From Nocardioides mangrovicus (GTDB lineage Bacteria > Actinomycetota > Actinomycetes > Propionibacteriales > Nocardioidaceae), in contig NZ_RDBE01000008.1 of NCBI RefSeq assembly GCF_003674065.1, positions 62,001 through 126,000 of the forward strand: a DNA stretch of 64,000 bases, given 5' to 3'. The notes below the pieces were generated by a model. It was not told where the DNA came from and searched no databases. It saw nothing but the letters and a program-made list of their open reading frames with translations. Below are positions 1 to 64,000 of the stretch, piece after piece (within the stretch, counting starts at the first letter, position 1; each line of letters begins with the position of its first letter). The translations under genes and the position numbers were made by a program.

Positions 1-195
1 GCGCTGCACGCCGAGGTGCGCTCGGCGGTGCTCGCCGCCACCGACGCCGACGCCGTGCTCTCCTTCGCCGACACCGGCCACGGCCGCGACGACTACGAGG
101 TCTGGCAGCACGCGCTGCAGGTGCTGCCGGCCTCCTCGCCGCGCTACGCGCAGGTGAGCGGGCACGTGGAGCGGCTCGACCTCGAGCTGGGGTAG
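1..195 (+). CDS. C-terminal fragment of an unrecognised protein
   Basis: An open frame runs from the first base of the window to a TAG stop at 193-195, giving the last 64 residues of a protein that starts upstream. The visible part is acidic and has no membrane segment or motif I recognise; it ends in ERLDLELG. Codon use is normal for the window, with G or C in most third positions, so it is probably a real gene tail. It lies about 95 bp before the aldehyde dehydrogenase gene on the same strand. I cannot name its function. Confidence 0.55.
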   Translation, partial: ALHAEVRSAVLAATDADAVLSFADTGHGRDDYEVWQHALQVLPASSPRYAQVSGHVERLDLELG

Positions 196-202
196 CGGGC
201 CC

Positions 203-290
203 TCACAGGCACCGCAGAACCGCTGCAACGTCTGGGCAACGGGTCCGTGCCTAGCGTCACAGGCACACCCCAGCGACGAAGGAGTCAGCC
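203..290 (+). promoter_or_regulatory. Upstream region of the aldehyde dehydrogenase gene
   Basis: A 10-bp direct repeat TCACAGGCAC occurs at 203-212 and 257-266. Between them lies a possible -10 hexamer TAGCGT at 252-257, matching the -10 style seen throughout the window. The leader carries a good ribosome binding site, AAGGAG, about 8 nt before the ATG at 291. The repeats may be regulator sites, but that is inference from position only. Confidence 0.35.
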
Positions 291-1814
291 ATGCCGACGT
301 ATGCACAGCCGGGCACCGAGGGGAGCGTCGTCTCCTACAAGCCCCGCTACGACCACTGGATCGGCGGCGAGTACGTCGCCCCGGTCAAGGGCCAGTACTT
401 CGAGAACGTCTCGCCGGTCAACGGCAAGGTGTTCACCGAGATCGCGCGCGGCACCGCCGAGGACATCGAGGCCGCCCTCGACGCAGCGCACGTCGCCGCA
501 CCGGCCTGGGGCAAGACCGCCGTGGCCGAGCGCGCCAACGTCCTCAACAAGATCGCCGACCGCATCGAGGCCAACCTCGAGATGCTGGCGGTGGGGGAGA
601 CCTGGGACAACGGCAAGCCGGTGCGCGAGACCATGGCCGCCGACCTGCCGCTCGCCGTCGACCACTTCCGGTACTTCGCCGGCGCGGTCCGCGCGCAGGA
701 GGGACACCTCTCGCAGATCGACGACGACACCGTCGCCTACCACTTCCACGAGCCGCTGGGCGTCGTCGGCCAGATCATCCCGTGGAACTTCCCGCTGCTG
801 ATGGCGGTCTGGAAGCTGGCCCCCGCACTGGCCGCCGGCAACGCGGTCGTCATCAAGCCCGCCGAGCAGACCCCGGCCTCGATCATGCTGCTGATGGAGC
901 TGATCGCCGACCTGCTGCCCGCGGGCGTGGTCAACGTCGTCAACGGGTTCGGCGCCGAGGCGGGCGCGCCGCTGGCGTCCTCGAGCCGCATCCGGAAGAT
1001 CGCCTTCACCGGCGAGACCACGACCGGCCGGCTGATCATGCAGTACGCCAGCCAGAACCTCATCCCGGTCACCCTCGAGCTCGGCGGCAAGTCGCCGAAC
1101 ATCTTCTTCGAGGACGTCGCGGCCAAGGACGACGACTTCTACGACAAGGCGCTCGAGGGCTTCTCGATGTTCGCGCTCAACCAGGGCGAGGTCTGCACCT
1201 GCCCGAGCCGCTCGCTCATCCAGAACTCGATCCTCGAGCAGTTCCTGCCCGCCGCCACGGAGCGGACCAAGCGGATCGTGCAGGGCAACCCGCTCGACAC
1301 CGACACGATGATCGGCGCGCAGGCCAGCAACGACCAGCTGGAGAAGATCCTGTCCTACATCGACATCGGCACCCAGGAAGGCGCCCGGATCATCACCGGC
1401 GGCGAGCGCGTCGACCTCGGCGGCGACCTGTCCGGCGGCTACTACGTGGCGCCGACGATCTTCCAGGGCACCAACAAGATGCGGATCTTCCAGGAGGAGA
1501 TCTTCGGCCCGGTCGTCTCGGTCACCGGCTTCGACGGCTACGACGACGCGATGCAGATCGCCAACGACACCCTCTACGGGCTCGGCGCCGGCGTCTGGTC
1601 GCGCGACACCAACACCGCCTACCGCGCGGGCCGCGACATCCAGGCGGGTCGCGTGTGGACGAACTGCTACCACCTCTACCCGGCGCACGCGGCCTTCGGC
1701 GGCTACAAGTCCTCGGGCATCGGGCGGGAGAACCACTCGATGATGCTCGACCACTACCAGCAGACGAAGAATCTGCTGGTGAGCTACTCGCCCAAGGCGA
1801 TGGGGTTCTTCTGA
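291..1814 (+). CDS. NAD-dependent aldehyde dehydrogenase (acetaldehyde dehydrogenase type)
   Basis: The 507-residue protein is a full-length aldehyde dehydrogenase that oxidises an aldehyde, probably acetaldehyde or a short-chain one, to the acid with NAD+. Family landmarks are visible: the [10 protein letters not shown] segment of the cofactor fold, the LELGGKSPN block with the general-base glutamate, and GEVCTCPSR with the catalytic cysteine. The C-terminus carries the usual [14 protein letters not shown] block. The start is the ATG preceded by AAGGAG. The gene just downstream encodes a DUF779 protein, a pairing common for the ExaC/AldB-like branch. Substrate is inferred from this subgroup, not shown by the sequence. 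Confidence 0.93.
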
Positions 1815-1905
1815 TCGGTGCCGAGCGAAGCGAGGGACCGATCGATGGTGGTTGAGCAGCGAGCGCGGCTGAGGAACGAAGCCGCGACGGAGCGTGCCGA
1901 AACCA
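1813..1905. repeat. Intergenic palindromic repeat element
   Basis: Two hairpins fill the gap between the aldehyde dehydrogenase and the DUF779 gene. The first pairs GATCGGT (1813-1819) with ACCGATC (1837-1843). The second is bounded by TGGTT (1849-1853) and AACCA (1901-1905) and holds an inner stem CGCGGCT (1864-1870) with AGCCGCG (1880-1886). The TGGTTGAGC...GAAACCA layout with GAGCG/CGAAG cores resembles dispersed intergenic repeats I recall from actinobacterial genomes. It could act as a transcript-processing hairpin between the two genes. Confidence 0.6.
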
Positions 1906-1924
1906 GATGCCGGGACGTCGGCAC

Positions 1925-2332
1925 ATGAGAGTCGAGCGCGTCGCGATCACCCCGGGGGCTGCGGACCTGCTCCGCAGCCTCCGGGCCGACCACGCCAAGC
2001 CGCTGATGTTCCACCAGTCCGGCGGCTGCTGCGACGGCTCCGCGCCGATGTGCTTCACCCAGGGGACCTACCTAGTGAGCCCGGCCGACGTGCACCTCGG
2101 CGACCTCGACATCGGTCCGCTCGACGATGTCGACGACACGGGCGTCGTGCCGGTCTACATCTCGCGCGAGCAGTTCCGGTACTGGTCGCACACCCACATC
2201 ACCATCGACGTGGTGCCCGGACGGGGAGCGGGCTTCTCGATCGAGGGTCCGACCGGCCATCGGTTCATCATTCGCTCGCGGATCTTCACCGACGCTGAGG
2301 CCGATGAGCTCGCCACCGAACCGGCCGGCTAG
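1925..2332 (+). CDS. DUF779 family protein, aldehyde dehydrogenase partner
   Basis: A 135-residue soluble protein of the DUF779 family, which is typically encoded next to aldehyde or alcohol dehydrogenases, as here. The diagnostic block is FHQSGGCCDGSAPMCF, with three cysteines and a histidine that may bind metal; the biochemical role is not established. I prefer the ATG at 1925 because MRVERVAITPGA matches the usual N-terminus. An ATG at 1907 would add six residues but overlaps the end of the palindromic repeat. Probably cotranscribed with the upstream dehydrogenase. Confidence 0.85.
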   Translation: MRVERVAITPGAADLLRSLRADHAKPLMFHQSGGCCDGSAPMCFTQGTYLVSPADVHLGDLDIGPLDDVDDTGVVPVYISREQFRYWSHTHITIDVVPGRGAGFSIEGPTGHRFIIRSRIFTDAEADELATEPAG

Positions 2333-2337
2333 CCGGT
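2320..2337. terminator. Weak hairpin between convergent genes
   Basis: ACCGGC (2320-2325) pairs with GCCGGT (2332-2337) across the DUF779 stop codon, just before the end of the convergent cyclophilin gene. There is no T-run. It may be a weak bidirectional terminator. Confidence 0.3.
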
Positions 2338-2350
2338 CGGACGGGCCGCC

Positions 2351-3061
2351 TCAGCCCTGGGTGACCTTGACCAGCTCGACGGAGACCACCGGCTTGCCGT
2401 CGTACCCGTCGGCCTCGCCCTTCGTGGCCTTCTTGGCCTCGGCCTGCACCAGCTTGATGCTGGCCGCGTCGAGCTGGCCGAACTGGGTGTAGTCCTTGGG
2501 CAGCTGGGTGGTGTCGTAGTCGATGAAGAACTGGCCGCCGGAGGTGTCGGCCTGGCCGGTGTTGGCCAGGGCGAGGCTGCCGATCTTGTAGTCCTCCTGG
2601 CCGGTGAGCTCCTCGGCGAAGGCGTAGCCGGGGGTGCCGGTGCCGGTGCCGGTCGGGTCGCCGCACTGCAGCACGTGGAATCCCCTGCTGTCGCTGGTGA
2701 TCCGGTGGCACGGGGTCTTGTCGTAGTAGCCCTGCTTGGCCAAGGAGAGGAACGAGTTCACCGCGCACGGTGCGTTCTTGGCGTCGAGGGTGGCCTTGAG
2801 CGTGCCGAAGTTGGTCTGGATGGTGACGGCGACGTCGCCCGTGGCGACCGGCGTGCTCGGCGGCAGGTCCACCTTGCGGGCCACCTCGCCGTTCTGGGTC
2901 GGCGTGTAGGTGCACTGCCCGTCCTTGGACGCGCTGGCACTCGCGCTGCCGGACGCCGAGGACCCGGCGTCCTGGGAGCCCGACGCGCCACAGCCCGCGA
3001 GGCCGAGGCCGACGAGGGGGACCAGGACGCAGAGGCGGGCCAGGCGGGAACGTGTGCTCAC
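2351..3061 (-). CDS. Cyclophilin-type peptidyl-prolyl isomerase, lipoprotein
   Basis: A 236-residue exported lipoprotein with a cyclophilin domain that would catalyse proline cis-trans isomerisation of proteins outside the membrane. The N-terminus has a signal segment ending in a lipobox, LAGC, with the lipidated cysteine at residue 24, followed by a Ser/Ala-rich linker to about residue 45. The cyclophilin core starts near TIQTNFGTLKATLD and includes FFIDYDTTQLP, though several canonical catalytic residues are altered (CHRITSDSRGFHVLQCGDP). The GTG start lies 8 nt after a possible -10 TAGTCT (3070-3075, minus strand), so the mRNA may be nearly leaderless. It is divergent from the sedolisin gene. 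Confidence 0.88.
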   Translation of the reverse strand: MSTRSRLARLCVLVPLVGLGLAGCGASGSQDAGSSASGSASASASKDGQCTYTPTQNGEVARKVDLPPSTPVATGDVAVTIQTNFGTLKATLDAKNAPCAVNSFLSLAKQGYYDKTPCHRITSDSRGFHVLQCGDPTGTGTGTPGYAFAEELTGQEDYKIGSLALANTGQADTSGGQFFIDYDTTQLPKDYTQFGQLDAASIKLVQAEAKKATKGEADGYDGKPVVSVELVKVTQG

Positions 3062-3245
3062 AGGGCCCGAGACTATCCAGCAGGCCTATCCGCGACATGC
3101 CCCGGTTCGTCGCAGGATCTCCGCATACGCCGCGATGCGTCATCGAGGATTTACGGGAAGGGGGTTCCGCTGCGAGAGCCCGGTCGCTAGCGTGCAAAAG
3201 GTTCATCGGCCAGCCCGGGCCGATCTCGACGGGATGGACACCTCT
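3062..3245. promoter_or_regulatory. Divergent promoter region, cyclophilin / sedolisin
   Basis: This gap holds the likely minus-strand -10 TAGTCT at 3070-3075 for the cyclophilin gene and a plus-strand -10 TAGCGT at 3188-3193 for the sedolisin gene, followed by a leader of roughly 45 nt. No clear operator palindrome was seen. Confidence 0.4.
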
Positions 3246-5177
3246 ATGAAGAACGCACGCAGACCACTGACCGCAGTGGTCGTCGTAGGCGCACTGGCAG
3301 CAGCCGGCGTCGCCGCCACGACTCCGGGGGCGCAGGCGAGCAGTCGTCGCAACGTGCCTCACAGCAGGCCCGGCTGGGTCGCCAGGTCGCACAGCCTCGG
3401 CAAGCCGGCCGCCTCGAAGCAGACCACGCTGAAGGTGTACCTGGCCCCCCACGGTGGGCTGGCCGCGCTCAAGGACGACGTCGCCGCGGTGTCCACGCCC
3501 GGCAACGCGCGCTACGGCAAGTTCCTCAGCGCCTCGCAGTACCACGCCACCTACGACCCGACCAGTGCCGAGGTCAAGGCGGTCAAGACCTACCTCAAGG
3601 ACCAGCACGTCACCACCACCGGCGTCGCGGCCCACCACGCCTACCTCACGGTGCGGGGCACCAACGCCCACATCAGCAAGGCCTTCGGTGTCTCCCTGGC
3701 GAAGTTCCAGCACCAGGGCCAGGCCGTGCAGGCCAACACCGACGCCGTCACCCTGCCGGGCACCATCGCCTCCAGCGTGCTCACCGTCACCGGTCTGGAC
3801 ACGACCAAGACCAAGATCCAGCACCTCAGCTCCACCCCGGCGCCGCCGCCGGCCGGCTTCAACAACGCCCGGCCGTGCTCGACGTTCTACGGGCAGGTGC
3901 TGGCCACCAAGCAGGCCGACTACAAGACCCCGCTGCCCAAGTTCAACGGCAAGTCGTTGCCCTACGCGGTGTGCGGCTACACCGGTCCGCAGCTGCGTGC
4001 TGCCTACCAGGGCGCCAACCCCAGCGGTCTCGACGGCAGCGGCGTCACCGTCGGCATCCTCGACGCCTACGCCTCGCCGACGATCGCCCAGGACGCGCAG
4101 ACCTACGCCACCAACCACGGCGACGGCAGCTACGCCAAGAACCAGCTGACCCAGGTCACTCCGAGCGCCTACACCAACCAGGCCGACTGCGACCCCTCCG
4201 GCTGGTTCGGCGAGGAGACCCTCGACGTGGAGGCCGTGCACGCCATGGCTCCCGGCTCGAAGGTCCGTTACTACGCGGCGGCCAGCTGCTACGACGACGA
4301 CTTCCTCAACGGGCTGACCAAGATCGTCAACCAGAACAAGGTGCAGGTCGTCAGCAACTCGTGGGGCGAGCCCGACGAGGGTGAGAACGGCGACGCGCTC
4401 GCGGCCTACCAGGAGGTCTTCATGCAGGCCTCGATGCAGGGCATCAGCGTGCTGTTCTCCTCCGGTGACAACGGTGACGAGCTGGCCAACACCGCCATCA
4501 AGCAGACCGACTCCCCGGCCTCGAGCCCGTACGTCACCGCCGTGGGCGGCACCGCCGCCGGCATCGGCTCCGACGGTTCAATGACCTTCCAGACCGGTTG
4601 GGGCACCCAGAAGTACAGCCTGAGCGCCAGCGGTCAGGCCTGGACCCCGGTGGGTTACCTCTACGGCGCCGGTGGTGGCACCTCGTCTCTGTTCAACCAG
4701 CCCAGCTACCAGAAGGGTGTCGTGCCGTCGTCGCAGGCCAACGGCCGTGCGGTTCCTGACGTCGCGATGGACGCCGACCCGACCACGGGCATGCTGGTCG
4801 GTGAGACGCAGACCTTCACCGACGGCGTGCGCTACGGCGAGTACCGCATCGGCGGCACCAGCCTGGCCTCGCCGCTGTTCGCGGGCCAGACCGCGCTGAT
4901 GCTGCAGAACAGCGGGGGCAAGTCCGCCGGACTGCTGAACCCGCTGCTCTACAAGCAGCTGAACAAGGCGGCCTACGTCGACGACGTCAGCGGACCCGGC
5001 CCCGACGCCGGCAACGTGCGCGTCGACTACTCCAACGGCGAGAACGCCTCGGACGGCCTGCTGTACTCCATCCGGACCTTCAACCAGGATTCGTCCCTGA
5101 CCGTCACGAAGGGTTGGGACAACGTCACCGGTGTGGGTTCGCCGAACGCGGGCTACATCAACTACAAGCTGAAGTAG
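3246..5177 (+). CDS. Secreted S53 family peptidase (sedolisin / pro-kumamolisin)
   Basis: A 643-residue secreted serine-carboxyl endopeptidase. The order is: signal peptide ending near PGAQAS (about residue 30), pro-kumamolisin activation domain (about 45-190), then the subtilisin-like catalytic domain. The S53 catalytic set is present: Glu323 and Asp327 in GEETLDVE, oxyanion Asp408 in SSGDNG, and nucleophile Ser539 in GGTSLASP. The C-terminal calcium site is recognisable in DDVSGPGP and GWDNVTGVGSPN. I chose ATG 3246 because it gives a clean signal peptide; ATG 3234 would add four residues. Family members are acid-active. An intrinsic terminator follows directly. Confidence 0.92.
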   Translation: MKNARRPLTAVVVVGALAAAGVAATTPGAQASSRRNVPHSRPGWVARSHSLGKPAASKQTTLKVYLAPHGGLAALKDDVAAVSTPGNARYGKFLSASQYHATYDPTSAEVKAVKTYLKDQHVTTTGVAAHHAYLTVRGTNAHISKAFGVSLAKFQHQGQAVQANTDAVTLPGTIASSVLTVTGLDTTKTKIQHLSSTPAPPPAGFNNARPCSTFYGQVLATKQADYKTPLPKFNGKSLPYAVCGYTGPQLRAAYQGANPSGLDGSGVTVGILDAYASPTIAQDAQTYATNHGDGSYAKNQLTQVTPSAYTNQADCDPSGWFGEETLDVEAVHAMAPGSKVRYYAAASCYDDDFLNGLTKIVNQNKVQVVSNSWGEPDEGENGDALAAYQEVFMQASMQGISVLFSSGDNGDELANTAIKQTDSPASSPYVTAVGGTAAGIGSDGSMTFQTGWGTQKYSLSASGQAWTPVGYLYGAGGGTSSLFNQPSYQKGVVPSSQANGRAVPDVAMDADPTTGMLVGETQTFTDGVRYGEYRIGGTSLASPLFAGQTALMLQNSGGKSAGLLNPLLYKQLNKAAYVDDVSGPGPDAGNVRVDYSNGENASDGLLYSIRTFNQDSSLTVTKGWDNVTGVGSPNAGYINYKLK

Positions 5178-5184
5178 CACCTCG

Positions 5185-5225
5185 CGTGTGGCCCAGGACG
5201 TGCTCGGCACGTCCTGGGCCACACG
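5185..5225 (+). terminator. Strong hairpin terminator after the sedolisin gene
   Basis: CGTGTGGCCCAGGACGTGC (5185-5203) pairs perfectly over 19 bp with 5207-5225, leaving a 3-nt loop. It begins 8 bp after the stop codon. A T-run is lacking, as is usual in GC-rich actinobacteria. Confidence 0.85.
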
Positions 5226-5249
5226 TCTGTCCACACCTAGAGTGAGGGC

Positions 5250-5444
5250 GTGGACCCGATCGCGAGGCGGCTGGCCAAGGTGGGCGGCTCGATGCTCATC
5301 GTCGCCGCGTTCCTCGTGCTGATCCTGGTGCTGGCACGCCACCTGACGTGGTTCACCCTCGTCGCGCTGCTGGTCGCGATGGCGGTGGTGCTGCGCCTCA
5401 ACATCGCCCGGGTGGACCGCAAGTTCGACCGCGCTCCGCGCTGA
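5250..5444 (+). CDS. Small two-helix membrane protein, unknown function
   Basis: A 64-residue protein made almost entirely of two hydrophobic helices (about residues 13-30 and 33-49), with a basic C-terminus (RVDRKFDRAPR) that should face the cytoplasm. The GTG start lies exactly 6 nt after a -10 hexamer TAGAGT (5238-5243), so the gene is probably leaderless; this pattern supports both the gene and its start. It sits alone between a terminator and an epimerase gene. I do not recognise a family. Confidence 0.65.
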   Translation: MDPIARRLAKVGGSMLIVAAFLVLILVLARHLTWFTLVALLVAMAVVLRLNIARVDRKFDRAPR

Positions 5445-5546
5445 GGCCCCTCTAGTCCGGGCTCATACTGAGCGGCTTGCTCTCGATCACCTGAGGAGCC
5501 GCGGCCGTGCCGGAACATCACGGCAGCGGGTCCGGTTGCCACGGAC

Positions 5547-6386
5547 ATGCGTGTACTACTCACCGGAGGAACAGGTCTCATCGGCTCGGCGACGCTGCAG
5601 GCGCTGCGCGACTCGGGGCACGAGGTGATCGCCGCGGTCCGCAGCGACAGCTCGGCGCAGACGGTGGCGGCGGGCGGTGCGACGCCCCTGGTCGGCGACA
5701 TCACCGACGTCGCGTGGCTGACCGAGCAGCTGCGAGGTGTCGACGGCGCGGTCCACCTGGCCGCCGACAACCGGGGCCCGGCCATGGACGAGGCCGTCAC
5801 CGACGCGGTCATCGCCGCGTTCGACGGCACCGACAAGCCGTACGTCCACACCGGCGGCGTGTGGGTGTGGGGGAGTGGCTCGGACCTCAGCGAAGACGAC
5901 CCGCAGAACCCGCCCGCCATCACGGCGTGGCGCTCGGGACCGGAGACCAAGATCCTGCAGTCCGGCGTCAAGGCCAGCCTGGTGGCGCCCGGCATCGTCT
6001 ACGGCGCGGGCGGGGAAGGCATTCCCCGCATGCTGGTCGACGGACCCCGCGACGAGAGCGGTGCTCTCACGCTGATCGGCACAGGGGAGCAGCACTGGAC
6101 CACCGTGGCCGCCTCCGACCTCGGCGAGCTCTACGTGCTGGCGCTGGAGCGCTCGAGCGGTGGCACCTACATCGGCGCCAGCGGGCAGAACCCCACCGTG
6201 CGCGAGCTCGGCGAGGCGGCTGCGGACAGCGTCGTGGCCGGCAGTGCCGACGAGGCGCGCGAGCGGCTGGGCGAGGGCTTCGGCGACGCGCTGTTGCTGG
6301 ATCAGCAGGCCAGCGGGGCCAAGGCCCGCTCGGAGCTGGGCTGGGAGCCCAACGCGCGCTCGCTGGTCGAGGAGCTCAGAGGCTGA
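5547..6386 (+). CDS. NAD(P)-dependent epimerase/dehydratase family protein (extended SDR)
   Basis: A 279-residue Rossmann-fold protein starting MRVLLTGGTGLIGSATL, the glycine-rich dinucleotide site of extended short-chain dehydrogenases. It is shorter than sugar epimerases, and the usual YxxxK catalytic pair is not evident, so it is closer to the atypical NAD-dependent epimerase/dehydratase group of unknown substrate. A ribosome binding site GAGGAG precedes a GTG at 5507 that is in a different frame; the ATG at 5547 itself has no obvious site. The 3' end overlaps the convergent MOSC gene by 11 bp. Confidence 0.82.
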   Translation: MRVLLTGGTGLIGSATLQALRDSGHEVIAAVRSDSSAQTVAAGGATPLVGDITDVAWLTEQLRGVDGAVHLAADNRGPAMDEAVTDAVIAAFDGTDKPYVHTGGVWVWGSGSDLSEDDPQNPPAITAWRSGPETKILQSGVKASLVAPGIVYGAGGEGIPRMLVDGPRDESGALTLIGTGEQHWTTVAASDLGELYVLALERSSGGTYIGASGQNPTVRELGEAAADSVVAGSADEARERLGEGFGDALLLDQQASGAKARSELGWEPNARSLVEELRG

Positions 6387-6804
6387 CCTCGTCGCCGATC
6401 CGGACGGTGCCGCCGCGAACGGTGCGGAACACCGTGCCGGCCCGGCGGCGCAGAGCGGCGGCGGCGCCCGGCGCGATCTCGTCGTCGAGGATCCGGCACG
6501 GCGCGGCCACCCGCACGACCTCCAGCTCCACCTCACCGATCCGCACCCGGGCGCCGGGAGTCGTCGGCACTTGGCCGTGGTCGATCGTGATGTTGCGGCG
6601 GGTGCCGGCCGGCTTCACCTCGAGCCCGAGGTCGACGGCCGCCGCCGCGAGCCCGTCGGCCGACTGCACGGTGACCTGCCGGTGTCTGGCGTTCTCGTAG
6701 CGGTCGCCGGTGATGCCGTGACCGGTCTCGACGACGACCTCGTCGACGGCCTTCATCGGCAACCGCCGGCCGGGGGAGAGGTGGAGCGCGGCGACGGTCG
6801 GCAC
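6376..6804 (-). CDS. MOSC domain-containing protein
   Basis: About 142 residues with a MOSC (molybdenum cofactor sulfurase C-terminal) fold: the start VAALHLSPGRRLPMKAVDEV, the block GITGDRYE, and APCRILDD with the conserved cysteine position. Stand-alone MOSC proteins are thought to handle sulfur transfer or the molybdenum cofactor, but this member's substrate is unknown. The GTG at 6804 is the best start because the family N-terminus begins there; the frame stays open upstream without protein-like sequence. It converges on the epimerase gene. Confidence 0.8.
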   Translation of the reverse strand: MPTVAALHLSPGRRLPMKAVDEVVVETGHGITGDRYENARHRQVTVQSADGLAAAAVDLGLEVKPAGTRRNITIDHGQVPTTPGARVRIGEVELEVVRVAAPCRILDDEIAPGAAAALRRRAGTVFRTVRGGTVRIGDEVSL

Positions 6805-6870
6805 CCGACCATTGTGGATGGCGCACGGTGAGGTTGTGATGCCATCAGGTTTCCTGTCAAACTTCGGGAC

Positions 6871-7692
6871 GTGACGACCCCGACGACGGGCGAGACCCCG
6901 GTGAACCGGGAGGGACTGCCGCCGACCCTCGAGCTGGCCCGCGTCGACGACGTGCTGGTCGTGCGCCTGAACCGCGCCGCGAAGCGCAACGCGCTGGACC
7001 TGGCGACGGTCGACGGGCTGGAGGCGGTCTTCGCCGACCCGCCGGAGTGGGCGCGTGCGGCGGTCGTCGACGCCGACGGCGAGCACTTCTCCGCGGGCCT
7101 GGACTTCGCCTCGCTGACCGACCTGGACCCGGTGGCCAGCCTGCACCACTCGCGTCGTTGGCATGCCGCCTTCGACACCATCGAACGGGGCCGGATCGCC
7201 GTCGTGGCGGTCCTGCGGGGGGCGGTCATCGGCGGCGGTCTGGAGCTGGCGAGCGCCTGCCACCTCAGGGTCGCGGAGCCGTCGGCGTACTTCGCGCTGC
7301 CCGAAGGGCAGCGTGGTCTCTTCGTGGGGGGAGGCGCCTCGGTACGGGTGCCGCGCCTCATCGGCGTGCACCGGGTGATGGACATGATGCTCACCGGCCG
7401 TGTCATCTCGGCCGCGGACGCGGTGCCGCTGGGGCTGGCGCAGTACGCCGCCGACGAGGGCGCCGGCTACGGGCTCGCGCTCGAGCTGGCCTCCAAGATC
7501 GCGACCACCCCGACGATGACGACGTACGCGGCGCTGCACGCGCTGCCCCGCATCGCCGACGCCGACCCCGACAAGGGCCTCTACCTGGAGTCGCTCATGG
7601 CCGCCATCGCCAGCAGCAGCGAGGAGGCGCAAGCGCTGATGGGGGAGTTCCTGGCCGGCCGCGGGGCGCGGGTGACTCAGCACGATCGGTGA
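6871..7692 (+). CDS. Enoyl-CoA hydratase/isomerase (crotonase) family protein
   Basis: A 273-residue crotonase-fold protein acting on an acyl-CoA. The CoA-binding and oxyanion segments are visible in RNALDLATVDGLEAVF, HFSAGLDFASL and AVIGGGLELASACHLRVAE. The residues at the usual hydratase glutamate positions are not both clear, so hydratase versus isomerase activity cannot be decided. The start is a GTG close behind a possible -10 element in GTCAAACTT. It is divergent from the MOSC gene and is followed by a decayed toxin-antitoxin locus. Confidence 0.85.
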   Translation: MTTPTTGETPVNREGLPPTLELARVDDVLVVRLNRAAKRNALDLATVDGLEAVFADPPEWARAAVVDADGEHFSAGLDFASLTDLDPVASLHHSRRWHAAFDTIERGRIAVVAVLRGAVIGGGLELASACHLRVAEPSAYFALPEGQRGLFVGGGASVRVPRLIGVHRVMDMMLTGRVISAADAVPLGLAQYAADEGAGYGLALELASKIATTPTMTTYAALHALPRIADADPDKGLYLESLMAAIASSSEEAQALMGEFLAGRGARVTQHDR

Positions 7693-7733
7693 GCGTTGCT
7701 TATCGAGAGCAGGCTCGATGACAGCATGCGGTC

Positions 7734-7748
7734 AGCATCTACGATGCT
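7734..7748. promoter_or_regulatory. Putative VapB operator
   Basis: AGCATC (7734-7739) and GATGCT (7743-7748) form a perfect inverted repeat with spacer TAC, 11 bp upstream of the vapB-like GTG. A -10-like TACGAT overlaps it. VapBC modules are autorepressed at such palindromes, so this is the likely relic of the locus operator. Confidence 0.5.
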
Positions 7749-7759
7749 ATGCCGTCACC

Positions 7760-8011
7760 GTGCGTACGACGGTCACGTTGGACTCCGACACCGAGTCACT
7801 CGTTCGCCAGCTGATGGAGGAGCGAGGCGACTCCTTCAAGCAGGCTCTCAATGACGCCATCCGCGACGGTGCGTAGCGCCGCCCACAGGTCGCGTTCGAG
7901 ACCACGGTGCGTCGCCTCGGTCGACCGACGGTGAACCTCGACCAGGCGTTGCGCCTGGCAGGTGAGTTCGAGGATGAGGAGCTGGTTCGTCGCATGCGCA
8001 CCGGACGATGA
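7760..8011 (+). pseudogene. VapB-type antitoxin, interrupted by an in-frame stop
   Basis: Reading from GTG 7760 gives VRTTVTLDSDTESLVRQLM and then a segment typical of VapB antitoxins (ERGDSFKQALNDAIRDGA), which ends at TAG 7874-7876. The same frame continues without any shift as RRPQVAFETTVRRLGRPTV..., and closes with LAGEFEDEELVRRMRTGR and TGA at 8009-8011. The two halves together have the right length (about 83 residues) and order for an intact VapB. A single nonsense change therefore appears to have broken the gene. The final TGA overlaps the ATG of the vapC remnant, as in intact vapBC operons. Confidence 0.75.
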
Positions 8012-8070
8012 AGCTCGTCGATGCGAACGTGCACCTGGCCGGCCCTGGCCGTCGAGTTGACATAATGTAG
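8008..8070 (+). pseudogene. VapC-type PIN toxin, only the first residues remain
   Basis: The frame from ATG 8008 reads MKLVDANVHLAGPGRRVDIM and stops at TAG 8068-8070. The opening MKLVDANV is the first strand of PIN-domain VapC ribonucleases with the first catalytic aspartate; everything after about residue 10 is unrelated. The toxin was therefore removed, leaving a harmless stub joined to the broken antitoxin. An 8-bp match GCTTATCG occurs on each side of the locus (7698-7705 and 8070-8077), which could be a deletion scar or chance. Confidence 0.65.
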
Positions 8071-8130
8071 CTTATCGGCGACGAATGACGATCGCGGGCC
8101 ACGCAAGAACTGAGAGCTGTCGGTGGGCTG

Positions 8131-8895
8131 GTGGAGACTCGGCCCGTGGACGAGTACTCCGAGACCGACCGGTTCCGTGGCGCGCGGATCCACCTGAGCG
8201 ACCTGGCCGGCCTGGAGATCCGAGACTGCGAGGTCAGCGGGCTCAAGATCGTCGACTGCTACGGCGAGCAGATCAGCATCGGCGGCGGCTTCGATCGCGT
8301 GGTGGTCAACGACGTCGACGTGACGGCCTTCGTGGAGGGCGAGCTCGACCGGCAGCACCCGGCGCGGGCCCTGGCGCGCGAGGCCGTCACCGCCGAGGAC
8401 TACCGGGCGGCGTGGTCGGTGATCGGCGACGACTGGCGCCGCACGTTCGAGCGTGCCGGCCGGCTGCCGCAGGACCTGCTGCACGAGCGGGTCGACGACG
8501 AGTGGTCGTTCGTGGAGACCCACCGTCACCTGCTCTTCGCCGCCGACGCCTGGGTGGGCAACGCCGTGCTCGAGGAGGACGACCCCTACCACCCGCTGGG
8601 CTTCCCGGCCGGCGCGATGCCCGAGGCGGACGCCGCTGGGCTCGGGCTGCGGCTCTCGGCGCGGCCGAGCCTCGAGGAGGTGCTCGCGGCACGGCGGGAC
8701 CGGACCAGCAGCGTCCAGCGGTTCCTCGACTCCCTCACCGACGACGAGCTCGACCGGGTGTGCGGGCGCAAGCCGGCCGACCCCTACCCCGACGACCGCT
8801 ACGTCGTGCGGCGGTGCCTCACGGTGGTGCTCAAGGAGGAGGCCGAGCACCACCGGTACGCCGTGCGCGACCTGGCCGTGCTCGAGTCGCGCTGA
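8131..8895 (+). CDS. DinB-like four-helix protein with a short pentapeptide-like N-terminus
   Basis: A 254-residue soluble protein. The first 55 residues (GARIHLSDLAGLEIRDCEVSGLKIVDC) look like a few pentapeptide-type beta turns. The rest resembles the DinB-type helical fold, with ETHRHLLFAADAW and the C-terminal EEAEHHRYAVRDLAVLE supplying histidines that could bind a divalent metal, as in mycothiol- or bacillithiol-dependent DinB enzymes. Actual activity is unknown. The start could be GTG 8131 or GTG 8146; neither has a strong ribosome binding site. Confidence 0.72.
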   Translation: METRPVDEYSETDRFRGARIHLSDLAGLEIRDCEVSGLKIVDCYGEQISIGGGFDRVVVNDVDVTAFVEGELDRQHPARALAREAVTAEDYRAAWSVIGDDWRRTFERAGRLPQDLLHERVDDEWSFVETHRHLLFAADAWVGNAVLEEDDPYHPLGFPAGAMPEADAAGLGLRLSARPSLEEVLAARRDRTSSVQRFLDSLTDDELDRVCGRKPADPYPDDRYVVRRCLTVVLKEEAEHHRYAVRDLAVLESR

Positions 8896-8946
8896 GCGGA
8901 GCCGGAAACCCCTCAGACCGCGCCCCGAGGTGCCGATCCACTTCTC

Positions 8947-10914
8947 GTGGTCTCTCCCCTGCCTCTCGTCGAGACGCCACGCCCTAGCCGCCTCCCTATC
9001 CGCATCGGCCCCCTGCGCTCGCTGACGGACCTGGTCCGCTCGTGGCTCCCCCGCGGCAACATGCTGCGCCCGGCCAGCTTCGAGCATCGCCACCGCCTCA
9101 TCACGCGCTTCGCGCTGATCCAGGGCTTCGGGCTGATGCTGCTCGGCCCGGTGCTGCACCAGGGGGTCGTCGAGTCGGTGTTCGTCGGCTTCGTCGCCGT
9201 CGCGCCCGCCCTGCTGGCGCTGGGCAGTACGGTGCCGCGCCGCGTGCGGATGCTCTCGACCGTGGTCAGCTTGATGTTCGCCTCGGCCGGGCTGGTCGAC
9301 CTGTGCCAGGGACTGACCGAGGCGCACTTCCACTTCTTCGTGATGGTCGGCGTGGTCTCGCTCTACCAGGACTGGGCCGCCTTCGGTATGTGCGTGCTGA
9401 TCACCGTCGTGCACCACGCGGTGATGGGTCTGACCGTGCCCGACCTGGTGTTCGCCTCGGCTGCCGAGCGCGCCGACCCGGTCGGCTGGGCCTGCCTGCA
9501 CGGCGGGTTCGTGCTGGCTGCGAGCGTGACCCACCTCATCGCCTGGCGGCTCAACGAGCAGCAGGAGCTGCGCGACCCGCTGACCCAGCTGCCCAACCGA
9601 GCGGCGTTCCTCCACGGGCTCACGACGATGCTGCGCGAGAGCGACGCCCCGGTCTCGGTGCTGTTCGTCGACATCGACGACTTCAAGACCATCAACGACT
9701 CCGGCGGCCACCACGTCGGCGATCAGGCGCTCTTCCACGCGGCGCACAAGATGGCGGACTCGTTGCGCTCCGGTGACCTGATCGCCCGCATCGGCGGCGA
9801 CGAGTTCGCGGTGCTGATCCCCGCCACGGCCGACGTCGCCACCGAGGCTGCCGACCGCATGGCCAAGGCGCTCCAGGCGCCCATGGTGGTCGACGGTCGC
9901 GAGGTGTTCGTGACCGCGAGCATCGGCGTCGCCGATAGCGAGCTGGCCCGCTCCCGCGACGGCGAGGACCTGCTGCGCGACGCCGACCTGGCCATGTACA
10001 CGGCCAAGTCCGAGGGCAAGAACAACGTCGTCACCTACACCGCCGGCATCGACCGTCGCGTGCGCGAGCAGGCCGAGCTGACCCAGGACCTGCGGGTCGC
10101 GCTGGACCTCGGCCAGTTCGAGGTGCACTACCAGCCGGTGTTCTGCAGCAGCGGTGAGCGACTGTGCGGCGTCGAGGCGCTGCTGCGCTGGCACCACCCC
10201 GAGCGCGGCCCGGTCTCCCCCGCCGTCTTCATCCCGCTGGCCGAGCGCAGCGGCAGCATCAAGGAGATCGGCGAGTGGGTGCTGCGCACGGCCGCGCACC
10301 AGGTCGCCGCCTGGCAGCGCGAGCTGCCCGGCTGCGCCGACCTGGAGCTGGCGGTCAACCTCTCCCCCGCGCAGCTGCGCGACCCCGCGCTGCTCACCAC
10401 GATCGCCTCAGCCCTCCACGACAGCGGGCTGGCGGCGCACGATCTGATCCTGGAGGTCACCGAGTCGATGCTGCTCTCCGACCTCGACCTCGCCCGGCGT
10501 CAGCTCAACGCCGCACGCACGATGGGCGCCCAGGTGGCCATCGACGACTTCGGCACCGGCTATTCCTCGCTGTCCTACCTGGCGAAGCTGCCGGCCGACC
10601 AGGTCAAGATCGACCAGTCGTTCGTGCGTGAGCTGGAATCGGGCGCGACGTCGGTGGCGCTGGTGCGCACCATCGTCGACATGGCCCGCGCCCTGAACCT
10701 CGACGTGCAGGCCGAGGGCGTCGAGGAGGTCATGCAGCAAGACATCCTGGCCGAGCTCGGCTGCCCGCGCTCACAGGGCTACCTGTACTCCCGGCCGCTG
10801 CCGGTCGCCGGCTTCGCGAGCTTCGCGACCGAACGGGCCACGCTGCCCGAGCGGGCCGGCGTCGCCCAGCTGCCTTTCGCGCCCGTGGTCGACCCGGTGG
10901 AGCAGGTCTCGTGA
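8947..10914 (+). CDS. Membrane GGDEF-EAL protein (c-di-GMP synthesis and breakdown)
   Basis: A 655-residue signalling protein. The N-terminal third contains about five or six hydrophobic helices (roughly residues 55-205), including histidine-rich stretches AHFHFFVMVGVVSLYQDW and TVVHHAVMG. The GGDEF domain follows with an intact GGDEF at residues 283-287 and an allosteric inhibitory site RSGD (274-277) exactly five residues before it. The EAL domain has its signature at 410-412 and the DDFGTGYSS catalytic loop. Both halves therefore look competent; which dominates cannot be told. The next gene overlaps its stop by 4 bp, so the two are translationally coupled. Confidence 0.93.
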   Translation: MVSPLPLVETPRPSRLPIRIGPLRSLTDLVRSWLPRGNMLRPASFEHRHRLITRFALIQGFGLMLLGPVLHQGVVESVFVGFVAVAPALLALGSTVPRRVRMLSTVVSLMFASAGLVDLCQGLTEAHFHFFVMVGVVSLYQDWAAFGMCVLITVVHHAVMGLTVPDLVFASAAERADPVGWACLHGGFVLAASVTHLIAWRLNEQQELRDPLTQLPNRAAFLHGLTTMLRESDAPVSVLFVDIDDFKTINDSGGHHVGDQALFHAAHKMADSLRSGDLIARIGGDEFAVLIPATADVATEAADRMAKALQAPMVVDGREVFVTASIGVADSELARSRDGEDLLRDADLAMYTAKSEGKNNVVTYTAGIDRRVREQAELTQDLRVALDLGQFEVHYQPVFCSSGERLCGVEALLRWHHPERGPVSPAVFIPLAERSGSIKEIGEWVLRTAAHQVAAWQRELPGCADLELAVNLSPAQLRDPALLTTIASALHDSGLAAHDLILEVTESMLLSDLDLARRQLNAARTMGAQVAIDDFGTGYSSLSYLAKLPADQVKIDQSFVRELESGATSVALVRTIVDMARALNLDVQAEGVEEVMQQDILAELGCPRSQGYLYSRPLPVAGFASFATERATLPERAGVAQLPFAPVVDPVEQVS

Positions 10915-11426
10915 ACGTCGCCGAGGCGCGCAGCTTCTGGGACGTGCACCTGGGCCACGTGCTCATGCTCGGCGGCTGGCTGCTGGTGGTGGCGGTGTGC
11001 TGCCTGCGCAACGCCCGCGACGTGCACCTGCGCCGCTCGCCGTGGCTCTACGCCGCGGCCGCCGCGACGGTGCTCTCCGGCGCCGTCCACCTGGCCGTGA
11101 CCCGCGAGCACTTCGAGGAGTCCGCGCTCTACGGCTGGTTCTTCCTCGTGCTGACGATCGTGCAGCTCGCCTGGGCCGCCCGGCTGGTGCTGCGACCGCG
11201 GCTCGCGTGGCTGTTCGCGGGCGCCGCCGGCTCGCTCCTGGTGGTCCTGCTCTGGCTGGCCACCCGCACCATCGGCATCCCGCTGGGCGCAGCGGCAGGC
11301 GAGCGCGAGGCGTTCGGTTTGCCCGACCTCATCGCCTCGGGCGCCGAGGTGGGCGTGGTGGTGTTCGCGCTGCTGGCGATGTGGCCCGTCCTGCGACCCG
11401 TGCCTGGCATCGTCCGGCCGGCGTGA
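10911..11426 (+). CDS. Multi-pass membrane protein coupled to the GGDEF-EAL gene
   Basis: A 171-residue protein with about five hydrophobic helices (GHVLMLGGWLLVVAVCC, PWLYAAAAATVLSGAVHLAV, YGWFFLVLTIVQLAWAA, WLFAGAAGSLLVVLLWLA, SGAEVGVVVFALLAMWPVL). No family is recognised. Its GTG start overlaps the TGA of the preceding c-di-GMP gene in a GTGA junction, which implies coupled translation and a possible shared sensory role. The histidine in HLAVTREHFEES is a candidate functional residue. Confidence 0.75.
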   Translation: MNVAEARSFWDVHLGHVLMLGGWLLVVAVCCLRNARDVHLRRSPWLYAAAAATVLSGAVHLAVTREHFEESALYGWFFLVLTIVQLAWAARLVLRPRLAWLFAGAAGSLLVVLLWLATRTIGIPLGAAAGEREAFGLPDLIASGAEVGVVVFALLAMWPVLRPVPGIVRPA

Positions 11427-11465
11427 CCCCTCCTGGTCTGTCCGGCCGCGTCGACGGGCCTTGGG

Positions 11466-12287
11466 TCAGCAGGCGTAGTCGTACGTCGTCGTGCGCGGTG
11501 CCGGGGCCTTCACCGGCCTGGTGTGGCCGCGTAGCGGGTAGTAGCGCGTCCAGTCGACCTGCATCGTCGACCGCGCCAGCCCTGCGGGCTGGAACGCGTC
11601 GAGCTGGAGGTCGAGTGCGAGCGGGATGCCGGAGGTCATCGTGGCGTCGCGGTCGGTGACCACCGCACGCCCGTCGACGAACCAGGTGACGCTGCGCCGG
11701 GTGACCTCCACCGCGTAGGTGTGCCAGCGGGTGGTGTCGCGGCGCACGGAGGCGTAGTGCTGGCGGGCCGGCAGCGCATGCAGGAAGAAGCCGACCGGGG
11801 CGCCCAGGTCGTACTCGGCGACGTCGATGTCGGTGGCGCCGCAGTGGTAGCGGGCGAGGTCGTGCGGGATCAGGGCGAGCACCGCGTGGTAAGGGCTACC
11901 GGTGCCACTCGAGCGGGTGCGCAACCGCGTCTCCCAGCGGCCGTAGCGGTGCAGCCCGCGGTCGAGCGCGAGTCCGCCCGTGAGCGCCTCAGGGGTGCCG
12001 GCGATGGTGAGCACCCCGCCGCCGAGGCGCACCTGCGAGGGGCGTCGCAGCCCGTTGCCGCCGTTGCCGGGCGAGTCGAAGACGCCCCACACCGAGCGCA
12101 GCCGCGAGCGGTCGAACTCCTCGCGCCAGGCCGGCTGGCCCCAGCCGTACGCCCTCGCCGCGGTGCTGGCACGCGTACGGTCGGCGTGTACGGCGGGCGT
12201 TGCGTGGGCGGGCGGCGAGGCCAGCGCGAGAGCCGGGCCGAGTGCGGCCAGGCAGGCCGCAAGCAGCAGCGAACGTCGTCCAGCCAT
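11466..12287 (-). CDS. Secreted GH16-like (laminarinase fold) protein with altered active site
   Basis: A 273-residue exported protein with an N-terminal signal peptide ending near AHATPAVHA. The body has the look of glycoside hydrolase family 16: WREEFDRSRL, GRWETRLRTRSSGTGSPYHAVLALIP, and WHTYAVEVTRRSVTWFVDGRAV. The family catalytic motif is E-[ILV]-D-x-x-E; here it reads DIDVAE in GATDIDVAEYD, so the nucleophile glutamate is an aspartate while the acid/base glutamate is kept. It may be a weak enzyme or a glycan-binding derivative. ATG 12287 is preceded by a GGGGGAG site. Confidence 0.78.
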   Translation of the reverse strand: MAGRRSLLLAACLAALGPALALASPPAHATPAVHADRTRASTAARAYGWGQPAWREEFDRSRLRSVWGVFDSPGNGGNGLRRPSQVRLGGGVLTIAGTPEALTGGLALDRGLHRYGRWETRLRTRSSGTGSPYHAVLALIPHDLARYHCGATDIDVAEYDLGAPVGFFLHALPARQHYASVRRDTTRWHTYAVEVTRRSVTWFVDGRAVVTDRDATMTSGIPLALDLQLDAFQPAGLARSTMQVDWTRYYPLRGHTRPVKAPAPRTTTYDYAC

Positions 12288-12346
12288 CACTCCCCCGTCG
12301 GCTGAGATCCGGACCTTCCGCCCATGATCTCAGACGCCGGGTGCTC

Positions 12347-14690
<2,344 letters not shown>

Positions 14691-14707
<17 letters not shown>

Positions 14708-15644
14708 CGGGCGATCGTGACAGATGCAGCCGCGAACAGAGGAACGTCGCGAGATCGCGCTGGAGCCGGCGCGCGTCGTCGAGCACGGCGTCCATCCACC
14801 AGAACCCGTGGATCATGCCGTCGTAACGACGCTCCTGCACCTCGACCCCGGCCCCGCGCAGCCGCGCGGCGTAGGCCTCGCCCTCGTCGCGCAGCACGTC
14901 GGAGCCGGCGGTGGCCACGAACGTGGGTGGCAGCGCGGACACGTCGTCGGCGAGCAGGGGTGAGACGCGGGGGTCGCCGCCCTGCTCGTCGTCGACGTAC
15001 TGGCGCCAGAACCAGGCCATGTCGGCGGCGTCGAGGCCGAAGCCGGTGGCGAACTCGGTGTACGACGCGGTGGTGCGGGCGTGGTCGAGCGCCGGGTACA
15101 ACAGCGCTTGGGCGGCGATCGGCACGCCGTCGGCGACGAGCTCGGCGGTGGTGGCTGCGGCCAGGTTGCCGCCGGCGCTGTCACCGACCACCGCGACGGC
15201 GGCCGGGTCCACTCCCAGGTCGTCCGCGTGCTCGACCACCCACCTGACCGCGGCGACGCAGTCCTCCAGCGGCACGGGGAACCGGTGCTCGGGCGCCTTC
15301 TGGTAGTTGACCGTCACCACGGTGAAGCCGGTGTCGACCGCGAGCACCCGGGCCGGCTCGTCGACCACGTCGAGGTTGGCGATCACCCAGCCGCTGCCGT
15401 GGAGCACCACGACCGCCGGCCCGGGTGCGCCGGCCAGCCTCGGCCGGATGACCCGGATCGGCAGGTCGCCGTGCGGACCGGGGATGAAGCGGTGCTCGAC
15501 GTGCGCCACCGCCGGCGCGGGCCGCTGCAGCTGCAGGTAGCCCAGGCCTGCCGCCCGGGCCTGGGCCACCGTCGACTCGGCGATGGTGGGCAGTCCGGCG
15601 ATGCCGGCCAGGTGGGCGGCGGCTTGCGGGTGCAGGGCGCTCAT
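14691..15644 (-). CDS. HSL-family alpha/beta hydrolase (esterase)
   Basis: A 317-residue esterase of the hormone-sensitive-lipase family. The nucleophile serine is in GDSAGGN, the acid is in GSDVLRDEGEAY, and the histidine is in DGMIHGFWWM. The oxyanion motif, usually HGGGW, reads HGSGW here. The N-terminus (MSALHPQAAAHLAGIAGLPTI) is the usual short helical cap. Its ATG overlaps the TGA of the upstream MFS gene in an ATGA junction. In this operon it could detoxify an esterified compound; that role is inference. Confidence 0.88.
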
Positions 15645-16834
15645 CGGTCGGCCTCGTGCGTCGTCGAGAACACCAGGACGCTGCCGGCCAGCGCCATCGC
15701 GGCGCCGACCCACACCGGTGAGCGCCAGCCCAGACCGAGCGCGATGGTCAGCCCGCCGAGCGCCGAGCCGATCGCGTTGCCGAGGTTGAAGGCCGCGATG
15801 TTGGCCGCCGAGGCCATGGTCGGGGCGTCTCCTGCGAACTGCATCACCCGCACCTGCAGGGCGGGCGTGGCGGCGAACCCGACCAGGCCCATGGCCAGGA
15901 GCAGCACCACCACGGCCGGACGCCAGGACGCGGTGAGGGCGTACGCCACGAGGACCAGCGGCAGCAGTACGGCGAGCACCCGGAAGGTCGTGGTGAGGCT
16001 GCGGTCCGCGGCGCGGCCGCCGAGCAGGTTGCCGGCGAACAGCCCGACGCCGAAGACCACCAGCAGCCAGGGCACGGCCGTCTCGGAGAAGCCGGTGACG
16101 TGACGCACGAGTGGCTCGACGTAGATGAAGGCGCCGAAGAGGCCGCCGAACATCGTCATCGTCAACAGCATCGAGACGATCACCTGAGGCCGGAGCAGCA
16201 CGCCCAGGTGCGAGCCGGCCGTCGGCGGCGCGGGACGCCGGGGAACCAGGAGCCGGACGCCGGCCATGGCCACCACGCCGATGGCGGCGATGCACCAGAA
16301 CGCCGCTCGCCAGCCGAGCTGCTGGCCCACGAAGGTGCCGAACGGCACGCCGAGGACGTTGGCCAGGGTGAGGCCGCCGAACATCACCGCGACGGCGCTG
16401 GCCCGGCGGTGGACCGGTACCAGGTCGCCGGCCAGCACGGCGCCGATGCCGAAGAAGCCGCCGTGGCACAACGCCGTCACCACGCGGCCGGCCACTGCGA
16501 CGGTGAAGTCGGGTGCGGCCGCCGTCGCAGCGTTGCCCACCACGAACAGGCCGAGCAGCACCAGCAACGCCGCGCGCGGTGGTCGTCGGGTGAGGGCGGC
16601 GGTCACCGTGAACGCCCCCACCACCACGGCGAGGGCGTAGCCCCACACCAGGGCACCCGCGGCGGGGACGCCGACGTGGAGGTCGCGGGCCACTTCGCTG
16701 AGCAGCCCGGAGATCACGAACTCGGTGAGCCCGATCCCGAAGCCGCCGACCGCGAGCGCCAGCAGGCCGGGCGGGAGGGAGCGATGCTCCTCGACGACAG
16801 GTGGGGCGCACGCGGGCAGGGCAGAGCTGTCCAT
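15641..16834 (-). CDS. MFS transporter, DHA1 drug-efflux type
   Basis: A 397-residue protein with 12 predicted transmembrane helices. It begins LLALAVGGFGIGLTEFVISGLL, characteristic of the AraJ/YdhP-like DHA1 efflux group, and carries a shortened loop 2-3 motif (TRRPPRAALL). These proton-driven pumps export sugars, drugs or amino-acid derivatives. The start is ATG 16834, eight bases after GAGGAG; the adjacent GTG 16837 is less likely. It forms an operon with the esterase and UvrA-like genes downstream and lies 70 bp after the HTH regulator. Confidence 0.88.
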   Translation of the reverse strand: MDSSALPACAPPVVEEHRSLPPGLLALAVGGFGIGLTEFVISGLLSEVARDLHVGVPAAGALVWGYALAVVVGAFTVTAALTRRPPRAALLVLLGLFVVGNAATAAAPDFTVAVAGRVVTALCHGGFFGIGAVLAGDLVPVHRRASAVAVMFGGLTLANVLGVPFGTFVGQQLGWRAAFWCIAAIGVVAMAGVRLLVPRRPAPPTAGSHLGVLLRPQVIVSMLLTMTMFGGLFGAFIYVEPLVRHVTGFSETAVPWLLVVFGVGLFAGNLLGGRAADRSLTTTFRVLAVLLPLVLVAYALTASWRPAVVVLLLAMGLVGFAATPALQVRVMQFAGDAPTMASAANIAAFNLGNAIGSALGGLTIALGLGWRSPVWVGAAMALAGSVLVFSTTHEADR

Positions 16835-16903
16835 CACGGGGTCTCCTCGACGGATGGGTGGAGCGGACGGGTGGAACGAACGGGCTAGAGGGGCGGGCGG
16901 CCG

Positions 16904-17749
16904 CTAGCCGGTGACGGTGCGGCTGGCCAGCAGGCGCAGCGCGTCGTCGTCCGGGCTGCCGGGCACGGCGTGCTGGAGCAGCAGCCGGTGGCCGTCTTCC
17001 TCGGGCAGGTGGAGCACCTCGAAGCGCAGGTCGAGCCGGCCGACGTCGGGGTGGTGGTAGCGCTTGAGGCCGTGGGTGCACAGCTGGACCGGGTGCTCGG
17101 CCCACAGCCGCGCGAAGTCGGTGCTGGCCAGGCTGAGCTCGCCGATCAGTCGGGCCAGGGCGGGGTCCTCGGCGCGGGTGGCGCTGAGGAACTGCAGCGA
17201 GGCGACCGCGAGCGTGGCCTCGTACTCCCACTCGCGGTGCAACACTCGCGAGGCCGGGTCGGTGAAGAGCAGGGCCACCTTGTTCGGCGGCGTGGGGCCG
17301 GCCGGGGCGTCGGCGTCGAGGTGGGGAGCGACGACGGCGTGACCGAGCCGGTTCCAGGCGACGATGTCTTGTCGCGGCGAGAGCACGATCGCGGCGACGT
17401 CGGGCATCCGGTCCAGCAGCATCGGCAGATCAGTGCGCAGCCGCTCCCCCGGCGTCGCCACCGGGGCCGGCACGCCGGAGAGCCGGTAGAGGTGCGCCCG
17501 CTCGTCGGCGGAGAGACCGAGGGCCCGGGCCAGCGCGTCGAGCACCTGGGTGGACGGGTGGGTGGCCAGGCCCTGCTCGAGGCGCGTGTAGTACGTCAGC
17601 GACACGCCGGCCGCGTCGGCGAGCTCCTCGCGCCGCAGCCCGGGCACGCGGCGGGTCCCATACCCGCGCTCGCCGAGCGACTCGGGTCCGACGGCGGCGC
17701 GCCGGCTGCGGAGGAAGCCGGCCAGGTCCGGGGCCGCAGCGGTGGTCAT
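16904..17749 (-). CDS. Helix-turn-helix regulator with MmyB-like ligand domain
   Basis: A 281-residue transcription factor. An XRE-type HTH occupies about residues 8-80 (RVPGLRREELADAAGVSLTYYTRLEQG). The remainder matches the MmyB-like, PAS-related ligand-binding domain (VLSPRQDIVAWNRLGHAVVAPHL, HREWEYEATLAVASLQFLSA, LRFEVLHLPEEDGHRLLLQHAVPGSPDDDALRLL). Such actinobacterial regulators often bind fatty acids or small ligands and control an adjacent dehydrogenase or transporter. Here it heads the MFS-esterase-UvrA2 genes on the same strand and probably controls them. Confidence 0.9.
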   Translation of the reverse strand: MTTAAAPDLAGFLRSRRAAVGPESLGERGYGTRRVPGLRREELADAAGVSLTYYTRLEQGLATHPSTQVLDALARALGLSADERAHLYRLSGVPAPVATPGERLRTDLPMLLDRMPDVAAIVLSPRQDIVAWNRLGHAVVAPHLDADAPAGPTPPNKVALLFTDPASRVLHREWEYEATLAVASLQFLSATRAEDPALARLIGELSLASTDFARLWAEHPVQLCTHGLKRYHHPDVGRLDLRFEVLHLPEEDGHRLLLQHAVPGSPDDDALRLLASRTVTG

Positions 17750-17879
17750 GACTCCATCGTGCCCGGCGAGCCGGTCACGTGCCTGTCCCCCTCAGTGACA
17801 GTTGGGGAATTGCCCTGTGGACAACGCGTTCGGTGGGTTGCTCGACCAGGACGACGGCGCGCGACGTGCGGCAAGCGAG

Positions 17880-17923
17880 TCGTGTGCTGGAGTGGTCGCT
17901 CTGGCGACCGCTGGAGCACACGA
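17880..17923 (-). terminator. Long hairpin after the GNAT gene
   Basis: TCGTGTGCT (17880-17888) pairs with AGCACACGA (17915-17923). Inside, AGTGGTCGC (17891-17899) pairs with GCGACCGCT (17904-17912) with one wobble, loop TCTG. It lies 20 bp beyond the GNAT stop codon on the minus strand, so it probably ends that transcript. No T-run follows. The rest of 17750-17943 shows no gene. Confidence 0.65.
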
Positions 17924-17943
17924 CCTGCTGCTGTGCGGCTCGA

Positions 17944-18387
17944 TCAGGTGGGCGGCGCCTCGTAGACGACCCACCGCGTCCGAGCGGCGACATCGTCGTA
18001 GAGGCGCTGCGCGGTGCCGTTGTCCTCGGCGGTGATCCACCGCACCAGCGATCGGCCCTGCTCCCGCGCCAGCTCCTGCAACCGCCCGATCAGCGCCCGA
18101 CCGACACCACGACCGCGCGCCGCGGGATCGGCGAAGAGGTCGTCGAGCCAAAGACCGACGGTGCCGGTCGAGGGGCGTGCGAACGGTCGGTGGTGGGCGA
18201 TCCCGACCACCGCGCCCTCGACCTCGGCGACCAGACCCGACAGCTCGTGGGCGGGATCGAGCAGCCAGCCCCACACCCGGTCGATGACCGCGTCGTCGGG
18301 AGCGAGGCGGTAGAACGCGCGGTAGGCCGCGAAGAGCTCGCGCCAACGGTCGTGGTCGTCGGCCTCAAGCGGGCGCACCAGGGTCAC
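17944..18387 (-). CDS. GNAT family N-acetyltransferase
   Basis: A 147-residue GNAT acetyltransferase that moves an acetyl group from acetyl-CoA to an unknown amine. The acetyl-CoA loop is DPAARGRGVGRALIGRL, preceded by the beta4 strand LWLDDLFADP and followed by RWITAEDNGTAQRLYDDVA. GTG 18387 is the start; it lies 7 nt downstream of a -10 hexamer GATACT (18395-18400, minus strand), so the mRNA appears leaderless. Confidence 0.85.
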   Translation of the reverse strand: MTLVRPLEADDHDRWRELFAAYRAFYRLAPDDAVIDRVWGWLLDPAHELSGLVAEVEGAVVGIAHHRPFARPSTGTVGLWLDDLFADPAARGRGVGRALIGRLQELAREQGRSLVRWITAEDNGTAQRLYDDVAARTRWVVYEAPPT

Positions 18388-18489
18388 GCGGCCGAGTATC
18401 GGCTCGGACCTGCGCGGCCGCCAACATCCGGGCCACCACCTCGCCCATGGTCTCGACCTCGAGCGGTGGACGCCCGGCAGACTGGTGCC

Positions 18490-19089
18490 GTGCCCCTGCC
18501 GCTGCCCGCTCCCCTGCTGACCACCAGCCACCTGATCGAGCTGGTCGTGCTCGCGGTGCTGGTGCTGGCCGTCGGGGCCGCGCTGCTGACCCGCTGGTTC
18601 GTCCGGCGCGGCCTGCAGAGCCCCTGGGCCGTCCGGCTGGTCAATCACGCCACCGACCGCGTCGTCGGCGTGGTCAAGCGGCCGATCACCATCGCCGTGC
18701 TCGACGAGGTGGCCGATGTCATCCAGACCGGGCACTACACGAAGAACATCTCCGACGCCCTGCTGGAGAACCGCCGCGAGCTGCGCGACCTGGTGGCCGA
18801 GAAGGTCAAGCACGACCCCAACGTGCGGCTGATCGGCAAGCTGCCCGGCTACGACCTGGTGGTGCAGGAGGTCACCGAGACCACCATGCGGGTGCTGGTG
18901 GAGATGCTCGCCGACCCGCGGATGGACGAGCTGGTCTCGGACCTGCTGCGCAACAACCTCCAGCAGATCAAGCGCGCCGTACGCGAGCGCCAGCACGAGA
19001 GCGTCAGCGTCAGCCCGCCCGATCCCGCCCCCAACTCGGCCCGTTCCACCAGCGCCACCCGTGCCCCCCGGACGCAGCGAGGCCGCTGA
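18490..19089 (+). CDS. Membrane-anchored protein with charged cytoplasmic domain, unknown
   Basis: A 199-residue protein with one N-terminal transmembrane helix (IELVVLAVLVLAVGAALL, about residues 13-32) followed by a largely helical, charged domain (LLENRRELRDLVAEKVKHDPNVRL) and a Ser/Thr/Arg-rich low-complexity tail from about residue 170. No family is recognised. The GTG start lies 6 nt after CAGACT (18478-18483), a plausible -10 element for a leaderless mRNA. The last codons form part of the terminator stem that follows. Confidence 0.7.
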   Translation: MPLPLPAPLLTTSHLIELVVLAVLVLAVGAALLTRWFVRRGLQSPWAVRLVNHATDRVVGVVKRPITIAVLDEVADVIQTGHYTKNISDALLENRRELRDLVAEKVKHDPNVRLIGKLPGYDLVVQEVTETTMRVLVEMLADPRMDELVSDLLRNNLQQIKRAVRERQHESVSVSPPDPAPNSARSTSATRAPRTQRGR

Positions 19090-19124
19090 CCCGTCGCAGA
19101 CGTAGCTGCGCCGGGTCAGCGGCC
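19081..19124. terminator. Bidirectional terminator between convergent genes
   Basis: GGCCGCTGACCCG (19081-19093) pairs perfectly with 19112-19124, and an inner stem CGCAG/CTGCG (19095-19099, 19106-19110) extends it. The left arm covers the final codons and stop of the upstream gene; the convergent hydrolase gene ends 14 bp beyond. Confidence 0.8.
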
Positions 19125-19138
19125 CGTGGGCGGACGGA

Positions 19139-20821
19139 TCAGCCGTGCTGCTGGGCGGCCGCCAGGATCTGCCGGACCTCGGACCAGCCCGTGCTCGACG
19201 CGGACCGATCGGACGTGGACCGACCCGAGCTGCGCTCGGCCGCGGGCCGCGGCACCGGCGGGCAGGTCTTGTCCGACCGGTTGCCGGCCTGGCGGGCCGG
19301 CAGGGTGCCGTTGATCAGGTAGGTCGCGATCGTGTCGTCGGTGCACGCGACGCCGCTGAGCGAGCCGGCGTGGGTGGTGCCGTTCTTGCCCTCGATCATC
19401 ACCGAGTTGGAGAAGATCCGGCGGGCCTGCAGCGCGCCCTTGAACGGGGTGGCCGGGTCGAAGGTCTCCTCGACCATGAGGATCGGCGCAACCCCGTTGT
19501 CGGCGATCTTCACCGGTGCCGGGTCGGCCTTGCCCTTCCAGGTGCGGCAGGGACCGTTGAACTGGGCGTTGGAGTACGTCAGGTAGTGGAAGCCCTTGTT
19601 GTACAGCCGCTTGTTGTCACGGTCGATCTTCTTCTGCGAGCTGGGCCACGGGCCGTCGGTGCACTCGGTGGCCAGGTACATCGCGAAGCCGTTGTCGGAG
19701 CCCGGGCCGGTGCCGTTCACGCTCGGGTACTCACGCACCGCCGGCTTGTAGTTGCCGCGGGCGGTGGCCCGGAAGAGTGTCGCGGTCTCGGCCCAGCCGT
19801 AGACGTAGTAGCCGGCGCCCTGGAACAGGTCGGTCCACTCGTCGGGCCCGATCTTGCCGGCGAACGGGTGGCGCTTGGACTTGGCCAGCAGTGCGTACCA
19901 GCGGTGCTTGACCTGCTTCTTCGTCGTGCCGAGCTGGTAGACCTTGTGATGGCGGGCCACCCAGCCGAAGAAGGTGTTGATGGTCTTCTCGAACGCCTTG
20001 TCCTGAGCCTGGTTGGACTTGTAGAAGGTGTCGGTGGGGCTCACGACGCCGTCCCACACCATGCGGCGCACGTGCGAGGGGTACACGGTCGCGTAGACCT
20101 GGCCCAGGTAGGTGCCGTAGGAGAAGCCGTAGTAGTTGATCTGGTTCTGCCCCAGCGCTTTGCGGATGCTCTCCATGTCGTAGACGTTGTCGAGGGTGCG
20201 CACGTGGTCGAGCAGCGCGCCGCCCTTCTTCTGGCAGGCCTTGGAGTAGCGCAGTGCCTTCGCCAGCCAGAAGTGGCGCAGCTTCTGGGTGAAGGTGCGG
20301 TAGTCGGGCCGGTCGAAGCCGAAGTAGTGGGTGTTGCACGACAGCGACGGGACGCTGTCGCCCACGCCGCGCGGGTCGAAGCCGATCCAGTCGTAGTAGC
20401 CGCCCGCACCGCCGGGGATGTAGGCAGTGCCGGTGGAGTCCTTGCCGCCGAGCACCGAGAGCCCGAGGCCGGAACCGCCCGGGCCGCCGGGGTTGACCAG
20501 CATGATGCCCTGGCTCTGTGCGTCGGGGACGGTGTGCGCCAGCCGCGAGACGGCGAGCTGGATCTTCGCGCCCGTGGGGTTCGCGTAGTCCAGGGGCACG
20601 GTCAGCAGGCCGCACTGCGCGCCGACGCGCTGCAGGCCGGGCTGGTCGTCGCCGCACGGACCGAAGCTGATCGGCGGCGGGGTGGGAACGTCGATCGGAG
20701 TCGTGGGTCCGACCGCGGGCCGCGACGGCGCCGCGGACGCCGTGGATCCGGCCGCCACCGCGCCGGTCGCCACGAGGGCGACGGACACTAATCCTGTGAG
20801 GAGTCGATGAGTTCTAGGCAC
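19139..20821 (-). CDS. Secreted alpha/beta hydrolase, tripeptidyl aminopeptidase-like (S33)
   Basis: A 560-residue exported hydrolase of the TAP/S33 group, which trims short peptides from proteins outside the cell. A signal peptide (VPRTHRLLTGLVSVALVATGAV to about residue 32) precedes the domain. The oxyanion block NPGGPGGSG, nucleophile serine in GFSYGTYLG, acid in EETFDPATPF and histidine in GKNGTTHAG are all present. A Ser/Arg-rich tail of about 45 residues ends the protein. GTG 20821 gives the best signal peptide; it overlaps the divergent methyltransferase start by 15 bp if that gene starts at 20807. Confidence 0.88.
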   Translation of the reverse strand: MPRTHRLLTGLVSVALVATGAVAAGSTASAAPSRPAVGPTTPIDVPTPPPISFGPCGDDQPGLQRVGAQCGLLTVPLDYANPTGAKIQLAVSRLAHTVPDAQSQGIMLVNPGGPGGSGLGLSVLGGKDSTGTAYIPGGAGGYYDWIGFDPRGVGDSVPSLSCNTHYFGFDRPDYRTFTQKLRHFWLAKALRYSKACQKKGGALLDHVRTLDNVYDMESIRKALGQNQINYYGFSYGTYLGQVYATVYPSHVRRMVWDGVVSPTDTFYKSNQAQDKAFEKTINTFFGWVARHHKVYQLGTTKKQVKHRWYALLAKSKRHPFAGKIGPDEWTDLFQGAGYYVYGWAETATLFRATARGNYKPAVREYPSVNGTGPGSDNGFAMYLATECTDGPWPSSQKKIDRDNKRLYNKGFHYLTYSNAQFNGPCRTWKGKADPAPVKIADNGVAPILMVEETFDPATPFKGALQARRIFSNSVMIEGKNGTTHAGSLSGVACTDDTIATYLINGTLPARQAGNRSDKTCPPVPRPAAERSSGRSTSDRSASSTGWSEVRQILAAAQQHG

Positions 20822-21598
20822 CGCAGCACCCAACCACCAACCGGTCCGGACCGCCACACCCTGGTGACGCGACTGTGGACAGCAGGTTGCGTGTTCGCCG
20901 AGGAGGAGGTCGACCTGCTGCTCGGCGCCGCCTCCGGTCCCGAGCTGGCCGAGCTCCTCGAGCGGCGGGTGGCCGGTGAGCCGCTGGAGCACCTGCTGGG
21001 CCGCGTCGACTTCTGCGGGCTGCGGCTGGCCGTCGCTGCGGGGGTGTTCGTCCCGCGCCAGCGCACGGCACACCTGGCCCGGTTGGCTGCCGACCTGGCC
21101 CCCCACGTCGCGGTGGACCTGTGCTGCGGTGTCGGTGCTGTCGCGGCGGTGGTCGCGGCGCGCCGGCCGGACTCGCGGGTGGTCGCGGCCGACATGGACC
21201 CGGCGGCCGTCGCCTGCGCCGAGCGCAACCTGCCCGGGGCCGAGGTGTGCTGCGGCGACCTCTTCGACCCGCTCCCCGCCGACCTGCGCGGGCGGGTCGA
21301 CGTGCTCGCGGTCAACGCCCCGTACGTGCCCACCGGCGAGCTGGCCACGATGCCGCCGGAGGCCCGCGATCACGAACCGTGGCTGGCGCTCGACGGTGGT
21401 CCCGACGGCCTCGACGTGCACCGCCGCGTCGCGGCCGAGGCGCCGAGCTGGCTGAGGTCCGGCGGCCACCTGCTGGCCGAGGTCGGCGAGCCCCAGGTCG
21501 AGGCCGCCCTCGCGCTGCTGACGAGCGTCGGACTGGTGCCGCGCGTCGACCACGACGAGGAGCTCGGCGCCACCGTGGTGCTGGCACGGCGGACCTAG
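20807..21598 (+). CDS. PrmC/HemK paralogue, putative protein N5-glutamine methyltransferase
   Basis: A methyltransferase of up to 263 residues related to release-factor methylase PrmC, matching the actinobacterial PrmC-related family whose substrate is unknown. The N-terminal helical substrate domain (GCVFAEEEVDLLLGA ... RVAGEPLEHLLGRVDFCGLRL) is followed by a SAM fold (VAVDLCCGVGAVAAVVAA). The catalytic NPPY motif reads NAPY in NAPYVPTGEL, typical of this paralogous group. ATG 20807 has GAGGAG only 3 nt upstream; GTG 20864 is an alternative that would remove the overlap with the divergent hydrolase gene. Confidence 0.85.
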   Translation: MSSRHRSTQPPTGPDRHTLVTRLWTAGCVFAEEEVDLLLGAASGPELAELLERRVAGEPLEHLLGRVDFCGLRLAVAAGVFVPRQRTAHLARLAADLAPHVAVDLCCGVGAVAAVVAARRPDSRVVAADMDPAAVACAERNLPGAEVCCGDLFDPLPADLRGRVDVLAVNAPYVPTGELATMPPEARDHEPWLALDGGPDGLDVHRRVAAEAPSWLRSGGHLLAEVGEPQVEAALALLTSVGLVPRVDHDEELGATVVLARRT

Positions 21599-21628
21599 AT
21601 CGGGCACCGGCGGGCGTAGATTCGTGCT

Positions 21629-22123
21629 GTGACGGACCCGGTGCGGGCAATCGACGAGGCGGTGCCCAACGCGCCCGCCGACCGGCTGCTGCGCGACACC
21701 TCGCGAGCGCTGCCCTGGGTGGGCGTGGTGCTCGGGCTGTGCGCTGTCTTGCTGGTGCCGTGGGTGTTCTACCTCGGCTTCAGCCTGCCCGAGCGGCAGA
21801 CCTCGGCCCACTACGACGTCGCCTGGGCCGGCTTCGACGTCTTCTTGTTCCTCGGCCTGGCCGGCACCGCGATCACCGTGCTGCGCCGCTCGCCGTGGAT
21901 GGGCATCTGGGCCGGGGCGGTGGCCGCGCTGCTGATCACCGACGCCTGGTTCGACGTCGTCACCTCCCCCACCGGTCACGACTTCTGGCAGGCGCTGGTG
22001 CTCGCCGTGCTGGTCGAGCTGCCGCTGGCCGGCACCTGCGTGTGGGTCGTCGGCCACGCCCGCCGGATGGCCCGGCGGCGGATCCGGCACCTGCTGCGAT
22101 CCGCAGCGCGGCGAGCCGACTAG
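21629..22123 (+). CDS. Four-helix membrane protein, unknown function
   Basis: A 164-residue protein with about four transmembrane helices (WVGVVLGLCAVLLVPWVFYL, VFLFLGLAGTAITVL, WAGAVAALLITDAWFDVV, ALVLAVLVELPLAGTCVWVV) and a basic C-terminal tail. Similar small membrane proteins occur in actinobacteria without assigned function. The GTG start lies 6 nt after -10 TAGATT (21617-21622), so the message is probably leaderless. Its stop is 4 bp before the operator of the HTH-MurA gene. Confidence 0.72.
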   Translation: MTDPVRAIDEAVPNAPADRLLRDTSRALPWVGVVLGLCAVLLVPWVFYLGFSLPERQTSAHYDVAWAGFDVFLFLGLAGTAITVLRRSPWMGIWAGAVAALLITDAWFDVVTSPTGHDFWQALVLAVLVELPLAGTCVWVVGHARRMARRRIRHLLRSAARRAD

Positions 22124-22127
22124 GCGT

Positions 22128-22149
22128 TATCTCATATGTGAGATACGTT
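22128..22149 (+). promoter_or_regulatory. Palindromic operator and -10 element of the HTH-MurA gene
   Basis: TATCTCATATGTGAGATA (22128-22145) has two perfect 7-bp arms around TATG. Its right end runs into a -10-like TACGTT (22144-22149) placed 8 nt before the GTG start at 22158. A protein bound there would cover the promoter. Because the gene itself encodes an XRE-type DNA-binding domain, autorepression is the simplest reading; this is inference. Confidence 0.7.
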
Positions 22150-22157
22150 CGACCCTC

Positions 22158-23696
22158 GTGGAGAGCGACTACCTCAAGCGCATCGGCGCGCTGATCCGTG
22201 ATGCCCGCAAGCACCGCGGCTGGACGCAGGCCCAGCTGGCCGAGGAGCTGAGCACCAGCCAGAGCGCGGTCAACCGCATCGAGCGCGGCCACCAGAACAT
22301 CAGCCTGGAGATGATCGCCCGGATCGGCGAGGCGCTCGACAGTCCCATCGTCCAGCTAGGGGCCGGGCCTACGCACCTGCGCGTCACCGGCCCGACGACG
22401 CTGAGCGGCAGCATCGAGGTGAAGACCTCCAAGAACGCCGGGGTCGCGCTGCTGTGCGCCTCGCTGCTCAACCGCGGCCGCACGGTGCTGCGCCGGGTGG
22501 CGCGGATCGAGGAGGTGAACCGCCTCCTGGAGGTGCTGCAGAGCATCGGCGTGCAGACCCGCTGGCTCAACGACGCCGGCGACCTGGAGATCATCCCGCC
22601 CGCCCAGCTCGACCTCGGCGCCATCGACGCAGCCGCTGCCCGCCGCACCCGTTCGGTCATCATGTTCCTGGGCCCCCTGATGCACCGCGAGGGCTCCTTC
22701 CTGCTGCCCTACGCCGGCGGTTGCGATCTGGGCAAGCGCACCGTGGAGCCGCACCTGACGGCCCTGCGTCCCTTCGGCCTGGAGGTGGTGGCCACCGACG
22801 GCCACTACCGCGCCAGCGTGCACGAGGACGTCTCCCCCGCCCGGCCGATCGTCCTCACCGAGCGTGGCGACACCGTCACCGAGAACGCCCTCATGGCCGC
22901 GGCGCTGCACGACGGCACCACCGTCATCCGCAACGCCAGCTCCAACTACATGGTTCAGGACCTGTGCTTCTACCTCGACAAGCTGGGGGTGAAGATCGAC
23001 GGCGTCGGCACCACCACGCTGACCGTCATCGGCCGCCCCGACATCGACGTCGACGTCGACTACGCACCCAGCGAGGACCCGATCGAGGCGATGAGCCTGC
23101 TGGCCGCCGCCATCGTCACCGGCTCGCAGATCACGGTGCGGCGGGTGCCGATCGAGTTCCTCGAGATCGAGCTCGCGCTGCTGGAGGAGATGGGGTTCCG
23201 CTACGACCGGTCGCCGGAGTACGCCGCCGCGAACGGCCAGACCCGGCTGGTCGACATCACCACCCAGCGCTCCAACCTCACCGCGCCGCTGGACAAGATC
23301 CACCCGATGCCGTTCCCCGGCCTCAACATCGACAACCTGCCGTTCTTCGCCGTCATCGCGGCCACCGCTCAGGGCAGCACGATGCTGCACGACTGGGTGT
23401 ACGAGAACCGCGCCATCTACCTCACCGAGCTCACCCGCCTCGGTGCCAAGGTGCAGCTGCTCGACCCGCACCGGGTGATGATCGAGGGGCCGACGCACTG
23501 GTCGGGCACCGAGATCGTCTGCCCGCCGGCGCTGCGGCCGGCGGTGGTCATCCTGCTGGCGATGCTGGCCTCGAAGGGCACCTCGGTGCTGCGCTCGGTC
23601 TACGTCATCGACCGGGGGTACGAGGACCTGGCCGAGCGGCTGAACCAGCTCGGCGCCCAGATCGAGACGTTTCGTGACGCGCGTGGCGAGATCTGA
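22158..23696 (+). CDS. XRE helix-turn-helix domain fused to a MurA-like enolpyruvyl transferase
   Basis: A 512-residue two-domain protein. Residues 1-66 form an XRE-type HTH (IRDARKHRGWTQAQLAEELS, SQSAVNRIERGHQNIS). Residues 72-505 match UDP-N-acetylglucosamine 1-carboxyvinyltransferase, the first enzyme of peptidoglycan precursor synthesis. The MurA catalytic residues appear retained: Lys92-Asn93 (SKNAG), Cys189 in GGCDLGKRTVE, Arg194, and the aspartate in PGLNIDNLPFF. It could be a regulator that senses UDP-GlcNAc or PEP, or a bifunctional enzyme. A perfect palindrome covers its promoter, and the GDPD gene overlaps its end by 23 bp. Confidence 0.9.
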   Translation: MESDYLKRIGALIRDARKHRGWTQAQLAEELSTSQSAVNRIERGHQNISLEMIARIGEALDSPIVQLGAGPTHLRVTGPTTLSGSIEVKTSKNAGVALLCASLLNRGRTVLRRVARIEEVNRLLEVLQSIGVQTRWLNDAGDLEIIPPAQLDLGAIDAAAARRTRSVIMFLGPLMHREGSFLLPYAGGCDLGKRTVEPHLTALRPFGLEVVATDGHYRASVHEDVSPARPIVLTERGDTVTENALMAAALHDGTTVIRNASSNYMVQDLCFYLDKLGVKIDGVGTTTLTVIGRPDIDVDVDYAPSEDPIEAMSLLAAAIVTGSQITVRRVPIEFLEIELALLEEMGFRYDRSPEYAAANGQTRLVDITTQRSNLTAPLDKIHPMPFPGLNIDNLPFFAVIAATAQGSTMLHDWVYENRAIYLTELTRLGAKVQLLDPHRVMIEGPTHWSGTEIVCPPALRPAVVILLAMLASKGTSVLRSVYVIDRGYEDLAERLNQLGAQIETFRDARGEI

Positions 23697-24456
23697 GGCG
23701 GTCCGCACCGGCTACGCCTACCTCGACGACGTCGGCGTCGTCGCGATGGCGCACCGCGGCGGTGCCCAGCACCCCGACCTGCTAGGACTGGAGAACACCG
23801 CCGAGGCGTTCAGCCACGCCACGCGGCTGGGCTACCGCTACCTGGAGACAGACGTCCACGCCACCCGTGACGGCGTCCTGGTGGCCTTCCACGACGAGGT
23901 GCTCGACCGCGTCACCGACCGCACCGGGCGGATCGAGTCGCTGACCTCGGCGCAGCTGGCCGAGGCGCTCATCGGCGGCCGCCACGCCGTCCCGCGCTTC
24001 GCCGAGCTGCTCGCCGACCTGCCCGACGCCCGGTTCAACGTCGACCTGAAGTCCGAGAGCGCCGTACGCCCGCTGGCCGACCTCCTGCGCAGCACCGGCG
24101 CCGAGGACCGGGTGTGCGTCGGGGCGTTCTCGCTGCCGCGGATCCGTTCCTTCCGTCGCCTGACCGGGGGCCGGGTGGCGACCGCCGCCGCCCCCGCCGA
24201 GGTGGCCCGGGTGGTGGCCGGACTGCCCTGCCGCGGTCCGGCGGTGCTCCAGGTGCCGCACCGACGCGGCCGTGTCCGGGTGGTGACGCCGAGGCTGGTC
24301 CGGCGGGCGCACGCCGCGCGGATGCACGTGCACGTGTGGACCGTCGACGACCCGGCCGAGATGGCCGAGCTGCTCGACCTCGGCGTCGACGGCCTCATCA
24401 CCGATCGCACCGACCTGCTGCGAGAGGTGCTCGAGCAGCGCGGGTCGTGGTCGTGA
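23674..24456 (+). CDS. Glycerophosphodiester phosphodiesterase
   Basis: A 260-residue GDPD that hydrolyses glycerophosphodiesters to glycerol-3-phosphate and an alcohol. Motifs: AHRGG near residue 26, YLETDVHATRDGVLVAFHDEVLDR with the metal ligands and catalytic histidine, FNVDLKSE, and the closing GVDGLITDRTDLL. There is no signal peptide, so it is cytoplasmic. Its GTG start lies inside the end of the HTH-MurA gene (23-bp overlap) and its stop overlaps the UMF1 transporter start by 4 bp, so the three genes are an operon. Confidence 0.9.
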   Translation: MTRVARSEAVRTGYAYLDDVGVVAMAHRGGAQHPDLLGLENTAEAFSHATRLGYRYLETDVHATRDGVLVAFHDEVLDRVTDRTGRIESLTSAQLAEALIGGRHAVPRFAELLADLPDARFNVDLKSESAVRPLADLLRSTGAEDRVCVGAFSLPRIRSFRRLTGGRVATAAAPAEVARVVAGLPCRGPAVLQVPHRRGRVRVVTPRLVRRAHAARMHVHVWTVDDPAEMAELLDLGVDGLITDRTDLLREVLEQRGSWS

Positions 24457-25826
24457 GCGGGTTCGCCGACCTCGCCCCGCTGCGTCGACGCAGCCAGCAA
24501 CGGGCCTGGAACTGGTACGACTGGGCCAACTCGGCCTACTACACGACCGTCCTCTCGGTGCTGTTCGCGCCGTACATGATCACCGTCGCGGGTCGCGCGG
24601 CCGGCTGCACGGACCCGGACGAGACCTGCGACCGGACGGTCTCGGTGCTCGGGCTGCACCTGGCCGCGGGCTCGCTGCCGGCGTACCTCACCAGCTTCGC
24701 CACCATCGCCAGCGCCTTCGTGCTGCCGGTGGTGGGCGCCTTCGTGGACCGCTCGCCGCGCAAGAAGTGGAACATGGCCGGGTTCGCCTTCGCCGGCTCG
24801 GCCTGCTGCATGCTGCTGTTCTGGCTGCGCGGCGACCAGTGGCAGATCGGCGCTTTCGCGGTGGTCTCCAGCAGCATCCTCGGCGGCTGCTCACTGGTGG
24901 CCTACTACGCCATCCTGGTCGACATCTCCACCGAGGCCGAGCGAGACGCCGTGTCCTCGCGCGGCTGGGCGTTCGGCTACCTGGGCGGCGGGCTGCTGCT
25001 GGCGATCAACCTGGGCGTGTTCCTGGGGCACTCCGCCCTCGGCATCGGCTCGGGGCTCGCGGTGCGGCTCAGCCTGCTCAGCGCCGGCGTGTGGTGGGCC
25101 GGGTTCACGCTCATCCCGCTGCTGCGGCTGCGCGACGTGGCTCCCCAGGACGTCGTCGCGGTCCAGGGTGGGCTGTGGGCGCGCAGCTTCGGCCAGCTGG
25201 CGACCACGCTGCGCGAGATGCGCGCCTACCCGATGACGCTGACGTTCCTGGGCGCCTACCTCTTCTACAACGACGGCATCCAGACGGTGATCGCCGAGGC
25301 CTCGACCTACGGGGCCAAGCAGCTCCACATCGCCCAGACCGTGCTCATCGCGACCATCCTGCTCATCCAGTTCGTCGCGTTCGGCGGTGCACTGTTCTTC
25401 GGTCGGCTCGCCGCCCGCTACGGCGGCTACCGCGCGATCCTCGGCGGCACGTTCGCGTGGATGGTCGTCGTGGTCGCGGCCATCGCGCTGCCCGAGCGCA
25501 ACGTGCCGCTCTTCATGGTGCTGGCAGTGGCGATCGGCGTCGTGCTGGGCGGCACCCAGGCACTCTCGCGATCCTTCTTCAGCCTGCTCATCCCCCGCGG
25601 CCGCGAGGGCGAGTACTTCAGCCTCTACAACGCCTGCGAGCGCGGCACATCGTGGTTCGGCACGTTGCTGTTCGGCGTCGTCTTCCAGGTCACCGGCTCC
25701 TACCGACCGGCGATCTTCGCCCTCATCGTGTTCTTCGTCCTCGGCGCCGCGCTGCTGCTGCGGCTCGATCCGCGCCGCGGCGTGGAGGAGGCCGGCAACC
25801 GGGTGCCGGCGGCACTGGCCCGGTGA
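24453..25826 (+). CDS. MFS transporter of the UMF1/Atg22-like family
   Basis: A 457-residue transporter with about 12 transmembrane helices. The start region RAWNWYDWANSAYYTTVLSVLFAPYM is diagnostic of the UMF1 (Atg22-like) family, and GGTQALSRSFFSLLIPRGREGEYFSLY is its conserved second-half loop. Substrates of bacterial members are not known; fungal Atg22 exports amino acids from the vacuole. GTG 24453 overlaps the GDPD stop as GTGA. It ends the HTH-MurA, GDPD, UMF1 operon. Confidence 0.88.
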   Translation: MSGFADLAPLRRRSQQRAWNWYDWANSAYYTTVLSVLFAPYMITVAGRAAGCTDPDETCDRTVSVLGLHLAAGSLPAYLTSFATIASAFVLPVVGAFVDRSPRKKWNMAGFAFAGSACCMLLFWLRGDQWQIGAFAVVSSSILGGCSLVAYYAILVDISTEAERDAVSSRGWAFGYLGGGLLLAINLGVFLGHSALGIGSGLAVRLSLLSAGVWWAGFTLIPLLRLRDVAPQDVVAVQGGLWARSFGQLATTLREMRAYPMTLTFLGAYLFYNDGIQTVIAEASTYGAKQLHIAQTVLIATILLIQFVAFGGALFFGRLAARYGGYRAILGGTFAWMVVVVAAIALPERNVPLFMVLAVAIGVVLGGTQALSRSFFSLLIPRGREGEYFSLYNACERGTSWFGTLLFGVVFQVTGSYRPAIFALIVFFVLGAALLLRLDPRRGVEEAGNRVPAALAR

Positions 25827-25924
25827 GGAGGCTGTCACCGCACCGCACCGTGACGCGATCGACGCATCCGATTCCGTTTGCGCAACGAATACACCGGAAA
25901 GAACGTGAGGTGAGATGAAGGTTC

Positions 25925-25951
25925 GGGAATCCTGAACCCGGCACAAACGTT
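25925..25951 (+). promoter_or_regulatory. SigR/SigH-type promoter of rbpA
   Basis: GGGAAT at 25925-25930 and CGTT at 25948-25951 are separated by 17 nt, matching the GGAAT-N18-GTT consensus for the thiol-oxidative-stress sigma factor SigR (SigH in mycobacteria). In Streptomyces rbpA belongs to that regulon. The promoter lies about 40 bp upstream of the rbpA ATG. Confidence 0.7.
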
Positions 25952-25989
25952 CAACAGATCACGTAGGCCACACACGGGAAGGTGCTCAC

Positions 25990-26370
25990 ATGGCAGAGCG
26001 CACACTACGGGGGGCCAGGCTCGGAGGACAGAGCTTCGAGGACGAGCGCGGGATCGAGTTCGCGGCACGGCAGCAGGTCGGATACCGCTGTCCCCAGGGC
26101 CACGAGTTCGAGATCACGATGTCGACCGAGGCCGACATCCCGGCGACCTGGGAATGCCCCCGCTGCGGCGAGGAGGGGCTGTCGACCGACGGCGTCAAGC
26201 CGGAGGAGAAGCCGGAGAAGCCGGTCCGCACGCACTGGGACATGCTCCTGGAGCGGCGATCGGTCAAGGAGCTCGAGGACATCCTCACCGAGCGGCTGGA
26301 GCTGCTGCGGGGCGGCGAGATCGGCCCCGCTCACCTGCACCGGCCGCGCAAGCGGACGACGAAGGCCTAG
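25990..26370 (+). CDS. rbpA: RNA polymerase-binding protein RbpA
   Basis: A 126-residue actinobacterial transcription factor that binds RNA polymerase and principal sigma factors and stabilises the open complex. The family pattern is complete: N-terminal tail (MAERTLRGARLGGQSFEDERGIE), core domain with YRCPQGHEFEI and WECPRCGEEG, whose Cys/His set could bind zinc as in the Streptomyces protein, a basic linker, and the sigma-interacting domain THWDMLLERRSVKELEDILTERLELLR. The ATG follows GGGAAGGTG. A SigR-type promoter precedes it, and a hairpin inside the convergent fxsA gene can end its transcript. Confidence 0.96.
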   Translation: MAERTLRGARLGGQSFEDERGIEFAARQQVGYRCPQGHEFEITMSTEADIPATWECPRCGEEGLSTDGVKPEEKPEKPVRTHWDMLLERRSVKELEDILTERLELLRGGEIGPAHLHRPRKRTTKA

Positions 26371-26374
26371 CCGC

Positions 26375-26872
26375 CTACTCGTCGACGACGTCGCCCCGGA
26401 CCACGCGTGGTCCGGGGGGTTCGTCGTTCCGGGCCCCGGTGTCGTTGGCGAAGCCGGGATAACCGGGGTAGCCGGTCGTGGCCGCGGTCAGCCGTCGTCC
26501 GATGAAGCCGGCGAGCAGCCGTCGTCCGACCGGCCGGGTCATCGGGAGCACGCACAGGGCGCCGAGGATGTCGAGGACGAAGCCGGGGGTGAGCATCAAC
26601 AGCCCACCGGTCAGGACGAGGACGCCGTCGGCCAGCTCCTTGGCGGGCATCCGGCGCTCGGCCAGCGCGAAGCGCAGCGCCTCGAAGGCACGGCGGCCCT
26701 CCCGCTTGACCAGCCAGGAGCCCAGCACGCTGTCGGCGATGAGCAGCACGATGGTCCACCAGGCGCCGACGACCTGGCCCACCTGGATGATCACGTAGAC
26801 CTCGACCAGCGGCACCACGACGAAGGCGACCAGCAGCAGCCACCAGGGGAAACGTCGGGTGCGGGAGCTCAC
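26375..26872 (-). CDS. fxsA: FxsA family membrane protein
   Basis: A 165-residue FxsA-family inner-membrane protein. In E. coli FxsA relieves phage exclusion; the general role is unknown. Conserved features are the N-terminal helices (WWLLLVAFVVVPLVEVYVIIQVG, WWTIVLLIADSVLGSWLVKREG), the ALRFALAERRMPAKELADG segment, and GGLLMLTPGFVLDILGALCVLP. The hydrophilic Pro/Gly-rich tail is variable, and its codons contain the rbpA terminator palindrome. GTG 26872 is 7 bp after the mannosyltransferase stop, so it is the second gene of that operon. Confidence 0.9.
   Translation of the reverse strand: MSSRTRRFPWWLLLVAFVVVPLVEVYVIIQVGQVVGAWWTIVLLIADSVLGSWLVKREGRRAFEALRFALAERRMPAKELADGVLVLTGGLLMLTPGFVLDILGALCVLPMTRPVGRRLLAGFIGRRLTAATTGYPGYPGFANDTGARNDEPPGPRVVRGDVVDE
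26394..26417 (+). terminator. 24-bp perfect palindrome nested in the fxsA 3' end
   Basis: CCCCGGACCACG (26394-26405) is followed directly by its exact reverse complement to 26417. It starts 23 bp after the rbpA stop codon and lies within the last codons of fxsA on the other strand, so one element likely terminates rbpA while also being read as protein. Confidence 0.65.
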
Positions 26873-26879
26873 ATGGGGA

Positions 26880-27662
26880 TTAACGAACCGCGACGGGCGT
26901 TTGTTTCGCGCCCGCCTCGCGACGCCCGGAGGCCCGGCGCAGCTGCTGGCGGCGCTCGGCCAGGCCCCAGCGCGTGATCAGCTTCAGCGACTCCGAGGCG
27001 ACCTGCGGGGTCATCTTGGAGGCCCCGCGCATCCGCTCGACGAACTCGATGGGCACCTCGACCACGCGCAGCCCGGCCTGCAGCGCCCGGAAGGCCATGT
27101 CGGCCTGGAACACGTAGCCGGTGGAGAGCACGGTCGCGAGGTCGATGCGCTCCAGCGTGGAGCGGCGGAACAGCCGGTAGCCGGCGGTGGCGTCGCGGAT
27201 GCCGATGCCCAGCAGCAGCCGGACGTAGAGGTTGCCGCCGCGCGAGAGGAGCTCTCGCCGCAGCGGCCAGTTGACCACCGATCCACCGGGCACCCAGCGC
27301 GAGCCGATGACGAGGTCGGCCGGGTCGTCGGGGTTCTCCAGCGCGGCGATCAGCCGCGGCAGCGCCTCGGGGGCGTGGGAGCCGTCGGCGTCGATCTCGC
27401 CCAGCACCTCATAGCCCCGCTCGAGGCCCCACCCGAAGCCGGCGATGTAGGCGCGGCCGAGGCCCTCCTTGCCGGCCCGGTGCAGCACGTGGATCCGCTC
27501 GTCGGCGGCGGCCAGGGCGTCGGCGATCTCGCCGGTGCCGTCGGGTGAGTCGTCGTCGACCACCAGGACGTGAGCGGTCGGGACCGCGGCCAGGATGCGC
27601 CCGGTGATCCAGGCGACGTTCTCGGCCTCGTTGTAGGTGGGCACCACCATGAGCACTGACAC
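26880..27662 (-). CDS. Polyprenol monophosphomannose synthase (GT2 family)
   Basis: A roughly 260-residue GT2 glycosyltransferase that transfers mannose from GDP-mannose to polyprenyl phosphate, supplying lipoglycan synthesis and protein mannosylation. Diagnostic segments are VVPTYNEAENVAWI, LVVDDDSPDGTGEIAD, the DAD metal motif in GEIDADGSHAPEALP, VIGSRWVPGGSVVNWPLRRELLSRGGN, and FVERMRGASKM. It lacks the fused N-acyltransferase domain found in some relatives. Several in-frame GTGs exist; 27662 fits the family N-terminus best. It is followed by fxsA after 7 bp. Confidence 0.9.
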   Translation of the reverse strand: MSVLMVVPTYNEAENVAWITGRILAAVPTAHVLVVDDDSPDGTGEIADALAAADERIHVLHRAGKEGLGRAYIAGFGWGLERGYEVLGEIDADGSHAPEALPRLIAALENPDDPADLVIGSRWVPGGSVVNWPLRRELLSRGGNLYVRLLLGIGIRDATAGYRLFRRSTLERIDLATVLSTGYVFQADMAFRALQAGLRVVEVPIEFVERMRGASKMTPQVASESLKLITRWGLAERRQQLRRASGRREAGAKQTPVAVR

Positions 27663-28138
27663 GCCCACCACGGTAGGGCTGCCGTCCTGACGAGAAGCTG
27701 AAAACCCCAAAATCGGACTAACCCGACGTTGCAGGCAGGAACGGGGGGAGCTCGCCGGCCTTCGGACCGCACCCGCCGCCGCCGGCTGCGACGAGGGGCG
27801 CGTTGTCTACTGGACGACCATCTCCCCCCGCGTTCTCCCGGCCCGATCGTGGCGGAGAGGACCCGGAGCGGGACGTCGGATCGTGGCTGTCGATCCGGTG
27901 CCCCGCCCTCCATCTACGCCCGTGGCGGACCGTTCTGCCTGGAGGAACTAGGCGGAAACCCTTCCAAGAGCCGCACCCACTGTCAACCGCGGCGTTGACC
28001 TGCGGTTTCGCTCCGGTCGACGACGAAACCGCAGGTCAGAGGGTCAGTCAGGCGGTGAACCCCGGGTGACGCGCACGCGAATCGACGGCGTGTCGGGTCC
28101 GACACGCCCGGGGGGTCTGGACCTGTGTGACGGGTGGG
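27663..28138. other. 476-bp region without a supportable gene
   Basis: No open frame here has protein-like composition. The right part contains the palindrome at 27996-28038 beyond the kal gene. The left part must hold the promoter of the mannosyltransferase; a short A/T-rich patch (27700-27715) is the only candidate region. I see no riboswitch or small RNA I can name, though the length leaves room for one. Confidence 0.5.
27996..28038 (-). terminator. Palindrome beyond the lysine-catabolism operon
   Basis: TGACCTGCGGTTTCG (27996-28010) pairs perfectly over 15 bp with CGAAACCGCAGGTCA (28024-28038), loop of 13 nt. It is 100 bp past the kal stop codon on the minus strand. It shares the CGGTTTC...GAAACCG core with palindromes after helY and after the 48-kb GNAT gene. 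Confidence 0.65.
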
Positions 28139-28528
28139 TCAGCCGGGAACGACGACGGTGCCGACGGCGGTGGTGACCAGCAGCGGCGGGTCGAGCACGG
28201 TGGCCGCCGACTCGCGCTCGGGAGTGCCGGCGCCGCGCGCGATCACGTGCACGCTGAACCGCATCTCACGCGAGCGCCGACCCACTCGGACCAGCTCCGC
28301 GGTCGCCTCGACGACGTCGCCGGCGCGCACCGGTCCGATGAACTGGACGTCGGAGTAGGAGGCGAAGAGCCCCTCGTCGCCGTCGGTGCGGATGCACAGC
28401 TCGGTGGCGACGTCGCCGAAGAGGCCCAGGCTGTAGGCGCCGTCGACCAGGTGGCCGGCGTAGTGGGCGTGCGCGTAGGGCACGTAGCGCCGGTGCGTGA
28501 CCACGGTCCCGACCTCGGGACTGCTCAT
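28139..28528 (-). CDS. kal: Hotdog-fold 3-aminobutyryl-CoA ammonia lyase
   Basis: A 129-residue hotdog-fold protein (HYAGHLVDGAYSLGLFGDVATEL ... FIGPVRAGDVVEATAELVRVGRRSREMRFSVHV). Alone it looks like a thioesterase or dehydratase, but its place directly after kamE in a beta-lysine operon fits Kal, the small hotdog enzyme that removes ammonia from 3-aminobutyryl-CoA to give crotonyl-CoA. The ATG overlaps the kamE stop as ATGA. Assignment rests on context and size. Confidence 0.82.
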   Translation of the reverse strand: MSSPEVGTVVTHRRYVPYAHAHYAGHLVDGAYSLGLFGDVATELCIRTDGDEGLFASYSDVQFIGPVRAGDVVEATAELVRVGRRSREMRFSVHVIARGAGTPERESAATVLDPPLLVTTAVGTVVVPG

Positions 28529-29271
28529 GCCGCGCTCCTGGTGGTGACGCGGTGGACCAGGAAGCTGGCCACCTCCCCCGGTGTGGTGCCCCGGCCGAAG
28601 ACCCGGTCGACCCCGAGATCGCCGGCCATCGTCTCGTCGAAGCGCGGGCCGCCGACCACCAGCAGCGGGCGACGCTCGGCGGCGAAGGCCTCGCGGAAGG
28701 CGGCCGACATCTCGCGGGTGTTGAGGAGGTGGGCGTCGCGCTGGGTGACGACCTGGGAGACCAGGACGGCGTCGGCCCGCTCGGCGACCGCCCGCTCGAC
28801 CAGCTCGGGCACGGCCACCTGGGCGCCGAGGTTGACCACCTTCAGCTCGCGGTAGTACTCCAGGCCCTTCTCCCCCGCGAACCCCTTGATGTTGAGGATC
28901 GCGTCGATGCCGACGGTGTGGGCGTCGGTACCGATGCAGCCGCCGACGACGACCAGGCGTCGGCGCAGCGAGCGCTTGACCGCGGCGTTGACCTCCTTGG
29001 GCGTCAGCAGCGGATAGTCGCGCTCGACCACCTCGACCAGGCTGGGGTCGACCAGGTGGTGGACGCGGCCGTAGACGACGAAGAAGGTGAAGTCGGGGCC
29101 CATCGGCTTGGCGTGCACCACCAGCGCTGGGTCCATGCCCATCTTCGCCGCCAGCTGCGCCGCGGCGCCCTCGGCGACCTTGTCGTGGGGCAGCGGCAAG
29201 GTGAAGGAGAGCTGCACCATGCCGTCGCCGGTGGTGTCGCCGTAGGGACGCACCAGGCGTTGCTCGCTCAT
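28525..29271 (-). CDS. kamE: Beta-lysine 5,6-aminomutase, beta (cobalamin-binding) subunit
   Basis: A 248-residue B12-binding subunit that with KamD moves an amino group from C6 to C5 of beta-lysine, using adenosylcobalamin and PLP. The cobalamin motif DxHxxG is DAHTVG with His118 as the likely cobalt ligand. Lys129 in ILNIKGF is 11 residues further on, the same spacing as the PLP lysine and B12 histidine of the clostridial enzyme. The N-terminal dimerisation domain (residues 1-100) is also present. It overlaps kamD by 4 bp (ATGA). Confidence 0.93.
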   Translation of the reverse strand: MSEQRLVRPYGDTTGDGMVQLSFTLPLPHDKVAEGAAAQLAAKMGMDPALVVHAKPMGPDFTFFVVYGRVHHLVDPSLVEVVERDYPLLTPKEVNAAVKRSLRRRLVVVGGCIGTDAHTVGIDAILNIKGFAGEKGLEYYRELKVVNLGAQVAVPELVERAVAERADAVLVSQVVTQRDAHLLNTREMSAAFREAFAAERRPLLVVGGPRFDETMAGDLGVDRVFGRGTTPGEVASFLVHRVTTRSAA

Positions 29272-30821
29272 CGCTCGTTCTCCAGGATCTGCGTGGCGGG
29301 GTTCAGGTAGGCGGCCGACTTCCTCGCGACGCCGTCCAGGCCGCGTCCGCCGTCGGCCGGTCGCCGCATCAGCCCGAACGTGCCGTCGGCGATCGCGTCG
29401 AGCAGGCCGTCGTCGGCCATGCGGGTCAGCAGGTCGACCGACTCCCCCAGCACCTGCCGGGCCCGGGTGGCGATGAGCCCGTCGGGAGCGGGGCGGAAGT
29501 CCTCGCGCAGGCCACCCGCGGCGTCGAGCACGTAGCGGACGTTCTGCAGTGCCAGGTCGCGGTCGGAGAGCCACGGGGTCACGACCGCCTCGGTCATCAT
29601 GCCGACGAGGAGGATCCCCTGTCCGGTGAGCGCACCGGCCAGGTTGAAGAAGCCGTCGAGCAGGTAGCCGCGGAACACGTCGCCGGTCATGTGGCGGGTG
29701 GGGGGCATCCACTTCAGCGGCGCCTTGGGGAACAGCTCGCGCGCCAGCAGCGCGTGCGCCAGCTCCAAGCGGAACGACTCGGGCACCGCAGGGTCGATCT
29801 CGAAGGCGTGGCCCAGGCCGAGCTGCCAGTCCTCGAGACCGGCCTCCTTGGCGAAGTACTCGTTGAGCAGCTGGGAGACGGTGACGGTGTGCGCGGCCTC
29901 GACCGCGTCGGCGGTGGTGAGGTAGTTGTCCTCGCCGGTGTTGATGATGATGCCGGCGCGGGCGTGGACCTGGCGGCTGAAGCGCTGGTCGACGAAGGTG
30001 CGCACCGGGTTGATGTCGCGAAAGAGGATCCCGTACATCGAGTCGTTGAGCATCATGTCCAGCCGCTCGAGCCCGGCCAGCGCGGCGATCTCGGGCATGC
30101 ACAGCCCCGAGGCGTAGTTGGTCAGCCGCACGTAGCGGCCCAGCTCGCGGCTGGTCTCGTCCAGCGCCGCTCGCATCAGCTTGAAGTTCTCCTGCGTGGC
30201 GTACGTGCCCGCGTACCCCTCGCGGGTGGCGCCCTCGGGCACGTAGTCCAGGAGCGACTGGCCGGTCGAGCGGATGACCGCGATCACGTCGGCGCCCTCG
30301 CGAGCAGCGGCCTGGGCCTGCGGGATGTCCTCGTAGATGTCGCCGGTGGCCACGATGAGGTAGATCCAGGGCTGGCGCGGCGCGTCGCCGATGCGCCGGA
30401 CCAACCGCTCGCGTTCGGTGCGCCGCTTGTCGATCGCCTTGATGCCGGCGCCGACGGCGCGGCGGGAGGCCGCGGCGGCGCGGGTGGCGTCGCGGCCCTC
30501 GGGCAGCCGGAAGCGCACCGACCCCGCGGCCGCCTTCTGGGCCAAGGTGAGCAGGTCCTCTGACTCCTCGCGCAGCAGCGCGTCCCAGACCGGAAGTGCG
30601 ACGCCGTGGCCGAGGTCGACGTCGGCACGCACGGCGTCGAGCAGCCGGTTCACCCAGGGCGTGCCCTCGGCGTCGGCGCCGGACAGACCGGCCAGCCGCA
30701 GCGTGGCCCGTTCCACCGAGACGGTGGTGTGCGCCTTGGCCAGCCTGACGATCGGACGGCCGACCTTGCGGGCCAGGGTGCGTGCCTGCCGGACGGTGGT
30801 GCGGTCGAGGTCGAGCACCAT
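29268..30821 (-). CDS. kamD: Beta-lysine 5,6-aminomutase, alpha subunit
   Basis: A 517-residue TIM-barrel subunit of the adenosylcobalamin- and PLP-dependent aminomutase, the usual length. Recognisable stretches include PWIYLIVATGDIYEDIPQAQAAAREGAD, VIRSTGQSLLDYVPEGAT, MLNDSMYGILFRDINPVRTFVDQ, IINTGEDNYLTTADAVEAAHTV and KWMPPTRHMTGD. The ATG overlaps the kdd stop (TGATG). Product 3,5-diaminohexanoate is handed to Kdd, encoded just upstream. Confidence 0.94.
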   Translation of the reverse strand: MVLDLDRTTVRQARTLARKVGRPIVRLAKAHTTVSVERATLRLAGLSGADAEGTPWVNRLLDAVRADVDLGHGVALPVWDALLREESEDLLTLAQKAAAGSVRFRLPEGRDATRAAAASRRAVGAGIKAIDKRRTERERLVRRIGDAPRQPWIYLIVATGDIYEDIPQAQAAAREGADVIAVIRSTGQSLLDYVPEGATREGYAGTYATQENFKLMRAALDETSRELGRYVRLTNYASGLCMPEIAALAGLERLDMMLNDSMYGILFRDINPVRTFVDQRFSRQVHARAGIIINTGEDNYLTTADAVEAAHTVTVSQLLNEYFAKEAGLEDWQLGLGHAFEIDPAVPESFRLELAHALLARELFPKAPLKWMPPTRHMTGDVFRGYLLDGFFNLAGALTGQGILLVGMMTEAVVTPWLSDRDLALQNVRYVLDAAGGLREDFRPAPDGLIATRARQVLGESVDLLTRMADDGLLDAIADGTFGLMRRPADGGRGLDGVARKSAAYLNPATQILENER

Positions 30822-31882
30822 CACAGCCGCCGCTCGAACAGCGACCGCACGCCGGGCTCCTCGCGCAGCAGGCGCAGCGCGAGGTCGGCGTGACCGGGCA
30901 TGTAGCCGTTGCCCACCAGCATCGTCACGTCGGCGGCGAGTCCCTCGGCGCCCAGGGCGGCGGCACTGAAGGAGGTGGCCATGGAGAAGAACACGACCGT
31001 GCCCCGGTCGGCGGTGGCCAGCACGGCCCCGCCCTCGCAACCGGGCACGTCGACGCACACGACCGTGACGTCGGCCGGCCCGCCCGCCGCCCTCACCGCG
31101 TCGCGCAACGCGAGCGGGTCGCGGGCGTCGGCGACGACGACGTCGTCGGCCAGGCCGCTCTCGCGCAGCAGCGAGGCCTCGCGGTCGTGCGGCACCACGC
31201 CGATGGTGCCGTACGCCCCGGCCTGGCGGGCCGCGGCGAGCGAGAGCGAGCCGGACTTACCCGCTCCCCCGACCACGGCCACCACCGGACCGCGATGGTC
31301 GGGGCCGGTGTAGGAGCGCACCACCCGGTCGACCAGGGCCGGGGCGCCGCAGACGTCCAGCACGGCTAGCGAGAGCTCCTCGGGCAGGTCGTCGGGCAGT
31401 CGTGCCGCGATGGAGCGGCCGAAGAGGATGGCGTAGCCGTCGGTGGGCACCTGCTCGGAGCGGCCGTCCCAGCCGGCGAGCGCGTCCTCGACGACGAGCG
31501 GGGTGAGGGTCAGCGAGACCAGCGTGGCGACGCGGTCGCCGACGGCCAGGCCCAGGGGCGAGTCGGGCCCAACCTCCTCGACGACCCCGACGAGCATGCC
31601 GCCCGAGCCGGTGACGGGGTTCTGCATCTTGCCGCGGCTGCGGACGATGTCGAGCACCTCGGCGCGCACCTGTCCGCCGTCGCCGCGGTGCTTCTCGCTG
31701 AGCTGGCGAAACGACGCGGCGTCGAGGTTGAGCCGGCGTACGCGCACCCGGACCTCGTCGTCCCAGATCTCGCGTCGGGCGTCGAGGCGCAGCGCCTGCT
31801 GCGGCAGCACGCCCGCGGGCTCGAGCACCCGGTGGGTGCCGACCGGATCGGCGGCCTGGGGCGGGCTCACGATGTGGGACAC
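30821..31882 (-). CDS. kdd: L-erythro-3,5-diaminohexanoate dehydrogenase
   Basis: A 353-residue NAD(P)-dependent dehydrogenase that oxidatively deaminates 3,5-diaminohexanoate to 5-amino-3-oxohexanoate. Size, N-terminus (HRVLEPAGVLPQQALRLD), the block GKMQNPVTGSGGMLVG and the Rossmann motif VVGGAGKSGSLSLAAARQAG match Kdd. The GTG start follows AAAGGAT at good spacing, so this first gene of the operon has a leader. It is divergent from kamA with a palindrome between them. Confidence 0.92.
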   Translation of the reverse strand: MSHIVSPPQAADPVGTHRVLEPAGVLPQQALRLDARREIWDDEVRVRVRRLNLDAASFRQLSEKHRGDGGQVRAEVLDIVRSRGKMQNPVTGSGGMLVGVVEEVGPDSPLGLAVGDRVATLVSLTLTPLVVEDALAGWDGRSEQVPTDGYAILFGRSIAARLPDDLPEELSLAVLDVCGAPALVDRVVRSYTGPDHRGPVVAVVGGAGKSGSLSLAAARQAGAYGTIGVVPHDREASLLRESGLADDVVVADARDPLALRDAVRAAGGPADVTVVCVDVPGCEGGAVLATADRGTVVFFSMATSFSAAALGAEGLAADVTMLVGNGYMPGHADLALRLLREEPGVRSLFERRL

Positions 31883-31933
31883 CGGAGATCCTTTCGTGTA
31901 TCTGCCTTGTGAGCGGACGATCTCGCGCGTTGC

Positions 31934-31965
31934 GGTGGACGCTTCGTTGATCGTCCACCTATCGT
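31934..31965 (+). promoter_or_regulatory. Putative operator and promoter between kdd and kamA
   Basis: GGTGGACG (31934-31941) and CGTCCACC (31952-31959) form a perfect 8-bp inverted repeat with a 10-bp spacer. It abuts a -10 hexamer TATCGT (31960-31965), which lies 7 nt before the GTG at 31973. A regulator here could control kamA and the divergent kdd operon together. Confidence 0.6.
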
Positions 31966-31972
31966 GGCACTC

Positions 31973-33421
31973 GTGACTCTGCTCTCACAACCGACGCGCC
32001 CCGGGTCCGCCGACGGGCAGCCCTACCGCTACGCCCAGGTGGAGCTGGTCGAGCCGGACTGGACCCGCTTCCCCGGCTGGCGCGACGTCACGCGGGCGGA
32101 GTGGGAGTCGGCGCAGTGGCAGCGCTCGCACTGCGTGAAGAACGTGCGCCAGCTGCGCGAGCTGCTCGGCGACCTGCTCGACGAGCGCTTCTACGCCGAC
32201 CTCGAGCGCGACCAGGCCGAGCGCGCGACGATGTCGATGCTGGTGCCGCCGCAGATGATGAACACGATGGTGCCCAGCGGCCCCCTCACCACGGAGGCGT
32301 TCTACGCCGACCCGGTGCGCCGCTACATGCTCCCGGTGTTCTCCGACCGCCGTACCGACTGGCCCTCGCACCCGCACGCCACCCGCGACTCCCTCCACGA
32401 GCACGACATGTGGGTGGCCGAGGGGCTCACCCACCGCTACCCCACCAAGGTGCTGGCCGAGCTGCTGCCGACCTGCCCGCAGTACTGCGGGCACTGCACG
32501 CGGATGGACCTGGTGGGCAACTCCACCGCCGTCATCGACAAGCTGAAATTCCTCGGCAAGCCCAACGACCGGCTCGACGACATGCTCGACTACCTGCGCC
32601 GCACCCCGCAGGTGCGCGATGTCGTGGTCTCCGGCGGCGACGTCGCCAACATGCCGTGGCCGCGGTTGGAGGACTTCCTCACCCGGCTGCTGGAGATCGA
32701 GAACATCCGCGACGTCCGGCTGGCCACCAAGGCGCTCATGGGCCTGCCGCAGCACTGGCTGCAGGACGAGGTACGCGCCGGCGTCGAACGGGTGGCGCTG
32801 GTCGCCCGCCAGCGCGGCGTCTCGCTCGCCGTGCACACCCACGTCAACCACGCGAACTCCGTGACGCCGCTGGTGGCCGAGGCGGCGCGCGGCCTGCTGG
32901 AGGCCGGCGTCCGCGACGTCCGCAACCAGGGCGTCCTGCTGGGCGGCGTGAACGACGACCCCCACGCGCTGCTGGATCTGTGCTTCGCGCTGCTCGACGG
33001 TGCCTCGGTCATGCCCTACTACTTCTACATGTGCGACATGATCCCGTTCAGCGAGCACTGGCGGGTCTCGGTGGCGCGGGCGCAGGAGCTGCAGCACGCG
33101 ATCATGGGCTACCTGCCCGGCTTCGCGACGCCGCGGATCGTGTGCGACGTGCCTTTCGTCGGCAAGCGGTGGGTGCACCAGCTCGAGGACTACGACCGCG
33201 TGCACGGGATCTCCTACTGGACGAAGAACTACCGCACCTCCATCGAGGCCGAGGACGCCCAGGCACTGACGCGCGGCTACGAGTACTACGACCCGATCCA
33301 TACGCTGCCGGACGAGGGGCAGGCGTGGTGGAACGAGCACGGGCGGATGGACGAGGCCGGGCTCAAGGCCGCTGAGATGGCCGAGGCGTCGCGTCGGACG
33401 GCGGCGCTGCAGGTGTACTGA
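31973..33421 (+). CDS. kamA: Lysine 2,3-aminomutase (radical SAM, PLP)
   Basis: A 482-residue radical SAM enzyme converting L-lysine to beta-lysine. The iron-sulfur motif is CPQYCGHC (Cys168, 172, 175). The arginine of CTR that binds the lysine carboxylate in the clostridial enzyme is present, as are the two aspartates that bind the side-chain amine (GGVND and MCDM), and the PLP lysine in PFVGKRW. This supports true lysine specificity. GTG 31973 is chosen because it sits 7 nt after TATCGT, a leaderless arrangement; GTG 31964 overlaps that hexamer. KamDE, Kdd and Kal are encoded divergently. Confidence 0.92.
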   Translation: MTLLSQPTRPGSADGQPYRYAQVELVEPDWTRFPGWRDVTRAEWESAQWQRSHCVKNVRQLRELLGDLLDERFYADLERDQAERATMSMLVPPQMMNTMVPSGPLTTEAFYADPVRRYMLPVFSDRRTDWPSHPHATRDSLHEHDMWVAEGLTHRYPTKVLAELLPTCPQYCGHCTRMDLVGNSTAVIDKLKFLGKPNDRLDDMLDYLRRTPQVRDVVVSGGDVANMPWPRLEDFLTRLLEIENIRDVRLATKALMGLPQHWLQDEVRAGVERVALVARQRGVSLAVHTHVNHANSVTPLVAEAARGLLEAGVRDVRNQGVLLGGVNDDPHALLDLCFALLDGASVMPYYFYMCDMIPFSEHWRVSVARAQELQHAIMGYLPGFATPRIVCDVPFVGKRWVHQLEDYDRVHGISYWTKNYRTSIEAEDAQALTRGYEYYDPIHTLPDEGQAWWNEHGRMDEAGLKAAEMAEASRRTAALQVY

Positions 33422-33434
33422 CTCGCCCCCAGAG

Positions 33435-33518
33435 CGCCAAAGTCGCGCACTTGCGAAGTTGTGGTGGGTACATATCGGGCACGTTGCCGATTTCCCTCGC
33501 AAGTGTGGAGTTTTGGCG
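33435..33518. repeat. MITE-like palindromic repeat downstream of kamA
   Basis: An 84-bp imperfect palindrome. The outer arms CGCCAAA (33435-33441) and TTTGGCG (33512-33518) and the inner arms CACTTGCGA (33448-33456) and TCGCAAGTG (33497-33505) are perfect, separated on each side by six unpaired bases. The 40-nt centre contains ATCGGGCA and TGCCGAT half-sites. The symmetric layout is typical of a small non-autonomous mobile or dispersed repeat; it may also terminate kamA, whose stop is 13 bp away. Confidence 0.6.
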
Positions 33519-33564
33519 AGCGCGACCCGATGACTTCCAGCACTCCCCCGGGTCTGTCCCGGGC

Positions 33565-34059
33565 ATGAAGACCATCGTTCCCAACCTCTGGTTCGACGAC
33601 AACGCCGAGGAGGCCATCGCCTTCTACGTCTCGCTCGTCGACAACAGCCGCGTCACCCGCACCACGAAGCTCGAGAACGTCGGGCCCGAGGGCGACGACA
33701 CGGTCACCTACGTCGAGTTCGAGCTGAACGGACAGCCCTACGGCGCCATCAACGGCGGCCCGCAGTTCACCTTCAATGAGGCGCTCTCGCTGGAGCTGCC
33801 GTGCGAGACCCAGGACGAGATCGACCGGGTCTGGGCAGCGCTGTCCGAGGGTGGCGAGCCCGGGCCGTGCGGGTGGATCAAGGACCGCTACGGCCTCTCC
33901 TGGCAGGTCACCCCCGCGGCGCTCGGCGACATGCTCACCGACCCCGATGCGGACAAGGTGCGCCGCGCCACCGCGTACTTCATGGGGCTGGACGGGGTCC
34001 CCTTCGACCTGGCCGACCTCGAGGCCGCGTTCGAAGGTGCCGCTCAGCAGACGACGTAG
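33565..34059 (+). CDS. VOC superfamily protein (PhnB / glyoxalase-like)
   Basis: A 164-residue vicinal-oxygen-chelate fold protein of the PhnB-like group: TIVPNLWFDDNAEEAIAFYVSLVDNSRV, VEFELNGQPYGAINGGPQFTFNEALSLELPCETQDEIDRVW, GWIKDRYGLSWQVTP. Enzymatic activity is unknown for most members. I start at ATG 33565, where the family begins; the open frame extends upstream only into the palindromic repeat. The 3' end overlaps the convergent frameshifted gene by 16 bp. Confidence 0.88.
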   Translation: MKTIVPNLWFDDNAEEAIAFYVSLVDNSRVTRTTKLENVGPEGDDTVTYVEFELNGQPYGAINGGPQFTFNEALSLELPCETQDEIDRVWAALSEGGEPGPCGWIKDRYGLSWQVTPAALGDMLTDPDADKVRRATAYFMGLDGVPFDLADLEAAFEGAAQQTT

Positions 34060-34410
34060 CGGTCCCCGCGACGCTGGACGCCGACGGTGAAGGTCGCGGT
34101 CGGGCGACGGTTCGAGCCGCAGCCGCACCTGCCAGTACCCGCTTCTCGTGCGGGTGACCGACTGCGCGGTCACGCCCGAGACCTGGTCGACGGTGAGCTG
34201 CATCGTGCGCACGTTCTTCTCCACGCCGCGGCCGCACTTCAGCGCGGCGGCGTCGTCGGCGCGACCGGCCACGACCGCCTGAGCCCACACCCGGGGCGTC
34301 GCCCCCGGCGTGGCGGGCTGCGGGTCGCGCCGCACCAGCACGGTGACGACCGCGACCACGACCGCCGGCGCGAGGACGCCGGCGACCAGCAGCGGGAAGG
34401 CCGGGCCGGG
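34044..34410 (-). pseudogene. Small membrane-anchored protein, apparently frameshifted
   Basis: On the minus strand one frame reads PLLVAGVLAPAVVVAVVTVL (a transmembrane segment), then RRDPQPATPGATPRVWAQAVV and on to TRTRSGYWQVRLRLEP near 34130. That frame then runs into sequence antisense to the VOC gene. One base over, the frame gives RRPTATFTVGVQRRGDRYVVC and TGA at 34044-34046, a natural ending. The two halves together look like one 120-residue secreted or anchored protein split by a 1-bp insertion (or 2-bp loss) around 34095-34135. No good start codon lies before the membrane segment, since it opens directly after the Lrp stop. Confidence 0.45.
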
Positions 34411-34869
34411 TCAGTCGGCCGCGCGCGGCTCGGAGCCCACGGGCCGGTTCTCGTACGGCGTGGAGAGGACGATCGTGGTGCGCGTCGAGACGTTGGCGGC
34501 GGCGCGGATGCGCGCCAGGAGGTCCTCGAGGTCGGCCGGCGTCGGCACGCGCACCTTCAGGATGTAGGACTCCTGACCGGCCACCGACCAGCAGCTCTCG
34601 ATCTCGGTGATGTCCTGAAGCCGCTGCGGAGCGTCGTCGGGGGCCGCGGCGTCGATGGGCCGGATCGAGACGAACGCGGTGAGCGGCAGGCCGAGCTCGT
34701 CGTGGGCGACGATCGCGGTGTAGCCCTGGATCAGGCCCCGCTTCTCCAGTCGCTTGACCCGGTGGTGGACGGCCGAGGTCGACAGTCCGGTCTGCTTGCC
34801 CAGGTCCGTGAACGACATGCGGCCGTCGGCCGCGAGCAGCGCGAGCAGGCGGCGGTCGATCTCCTCCAT
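34411..34869 (-). CDS. Lrp/AsnC family transcriptional regulator
   Basis: A 152-residue regulator: HTH in residues 1-60 (MEEIDRRLLALLAADGRMSF, TDLGKQTGLSTSAVHHRVKRLEKRGLIQGY) and the RAM ligand-binding domain after it (LTAFVSIRPID, VAGQESYILKVRVPTPADLEDLLARIR). It may respond to an amino acid; lysine is possible given the nearby genes but unproven. ATG 34869 lies 6 nt after -10 TACTCT (34876-34881, minus strand), so it is leaderless. It is divergent from the exonuclease gene. Confidence 0.9.
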   Translation of the reverse strand: MEEIDRRLLALLAADGRMSFTDLGKQTGLSTSAVHHRVKRLEKRGLIQGYTAIVAHDELGLPLTAFVSIRPIDAAAPDDAPQRLQDITEIESCWSVAGQESYILKVRVPTPADLEDLLARIRAAANVSTRTTIVLSTPYENRPVGSEPRAAD

Positions 34870-34900
34870 GGCCGAAGAGTAGTCGTGCGAGGATCCCGAC

Positions 34901-35827
34901 GTGCCTGACCGCCTCATGCTGCTGGACACCGCGTCGATGTACTTCCGCGCGTTCTACGGCGTCCCGGACTCGATCACGTCCCCGCAGGGCGAGCCCGTCA
35001 ATGCGGTGCGCGGGCTGCTGGACTTCATCGCGCGGATGGTCGGTGAGTACCACCCGACCCATCTGGCCTGCTGCTGGGACAACGACTGGCGCCCCGCGTG
35101 GCGGGTGGCGCTGCTGCCGACGTACAAGGCGCACCGGGTGGAGTCGCCGCGGCCGGGGGACGTCCCCGACGTCGAGGAGGTGCCCGACCCGCTGCAGGCG
35201 CAGGTGCCGGTGATCCTCGAGGTGCTCGACGCACTGGGGATCGCGGTGGTCGGCGCCGACGGGTACGAGGCCGACGACGTCATCGGCACGCTGGCCACCG
35301 GCGCGGGCATGCCGGTCGACGTCGTCACCGGCGACCGCGACCTGTTCCAGCTCGTCGACGACGCCTCGGGTGTCCGCGTGCTCTACATCGCCCGCGGCGT
35401 CAGCAAGCACGAGCGGCTCACCGACGAGGTGGTGGTGGCCAAGTACGCCGTGCTGCCCTCGCAGTACGCCGACTTCGCGACGCTGCGCGGCGACACCTCC
35501 GACGGCCTGCCCGGCGTCGCCGGCGTGGGTGAGAAGACGGCCGCCTCGCTGCTGCTCAAGCACGGCGACCTGCGGGGCATCATCGACGCCGCCGCCGACG
35601 ACTCCTCCGACCTCGCACCCGGGCCGCGCCGCAAGATCCGCGACGCCGCCGACTACCTGGCCGTCGCGCCGCAGGTGGTGGCGGTCGCCCGCGACATCGA
35701 CCTCGGCTCCCCCGACCTGCGGCTGCCGGCGACGCCGGCGCACCCCGAGGCCCTCGAGGCGCTGGCCGAGCGGTGGGGCCTCGGCTCCTCGGTGGAGCGC
35801 GTGGTCGCGGCGCTCAGCTCGTCGTGA
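34901..35827 (+). CDS. 5'-3' exonuclease (PolA N-terminal domain-like, stand-alone)
   Basis: A 308-residue flap/5'-3' exonuclease corresponding to the nuclease domain of DNA polymerase I. Metal-binding acidic clusters are visible in MLLDTASMYFRAF, ADGYEADDVIG and VVTGDRDLFQLV, and the helix-hairpin-helix DNA-binding element in GLPGVAGVGEKTAASLL. Stand-alone copies are common in actinobacteria beside the full polA. The GTG follows GAGGA at 8 nt. It ends inside the convergent secreted-protein gene by 14 bp. Confidence 0.9.
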   Translation: MPDRLMLLDTASMYFRAFYGVPDSITSPQGEPVNAVRGLLDFIARMVGEYHPTHLACCWDNDWRPAWRVALLPTYKAHRVESPRPGDVPDVEEVPDPLQAQVPVILEVLDALGIAVVGADGYEADDVIGTLATGAGMPVDVVTGDRDLFQLVDDASGVRVLYIARGVSKHERLTDEVVVAKYAVLPSQYADFATLRGDTSDGLPGVAGVGEKTAASLLLKHGDLRGIIDAAADDSSDLAPGPRRKIRDAADYLAVAPQVVAVARDIDLGSPDLRLPATPAHPEALEALAERWGLGSSVERVVAALSSS

Positions 35828-36254
35828 CCGGGTCGCGCAGCAGGTAGAAGATCTTGTGCCTGGTGGCGCCCCCGGCGCCGGTGTAGGTGGCGATGGCGCG
35901 GGTGAAGACGAGCTCGCCGGTGCCGTGACGGCTGGGCCGGGCGTGGTAGAGCCGGATCCGCGCCTTGGTGTAGCTGTACGTGCCCTCGGCGCAGTCGGGC
36001 TCGCAGTCGTTCTGCCGGATGGCGCCGAAGCCGACCGCGCTGGTCGCGCTCCAGTATTTGTAGCGCTTGATGCCGAGAAACAGCCCGCCGTCGCCGCAGG
36101 CGATGATGACCCGCTTCGGCTCGACCTTGTGGTCCACGCAGTTCGAGATGACCGTGGTGGTGCCGGTGGCCGCCGGGTTCGCCGCGTGGGCGGGTGCCGC
36201 GAGGGTGGTCAGCAGGGCGGCGAGGGCCGGCACGAGGAGGCGGTACGACGTCAC
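35814..36254 (-). CDS. Secreted protein of unknown function with conserved cysteines
   Basis: A 146-residue exported protein. The signal peptide ends near APAHAANPA (about residue 25). The mature part has four cysteines (SNCVDHK, IIACGDGG, NDCEPDCAEG), likely two disulfides, and the block GDGGLFLGIKRYKYWSATSAVGFG typical of a family of small actinobacterial secreted proteins without a known role. The GTG start is 6 nt after -10 TAGATT (36261-36266, minus strand), so it is leaderless. Confidence 0.78.
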   Translation of the reverse strand: MTSYRLLVPALAALLTTLAAPAHAANPAATGTTTVISNCVDHKVEPKRVIIACGDGGLFLGIKRYKYWSATSAVGFGAIRQNDCEPDCAEGTYSYTKARIRLYHARPSRHGTGELVFTRAIATYTGAGGATRHKIFYLLRDPVTTS

Positions 36255-36392
36255 CGGGCGAATCTAGGCGCTCGGGCCGGCGGTCGAGCTCGGCCGCGCG
36301 GGAACGGCGGGTGCGAGTTCACGACGACCGGCAAATCGGGCGACCGGCGCGCGAACCCGGTCGCTGCCGCACCCTTTCGCACCGGTTCGTCC

Positions 36393-36424
36393 CCCGGTTT
36401 CACCCGCCGGCCGGTGAAACCGGG
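36393..36424 (-). terminator. Terminator hairpin after helY
   Basis: CCCGGTTTCACC (36393-36404) pairs perfectly with GGTGAAACCGGG (36413-36424), loop of 8 nt. It begins 14 bp beyond the helY stop on the minus strand and closes the tatA-tatC-kinase-helY transcript. It shares the CGGTTTC/GAAACCG core with two other palindromes in the window. Confidence 0.75.
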
Positions 36425-36438
36425 AACCCGCCCGCGGC

Positions 36439-39213
36439 CTACCCCGCCAGCGACGAGTACGCCACCACCCCGCGCCGCAGCGAGCCGACGGCTAGCCGGG
36501 CGGTCTCGCGGAGGGGGCCGGGGCCGGCGGCGTCGGCGGTCTGGCCGGCGAGGTCGACCAGCTGCTTGATCCAGCGGACGAAGTCGCCGGCGGAGAGGCC
36601 GGTGGCGTCGAGGACGTCGTCGAGCTCGTCGCCCTCGGCCCAGCGGTAGGCGGCGTAGGCGAAGCCGAGGTCGGGCTCGCGGCTGAACTCGACGTGGTGC
36701 TCGCGCTGCAGGCCCTCCAGCTCGCCCCACAGCTTCACCGTCGCCGCGATCGCGTCCTTGGTGGCGCCGCCGGGCAGCCGGGGCGGGCCGGCGTCGTCGG
36801 CGCGACGGGATTCGTACACCAGGCAGGAGAGCACCGCAGCCAGGCCCGAGGGCGAGAGGTCCTCCCACAGGCCCTGCTCGAGTGCCTCGGCGGCCACCAG
36901 GTCGAGCTCGGCGTAGATCCGCTGCAGCCGACGGCCCTTGACGGTCACCTCGGTGGCGTCGGCGGTGCCGCTGAGGTAGTCCAGGCGGCCGAGCACCTCG
37001 CAGATCCGGTCGAAGCGCCGGGCGATGGTGTTGGTGCGCTGCTCGATGCGCCGCCGCAGCGTCTGGGCGTCGCGGTCGAGCTTGAACCAGCGCTCGGCCC
37101 AGCGGGCGTGGTCCTCCCGGTCGGGGCAGGAGTGGCAAGGGTGCTCGCGCATCTGGGTCCGCAGCTCGGCGACGCGGGGGTCCTCACCGCCGCCGCTGCG
37201 GCGCCGCTCGACGGCGGTGGGCGGCAGGTCGCGGGTGCGCTGCTGCAGCAGCGCGGCCAGGTCGCGCCGCGACTTCGCGTCGCGGGTGTTGAACCCGCGG
37301 GGCACCTTGAGCCGGGTCAGCGGTGCCACCGGGGTCGGGAAGTCGGTCATGGAGAGCCGCCGCGCGTGCCGGTCGAGGGTGAGCACCATCGGGCGCGGGC
37401 CCTCTCGGTCGGCGCGCACCCCGGCGTCGACCACCACCGCGATGCCCGCGAAACGGCCCGAGGGCACGTCGATAACGTCTCCTGGCCGCAGGGCCTCCAC
37501 CGACTCCTCCGCCTCGGCCCGCCGGTCGCGACGCCGCGAGCGAGCCTGCTCGGCCTCGAGGTCGGAGATCCGTCGCCGCAGGCCGGCGTACTCCATGAAG
37601 TCGCCGCGGTCGCAGGCCGCGGCGTCGCGGTACCCGTCGAGGGCCTCCTCGGCCTTGCGCAGCTGCCGGGCCAACCCGACGACGGCCTTGTCGGCCTGGA
37701 ACTGGGCGAAGGACTGCTCGAGCAGCTCGCGCGCGGTGTCGCGGCCGAACTGGTGCACCAGGTTGACCGCCATGTTGTACGACGGCCGGAACGACGAGCG
37801 GAGCGGGTAGGTACGGGTCGAGGCCAGCCCGGCCACGGACTTGGGCTCGATGCCGGGCTGCCAGAGCACCACGCCGTGGCCCTCGACGTCGATGCCGCGG
37901 CGCCCGGCGCGCCCGGTGAGCTGGGTGTACTCCCCCGGGGTGATGTCGGCGTGCGTCTCGCCGTTCCACTTCGAGAGCCGCTCGATGACCACCGACCGGG
38001 CCGGCATGTTGATGCCCAGCGCGAGCGTCTCGGTCGCGAAGACGACCCGGCACAGGTTGCGCAGGAACAGCTCCTCGACGCACTCCTTGAACCGCGGCAG
38101 CATCCCCGCGTGGTGCGCGGCGACGCCACGCGAGAGCCCGTCGAGGAAGTCGTGGTAGCCCAGGACGTGCAGGTCGTCGCTGGGCAGGTCGGCACAGCGC
38201 TCCTCGACGAAGGCGACGATCTCGTCGCGCTCGGCGGGCGTGGTCAGCCGCAGGTTGGCCTCCAGGCATTGCTGCACGGCGGCGTCGCAGCCCACGCGGC
38301 TGAAGATGAACACGATGGCGGGCAGCAGCGCGGCGCGGTCGAGCTGCTCGACGACGTCGCTGCGCCGGGGCGTCCAGACGCCGCGGGTGCCGCTCGGGCC
38401 ACGGTTCGGGCGCTTGCCGCCGCGCTTGGGGCGCCGGTCCTTCATCCGGTGGCGGGCCCAGTCGTCGCGGGCCACCCGCAGCAGCTCGGGGTTCACCTGG
38501 GCGTCGGGTCCGTCGTCGGCCCCCGTCCCGTCGAACTCCGTGGCGAACAGGTCGTAGAGCCGCCGGCCGACCATGACGTGCTGGAACAGCGGCACCGGGC
38601 GCCGCTCCTCGACGATCGTGGTGGTGGCTCCTCGCACGGTCTGCAGCCACTCGCCGAACTCCTCGGCGTTGGACACCGTGGCCGAGAGCGAGACCACCGA
38701 GACGCTCTCGGGGAGGTGGATGATGACCTCCTCCCACACCGCACCGCGGTCGCGGTCGGCGAGGTAGTGGACCTCGTCCATCACCACGTAGGCGAGGCCG
38801 TCGAGGGTGTGCGAGCCCGCGTAGAGCATGTTGCGCAGCACCTCGGTGGTCATCACCACCACCGGCGCCTCGCCGTTGACGGTGTTGTCGCCGGTGAGCA
38901 GGCCCACTTGCTCGGCGCCGTAGCGCTCGACCAGGTCGTGGAACTTCTGGTTCGACAGCGCCTTGATCGGGGTGGTGTAGAAGCATTTGCGGCCGGTCTC
39001 AAGGGCCAGGTGGACCGCGAACTCCCCCACCAGCGTCTTGCCCGACCCCGTGGGGGCCGCGACCAGGACCCCGCGGCCCTCCTCGAGCTCGTGGCAGGCG
39101 CGCACCTGGAAGTCGTCGAGGGTGAAGTCGTAGAGCGAGGCGAACCCGGCGAAGAAGGGGTGACGCTGCCGCTCCTTCATCCGCGCGTACTGCTCCGCGG
39201 CGCTCACCGGCAC
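36439..39213 (-). CDS. helY: Ski2-like DEVH-box helicase HelY
   Basis: A 924-residue superfamily 2 helicase of the Ski2/Mtr4 type, thought to unwind RNA. Walker A is APTGSGKT near residue 54, the DEVH box is VMDEVHYLADRDRG, motif III is SLSATVSN, and motif VI is QLTGRAGRRGID. The C-terminal half holds the DSHCT-type domain (YAELDLVAAEALEQGLWEDLSPSGLAAVLSCLVYESR). Position after tatA-tatC is conserved from mycobacteria. The start is GTG 39213 or GTG 39207, the latter with better spacing from AGGAG. Confidence 0.93.
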   Translation of the reverse strand: MPVSAAEQYARMKERQRHPFFAGFASLYDFTLDDFQVRACHELEEGRGVLVAAPTGSGKTLVGEFAVHLALETGRKCFYTTPIKALSNQKFHDLVERYGAEQVGLLTGDNTVNGEAPVVVMTTEVLRNMLYAGSHTLDGLAYVVMDEVHYLADRDRGAVWEEVIIHLPESVSVVSLSATVSNAEEFGEWLQTVRGATTTIVEERRPVPLFQHVMVGRRLYDLFATEFDGTGADDGPDAQVNPELLRVARDDWARHRMKDRRPKRGGKRPNRGPSGTRGVWTPRRSDVVEQLDRAALLPAIVFIFSRVGCDAAVQQCLEANLRLTTPAERDEIVAFVEERCADLPSDDLHVLGYHDFLDGLSRGVAAHHAGMLPRFKECVEELFLRNLCRVVFATETLALGINMPARSVVIERLSKWNGETHADITPGEYTQLTGRAGRRGIDVEGHGVVLWQPGIEPKSVAGLASTRTYPLRSSFRPSYNMAVNLVHQFGRDTARELLEQSFAQFQADKAVVGLARQLRKAEEALDGYRDAAACDRGDFMEYAGLRRRISDLEAEQARSRRRDRRAEAEESVEALRPGDVIDVPSGRFAGIAVVVDAGVRADREGPRPMVLTLDRHARRLSMTDFPTPVAPLTRLKVPRGFNTRDAKSRRDLAALLQQRTRDLPPTAVERRRSGGGEDPRVAELRTQMREHPCHSCPDREDHARWAERWFKLDRDAQTLRRRIEQRTNTIARRFDRICEVLGRLDYLSGTADATEVTVKGRRLQRIYAELDLVAAEALEQGLWEDLSPSGLAAVLSCLVYESRRADDAGPPRLPGGATKDAIAATVKLWGELEGLQREHHVEFSREPDLGFAYAAYRWAEGDELDDVLDATGLSAGDFVRWIKQLVDLAGQTADAAGPGPLRETARLAVGSLRRGVVAYSSLAG

Positions 39214-39223
39214 TCCTGAGTAG

Positions 39224-40114
39224 CTAGGGGACGAGGACGCGCAGGGCGCCCGGGGCGACCTCGACGGTCAGCGGAAGCGCACCGATCCGCTCACCATCAG
39301 CGTAGGCGACCACGCCAGGCGCGGCGACGGTCACCCGCCGCACCCGGTGGCGCACGTAGCCGGGATGGTGCACGTGCGTGCCGCGGAACAGCTGCGGGTA
39401 CGTCCGCACCAGCTCGCGGCGACCCATCGGGGCCACCACGACGACGTCGAGCAGCCCGTCGTCGGGCTCGGCGCCCTCGGTGATCCGCAGGCCCCCGCCG
39501 AAGGACGGCCCGTTGCCCACCGCGACCAGCGTGGCGTCGGTGTGGACCTCTCCACTGACCTCGGGGCCGTCGAGATCGAGGGTGTAGGAGATCGGCGCCA
39601 GCACCCGCAGCTCGGCCAGCGTCGCCAGCGAGTAGCGGGCCTGACCGCGCGGCCAGCGCATCGCGTTCGCTCGCTCGTTCACCACCGCGTCGAAACCGGC
39701 GGCCATGACGGTGACGAAGTACGTGGCGCCCACGCGCGCCAGGTCCAGGGCCCGCTCACGGCCGGCGAGCAGCACGTCGGCGGCGGCCAGCGGGTCGCGC
39801 CGCGGCACGCCGAGCATCCGGGCGACGTCGTTGCCGGTACCCGCCGGGATCAGTCCCAGCCGGGTCGAGGATCCAGCGAGCGCCTGCACCGCGGTGTGGA
39901 CCAGCCCGTCGCCGCCGCACACCGCCAGCGTGCCGACGCCCGCGGCCACCACCTCGCGGACGATGTCGAGGGCGTCGTCGGCGTCGCGGCCGGCCACCGC
40001 CTGCACCTCTCGTCCCGACGCCTGCAGCCGCGGCAGCACGAGCCGCGCCGCGCGGGCACCGGCACCCTTGCCCGACGTCGGGTTGACCAGCAGTACGACG
40101 TCGTCGGAGGGCAC
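39224..40114 (-). CDS. Diacylglycerol/lipid kinase (DagK family)
   Basis: A 296-residue ATP-dependent lipid kinase. Conserved blocks: LLVNPTSGKGAG at the N-terminus, AVCGGDGLVHTAVQAL (nucleotide site), LIPAGTGNDVARMLG, and the C-terminal beta domain with NGPSFGGGLRITEGAEPDDGLLDVVVV. It would phosphorylate diacylglycerol or a related lipid at the membrane. It sits between tatC and helY with gaps of about 10 bp, so it is cotranscribed with them. Confidence 0.9.
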   Translation of the reverse strand: MPSDDVVLLVNPTSGKGAGARAARLVLPRLQASGREVQAVAGRDADDALDIVREVVAAGVGTLAVCGGDGLVHTAVQALAGSSTRLGLIPAGTGNDVARMLGVPRRDPLAAADVLLAGRERALDLARVGATYFVTVMAAGFDAVVNERANAMRWPRGQARYSLATLAELRVLAPISYTLDLDGPEVSGEVHTDATLVAVGNGPSFGGGLRITEGAEPDDGLLDVVVVAPMGRRELVRTYPQLFRGTHVHHPGYVRHRVRRVTVAAPGVVAYADGERIGALPLTVEVAPGALRVLVP

Positions 40115-40123
40115 GCGCGGAGA

Positions 40124-40972
40124 CTAGTCGTAGCCGGGCAGCTCGGACTTCTCGTCGGGGTCGGCGCCCTCGGCCTCGCGGCGGCCGCGGGCACGGTCGA
40201 CCGAGCGGGCGATGATCTCGGAGATCATGAACAGCACCAGCATCGGCGCGGCGAGCAGGCACATCGAGATCGGGTCCGTGGAGGGCGTGGCGACGGCGGC
40301 GAAGACGAAGACGCCGAGGATGATCCACGGCCGGTGCTTGGCCAGGCTCCGGCCCTTGACCAGCCCGACCAGGTTGAGCAGCACCACGAAGAACGGGATC
40401 TCGAAGGCGAGACCGAACACCAGCAGCATGCGGCTGACGAAGGTGATGAAGTCGTTGAAGTCGACCAGGTTGGTGACGTCGGCCTGGGTGAAGTTGATGA
40501 GGACCTGCAGGCCCTTGGGCAGCACGTAGTAGCCCAGCGCGACGCCGCACAGGAACAGCGGGCCCGCCACGGCGACGAAGATGCGCGTCCACTTGCGCTC
40601 GCGGGGGTGCAGGCCCGGCAGGATGAAGGCCCAGATCTGGTAGAGCCAGTACGGGCAGGTCGCGATCACCGCGGCCAGGGCGCTCAGCTTGAGCTGGATC
40701 GAGAGGCCGGCGCCGACACCGTTGAAGGTCAGCTCGGTCTTCACGCCGGGCTTGAGCTGTTGGCGCGCTTCGACGTAGGGGTGCTTCATGAGGTCGAAGA
40801 TGTAGTTGTAAAAGACCAGCGCCACGATGATCGCCACGATCAGGACGAACACCGAGCGCATCAGCCGTGCGCGGAGCTCACGGAAGTGGTCCGAGAGCGC
40901 CATGCGCCCGTCGGAGCCGATCGGGTGAGCCGGTTTGGCGCTGAACAGGCCGAGGACGCCAAAGGTTGCCAT
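40124..40972 (-). CDS. tatC: Sec-independent translocase subunit TatC
   Basis: A 282-residue six-helix membrane protein that recognises twin-arginine signal peptides. The N-terminal cytoplasmic motif MALSDHFRELRARLMRSVFVLIVA and the periplasmic/loop block FALPGLHPRERKW, here FILPGLHPRERKWTRIF, are conserved, as is FGLAFEIPFFVVLLNLVGLV. TatA is encoded 21 bp upstream. The extra N-terminal stretch before MALSD is short and the ATG start is at 40972. Confidence 0.95.
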   Translation of the reverse strand: MATFGVLGLFSAKPAHPIGSDGRMALSDHFRELRARLMRSVFVLIVAIIVALVFYNYIFDLMKHPYVEARQQLKPGVKTELTFNGVGAGLSIQLKLSALAAVIATCPYWLYQIWAFILPGLHPRERKWTRIFVAVAGPLFLCGVALGYYVLPKGLQVLINFTQADVTNLVDFNDFITFVSRMLLVFGLAFEIPFFVVLLNLVGLVKGRSLAKHRPWIILGVFVFAAVATPSTDPISMCLLAAPMLVLFMISEIIARSVDRARGRREAEGADPDEKSELPGYD

Positions 40973-40993
40973 CGTCGGGTGGTTCGGCGCGGG

Positions 40994-41290
40994 TCAGGCG
41001 TTCGGGTTGGAGCGGGGCTCCTGCTCCTGCGCCTCGCGAGCCACCTTCTCCTGGGCCAGCCGCAGCTCGGCCTGCTTGGCCTCGAGCTCGCGCTGCGCCT
41101 CGGTCTTGGTGGACTCCTTCTTCTCGTCCTCCTCCATCAGGCCCTTGGTCTCGGCCTTGAAGATGCGCAGCGCCTGACCGCTGCCGCGGGCGAGCTCGGG
41201 CAACTTCTTCGCACCGAAGAGCAGGATGACCACGACCAGGATGATGACGATCTCTTGGGTACCGAGACCGGCGAGAAGCGGGTTCACCAT
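40994..41290 (-). CDS. tatA: Sec-independent translocase subunit TatA
   Basis: A 98-residue protein with one N-terminal membrane helix and an amphipathic helix: GTQEIVIILVVVILLFGAKKLPELARGSGQAL, ending in FKAETKGL. The charged tail (EEDEKKESTKTEAQRELEAKQAEL) is a predicted coiled coil. It forms the protein-conducting pore with TatC. ATG 41290 follows AGAGGAC at good spacing. A strong A/T-rich promoter lies in the gap after pafC. Confidence 0.94.
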   Translation of the reverse strand: MVNPLLAGLGTQEIVIILVVVILLFGAKKLPELARGSGQALRIFKAETKGLMEEDEKKESTKTEAQRELEAKQAELRLAQEKVAREAQEQEPRSNPNA

Positions 41291-41323
41291 GACGTCCTCT
41301 GGGTTGACGAGTGTGCCGAATCG

Positions 41324-41350
41324 AATATACGCCGCCGTCTGGCGAAACAA
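41324..41350 (-). promoter_or_regulatory. Vegetative-type promoter of tatA-tatC-kinase-helY
   Basis: On the minus strand TTGTTT (41345-41350) and TATATT (41324-41329) resemble SigA -35 and -10 boxes with a 15-nt spacer, shorter than the usual 17. The -10 is 33 nt upstream of the tatA ATG. It is one of the few A/T-rich patches in the region. Confidence 0.5.
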
Positions 41351-41390
41351 CCTTCGGACCGGCGAAGTCGACCCGAACGGTGGGCGACGC

Positions 41391-42371
41391 TCAGGATCGG
41401 TACCGCTCCAAGGTGGCGCCGGCGGCGGCCGCGACCCGCTCTGCCAGCTCGCTCGGTGAGACGACCGCGGCGTGCGGGGCCAGCCGCAGCACCAGGCGCA
41501 CCAGCCACTGCGGGTCGCCGACGCGCAGCGTGACCTCCAGCCCGTGGTCGGCCAGCTCGCGGCTGGACTCCACGGGGTAGTACTCGGCCACCCAGCGGGC
41601 CGGGGCCGCGAGCCGCACGGTGGCCACGACGTCGTCGGGACCCGGCTCGAAGAGGCCGTCGGAGAGATCACGGGACGGCACGTGGTGCCGCGCGGCGGGC
41701 TCCTCGAGCACCTCGGCGGCGCTCACCCGGTCGAGCCGGAAGAGCCGACGCGCCTCGGCCAGGTGGCACCAGGCGTCGAGATAGGTGTGCCCCTCGGCCA
41801 CGAGCACCGCCAGCGGGTCGACCACCCGCTCGGTGGTCTCGTCGCGGCTCGGCACGAAGTAGGTCAGCCGCACGGCGTGCCCGCCGCGGACGGCCTCCTC
41901 GAGCATCGCCGCCGTGGGGGCCGTGGCCAGCACGTGAGGCGGCACCTCCACCACCGCGCTCGCGGACGCCTCCGGGGCGCCGTCGGCGGTGGCGTCCTCC
42001 AGCTTGGCCAGGGCGCGGTCGATCGCGTCGCGCGAGCTCTCGGGGCTGCCCTCGCGCATCGCGCGCAGGGCCACGATCAGCGCCGAGGCCTCGGTACTGC
42101 CCAGCCGCAGCGGCCGGCTGAGGTAGTCGGCGTTGCTGAGCCGGATGACGCCGTCGCCCTCGTCCTCGAAGGCGTCCATGTCGACGTCGATCATGTCGCC
42201 CGGCCCGAGCCCCGGGAGGCCGCAGAACCACAGCACCTGCAGGTCGCGGACGATCTGGGCCGGGGTGACCCCGAACGCCGCGGCGGCGTCGTCGAGACGC
42301 ACCTCCTCGTGCGACTGCAGGTACGGCACCAACGCGAGGAGCCGGTTGACCTGGTCGCGCGCGGAGCTCAC
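41391..42371 (-). CDS. pafC: WYL-domain transcription factor PafC
   Basis: A 326-residue regulator with an N-terminal winged-HTH-like region (QVNRLLALVPYLQSHEEVRLDDAAAAFGVTPAQIVRDLQVLWFCG) and a WYL domain (AVRLTYFVPSRDETTERVVDPLAVLVAEGHTYLDAWCHLAEARRLFRLDRV). With PafB it forms PafBC, the main SOS-independent DNA-damage activator in mycobacteria. The GTG overlaps the pafB stop as GTGA. The WCG..PG and GDMIDVDMDAFED segments are typical. Confidence 0.93.
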   Translation of the reverse strand: MSSARDQVNRLLALVPYLQSHEEVRLDDAAAAFGVTPAQIVRDLQVLWFCGLPGLGPGDMIDVDMDAFEDEGDGVIRLSNADYLSRPLRLGSTEASALIVALRAMREGSPESSRDAIDRALAKLEDATADGAPEASASAVVEVPPHVLATAPTAAMLEEAVRGGHAVRLTYFVPSRDETTERVVDPLAVLVAEGHTYLDAWCHLAEARRLFRLDRVSAAEVLEEPAARHHVPSRDLSDGLFEPGPDDVVATVRLAAPARWVAEYYPVESSRELADHGLEVTLRVGDPQWLVRLVLRLAPHAAVVSPSELAERVAAAAGATLERYRS

Positions 42372-43342
42372 GCCAGCACCCCTTCCAGCCGGGCCACGAC
42401 GACGTCGCGCAGCTCGGCCGGCTCGAGGACCTCGACGGCGTCGAGCGCGGCGAGCACCTCGCCGGCGAACTGGTCCAGGTTCGCGAACGGCACCTCGGCC
42501 CGGTCCCAGCCCTCGGTCCCGTCGTGAGGGTCGGGGTCGGGGCCGATGCTGCTCGCCCGACGACGCAGGTCGTGGGCGGCGTCGGCGCGTAGCCGGAGCA
42601 CGGCGGTGCCGACGGCGCGGTCGCGCTGCAGCTCGCGGGTCAGCGCCCGCAGGTCGGTGCCCTCGGGCACCGCGTAGGAGCCCGGAGCGCCGTGAGCCAC
42701 GACGTCGCCGCTGACCCGGGAGAGCCGGAACAGCCGTGGCTCGCCCCGGTCGACGTCGTGGCCGACGACGTACCAGCGCCCCAGGGCCGAGACCATCCCC
42801 CACGGCTGCAGGCGCCGGGGGCTGGGGGTCATGGCGCTGGCACGGCGGTAGTCGAAGCTCACCTCGGTGCGCGTCTGGGTGGCCTGCCACAGCGCGTCGA
42901 AAGACGGCTCGTCGGCCACCAGCCGCGGCTGGACGACGTCGAGCACCTCGCGGTCGGTCTCGATGCCCGCCGCCTTGAGCTTCAATAAGGCCTGCGAGGT
43001 CGCGCTGGCCAGCCCCGCGTGCTGCCACACCCGGGCGGCCAGGCCGACGACGGCTGCCTCGTCGGGCTCGAGCTGCAGGTCGGGCAGCTCGAAGGCGTCG
43101 CGGGCCACCCGGTAGCCGTGCTCGTCGTCGAAGTACGCGTCGGCGCTGCCGTGCTCCACCGGGATCCCCAGCGCGCGCAGCTCGTCCTTGTCGCGCTCGA
43201 ACATCTTCTCGAACGCCTCGCGCGAGGACTGCTGGCGGTACTCCTCCACCGCGTCGCGGATCTTGTCCTTGGAGACGTAGGTGCGCGAGACCAGCAGCAG
43301 GATGAGCAGGTTGAGCAGCCGCTCTGACTTGTTGGCCGTCAC
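42368..43342 (-). CDS. pafB: WYL-domain transcription factor PafB
   Basis: A 324-residue partner of PafC. N-terminal HTH (SERLLNLLILLLVSRTYVSKDKIRDAVEEYR, FERDKDELRALGIPV) and WYL domain (VSFDYRRASAMTPSPRRLQPWGMVSALGRWYVVGHDVDRGEPRLFRLSRV) are clear. Encoded 13 bp after pafA, it is part of the pafA-pafB-pafC operon. PafBC is thought to be switched on when its WYL domains bind single-stranded DNA. Confidence 0.94.
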   Translation of the reverse strand: MTANKSERLLNLLILLLVSRTYVSKDKIRDAVEEYRQQSSREAFEKMFERDKDELRALGIPVEHGSADAYFDDEHGYRVARDAFELPDLQLEPDEAAVVGLAARVWQHAGLASATSQALLKLKAAGIETDREVLDVVQPRLVADEPSFDALWQATQTRTEVSFDYRRASAMTPSPRRLQPWGMVSALGRWYVVGHDVDRGEPRLFRLSRVSGDVVAHGAPGSYAVPEGTDLRALTRELQRDRAVGTAVLRLRADAAHDLRRRASSIGPDPDPHDGTEGWDRAEVPFANLDQFAGEVLAALDAVEVLEPAELRDVVVARLEGVLA

Positions 43343-43355
43343 GGAGGACTTTCTA

Positions 43356-44717
43356 CTACATACCCTCGATCAGGCGTTCGACCCGCTCGTCGTGGGAGCG
43401 GAACGGGTCCTTGCACAGCACCGTGCGCTGGGCCTGGTCGTTGAGCTTGAGGTGCACCCAGTCCACTGTGAAGTCGCGACGCCGCTCCTGGGCACGCTTG
43501 ATGAAGTCGCCGCGCAGCCGCGCCCGGGTGGTCTGCGGCGGCACCGACTTGGCGGCGAAGACCGCGAGGTCGGTGGTGACGCGGGTGACCGCGCCGCGCT
43601 TCTCCAGCAGGTAGTACAGGCCGCGGTCGCGGTGGATGTCGTGGTAGGCCAGGTCGAGCTGGGCGATGCGCGGGTGGCCCAGCGGCAGGCCGTGTTGCGC
43701 GCGGTAGCGCTCGATCAGGCTCCACTTGGTGACCCAGTCGATCTCGCGGTCGACCAGGCTCAGGTCGCCGGAGTCGATGGCCTTCAGGCCGCGCTCCCAC
43801 AGGTCCAGGGCGCGGTCGATGATTGGCGTGTGGGCCTGGCGCCGGTCGACGAAGTCGCGGACCCGGGTCAGGTACTCCTCCTGGATCTCCAGCGCGCTGG
43901 CCTCGCGGCCGTTGGCCAGCCGGACCTTGCGCCGCCCGGTCATGTCGTGGCTGATCTCGCGGATGGCGCGGATCGGGTTCTCCATCGTGAGGTCGCGCAT
44001 CACCACGCCCTCCTCGATCATCCGCAGCACGAGGTGGCAGGAGGCGACCTTGAGCAGCGTCGTCGACTCGTTCATGTTCGAGTCGCCGACGATGACGTGC
44101 AGCCGCCGGAAGCGCTCGGCGTCGGCGTGCGGCTCGTCGCGGGTGTTGATGATGGGGCGCGAGCGGGTGGTGGCGCTGGAGACGCCCTCCCAGATGTGCT
44201 CGGCGCGCTGGCTGACCGAGTAGGAGGCGCCGCGGGGGGTCTGGATGACCTTGCCGGCGCCGACCAGGATCTGCCGCGTCACCAGGAACGGGATGAGGAC
44301 GTCGGCCAGGGTGCTGAACTCGCCGTGGCGGCCCACCAGGTAGTTCTCGTGGCAGCCGTAGGAGTTCCCGGCGGAGTCGGTGTTGTTCTTGAACAGGTAG
44401 ACGTCGCCGGCGATGCCCTCCTCGTGCAGCCGCCGCTCAGCGTCGACCAGCAGGCCCTCGAGGACCCGCTCCCCCGCCTTGTCGTGGGTGACCAGGTCGA
44501 CGATGTCGTCGCACTCGGGGGTGGCGTACTCGGGGTGGCTGCCGACGTCGAGGTAGAGCCGGGCGCCGTTGCGCAGGAAGACGTTGCTGCTGCGCCCCCA
44601 GCTGACGACCTTGCGGAACAGGTATCGCGCGACCTCGTCGGGCGAGAGGCGTCGCTGGCCCTTGAACGTGCACGTGACCCCGTACTCGTTCTCGATCCCG
44701 AAGATGCGCCGTTCCAC
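43356..44717 (-). CDS. pafA: Pup-protein ligase PafA
   Basis: A 453-residue ligase that joins the C-terminal glutamate of Pup to lysines of target proteins. The carboxylate-amine-ligase-like core is marked by [79 protein letters not shown] and the C-terminal domain to LIEGM. The GTG start is 7 nt after a -10 TACGCT (44725-44730, minus strand), so pafA is probably leaderless. It is separated from the proteasome core genes by six unrelated genes. Confidence 0.97.
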
Positions 44718-44853
44718 AAGTCCGAGCGTAATCGGTGCGGTGTTGCAGGAAGGTGCACTGCACGAGTCCGGGGCTGTCGATTCTTGTTCGAGAGTCGCTT
44801 GGCTGGGCGGAATGCCCGGCGATCCCGGGCGTCACGACAAGGAAGGCAGCACG

Positions 44854-46467
44854 TTGAGACGAGCACATCTCGGGACATGTGCCGGCGCGATGGGTGCGCT
44901 GGTACTCGGCTCTCTGGGGCTGGCCGGCACCCCGGCCCAGGCATCGGGTGCATCAGACCGCGCCCGCTCCGACCACGGCCTGTCGGCGCACAGCGCCGAC
45001 CGCAGCTTCGGCCCGTCGCAGGAGCGCACGGCGATGAAGGAGGCACGACGCTCGGCCAAGCGGGTGGCCCGGCAGCTCAAGCTGGGCTCCGGCCAGCGGC
45101 TGGTCGCGAAGGACGTCGCGCAGGACGTCGACGGCGCACGCCACGTGCACTACGACCGCACCTTCCACGGGCTGCCCGTGGTCGGCGGCGACCTCGTCGT
45201 GCACGAGTCCAAGGCCGGCGCGCCGAAGCGGGTCAGCTGGGCGGCGTCGCGCGCGATCAAGGTCGCGAAGCTGACGCCGAGGCTGAAGGCCGCGCAGGTG
45301 GCGGGCACTGGTGACCGCAAGGTCATCTACGCCGCGCACCACCGCCCGCGTCTGGCCTGGGCCAGCAAGGTCACCGGCACCGCGAAGGACGGCACGCCGA
45401 TCAACGACGCCGTCTACACCGACGCGCGCTCCGGCAAGCGGCTCGGCGTCGACCACCTGGTCAAGACCGACACCGGCACCGGCAACTCGCTCTACCTCGG
45501 CTCGGTCTCGCTCACCACGACGGCCGGTGGCGACGGATGGAACCTGGTCGACGGCGACCGCGGCGGCCACGCCACCTACGACGCCAACAACTCCGAGAGC
45601 GACGCCAAGGGCACGCTGTTCACCGACGCCGACAACACCTGGGGCGACGGCACCACCTCGGACCGGCAGAGCGCAGCGGTCGACGCGGCCTACGGCGCGG
45701 CGAAGACCTGGGACTACTACCTCGACACCTTCGGCCGCAACGGCATCGCCGACGACGGCCAGGCCGCGTACTCCCGGGTGCACTACGGCAACAGCTACGA
45801 GAACGCCTTCTGGGACGACTCCTGCTTCTGCATGACCTACGGCGACGGCGGCTCGACGTTCAAGCCACTCGTGGCGCTCGACGTCGCGGGCCACGAGATG
45901 ACCCACGGCGTCACGGCCAACTCCGCCGGCCTCGACTACTCCGGCGACGCCGGCGGGCTGAACGAATCGACCTCCGACGTGTTCGGGACGATGGTCGAGT
46001 TCAGCGCGAACGACGCCAACGACCCCGGTGACTACCTGATCGGTGAGACCATCGCTAAGGACGGCACCTGGCTGCGCCGCATGGACGACCCGTCGGCCGA
46101 CGGCGGCTCGGTGAACTGCTACGACTCCAGCACCGGCGACCTCGACCCGCACTACTCCTCGGGCGTGGGCAACCACCTGTTCTACCTGCTGGCCGAGGGC
46201 ACCGGTGCGAAGACCATCGGCGGGAAGGCGCACGACGGAGAGACCTGCGACGGCACCTCGCTGACCGGCATCGGCCGCGACGCCGCCGCCGCGATCTGGT
46301 ACCGCGCGCTGACGACGTACTGGACCTCCACGACCACCTACCCCGAGGCCGCCGACGGCCAGGTGCAGGCGGCGAAGGACCTCTACGGTGCCGGCTCGAC
46401 CGAGTGCGAGGCCACGGTGTCCGCGTGGAGCGGCGTGGACGTGACGCCGTCGACCAGCTGCAGCTAG
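44854..46467 (+). CDS. Secreted M4 (thermolysin-type) metallopeptidase
   Basis: A 537-residue secreted zinc endopeptidase. Signal peptide (to about PAQASG, residue 33), FTP/PepSY-type propeptide (VHYDRTFHGLPVVGGDLVVHES), then the catalytic domain with HEMTH (His347, Glu348, His351) and Glu371 in GGLNESTSD. C-terminal alpha domain contains YSSGVGNHLFYLLAEG with the catalytic histidine region and a disulfide-like STECEATVSAWSGVDVTPSTSC. I start at TTG 44854, which has AAGGAAGG 7 nt upstream and gives a proper signal peptide; the frame extends upstream without protein-like sequence. Confidence 0.92.
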   Translation: MRRAHLGTCAGAMGALVLGSLGLAGTPAQASGASDRARSDHGLSAHSADRSFGPSQERTAMKEARRSAKRVARQLKLGSGQRLVAKDVAQDVDGARHVHYDRTFHGLPVVGGDLVVHESKAGAPKRVSWAASRAIKVAKLTPRLKAAQVAGTGDRKVIYAAHHRPRLAWASKVTGTAKDGTPINDAVYTDARSGKRLGVDHLVKTDTGTGNSLYLGSVSLTTTAGGDGWNLVDGDRGGHATYDANNSESDAKGTLFTDADNTWGDGTTSDRQSAAVDAAYGAAKTWDYYLDTFGRNGIADDGQAAYSRVHYGNSYENAFWDDSCFCMTYGDGGSTFKPLVALDVAGHEMTHGVTANSAGLDYSGDAGGLNESTSDVFGTMVEFSANDANDPGDYLIGETIAKDGTWLRRMDDPSADGGSVNCYDSSTGDLDPHYSSGVGNHLFYLLAEGTGAKTIGGKAHDGETCDGTSLTGIGRDAAAAIWYRALTTYWTSTTTYPEAADGQVQAAKDLYGAGSTECEATVSAWSGVDVTPSTSCS

Positions 46468-47991
46468 CTAGTCGACCACCTGGCCGGGGTGGCGGGGGTC
46501 GGAGCCCTTGGTGGGCTCGATGCGACCCCTGCTGCCCCGGTTCAGCACCGAGTGCTTGCGGCCGTAGAAGCCGTAGACGACCAAGCCGATCACCAGCCAG
46601 ACCAGGAACCGCAGCCAGGTCTCGGTGGCCAGGCTGGCCATCAGGCCCACGCACAGCACGGCCGAGAGGATCGGCAGCAGCGGCACCTGCGGGGTACGGA
46701 ACGGGCGGTCCATGCGCGGCTTCGTCTTGCGCAGCACGGCGACGGCGACCGCGACCACCACGAACGCGAACAGCGTGCCGATGCTGACCATCTCGGCCAG
46801 CGTCGCCAGCGGCACGAACGCGGCGATGACCGCGACCACGATCGTGGTGCCGATGGTGATGCGGAACGGCGTTTGGTACTTCTCGTGCACCTTGCCGATG
46901 GCCGGCGGCAGCAGGCCGTCGCGGCACAGTGCGAAGCCGATGCGGCCCATGGCCACGATGTCGACCAGGATCACCGAGCTCAGCCCGCAGATCGCGGCCA
47001 GGCCGATGAGGAAGCCGGCCCAGCCCAGGCCGACCTGGTGGAAGGCATCGGAGATCGGGGCGCCCTCGGAGAGGCTCTTGAAGTTCACCATGCCGGTGAG
47101 CACGAAGCAGACGCCCAGGTACAGCACCGTGCAGATCACCAGGGTGCCGATGAGGCCGCGCGGCATGTCGCGTCCGGGGTTCTCGGTCTCCTCGCCCAGG
47201 TTCGCCACCGCCTCGAACCCGGAGTAGGCGAAGAACACGACGGCGGCGGCCACCAGCACGCCGGCGATGCCGTAGGCCGACGGGTCGGCGCCGGAGATCC
47301 ACTGCCACAGCGGCTGGGCGAGGCCGCTCTTGTTCTCCGGGTCGGGACGCGACGGCGGGAAGAACGGCGTGAGGTTGCTGGCCTTGAGGAAGAAGAGGCC
47401 CGCGACGATGACGAAGAGGCAGACAGTGACCTTGATCGCGACCAGCGCGTTGGTCACCCACTTCGACTCCCGGATGCCGACCGCCGCGACGACGCCGAGC
47501 ACCAGCGAGATGAAGACCGCGCCCAGGTTCACCACCGAGCTCTCGCCGAAGATGCTGGTCGGCAGGCCGAGCGAGTCCTGCAGGTACCCCGACCAGCCGC
47601 GCGCGACCACCGCCGCGCCCAGCGCGAACTCCAAGATCAGGTCCCAGGCGATGATCCAGGCGAAGATCTCGCCGATCGTGGCGTAGGCGTAGGTGTAGGA
47701 GCTGCCGGCCGTCGGGACCGCGGAGGCCAGCTCGGCGTAGCACAGCGCCGCCAGCATGCTGATCACGCCGGCGATGAGGAACGAGACCACGATCGCCGGC
47801 CCGGCGTGGTTCTTCGCCTCGACGCCGGTCAGGGTGAAGATGCCGGTGCCGATGACGATCCCGATGCCGAAACCCATCAGGTCGCGCGCGGAGAGCCGCT
47901 TGCTGAGCGAGCTTCCCTCTTCGACGTCGTCGTTTTGGTGGATGACGGTGTCGATGTCCTTGGTGCGGACCAAATTCCCGAGGAAGCTCAT
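46468..47991 (-). CDS. APC superfamily amino acid permease (cationic amino acid type)
   Basis: A 507-residue transporter with 12 or more membrane helices. LMGFGIGIVIGTGIFTLTGV is the conserved first helix, and CYAELASAVPTAGSSYTYAYATIGEIFAWIIAWDLILEF and FFAYSGFEAVANLGEETENPGRDMPRGLI match the cationic amino acid transporter (CAT/YfnA) branch. Lysine or arginine uptake is possible and would suit the lysine pathway, but this is inference. The ATG sits at the end of a hairpin that may mask the ribosome binding site. It ends back to back with the M4 protease gene. Confidence 0.92.
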   Translation of the reverse strand: MSFLGNLVRTKDIDTVIHQNDDVEEGSSLSKRLSARDLMGFGIGIVIGTGIFTLTGVEAKNHAGPAIVVSFLIAGVISMLAALCYAELASAVPTAGSSYTYAYATIGEIFAWIIAWDLILEFALGAAVVARGWSGYLQDSLGLPTSIFGESSVVNLGAVFISLVLGVVAAVGIRESKWVTNALVAIKVTVCLFVIVAGLFFLKASNLTPFFPPSRPDPENKSGLAQPLWQWISGADPSAYGIAGVLVAAAVVFFAYSGFEAVANLGEETENPGRDMPRGLIGTLVICTVLYLGVCFVLTGMVNFKSLSEGAPISDAFHQVGLGWAGFLIGLAAICGLSSVILVDIVAMGRIGFALCRDGLLPPAIGKVHEKYQTPFRITIGTTIVVAVIAAFVPLATLAEMVSIGTLFAFVVVAVAVAVLRKTKPRMDRPFRTPQVPLLPILSAVLCVGLMASLATETWLRFLVWLVIGLVVYGFYGRKHSVLNRGSRGRIEPTKGSDPRHPGQVVD

Positions 47992-48020
47992 CGCGGCACC
48001 CTAGGGCATCGGGTGCCGCG
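47992..48020 (-). promoter_or_regulatory. Hairpin covering the permease ribosome binding site
   Basis: CGCGGCACCC (47992-48001) and GGGTGCCGCG (48011-48020) are perfect 10-bp arms with a 9-nt loop. In the mRNA the 3' arm touches the ATG at 47991 and contains the only Shine-Dalgarno-like bases (AGGGTG). A folded leader would block translation, so a regulated opening is conceivable. Confidence 0.5.
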
Positions 48021-48052
48021 GAGGGCGCGGCGCGACGGCGGGGACGGCGGGG

Positions 48053-48135
48053 CCGGCGGGGCGGTTTCCCCGCCCAGGCGGGGAAACCGGCCTCCGAAGC
48101 CGGACAAACGGGGGCACCGGCGGGGCGGTTTCCCC
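48053..48135. repeat. GC-rich palindrome and direct repeat beyond the GNAT gene
   Basis: CGGTTTCCCCGCC (48062-48074) pairs perfectly with 48077-48089 with only 2 nt between arms, a strong terminator-like hairpin 100 bp beyond the GNAT stop. CCGGCGGGGCGGTTTCCCC occurs twice in direct orientation at 48053-48071 and 48117-48135, so the left arm has been copied. The core CGGTTTC...GAAACCG recurs elsewhere in the window. There is no gene between 48021 and 48188. Confidence 0.6.
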
Positions 48136-48188
48136 CTCGCGTGTCCGTTCTGAGCGATACGCGGCCACGCCTGCGACCAGCAGGCGTC

Positions 48189-48677
48189 TCACCCGACGAG
48201 CGTGCCGCCGAACACCAGTGCCGGGCTGCCGTGCCACCTCACCTCGCGGTCGACGGTGAAGCCGAGCCTGCGGGCCACCGCCTGCGAGGCGTGGTTGTCC
48301 GGCGCGATGATCGCCACGAGGTGGTCGATGCCGGCGTCGCGAGCGCAGGTCAGGACCGACGTCGCGGCCTCGGTGGCGTAGCCGCGACCGCGTAGCTCGG
48401 GGTGCACGTGCCAGCCGATCTCGGTCAGCCACTCCCCCTGCACCTCCTGCCGGGTCAGCCCGCAGTCGCCGACCAGCGTGCCGTCGTGGGTCTCGACGAC
48501 CCACAGCCCGAAGCCGTGCTCGGCGTAGAGGCCCCGGGTCCACGCCACCCACCGGTGCGGGTCGCGGCCGGCGTACCGGCTCGCGGGCGAGCCCACCTCG
48601 AGCACCTCGCCGAGTGCGTCGGCGTCGGCCTCGGCCATCTCCCGGAAGCGCAGCCGGGAGGTGGGGGCCGGCAGCAC
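48189..48677 (-). CDS. GNAT family N-acetyltransferase (RimJ/RimL-like)
   Basis: A 162-residue acetyltransferase resembling the RimJ/RimL group that modifies protein N-termini or small amines. Key parts: SRLRFREMAEADADAL at the N-terminus, EIGWHVHPELRGRGYATEAATSVLTCA with the acetyl-CoA loop, and IIAPDNHASQAVARRLGFTVDREVRW. The GTG start is 6 nt after -10 TAGCGT (48684-48689, minus strand), so it is leaderless. It is divergent from the flavin oxidoreductase. Confidence 0.88.
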   Translation of the reverse strand: MLPAPTSRLRFREMAEADADALGEVLEVGSPASRYAGRDPHRWVAWTRGLYAEHGFGLWVVETHDGTLVGDCGLTRQEVQGEWLTEIGWHVHPELRGRGYATEAATSVLTCARDAGIDHLVAIIAPDNHASQAVARRLGFTVDREVRWHGSPALVFGGTLVG

Positions 48678-48823
48678 CCGCGCACGCTAACCCACCAGCG
48701 CCAGCCCGTTGTGCGGCCGTGAGGACCTCGTTACGGGCGATTCACCGCCGCGACTCGCCGACGATCCCGTGCCCGGATGGAGTGGACCATCCGCCACCGC
48801 CCGCCACCGTCGAGAGGGTCACC

Positions 48824-49993
48824 GTGCCGCACCTCTTCAGCCCCTACACGCTCAAGGACGTCACGTTGCGCAACCGCATCGCGATGTCGCCCATGACGAT
48901 GTACCGCTCGACCGAGGGGAGGCTGGACGACTTCCACCTGATGTACCTCGGGGCGCGGGCCGCCGGCGGCTTCGGCCTGATCTTCCCCGAGCAGGTCGCC
49001 ATCGCCCCGGAGGGCCGTACCACCCCGCACTGCGCGGGCATCTGGGACGACCAGCAGGTCGAGGGCCATGCGCGGGTGACGTCGATGATCGACGCCATGG
49101 GCTCCGTGGCGGCGATCCAGCTGGGCCACACCGGCCGCAACGGCAGCGAGCTCAAGCCCTGGGTGGGCGGCGACCTGGGCGTCCAGATCCCGCCGGAGCA
49201 CCCCGAGGGCTGGCAGGTCGTCGGTCCCTCCGACGTGCCCTACGGCTTCGGCAAGCGCGTCTACCCCGTGCACCCGCTGAGCGTGGCGGAGATCAAGGCC
49301 ATCCATCGTCAGTACGCCGAGGCGGCCAGGCGCGCCCTCGACGCGGGCTACCGCTGGTTGGAGATGCACTTCGCCCACGGCTACCTCGCCGCCAGCTTCT
49401 ACTCCCCGCTGGCCAACAAGCGCGAGGACCAGTACGGCGGCAGCCTGGAGAACCGGGCACGTTTCCTCATCGAGGCCCTCGACGCCGTCCGCGAGGTGTG
49501 GCCCGAGCACCTGCCGCTCACCGCGCGCCTGGGCTGCGACGACTTCCACCCCGACGGGGCCCAGTTCGAGGAGTCGTTCGAGACGGTCGGCTGGCTCAAG
49601 GAGCACGGCCTGGACATGATCGACCTGTCCATGGGCGGCAACACCGACGACATGCGCGAGCCCTTCTTCCCCACCCCCTCGGCCTGGGTCGAGCGCGGTG
49701 CCCGCATGCGGGCCGAGGTGGGCATCCCGACCACCGTCAGCTGGAACCTCGGGGTGCCCCAGAACGCCGACCGCGCGATCCGCGAGGAGAAGATCGACCT
49801 GGTGCTGCTGGGACGTCCGGCGCTGGCGAACCCGCACTGGCCGGTCTGGGCCGCGCGCGAGCTGGGTCACGAGGACCCCTTCGAGCTCGTCCCCGAGGAC
49901 TGGGGCTGGTGGCTGCAGAACTTCCGCGGCCACGACCCGAGCATCGGGTGGCCCGGGATCACCGAGGTGGCCGAGCTCGAGCAGAGCGCCTGA
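48824..49993 (+). CDS. Old Yellow Enzyme family NADH:flavin oxidoreductase
   Basis: A 389-residue FMN TIM-barrel ene-reductase. It begins LFSPYTLKDVTLRNRIAMSPMTMY, the standard OYE opening, and has AIQLGHTGRNG, the HFAHGYLAASFYSPLANKREDQYGGSLENRARF block with substrate-binding His and catalytic Tyr region, and the FMN phosphate site LVLLGRPALANPHW. It probably reduces electrophilic alkenes; the physiological substrate is unknown. GTG 48824 follows GAGAGGG. It ends one base before the convergent oxidoreductase gene. Confidence 0.9.
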   Translation: MPHLFSPYTLKDVTLRNRIAMSPMTMYRSTEGRLDDFHLMYLGARAAGGFGLIFPEQVAIAPEGRTTPHCAGIWDDQQVEGHARVTSMIDAMGSVAAIQLGHTGRNGSELKPWVGGDLGVQIPPEHPEGWQVVGPSDVPYGFGKRVYPVHPLSVAEIKAIHRQYAEAARRALDAGYRWLEMHFAHGYLAASFYSPLANKREDQYGGSLENRARFLIEALDAVREVWPEHLPLTARLGCDDFHPDGAQFEESFETVGWLKEHGLDMIDLSMGGNTDDMREPFFPTPSAWVERGARMRAEVGIPTTVSWNLGVPQNADRAIREEKIDLVLLGRPALANPHWPVWAARELGHEDPFELVPEDWGWWLQNFRGHDPSIGWPGITEVAELEQSA

Positions 49994-50458
49994 TCAGTCG
50001 TCGAGCTCGCGCGGGAACCCACCGGTGGCGATCGGGCCCCACCGGTCGACGGTGATGCGGATCAGGGACTTTCCCTGGTCTCGCATCGCCTGGCGGTACT
50101 CCTCCCAGTCCGGATGCTCGCCGGAGATGCTGCGGAAGTACTCCACCAGCGGCTCCAGCGACTCCGGTAGGTCGAGCACCTCGGCCGTGCCGTCGACCTG
50201 GACGTAGGGCCCGTTCCAGTCCTCGGAGTGGACCAGCGCCGTGACCTCGGGGTCACGGCGCAGGTTGGCCACCTTGGCCCGCTGTGGGTAGGTGGCGATG
50301 ACGATCCGGCCCGTCTCGTCGACTCCGGCGCTGACCGGGGAGACCTGCGGTCGGCCGTCGCGGCGCCGCGTGATGAGGGTGACGCGGTGGCGCGGGCGGA
50401 CGAACGCGAGCAGCTCCTCGCGCTCGACCCGGTCGGTGGTGGCGTAGCTGCGCGGCAT
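49994..50458 (-). CDS. Split-barrel PPOX-class oxidoreductase (F420/FMN-dependent)
   Basis: A 154-residue pyridoxamine-5'-phosphate-oxidase-like flavin or F420-binding protein resembling mycobacterial Rv1155-type enzymes: RVTLITRRRDGRPQVSPVSAGVDETGRIVIATYPQRAKVANLRRDPEVTALV, then EVLDLPESLEPLVEYFRSISGEHPDWEEYRQAMRDQGKSLIRITVDRWGP. The substrate is unknown. It is 13 bp downstream of prcA on the same strand and may be read through from the proteasome operon. Confidence 0.86.
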   Translation of the reverse strand: MPRSYATTDRVEREELLAFVRPRHRVTLITRRRDGRPQVSPVSAGVDETGRIVIATYPQRAKVANLRRDPEVTALVHSEDWNGPYVQVDGTAEVLDLPESLEPLVEYFRSISGEHPDWEEYRQAMRDQGKSLIRITVDRWGPIATGGFPRELDD

Positions 50459-50471
50459 CAGTGCCTCCTCC

Positions 50472-51401
50472 TCACGCCAGGGGGTCGTCGGGGTCGACCG
50501 GCGGGGCGACCGGTGGCCGGTCCTCGCCGATCGGGCCGCCCAGTGGGTCGCTCGGCGGCGGGGTCGGAGCCGTGGTGGTGGGCGAAGCGACCGCGGGCGA
50601 GGCGGGAGCCTGCGGCGCTGCCGCTGTCTCGGCCGCCGGTGAGCCCGGGTCGGAGGCCGGAGCCGCGGCCGGCGTCGGGTCCGGGTCCGGGTCCGGGCCG
50701 AGGATCTCGCCCAGCGCGGCGTCGCCGAGCCGGCGGAACTTGCGCTGCTGGGGCCGGTCGCGGTCGAGCACGGCCACCTCGAGGTCGGCCACCGGGATCC
50801 GGCGCACCTTGGCCTCGCCCTCCGAGCTGCCCCCGTGGCCCAGGGCCCCGACGGCGAGCGTTACGGCCTCGGCCAGGGACAGCCCCTCGCTCCAGTGCTC
50901 GCGCAGGTACGTCGTCACCGGCTCGGTGGCGCCGCCCATCGCGGCGAAGCCGTGCTCGTCGGCCACCTGCCCGTCGTAGGTGAGCCGGAAGATCTGGTCG
51001 CCGGCCGAGGTGTCGCCGATCTCGGCGACGAAGATCTCCACCTCGTACGGCTTCTCGCCGCCGCTGGAGAAGATCGTGCCGAGGGTCTGGGCGTAGGCGT
51101 TGGCCAGCCCGCGCCCGGTGACGTCGCGACGGTCGTAAGCGTAGCCGCGCATGTCGGCCAGCCGGACGCCGGCGATGCGCAGGTTCTCGAACTCGTTGTA
51201 GCGGCCGACCGCGGCGAAGGCGATCCGGTCGTAGAGCTCGGAGATCTTGTGCAGCGCCTGCGAGGGGTTCTCCGAGACGAACAGCACGCCGTCGGCGTAC
51301 TGCACGACCGCCAGGGCGCGACCGCGGCCGATGCCCTTGCGGGCGAAGTCGGCCCGGTCCTTCATCAGCTGCTCGGGCGAGACGTAGAAGGGCATGCTCA
51401 T
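50472..51401 (-). CDS. prcA: 20S proteasome alpha subunit PrcA
   Basis: A 309-residue structural subunit of the outer rings of the proteasome core. The N-terminal gate and helix ([41 protein letters not shown]) and the core ([35 protein letters not shown]) are intact. From about residue 235 an unusually long Pro/Ala/Asp-rich tail begins (repeated DPDP, then [20 protein letters not shown]), making it some 60 residues longer than mycobacterial PrcA. The ATG overlaps the prcB stop (ATGA). Confidence 0.96.
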
Positions 51402-52273
51402 GCGTTCGGACCCCCCGTCTCGAGCGCGGCGGCCGGGCCGTCGGGGCGGATCATCCGGCCGGCGACGACGCGGTCGGCCACGGCGGCCACCTGGTCCTCG
51501 CTGAGCCGCTGCTGGCCCGCGGCGGTGATGACGTGGACGACCGGGAAGATGCGGCGCGTCAGGTCGGGTCCGCCGGTGGCCGAGTCGTCGTCGGCGGCGT
51601 CGTAGAGCGCCTGCACGATGGCCATGACGCACTCCTCGGCGCTGAGGTCCTCGCGGTACAGCTTCTTCAGCGAGCCGCGGGCGAACACCGAGCCGGAGCC
51701 GACCGAGTGGAACGCGCGCTCCTCGTAGCGGCCGCCGGTGGCGTCGTAGCTGAAGATGCGGCCCTGGCCGGCCAGCTCGTCGTAGCCGGCGAAGAGCGGG
51801 ATGACGGCCAGGCCCTGCATGGCCAGGCCCAGGTTGCCGCGGATCAGCGCCGAGAGCCGGTTGGCCTTGCCGTCGACCGAGAGCGTGGTGCCCTCGATCT
51901 TCTCGTAGTGCTCGAGCTCGGTCTGGAACAGCCGGACCATCTCGATGGCGATGCCGGCCGTGCCCGCGATGCCGACGGCGGAGAGCTCGTCGGCGGGGAA
52001 CACCTTCTCGATGTCGCGCTGGGCGATCACGTTGCCCGCCGTGGCCCGCCGGTCGCCGGCCATGACGACGCCGCCGGACCCGTTGGCGCCGAACGTGGCC
52101 GCCACGATCGTCGTCCCGTGCGGCGCCAGCTCGGCGGCACCGCCGGGGGGACCGGGCGGCAGCGCGCGGCGCGAGGGCAGCAGCTCGGGCGACTGCTCGG
52201 CGATGAACTCGGCGAAGGAGGACGTGCCGGGCCGCAGGAACGCCGGCCCCAGCCGGGGGTCGGAGGAGGTCAC
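51398..52273 (-). CDS. prcB: 20S proteasome beta subunit PrcB
   Basis: A 291-residue precursor of the catalytic subunit. The propeptide is about 53 residues, and cleavage before Thr54 in [11 protein letters not shown] exposes the nucleophile threonine. The active-site residues Asp (GDRRATAGN) and Lys region ([10 protein letters not shown]) follow. GTG 52273 is 5 bp after the pup stop. The order pup-prcB-prcA is as in mycobacteria. Confidence 0.97.
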
Positions 52274-52278
52274 GAGGA

Positions 52279-52482
52279 CTACTGGCCGCCCTTCTGGATG
52301 AACGACTTCACGAAGTCCTCGGCGTTGGTCTCGAGCACGTCGTCGATCTCGCCGAGGATGTCGTCGATGTCGTCGTCGAGCTTCTCCTTGCGCTCGCTCA
52401 CCGACGCCTCGGGTGCGGGGGCGCCGTCGACCGGCTCCTCCTCCTCGGAGGACTTGCGCGGCTGCTTCTGCTCCTGGGCCAT
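52279..52482 (-). CDS. pup: Prokaryotic ubiquitin-like protein Pup
   Basis: A 67-residue, highly charged, disordered tag. The central helix that binds Mpa ([37 protein letters not shown]) and the C-terminal GGQ are present. The terminal Gln means Dop must first deamidate it to Glu before PafA can ligate it. The ATG start lies 6 nt after a -10 TAGGCT (52489-52494, minus strand). Confidence 0.98.
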
Positions 52483-52512
52483 GCTCCGAGCCTAGCCGTC
52501 GGCCCGGACGGT
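52483..52512 (-). promoter_or_regulatory. Leaderless promoter of pup-prcB-prcA
   Basis: On the minus strand TAGGCT (52489-52494) is followed by CGGAGC and the pup ATG. The dop gene has the same hexamer, TAGGCT, 6 nt before its GTG. The 30-bp gap to dop is too small for a full -35/-10 promoter clear of dop, so the -35 part would lie at the dop 3' end. Confidence 0.55.
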
Positions 52513-54039
52513 TCAGGCAGTACTTCTGGTCAAGGCTGCGAACAGGCTCACCGCGTCGTCGCAGGAGTCGATGAGGGCGCCGACGTGGGCCCGGCTGCCC
52601 CGCAGCGGGTCGACCGTGGGCACCCGCTGCAACGACTCGTGCCCAGGCAGGTCGAAGATCACCGAGTCCCACGAGGCCGCGGCCACCGCGTCGGCGTACT
52701 TGTCCAGGCAGCGGCCGCGGAAGTAGGCGCGGGTGTCGCTCGGCGGCTCGTGCATGGCCTGCTCGACCTCGGCGTCCTCGAGCAGCCGCTTCATCCGGCC
52801 CAGCGCCACCAGCCGGTGGTAGAGCCCCTTCTGTGGACGCAGGTCGGAGTACTGCAGGTCGATCATCGCCAGCTTGGCGTCGTCCCACTCGAGGCCGTCG
52901 CGGTCGCGGTACTGCTCGAGCAGCCGCAGCTTGGCCACCCAGTCCAGCTCGTCGGCGCACTCCATCGGGTCGCGCTCGAGCCGGGTCAGCACCGACTCCC
53001 ACCGTTCGAGCACGTCGCGCGTCTGCCGGTCGACGTCGCCGCCCAGCGTCTGGTCGACGTACGCCTGGGCGCGGTGCAGGTACTCCCACTGCAGCTGCAC
53101 GGCGGTGAGCCGGCGACCGTCGTGGAGCTCGAGCAGGTGGCTCAGCCCGGGGTCGTGGGAGACCTCGTGCAGCGTCTGCACCGGACGCCGCACGGCCAGC
53201 TCGGCCTCGAGGAAGCGGTCCTCGATCATGGCCAGCACCAAGGAGGTGGTGCCGACCTTGAGGTAGGTCGAGGTCTCGGCCAGGTTGGCGTCGCCGATGA
53301 TGACGTGCAGCCGGCGGTACTTGCCCGGGTCGGCGTGCGGCTCGTCGCGGGTGTTGATGATCGGCCGCTTCAGGGTCGTCTCCAGGCCGACCTCGACCTC
53401 GAAGAAGTCCGCGCGCTGGCTGATCTGGAACCCGACGCCGCGCCCGTCCTGCCCCAGGCCGACCCGGCCCGCCCCGCACACGACCTGGCGGCTGACGAAG
53501 AACGGGGTGAGGTTCTTGACGATGTCGGCGAACGGCGTCGCCCGGCGCATCAGGTAGTTCTCGTGGCTGCCGTAGGAGGCGCCCTTGTTGTCGGTGTTGT
53601 TCTTGTAGAGCACGATCTCGGGCTCGCCCGTGGCCTGGCCGTTGGCCGCGGCGAACCGGCAGGCGTCGAGTGCCACCTGCTCCCCCGCCTTGTCCCACAG
53701 CACGATGTCGCGCGGGGTGGTGCACTCCGGCGTGGAGTACTCCGGGTGCGCGTGGTCGACGTAGAGCCGCGCGCCGTTGGTGAGGATGACGTTGGCCAGA
53801 CCCAGGTCCTCGTCGGTGAGCTGGCTGGCGTCGGCGACCTGGCGCGACATGTCGAAGCCGCGGGCGTCGCGCAGCGGCGACTCCTCCTCGAAGTCCCACC
53901 GCGCCCGCCGGGCGCGCACCGAGGAGCTGGCGTAGGCGTTGACGACGCGGGAGCTGGCCACCATCGGGTTCGCGAGCGGCTGGCCCTGGACCGAGATGCC
54001 GAACTCGGTCTCGGTTCCCATCACCCGTCGGACGCTCAC
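52513..54039 (-). CDS. dop: Pup deamidase/depupylase Dop
   Basis: A 508-residue PafA homologue that deamidates Pup(Gln) and removes Pup from conjugates. Landmarks: [13 protein letters not shown] near the N-terminus, the Dop-specific insertion before [66 protein letters not shown] and [32 protein letters not shown] 54039 is 6 nt after -10 TAGGCT (54046-54051, minus strand), so it is leaderless. Confidence 0.97.
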
Positions 54040-54144
54040 CCGGCGAGCCTACGGGGAGCGGATTTACGAGACCCGAACAGGCCGATATGGGGTTACTCGG
54101 TTAGGTTGCTGCCGCCCACTTCTGACGGGGGAAGGTCTCCACAC
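54040..54144. promoter_or_regulatory. Divergent promoters, dop and first PLD-like gene
   Basis: The minus strand has the leaderless dop -10 TAGGCT at 54046-54051. The plus strand has a -10-like TAGGTT near 54103-54108 followed by a leader of about 30 nt that carries GGGGGAAGG before the GTG at 54145. No shared palindrome was seen. Confidence 0.45.
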
Positions 54145-55491
54145 GTGCTTCACAAGAGCTGGTTCCTGCGCGCCCTGGCGCTCTGCCTGATGGCCGGCGG
54201 CCTCGTCGCCGCCGAAGGCTCGGCCGGGACGGCGGCGCCCACCGCGACCCGTGTGGTCCGGGGGTACTACACGCCGCCGGACGGGACCAAGTTCAACTAC
54301 CCGTACTCGAGCTCGAAGCAGCGCAACAAGATCCGCAACCACGTGCTGCGCACCGTCAACGCGACCCCGACCGGCGGGTCCATCCACATCGCCGCCTTCT
54401 CGGTCAACGACCAGACCCTGGTCAACGCCTTGATCCGGGCCAAGCGACGCGGCGTCGCCGTCCAGGTGATCGCCAACAAGCACACCCTGACCGGCAACAA
54501 GAAGTTCGCGCCGTCGAAGTCCTTCCGCATGCTGCGCAAGAAGCTCGGCCACAACGTCCACCGCCGCGGCTGGAGCGACGAGCGCGTCAGCTTCGCGAAG
54601 GTGTGCGACAAGTCCTGCCGCGGCAAGGGCGGCAACGTGCACTACAAGATGTTCCTGTTCTCCAGCGCGGGCGGGCGCCACGGCACCAACAAGCAGTGGA
54701 TCACGATGATGGGCTCGCCCAACCTCACCACCTTCGCCGCCCGGGGCCAGTGGAACCACCTCACCACCGCCAGCGGCGACCAGGCGCGCTACGACGCCTA
54801 CCTCAACATGTTCGAGCAGATGAAGCTCGACCGCAGCCAGGGGTCGAACCAGTACCAGGACCTCACCTCGATCAACCCCGAGACCTGGTTCTTCCCCAAG
54901 CCCGGCACCACCGCCGCCACCGACCCGCTGGTGCGCGGCCTGGACCAGATCCGCTGCACCGGACTGACCCAGGGCTACGGCCGCAACGGGCGCACCTTCA
55001 TCCGCATCGGGGCCTACACCTGGTACGACACGCGCGGCACCTGGCTGGCCAAGAAGGTCCGGTCGCTGTGGAACGCCGGCTGCGACATCGCCATCGAGTA
55101 CTCGATCATGGGCAACAAGGCCAAGAAGATCCTGTACAGCCCGAGCGGACGGGGCCGGATCCCGATGCGCCAGGTGGGCACGTACGCCAAGGACGGCACG
55201 ATCTTGACCTACGACCACGCCAAGTACGTGACCGTCAACGGTGCGGTGGGCGACAGCAACGGGGCGTCCATCACCTGGGCCGGCACGACCAACTTCTCCA
55301 ACCTGGGGTTCTACTCCGACGACTTCACCCAGGTGTGGCGCAACTGGGCCACCTACCGGGCCTTCGCGAACGACTTCTACCGGGTCTGGCGCGGCCCGCA
55401 CGCCCGGGTGCCCTCGCCCACCAGCCGCGTGCCGGCGAACATCGAGGGCCGGGTCGGCACCGGGCGCTACCAGAACCTGGAGGCGAGCTGA
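54145..55491 (+). CDS. Secreted phospholipase D-like protein, HKD aspartates lost (copy 1)
   Basis: A 448-residue exported protein with a signal peptide (VLHKSWFLRALALCLMAGGL to about residue 35) and two PLD lobes. Lobe 1 has NVHYKMFLFSS (His166, Lys168) with GSPN downstream; lobe 2 has YDHAKYVTVNG (His358, Lys360) with GTTN. The HxK and GSxN parts remain, but the aspartate of HxKx4D is Ser in lobe 1 and Asn in lobe 2. Paired cysteines (CDKSC, and RCTG with NAGCD) suggest disulfides. It is a clear tandem paralogue of the next gene, and both lie between dop and mpa on the opposite strand. Substrate unknown. Confidence 0.85.
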   Translation: MLHKSWFLRALALCLMAGGLVAAEGSAGTAAPTATRVVRGYYTPPDGTKFNYPYSSSKQRNKIRNHVLRTVNATPTGGSIHIAAFSVNDQTLVNALIRAKRRGVAVQVIANKHTLTGNKKFAPSKSFRMLRKKLGHNVHRRGWSDERVSFAKVCDKSCRGKGGNVHYKMFLFSSAGGRHGTNKQWITMMGSPNLTTFAARGQWNHLTTASGDQARYDAYLNMFEQMKLDRSQGSNQYQDLTSINPETWFFPKPGTTAATDPLVRGLDQIRCTGLTQGYGRNGRTFIRIGAYTWYDTRGTWLAKKVRSLWNAGCDIAIEYSIMGNKAKKILYSPSGRGRIPMRQVGTYAKDGTILTYDHAKYVTVNGAVGDSNGASITWAGTTNFSNLGFYSDDFTQVWRNWATYRAFANDFYRVWRGPHARVPSPTSRVPANIEGRVGTGRYQNLEAS

Positions 55492-55640
55492 TGGCCCGCG
55501 CCCCCCTCTCCGGGGTGTGTTTTGTAACGAGTCCGCGTTTCCTGACGCTTCTCAAGTGACCCGCCACTAACATGTAGCGGCGCCTGCCGGGGGATCCCCG
55601 TCCCGGGAAGGCGAGGTATTCCGGGGTCTGAACGGATCAC
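55492..55640 (+). promoter_or_regulatory. Leader of the second PLD-like gene
   Basis: A possible -10 TAACAT lies near 55568. The following leader has CGCCT (55581-55585) and AGGCG (55609-55613) enclosing GGGGATCCCC (55590-55599), a self-complementary core. It may form a structured 5' untranslated region. No gene is present. Confidence 0.35.
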
Positions 55641-57038
55641 ATGACGAAGAACAAGCGTGGCCTCATCGGTACCGGGGGGCTCATCGCTCTCCTGCTCGTC
55701 GTGACCGGCCTGACCGGTGCCGGCGTGTCGTCGGCCCAGGCGGCCACCAGTGCCAAGCCGAAGCACAACAAGACCGGCCACTACTCGCCACCCAACGGCG
55801 CGATCTTCAACTACCCATTCTCGGGCAAGAAGAACCGCTACCGCATCCGCACCCACGTCCTGAAGACCATCAAGTCGGTGCCCCCGGGCGGCCAGATCCG
55901 CATCGCGGCCTACTCGGTCAACGACAACACCACCGTCGACGCCCTCATCGCCGCCAAGCGGCGCGGGGTGAGCGTCCAGGTCGTCGTGAACAGCCACAAC
56001 GTGCACGGCACCGAGTACCACGGCTCATCGCCGTCGTTCATCCGGCTCATGCACACCCTCGGCCAGCGGATCCACCGCAAGGGCGTCGCCGACGACCGGG
56101 TCAGCTTCGCCAAGTACTGCCGCAAGTCCTGTCGCGGCAAGGGCGGCAACGTGCACTACAAGATGTTTTTGTTCTCCAGCGCGGGCAGCAAGAACCTGGT
56201 CACGATGGTCGGCTCGCCGAACCTGACGACCCTCGCCGCTCAGGGTCAGTGGAACCACCTGATCACCTACAGCGGCAACCCCACGACGTGGGCCTACTAC
56301 AACACCATGTTCAACGAGATGAAGATCGACAAGCCGCAGCCGCACCCGTACCGGGTCTACGGCCCGACGCAGGGCGTCACCCCGGAGACCTGGTTCTTCC
56401 CCCGCCCCGGCACGCAGGCCGGCGACGACCCGCTGGCCGTGGCCATGAAGAAGATCCAGTGCACCGGTGTCTCGTCGCCCTACGGCTCGGGCGGCCGCAC
56501 GGTCATCCGCATCGGCCAGTACGCCTGGTACGGGGCCCGCGGCAACTGGCTGGCCAAGGACGTCCGGGCGCTGTGGAACCAGGGCTGCAACATCAAGCTC
56601 GAGACCGCCGTCCTCGGCCCCACCGCGCGCGCCATCTTGCGCAACCACTCCGGCCGGGGCGCGATCCCGACGCGGGAGACCGGCAGCTGGAGCAAGACCA
56701 CCGGCCGGCCGCTGACCTACAACCACTCCAAGTACATGACCGTCAGCGGCATCTACGACGGTCAGCCGCAGACCATCACCTGGGTGGGCACCACCAACTG
56801 GTCGACGCTCGGCTTCTACTCCGACGACATGACCCAGGTGTGGTCCTCGATCGACCCGATCGCGAACGACCCCTACCCCTACCCGGGCTCGATGTACGCC
56901 GACTTCGTGAAGAACTTCAACAAGATCTGGCGAGGTCCGCAGACGCACCTGCCGCAGTCGCACCACACGATCACCGTGACCGGCCGCGTCAGCGAGCTGT
57001 TCCACGGCGACGACGGGGTCCTGCTCGGCGAGGACTGA
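55641..57038 (+). CDS. Secreted phospholipase D-like protein, HKD aspartates lost (copy 2)
   Basis: A 465-residue exported paralogue of the preceding gene. Signal peptide to about SSAQAATS (residue 36). Lobe 1: NVHYKMFLFSS (His172, Lys174) then GSPNLTT; lobe 2: YNHSKYMTVSG (His362, Lys364) then GTTN. The aspartate positions are Ser in both lobes. Shared blocks with copy 1 include FNYPF/YPY, RIAAYSVND, RRGVSVQV, RVSFAK, SCRGKGGNVHYKMFLFSSAG and GFYSDD, so the two arose by duplication. The extra C-terminal HTITVTGRVSELFHGDDG is not in copy 1 in that form. Confidence 0.85.
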   Translation: MTKNKRGLIGTGGLIALLLVVTGLTGAGVSSAQAATSAKPKHNKTGHYSPPNGAIFNYPFSGKKNRYRIRTHVLKTIKSVPPGGQIRIAAYSVNDNTTVDALIAAKRRGVSVQVVVNSHNVHGTEYHGSSPSFIRLMHTLGQRIHRKGVADDRVSFAKYCRKSCRGKGGNVHYKMFLFSSAGSKNLVTMVGSPNLTTLAAQGQWNHLITYSGNPTTWAYYNTMFNEMKIDKPQPHPYRVYGPTQGVTPETWFFPRPGTQAGDDPLAVAMKKIQCTGVSSPYGSGGRTVIRIGQYAWYGARGNWLAKDVRALWNQGCNIKLETAVLGPTARAILRNHSGRGAIPTRETGSWSKTTGRPLTYNHSKYMTVSGIYDGQPQTITWVGTTNWSTLGFYSDDMTQVWSSIDPIANDPYPYPGSMYADFVKNFNKIWRGPQTHLPQSHHTITVTGRVSELFHGDDGVLLGED

Positions 57039-57053
57039 GCCGCCCGGCCCTTC

Positions 57054-57101
57054 AGACGACGATCCCCCAACCACCGCGTGGTGGTCGGGGGATCGTCGTC
57101 T
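57054..57101. terminator. Strong terminator hairpin after the PLD-like pair
   Basis: A 22-bp arm at 57054-57075 (starting AGACGACGATCCCCC) pairs with 57080-57101 with one mismatch and a GCGT loop. It lies 15 bp beyond the stop of copy 2 and before the convergent mpa stop, so it can serve both directions. Confidence 0.85.
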
Positions 57102-57153
57102 CAGTCGGGCCCGCAGCCGACGCCGGCTCTCGGGTACCGGCTCGAAGTACCGG

Positions 57154-58896
57154 CTAGAGGTACTGGCCGGTGTTGCTCACGTTGTCGATCGAGCGGCCGG
57201 GCTCGGTGCCCTGCTTGCCGGTGATCAGCGTGCGGATGAACACGATCCGCTCGCCCTTCTTGCCCGAGATCCGCGCCCAGTCGTCGGGGTTGGTGGTGTT
57301 GGGCAGGTCCTCGTTCTCCTTGAACTCATCGACGCAGGCCTGCAGCAGGTGCTGCACCCGCAGGCCCTTCTGCGCGTCGTCGAGCTGGGCGTCGAGGTAA
57401 TCCTTGATGGCCATCTTCTTGGCCCGGTCGACGATGTTCTGGATCATCGCCCCGGAGTTGAAGTCCTTGAAGTACAAGACCTCCTTGTCGCCGTTGGCGT
57501 AGGTGACCTCCAAGAACCGGTTCTCGTCGGACTCGGTGTACATCCGTTCGACGGTGGCCTGGATCATGCCGGCCACCGCGGAGCCCTTGTCGCCGCCGAA
57601 CTCGGCGACGTCGTCGGTGTGCAGCGGCAGCGTGGGCGTGAGGTACTTGCTGAAGATGTCGCGCGCGGACTCCGCGTCGGGGCGCTCGATCTTGATCTTC
57701 ACGTCGAGCCGGCCGGGGCGCAGGATCGCGGGGTCGATCATGTCCTCGCGATTCGAGGCGCCGATGACCAGCACGTTCTCCAGCAGCTCGACGCCGTCGA
57801 TCTCGCTGAGCAGCTGCGGCACGATCGTGTTCTCCACATCGGAGGAGACCCCGGAGCCGCGGGTGCGGAACAGCGAGTCCATCTCGTCGAAGAACACGAT
57901 GACCGGGGTGCCCTCGCTGGCCTTCTCCCGGGCCCGCTGGAAGACCAGCCGGATGTGCCGCTCGGTCTCGCCGACGTACTTGTTCAGCAGCTCCGGGCCC
58001 TTGATGTTGAGGAAGTAGGACTTCCCCTCCGAGCCGGTCTTGGCCGCGACCTTCTTGGCCAGGCTGTTGGCCACGGCCTTGGCGATGAGCGTCTTGCCGC
58101 AGCCGGGCGGGCCGTAGAGCAGCACGCCCTTGGGCGGCTTGAGCTCGTGCTCCTTGAACAGGTCGGGATAGAGGTAGGGAAGCTCCACGGCGTCGCGGAT
58201 CTGCTCGATCTGGTTGAACAGGCCGCCGATGGAGTCGTAGGCGATGTCGGGGACCTCCTCGAGCACCAGCTCCTCGACCTCCGACTTCGGCACCCGCTCG
58301 TAGACGTACCCGGCGCGGGCGTCGAGCAGCAGCGAGTCGCCGGCGCGCAGCGCGATCTCGCGCAGCGGCTCGGCCAGGCGCACGACGCGCTCCTCGTCGG
58401 CGTTGGCGATGACCAGGGCGCGCTCGCCGTCGGCGAGCAGCTCCTTGAACATCACCACCTCGCCGACCTCCTCGAAGGCGCAGGCGGCGACCACGTTGAG
58501 GGCCTCGTTGAGCATGACCTCCTGACCCTTGGTCAAGGTGTCGAGGTCGACGCTGGGGCTGACGTTGACGCGCAGCTTGCGGCCGCCGGTGAACACGTCG
58601 ACGGAGTCGTCGTCGTTGCGGGACAAGAAGGTGCCGAAGCCGGTGGGCGGCTGCGCCAGCCGGTCGACCTCCTCCTTCAGCGTCGTGATCTGGTCACGAG
58701 CCTCGCGCAGGGTCTGGGCCAGCCGCTCGTTCTGCGACGTCACGGCGGCCAGGGAGCGCTGGGTCTCCACCAGCCGCTGCTCGAGGCCGCGGTGCGAGCC
58801 GGGGGCGTCGACAAGGCGGCGCCGGAGGTCGCCCACCTCGGATTCCAGGTAGCGGACCTGCTCGCGCAGGTGTTCGGTCTCGGATGCCTCGCTCAT
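57154..58896 (-). CDS. mpa: Proteasome-activating AAA+ ATPase Mpa/ARC
   Basis: A 580-residue hexameric unfoldase that captures pupylated proteins and threads them into the 20S core. N-terminal coiled coil (residues 1-80) binds Pup; two OB folds follow (about 95-215); the AAA+ module has Walker A GPPGCGKT at 262-269, Walker [11 protein letters not shown], and the arginine finger region. The C-terminus GQYL carries the penultimate tyrosine needed to open the proteasome gate. The ATG overlaps the trmI stop as ATGA. Confidence 0.97.
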
Positions 58897-59873
58897 GTCT
58901 GACCACTCCCGCCGCTGCGTGGGCTTGGGCGCGTGCCCGTGCCTGACGTTTCGAGCCTACCCGCCGCCGGCAGCGGACCGTCGTAGTCCTCGCCGTACGC
59001 GCCGGGGGCGGGGCGTCGCTTGCGCATCGGGGCCCGCTGGCCGGGCGCCATGCGCCGGGCGGTGACCAGGAAGCCGGTGTGTCCGTTCATCCGGTGGCTG
59101 GGCCGCACCGCGAGACCCTCGACGTGCCAGTCGCGCACCAGGGTCTCCCAGGGCTGCGGCTCGGTGAACTCGCCGTGGGCGCGCAGCGTCTCGACCACCC
59201 GGCCCAGCTGGGTGGTGGTGGCCACATAGGCGCAGACCAGGCCGCCGGCGCGCAGGGCGGAGGCAGCGACGTCGACGCACTCCCAAGGCGCCAGCATGTC
59301 GAGCACGATCCGGTCGACACTGTGGTCGCCGACGAGGCCGGGCATCGTCTCGGCGAGGTCGCCGACGTGCAGCTGCCACGCGGGATGCTCGCCGGAGAAG
59401 AACTGCTCGACGTTGCGGCGGGCGACCGCAGCGAACTCCTCGCGTCGCTCGAAGGAGATCACCCTGCCCTCCGCGCCGACCGCGCGCAGCAGCGAGCAGG
59501 TCAGCGCGCCGGAACCGACACCGGCCTCGACCACGACCGCCCCGGGGAAGACGTCGGCCATCGCGACGATCTGGGCGGCGTCCTTGGGGTAGACGACCGC
59601 GGCCCCGCGCGGCATCGAGACCACGAACTCGGCCAGCAGCGGCCGGAACACCAGGTACTCCGCGCCCCCGGTGGAGGTGACGGTGAAGCCCTCCTCGCGA
59701 CCGATGAGGTCGTCGTGGGCGATGGCGCCCTTGTTGGTGAAGAACTGCTGCTCGGCGGCGAGCCGCAGGTTGTGCTTGCGGCCCTTGCTGTCGAGCAGCC
59801 GGACCCACTCCCCTTCGCTCAGCGGACCGCTGCGGACTCCGGAGAGGGATGGCACGGGCGAGGCTTCGGACAC
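58893..59873 (-). CDS. trmI: tRNA (adenine-58-N1)-methyltransferase TrmI
   Basis: A 326-residue SAM-dependent enzyme that methylates A58 in the tRNA T-loop. It has the small N-terminal domain ([39 protein letters not shown]), then [38 protein letters not shown], the SAM site, and [15 protein letters not shown] with the catalytic-domain aspartate motif. The low-complexity tail after residue 285 is typical of actinobacteria. It begins at GTG 59873, 6 nt after -10 TAGTCT. The mpa-trmI pairing is conserved. Confidence 0.94.
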
Positions 59874-59879
59874 CCGGTG

Positions 59880-59885
59880 AGACTA
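59880..59885 (-). promoter_or_regulatory. Leaderless -10 element of trmI-mpa sharing the M50 stop codon
   Basis: On the minus strand TAGTCT at 59880-59885 lies 6 nt before the trmI GTG. Its first three bases are the TAG stop of the upstream site-2 protease gene, so the promoter is embedded in the end of that gene. Confidence 0.55.
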
Positions 59886-61058
59886 ACGACCCGTCTCCTC
59901 CTCGGGCGCCGGGCGGCCCTGTCGGACGGCGGCGAACGCCCGCTCCACGTCGGCGACCGAGAGCACCCCGAAGACCTCGCCGTCGGGGTCGAGCAGCAGG
60001 TACTCCGAGGCGGGGTGCTCGGTGATCGCGCGGATCAGGTCCTCCCCGACCAGGTCGGCGGAGATCCGCATGCCGGGTTCGACGGCGCGGGCCAGGCTCG
60101 AGGTCGGCACCCAGGGGCGCCGCTCCACGGGCATCGCCTGCAGCGCCCGCTCGTCGACCAGCCCCACCACGCCGCCGGTGGTGGCGATGGTGGCGATGCC
60201 GCCGGCGCGGGCGTCCTGCGCACGGCGCACGGCCTCGGAGACCGGCAGGTCCTCGGGCACCTCCAGCAGCCGGCGGGCCAGGGGCCGCGCCGCGAGGCCG
60301 GGCAGCCGGCGACGCATCCGGGCGTGGACGAGGGAGGCGGTGGCCCCGCCCCACAGGAACACGCCGATCATCACCGCGACGACCATGTCGACCACGTCGG
60401 GCGGACGCTGCAGCACGATGACCACGAAGACCGGCCACGCCACCACCAGCACCGCCGCCACGCGCCCGCCCCAGGCGGCCACGACGGTGGCGCGGTCGGG
60501 GCCGGTGCCCAGGCCCCACAGCACGGCGCGCAGCACGCGGCCGCCGTCGAGCGGCAGACCGGGGACCAGGTTCAGCACCCCGACGACCAGGTTGGTGGTG
60601 GCCAGCGCGTCGACGGCCAGGCCGACCAGCCCGTCCGGTGTCACGAAGGCCAGCCCCAGCGAGACGCCGCCGACGGCCAGCGACGTTAGCGGCCCGACGA
60701 CGGCGATCACCAGCTCGGCGCGGGCCGACGGCGCCTCGGACTCCAGCTGGGTGGCGCCGCCGAGGAAGTGGATGCTGATCGAGCGCACAGTGAGCCCGTA
60801 GTGACGGGCCGCGATCGCGTGGGAGGCCTCGTGCAGCAGCACCGAGAGGTACAGCAGCACCGCGAAGGCCAGCCCGGCCACGTAGGTCAGCCAGCCCAGC
60901 CCCGGCGCGACGGAGGAGATCCGCGGCGCCATGCCGACGGCGATGAGGAGCGCGACCAGCAGCCACGAGGCCTGCACCACGACGTCGATGCCGGCGATCT
61001 GTCCCAGCCGGACGGTGCCCGCCGGAAGCGGGTCGCGCTGGTCGGCCGGCCCGGTCAC
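59883..61058 (-). CDS. Site-2 protease family (M50) membrane metalloprotease with CBS domains
   Basis: A 391-residue intramembrane zinc protease. The HExxH motif is LLHEASHAIAARH near residue 77-82 and the second metal motif is LVPGLPLDGGRVLRA. About six membrane helices are followed by a pair of CBS domains (residues about 250-380: LEVPEDLPVSEAVRRAQDARAGGIATIATTGGVVGLVD, SEYLLLDPDGEVFGVLSVADVERAF), which may sense adenine nucleotides. The GTG is 6 nt after a -10 TAGCGT within a perfect palindrome shared with the divergent nuclease gene. Confidence 0.92.
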   Translation of the reverse strand: MTGPADQRDPLPAGTVRLGQIAGIDVVVQASWLLVALLIAVGMAPRISSVAPGLGWLTYVAGLAFAVLLYLSVLLHEASHAIAARHYGLTVRSISIHFLGGATQLESEAPSARAELVIAVVGPLTSLAVGGVSLGLAFVTPDGLVGLAVDALATTNLVVGVLNLVPGLPLDGGRVLRAVLWGLGTGPDRATVVAAWGGRVAAVLVVAWPVFVVIVLQRPPDVVDMVVAVMIGVFLWGGATASLVHARMRRRLPGLAARPLARRLLEVPEDLPVSEAVRRAQDARAGGIATIATTGGVVGLVDERALQAMPVERRPWVPTSSLARAVEPGMRISADLVGEDLIRAITEHPASEYLLLDPDGEVFGVLSVADVERAFAAVRQGRPAPEEETGR

Positions 61059-61060
61059 CC

Positions 61061-61078
61061 CCTCACGCTAGCGTGAGG
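61061..61078. promoter_or_regulatory. Palindromic bidirectional leaderless promoter
   Basis: CCTCACGCTAGCGTGAGG is a perfect 18-bp palindrome. Each strand reads TAGCGT: minus strand at 61065-61070, 6 nt before GTG 61058; plus strand at 61069-61074, 7 nt before GTG 61082. One symmetric element thus supplies the -10 box for two divergent leaderless genes, and the two polymerases could not bind at once. Confidence 0.75.
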
Positions 61079-61081
61079 CAG

Positions 61082-61960
61082 GTGGAGGTCCGGGGCTCGC
61101 TGTCGCCGAGCCGCGCCGCCGACTTTCGCTCCTGCGCCCTCGCGTACCGGTTCCGCACCGTGGACCGGCTGCCCGAGACGCCCTCCGCGGCCGCTGCACG
61201 GGGCACCCTCGTCCACCGGGTGCTCGAGCGGCTCTTCGACCTCCCGGCCTCCGAGCGCACGCCTGCGGTCGCCGTGGCGATGCTGCCGGCGGCCTGGACG
61301 GAGATGGTCGAGGTCGAGCCGGTCGTGGCGACGCTCTTCGACGACGGCCGGCCCGACGCGCAGTGGCTGGCCTCCTGCGGGGAGGTGGTGCGCCGCTGGT
61401 TCACCCTGGAGGACCCACGCGGGTTCGAGCCCTTGATGCGCGAGGAGCTGGTGGAGGCCGTCCTGGACGACGGGCTGCTGCTGCGCGGCGTCGTCGACCG
61501 CATCGACGAGGCCGCCGACGGCACCGTCACGGTGGTCGACTACAAGACCGGCTCGGCTCCCCCGCCCGAGCGCGAGGGCGGTGCGATGTTCCAGCTGCGG
61601 TTCTACGCCCTGCTGCTCTGGCTCACCCGGGAGCAGGAGCCGGCGCGGCTGCGGCTGCTCTACCTCGGCAACGGGGAGGTGCTGGAGTACCGGCCCGACC
61701 GGAGCGAGCTGCAGGCGACCCGACGGCTGCTGATGCGCATCTGGGAGGCCATCGCGCTGGCCCGCGAGACCGGCGACTTCGAGCCGAACCCGGGACCGCT
61801 GTGCCGCTGGTGCGACTACCAGCCGCTGTGCCCGGCGTTCGGAGGCACCCCGCCGCCGTACCCCGGCCCGGGCACCGAGCAGTCAGGCCCGCAGTCCGGC
61901 CAGGTCGGCGACGTCGAGCCCGACCAGGCTGTCGCGGAAGATCCGCTGCGGCGCGGGTAG
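61082..61960 (+). CDS. RecB-family PD-(D/E)XK exonuclease with iron-sulfur cysteines
   Basis: A 292-residue nuclease of the RecB/Cas4-like family. Motifs: LSPSRAADFRSCALAYRF, GTLVHRVLERL (motif I histidine), LLRGVVDRIDEA (aspartate), VVDYKTG (Asp153, Lys155), QLRFYALLLW (motif QxxxY), and CRWCDYQPLCPAF. The cysteine at FRSC plus the three terminal cysteines can hold an Fe4S4 cluster as in AddB and Cas4. There are no cas genes nearby. GTG 61082 is preferred because it lies 7 nt after the -10 box; GTG 61073 overlaps that box. Confidence 0.9.
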   Translation: MEVRGSLSPSRAADFRSCALAYRFRTVDRLPETPSAAAARGTLVHRVLERLFDLPASERTPAVAVAMLPAAWTEMVEVEPVVATLFDDGRPDAQWLASCGEVVRRWFTLEDPRGFEPLMREELVEAVLDDGLLLRGVVDRIDEAADGTVTVVDYKTGSAPPPEREGGAMFQLRFYALLLWLTREQEPARLRLLYLGNGEVLEYRPDRSELQATRRLLMRIWEAIALARETGDFEPNPGPLCRWCDYQPLCPAFGGTPPPYPGPGTEQSGPQSGQVGDVEPDQAVAEDPLRRG

Positions 61961-62530
61961 TACCGGCACGTGGTTGGGCACCACCAGCACGGTGCAGCCG
62001 GCCGCCTCGGCCGAGCGGGCGCCGGTGTTGGAGTCCTCGACGGCCAGGCACCGAGTCGGGTCGACGCGCAGCGCGCGGGCGGCGGCCAGGTAGGGCTCGG
62101 GGTGCGGCTTGCCCTGACTGACCGAGTCGCCGGTGACCACGGTGGCGAAGGTGTCCTGCGGGAGCTGGGCCAGCACCGGGCGCACGAACCGGGCGTAGGA
62201 CATCGTCACCAGCGCGGTGGGGATGCCGGCCTGGCCCAGGGCGGCGAGGAGGTCGAGTGCACCGGGGCGCCACGGCACGTCGTCGGCCATCAGCACGCCG
62301 ACGCGGTCGAGCAGCTCGGCGACGATCTCGCTGGGCTCGAGGTCCACCCCGGCGTGCTCACGGATGTAGCGACCGGAGTCGAGGAGGTTGTTGCCCACGA
62401 GGTTCAAGGCGTGCTCGGAGCTCCAGGTGCCGCCGTGCTCGGCGACCAGGGCCTCCTCGGCGGCCACCCAGTACGGCTCGGTCTCGACCAGGGTGCCGTC
62501 CATGTCCAGCAGGACGGCATCGGGCCACAC
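61883..62530 (-). CDS. HAD superfamily hydrolase (phosphoglucomutase/phosphatase type)
   Basis: A 215-residue HAD hydrolase with cap domain. Motif I is LLDMDGTLVETEPYW with nucleophile and acid/base aspartates, motif II ALVTMS, motif III KPHPEPYLAAA, and motif IV AVEDSNTGARSAEAAG. Such proteins dephosphorylate sugar phosphates or act as beta-phosphoglucomutase-like enzymes; the substrate is unknown. GTG 62530 is 7 nt after -10 TAGCGT (62538-62543, minus strand), so it is leaderless; GTG 62539 overlaps that box. It overlaps the convergent nuclease tail by 78 bp. Confidence 0.9.
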   Translation of the reverse strand: MWPDAVLLDMDGTLVETEPYWVAAEEALVAEHGGTWSSEHALNLVGNNLLDSGRYIREHAGVDLEPSEIVAELLDRVGVLMADDVPWRPGALDLLAALGQAGIPTALVTMSYARFVRPVLAQLPQDTFATVVTGDSVSQGKPHPEPYLAAARALRVDPTRCLAVEDSNTGARSAEAAGCTVLVVPNHVPVLPAPQRIFRDSLVGLDVADLAGLRA

Positions 62531-62707
62531 GAGGATCACGCTAGCGAGGAGACGTGGCTCACTCGGGGTCGGGGTGTCGGCGGATCCGGCCCGGTGGACC
62601 AGACCAGCGCTGAGGAAACGAACATTCAGTGACATTTGTCGCAACTGCGCTCGTAATCTCGGTCCACTGGTCTGTCGGTTCGGCGGACCCCGGAAGGAGC
62701 AGGCGCG

Positions 62708-64000
62708 ATGATGCCGGAAGGGGTGGTCACGCTTCCCGATCGTTCGATCGAGGAGCTGGAGGACCGCGGCCGTCATCACGTCGAGCGCACCCTCGAGGAC
62801 TGCCACCGGCTGATCCCCCGCGCCGAGGCCGCCGGTGACATCGTCTTGCTGCAGCGGTTGCGGCTCGTGCTCGCCGACGCCACCACCCGACGCGGCCGGA
62901 TCGAGGAGGCCGCCCAGCTGGTGCGCGAGGTGCAAGCCTGGGCCGAGGCCCGCCGCCACGACTACCTGATCGCCCGCAGCAACCGGCTGCTCTCCGCGGT
63001 CTTCGGCAAGCTCGGCGACACCGCGCTGTGCCTGGAGCACGCCGTCGCCGCCGTCCACGGGCTCAACCGCGACTGGCGGCCCAGCCTGCGCGCGGACCAC
63101 CTGCGAGCGCTGGGGCAGGCGCTGTCGTTCCTCGGCTCCTTCGACGAGGCGCGGGCCCAGTTCGAGGACGCCTGCCGACTCACCGAGACCGCCGACGCCC
63201 GGATCGTGCGCCGTATGGCCCTCAACGACATCGCCTACTGCGAGGTGCTCGCCGAGCGTGGACCGCAGGCCGCAGCCGCCGCGGACCGCATGCTCGCCGT
63301 CATCGCCGCCCAGGGCGGACGCCCGGGCTATGAGGAGCTCGACACGGCCGCCGCGGCCTACGAGCTCGTGGGCCGGCTGGCCGAGGCCGAGCTGATGCTC
63401 GCCCCCGTCGTCGACGGCCTGGGTGCCGACACCTCCTTCTCCGACTACGACGGCCTGGTGGGCTGCCTGTGGCGCCTCGCGCGCGTCCAGCGGCTCCGCG
63501 GCCGCCTCGACGACGCCCGGGCCAGCCTGGACCTGTGCCGCACCCGCGCCCGCGAGCTGAACTCCGTGGTCGCCCTGGAGGCCGACTACGAGCACGTCGA
63601 GCTGCTCGCGGCCACCGGCGACTACGAGAACGCCTACCACTCGCTGCGCAGCTACCACGAGCGGCGCAAGGTGCTCGAGAACGAGCAGCGGGTCTCCCGG
63701 GCCGCCTCGCTGCGGGCGATCTTCGAGGCCGAGGAGGCCCGCCGTGACAGCCAGATGTTCCGCGAGATGGCCGAGCGCGACGCCCTCACCGGGCTGCACA
63801 ACCGCCGCTTCGTCGACACCAACCTGCCGCGGCTGCTGCTGGAGGTGGCCGAGGGGGGCGCGACGCTCTCGATCGGGCTCTTGGACCTCGACCACTTCAA
63901 GCGCGTCAACGACACCTGCTCCCACGCCGTGGGCGACGAGGTGCTGCGCCGGATCGCGACGATGATCGAGGAGAGCAGCTCGTGCGTGCCCGGCGGCGTC
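62708..64000 (+). CDS. TPR-type helical sensor with GGDEF domain, cut by window end
   Basis: The frame from ATG 62708 stays open for 431 codons to the end of the window. Residues 1-330 form repeated helical hairpins of TPR character (ALGQALSFLGSFDEARAQFEDACRL, RLRGRLDDARASLDLCRTRA, LLAATGDYENAYHSLRSYHERR). A coiled-coil linker leads to a GGDEF domain beginning RDALTGLHNRRFVDTNLPRLL and LLDLDHFKRVNDTCSHAVGDEVL. The GGDEF signature itself lies beyond the window, so activity cannot be judged. The ATG follows GGAAGGAG. It is soluble, unlike the other c-di-GMP protein here. Confidence 0.85.
   Translation, partial: MMPEGVVTLPDRSIEELEDRGRHHVERTLEDCHRLIPRAEAAGDIVLLQRLRLVLADATTRRGRIEEAAQLVREVQAWAEARRHDYLIARSNRLLSAVFGKLGDTALCLEHAVAAVHGLNRDWRPSLRADHLRALGQALSFLGSFDEARAQFEDACRLTETADARIVRRMALNDIAYCEVLAERGPQAAAAADRMLAVIAAQGGRPGYEELDTAAAAYELVGRLAEAELMLAPVVDGLGADTSFSDYDGLVGCLWRLARVQRLRGRLDDARASLDLCRTRARELNSVVALEADYEHVELLAATGDYENAYHSLRSYHERRKVLENEQRVSRAASLRAIFEAEEARRDSQMFREMAERDALTGLHNRRFVDTNLPRLLLEVAEGGATLSIGLLDLDHFKRVNDTCSHAVGDEVLRRIATMIEESSSCVPGGV

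Follow-up and report, generated by a model that had tools for sequence, protein, structure and literature searches.

The first committed intermediate on the way to peptidoglycan is the product of MurA, an enzyme targeted by the antibiotic fosfomycin. Why would a protein with the fold of this enzyme begin with a DNA-binding domain, and what is the role of the palindrome directly in front of its gene? These questions are raised by a locus in the 64-kb stretch of DNA analysed here (in its entirety called the window), and they translate into three narrower ones, i.e., whether the palindrome is a real operator of this gene, whether the enzyme domain still works as a MurA, and whether the two functions are connected.

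Architecture and distribution of the fusion

A single open reading frame joins an XRE helix-turn-helix (HTH) domain (Pfam HTH_3, E = 5.8e-15) to a domain of the EPSP-synthase/MurA family (PF00275, E = 1.8e-46; Table 1). With 55.5 bits against an HTH_3 cut-off of 23, the N-terminus is a bona fide member of the XRE/Cro-type HTH domains. The fusion matched the profile PRK09369 with 323.4 bits, above the cut-off of 297, and stayed below that of the murA equivalog TIGR01072 (304.5 vs. 392.7 bits), against which the ordinary MurA of the same genome scored 495. In the predicted structure (mean pLDDT 85.2) the HTH helices are present, and the top Foldseek matches of the enzyme domain are MurA structures, with 5ujs ranking first and 1uae reaching a TM score of 0.90 by target length. 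Low confidence is found in the inter-domain stretch at residues 65–68, part of a short linker (residues 61–70, mean pLDDT 51), and in a second stretch at residues 384–389, directly N-terminal of D392. The original prediction had described this combination of an XRE HTH with a MurA-like domain retaining Lys-Asn, the catalytic Cys, Arg, and Asp, all of which are indeed present (K92-N93, C189, R194, and D392), but had let the gene start at position 22128. This is where the operator begins, whereas the fusion frame is opened by the GTG at 22158.

Table 1. Coordinates of the promoter, the fusion gene, and the genes downstream (window positions; a dot marks a feature without strand).
Feature	Position	Strand	Basis or remark
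Operator TATCTCATATGTGAGATA, 7-bp arms, filling the -35/-10 spacer	22128..22145	.	sole site in the genome at up to two mismatches, conserved in relatives
Putative weak -35 hexamer TAGGCG, overlapping the upstream ORF's stop codon	22121..22126	+	sequence; 17-bp spacer to TACGTT
-10 hexamer TACGTT (TANNNT), TA common to the operator	22144..22149	+	TANNNT in 106/106 loci
Gene of the HTH-MurA fusion (512 aa), with GTG as start codon	22158..23696	+	8 nt from -10 box to start codon
XRE helix-turn-helix domain, residues 9–61	22182..22340	+	Pfam HTH_3
Recognition helix, residues 35–42	22260–22283	+	structure model, helices 24–30 and 35–42
MurA-like enolpyruvyl transferase domain, residues 73–505	22374..23672	+	PRK09369, Foldseek, invariant active-site residues
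Cys189 codon of the fusion	22722–22724	+	MurA-like domain
GDPD-family gene, start overlapping the end of the fusion gene	23674..24456	+	PF03009
UMF1/Atg22-like MFS transporter gene, overlapping the GDPD gene	24435..25826	+	PF11700

A search of other genomes for the fusion had been proposed as a check; among 197 genomes sampled from the class, 52 were found to have it, spread over 15 of 91 genera (E ≤ 1e-60). The match starts at query residues 1–5 in all 52, so that the HTH is joined to MurA in each of these genomes and nowhere among them forms the separate gene that would have spoken against the prediction (a statement about these 52). Named genera among the best 80 matches are Nocardioides, Marmoricola, Aeromicrobium, Kribbella, Mumia, Brachybacterium, Actinopolymorpha, and Streptomyces. 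When the three best candidates per genome were scored in a sample of 396 genomes of the phylum, seven matching genomes lay outside the class, and there only the enzyme domain was matched. In a tree that also took in nine Asp-type MurAs, five Cys-type MurAs, and six MurAs from elsewhere in the phylum, all 19 fusion rows formed one clade (support 100/100) on a stem of 4.3 changes per column, to be read with caution as long branches meet at this stem; L151 is absent from the tree because the motif used for cutting was not found. Judged from these sequences, the fusion is of one origin. One of its members, in genome G081 (L173:4853-6363), is split over two frames and matched in two pieces, reflecting either a sequencing error or a real change.

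A probable ortholog of the fusion is SCO5998 (MurA2), one of the two MurAs of Streptomyces coelicolor. This assignment rests on a neighbour gene, since an aconitase gene adjoins the fusion in the Streptomyces locus L071 and the aconitase SCO5999 lies beside SCO5998 according to PMC12161575, which also gives a predicted DmdR1 site between these two genes. PMC8346170 describes SCO5998 as monocistronic and reports a SigB-dependent promoter for it, so that the promoter carrying the operator may not be the only one. In passages on SCO5998 in PMC8346170 and PMC12161575 it is treated as a cell-wall enzyme with no mention of an HTH or of autoregulation. Searches of open-licence literature yielded no description of an HTH-MurA autoregulator or of a MurA controlling its own gene; palindromes of XRE proteins are the subject of PMC12565409.

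The genes downstream are less constant companions. In the window, their overlaps suggest that the GDPD and UMF1 genes are probably co-transcribed with the fusion, and control of both by the fusion protein, as originally proposed, is plausible there. However, comparison of the neighbourhoods weakened the idea that they are parts of the circuit, of which they do not form a conserved component. Among 86 loci, relatives near the fusion were GDPD (43), UMF1 (41), RbpA (36), and FxsA (29). The GDPD relatives occur in Nocardioidaceae loci and in L177, separated from the fusion by anything from an overlap to several kb, with the gap in Nocardioidaceae reaching more than 1.5 kb. No relatives of GDPD or UMF1 were found in the Streptomyces, Kribbella, and Brachybacterium loci, for which up to 4 kb of flanking sequence was covered. 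The RbpA gene of the window lies 3' of UMF1 at 25990–26370.

A conserved operator in the promoter of the fusion gene

The palindrome had been announced as perfect, which it is not: the 7-bp arms match, and one mismatched pair in the central TATG leaves eight of nine base pairs symmetric. Its position against the -10 box was described correctly, with the final TA of the operator being the TA of TACGTT. No site reached the threshold of a sigma-70 scan. As the start codon follows only 8 nt past the -10 box, the fusion transcript is probably leaderless. The dyad operator in the gene's own promoter is the feature expected of an autoregulated XRE repressor, and its location in the -35/-10 spacer is, as far as sequence can tell, the geometry of an autorepressor. 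Upstream, a 164-aa membrane-protein-like ORF (21629–22123), for which neither Pfam nor NCBIfam gave a hit at E ≤ 0.001, ends 4 bp 5' of the operator.

With up to three mismatches allowed, TATCTCATATGTGAGATA has no second place in the 64-kb window (mean in shuffles 0.00), and the 4.1-Mb genome as a whole has a single copy of TATCTCANNNNTGAGATA with up to two mismatches, the one in the fusion promoter. In 45 of the 52 genomes that encode the fusion, the exact pattern ATCTCANNNNTGAGWT falls within the 50 bp preceding the gene, compared with 31 of the 145 other genomes that have such a site at any place. Six others carry mismatches in the 14-position pattern (one in G104; two in G101, G002, G164, and G178; three in G090), and the operator variant of G178 is fully symmetric with both arms changed (TAACTCATATATGAGTTA). 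Only G081 has no site. Homologues of the fusion lacking any conserved palindrome, which would have contradicted the original prediction, are therefore not the rule: with up to three of 14 positions mismatched, the site is present in 51 of 52 genomes.

A set of 106 loci, drawn from the best 30 per search and comprising the window's own locus and three duplicate pairs (103 distinct proteins), gave the same picture. The best site had zero or one mismatch in 102 loci, two in three loci, and three in one. Four loci outside the set on account of its anchor pattern (L024, L029, L030, and L031) were read separately and have one mismatch each. Among 21,200 shuffled upstream sequences (200 × 106), none came below three mismatches and 13 (0.06%) had three, and in 46 upstream stretches of 140 nt from ordinary MurA genes, the starts of which were placed approximately from a motif, the best site had five to eight. 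A chance palindrome was rejected on the basis of these two controls. The TANNNT element stands at a fixed place after the operator throughout the set; L145/L177 and L199, which were read outside of it, lack the last T. The flanks are little conserved, with a G 4 bp 5' of the operator in 58 of 73 flank-nonredundant rows, and the distance from site to start is 10–12 nt in 101 of 106 loci if the nearest start codon is taken as the start.

Does the fusion protein itself read this site? Comparing recognition helices with operators provided weak support. In L081 (same genome as L188) the half-sites are changed symmetrically to TATCGCATATATGCGATA, which makes it the sole such locus of 106, and the helix TTQSVVNR, seen in no other of these loci, replaces TSQSAVNR. 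This coupled change, however, comes from a single species, and other loci speak against it: L198 of the same genus has three changes in its helix, SQNVVSR(IE), and an unchanged operator, while L200, L203, L205, and L216 have one or two operator changes and the ordinary helix (the comparison in this genus covers 30 fetched loci of 48 matching genomes). Given L198, several positions of the recognition helix may play no part in contacting bases, or may tolerate substitution. In G081, the genome without an operator, the recognition helix has diverged as well (MTEQDIEQIE replaces TSQSAVNRIE), so that site and helix were lost together.

That binding of HTH-MurA to the palindrome is a prediction from sequence leaves room for the palindrome to belong to another regulator, with DmdR1 and its predicted site between SCO5998 and SCO5999 as an example of how a second factor might act nearby. 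We regard this as highly improbable because the site accompanies the fusion gene in genera with different neighbours, has few further copies in these genomes, and is missing together with the recognition helix in G081. It is also unlikely, though less so, that the HTH acts as an activator of the gene when bound to the site, or that it controls unrelated genes through further sites. Some XRE proteins are activators, which by analogy might apply here, and eight of the 45 genomes with the exact site contain one or two more, nine in all, while the other 37 contain none. However, the operator occupies the spacer of the promoter and has its final TA in common with the -10 box, so that a bound protein would block the polymerase. 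Moreover, of the 145 genomes that lack the fusion, 31 contain the exact pattern somewhere, and the extra sites in eight of 45 fusion genomes are no commoner than that. A wider regulon was thus not found, with one site in the window's own genome and, searching for the exact pattern only, extra sites in those eight relatives.

A divergent MurA

The second question is whether the MurA domain still catalyses. It could instead be degenerate and serve as the ligand sensor of a one-component repressor while another MurA makes peptidoglycan, which is close to the original prediction of an enolpyruvyl transferase kept as a sensor. In line with such a division of labour, at least one further MurA homologue was found in 35 of the 52 fusion genomes, including that of the window, when the window genome's ordinary MurA was used as the query (E ≤ 1e-20). 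In the remaining 17, however, the fusion was the sole MurA homologue found; 14 of these belong to the window's family, from which 15 genomes were sampled, and three to another family. A previous result that Streptomyces lack a second MurA, obtained with the same kind of query at E ≤ 1e-60, was dropped because a Cys-type MurA was found at 1e-20.

Counts of PF00275 matches and of MurB, which requires the product of MurA, bear on the same point. There are two PF00275 matches in 16 of the 17 genomes and three in G081, where the split fusion gene accounts for the additional one. Two matches were also found in six of ten named genomes (Nocardioides sp. SLBN-35, N. halotolerans, N. luteus, Aeromicrobium sp. 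Root344 and 9AM, and Mumia quercus); the other named genomes have three (two Brachybacterium and Kribbella) or five (Actinopolymorpha). The match other than the fusion is AroA in all seven genomes checked, five of the 17 and two of the named ones, and each of 24 tested genomes has one MurB match. With MurB present and the fusion as the sole MurA homologue, the fusion must be the MurA of these hosts, and we infer that it is a working enzyme there rather than a degenerate sensor.

The active site agrees with this inference. K92, N93, C189, R194, D392, R460, and R486 are invariant in all 106 loci and R165 is kept too; the seven invariant residues match the catalytic residues of Escherichia coli MurA (Lys22-Asn23, Cys/Asp115, Arg120, Asp305, Arg371, and Arg397), so that the fusion family has the catalytic set of a MurA. 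Not so the residues contacting UDP-GlcNAc, which in ordinary MurA are Asp123, Ser162-Val163-Gly164, and Asp369 of the DLR motif (phosphate/uracil site): the fusion has E197 for D123, G237-D238-T239 for SVG, and PALR, with P457/A458 before L-R, for DLR. In a comparison of the 106 fusion rows with 52 ordinary MurAs, 56 columns are conserved alike and 26 are conserved within both sets yet different, two of them being gaps in ordinary MurAs; these 26 include part of the phosphate loop, which reads ERGDTVTEN where ordinary MurAs have PSVGATEN, and the D of DLR/DIR. The motifs ERGDTVTEN (window 22860–22886) and the invariant CPPALRPA (window 23520–23546) mark the fusion clade. With ordinary MurA (TIGR01072) the fusion therefore shares the fold, the columns conserved alike, and the catalytic Lys-Asn, Asp, and Arg, and differs by its HTH, the changed columns, and its score below the equivalog cut-off. 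By sequence, the fusion clade is a divergent MurA subfamily in which substrate recognition may have been re-engineered. Given the replacements in the pocket and the missed TIGR01072 cut-off, the fusion could act on a different substrate where a second MurA is encoded.

A domain retained merely as a sensor is consequently very unlikely. Family-wide replacement of the nucleotide-sugar pocket and the second MurA of many hosts would fit it, but the catalytic residues have not drifted, and the 17 genomes with MurB and no other MurA homologue led us to reject it: where it is alone, the protein must be catalytic, and this part of the original prediction is unsupported.

The ordinary MurA of the window's genome (L002:1462-2760; G000:C1:753354-754652), whose neighbour on the opposite strand resembles, on inspection by eye, a cobalamin adenosyltransferase gene, is of the Asp type, with GGDAIGSRG replacing the Cys motif at the place where the fusion has Cys189. 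Asp at this position is the mycobacterial, fosfomycin-resistant state. None of the other 14 genomes sampled from the window's family has this Asp-type MurA, which may be ancestral and have been lost in these relatives.

Probable autoregulation and a possible link to precursor supply

Taken together, we consider it likely that the fusion works as a divergent MurA (UDP-GlcNAc enolpyruvyl transferase) and at the same time represses the gene encoding it. Fusion dimers would bind the palindrome in the spacer through their N-terminal XRE domains and, as repressors rather than activators, exclude RNA polymerase from the presumably leaderless promoter. The amount of putatively active enzyme would in this way limit its own synthesis, and the enzyme level would be held constant. 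The alternative already offered in the original prediction, an enzyme regulating its own gene, is thus well supported by the conserved operator, the single site in the window's own genome, and the sole MurA homologue in 17 of 52 genomes. In hosts where no other MurA was found, the roles of essential enzyme and of its regulator seem to be combined in a single protein.

Whether transcription is in addition gated by the ligand state of the enzyme is a more tentative proposal and a special case of the autorepressing MurA, one that we consider possible at somewhat less than even chances. The closed form (with UDP-MurNAc or UDP-GlcNAc bound, or with the PEP-Cys adduct) and the open form would differ in operator binding, and the promoter would read the flux of peptidoglycan precursors much as the biotin ligase BirA reads biotinyl-AMP. 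The two domains staying fused in all 52 genomes, the short linker modelled with low confidence between them, and the one operator in the window's own genome are compatible with such coupling, as is the analogy to known trigger enzymes, but simple autorepression explains this anatomy equally well.

Trigger enzymes such as BirA, PutA, and NadR combine a metabolic enzyme and a DNA-binding regulator in one polypeptide, and the fusion, judging by both of its predicted roles, would do the same. It differs from them in its enzyme and in its DNA-binding fold, and within its own genome no target was seen apart from the gene that encodes it. Another point of comparison is the BzdR/BoxR type (PRK08154), with an XRE domain fused to a shikimate-kinase-like domain. 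It likewise joins an XRE HTH to an enzyme fold, and PRK08154 weakly matches the HTH of the fusion (33.9 bits vs. a cut-off of 204), but its C-terminal fold, which serves as a benzoyl-CoA sensor, is unlike MurA.

A MurA autoregulator with one operator in its genome would be a minimal circuit, built on a divergent clade with pocket residues unlike those of the 52 ordinary MurAs compared and representing the sole MurA homologue found in a third of its hosts (17 of 52). If ligand gating holds, which is conceivable but falls short of being our expectation, the committed enzyme of peptidoglycan synthesis would be a direct flux sensor, with the state of its active site (UDP-GlcNAc, UDP-MurNAc, the PEP adduct, or fosfomycin) setting the affinity of the XRE domain for its single operator. 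Precursor demand and antibiotic attack on MurA would then be read without any other regulator, and the only MurA of Nocardioides and Aeromicrobium would work in this way.
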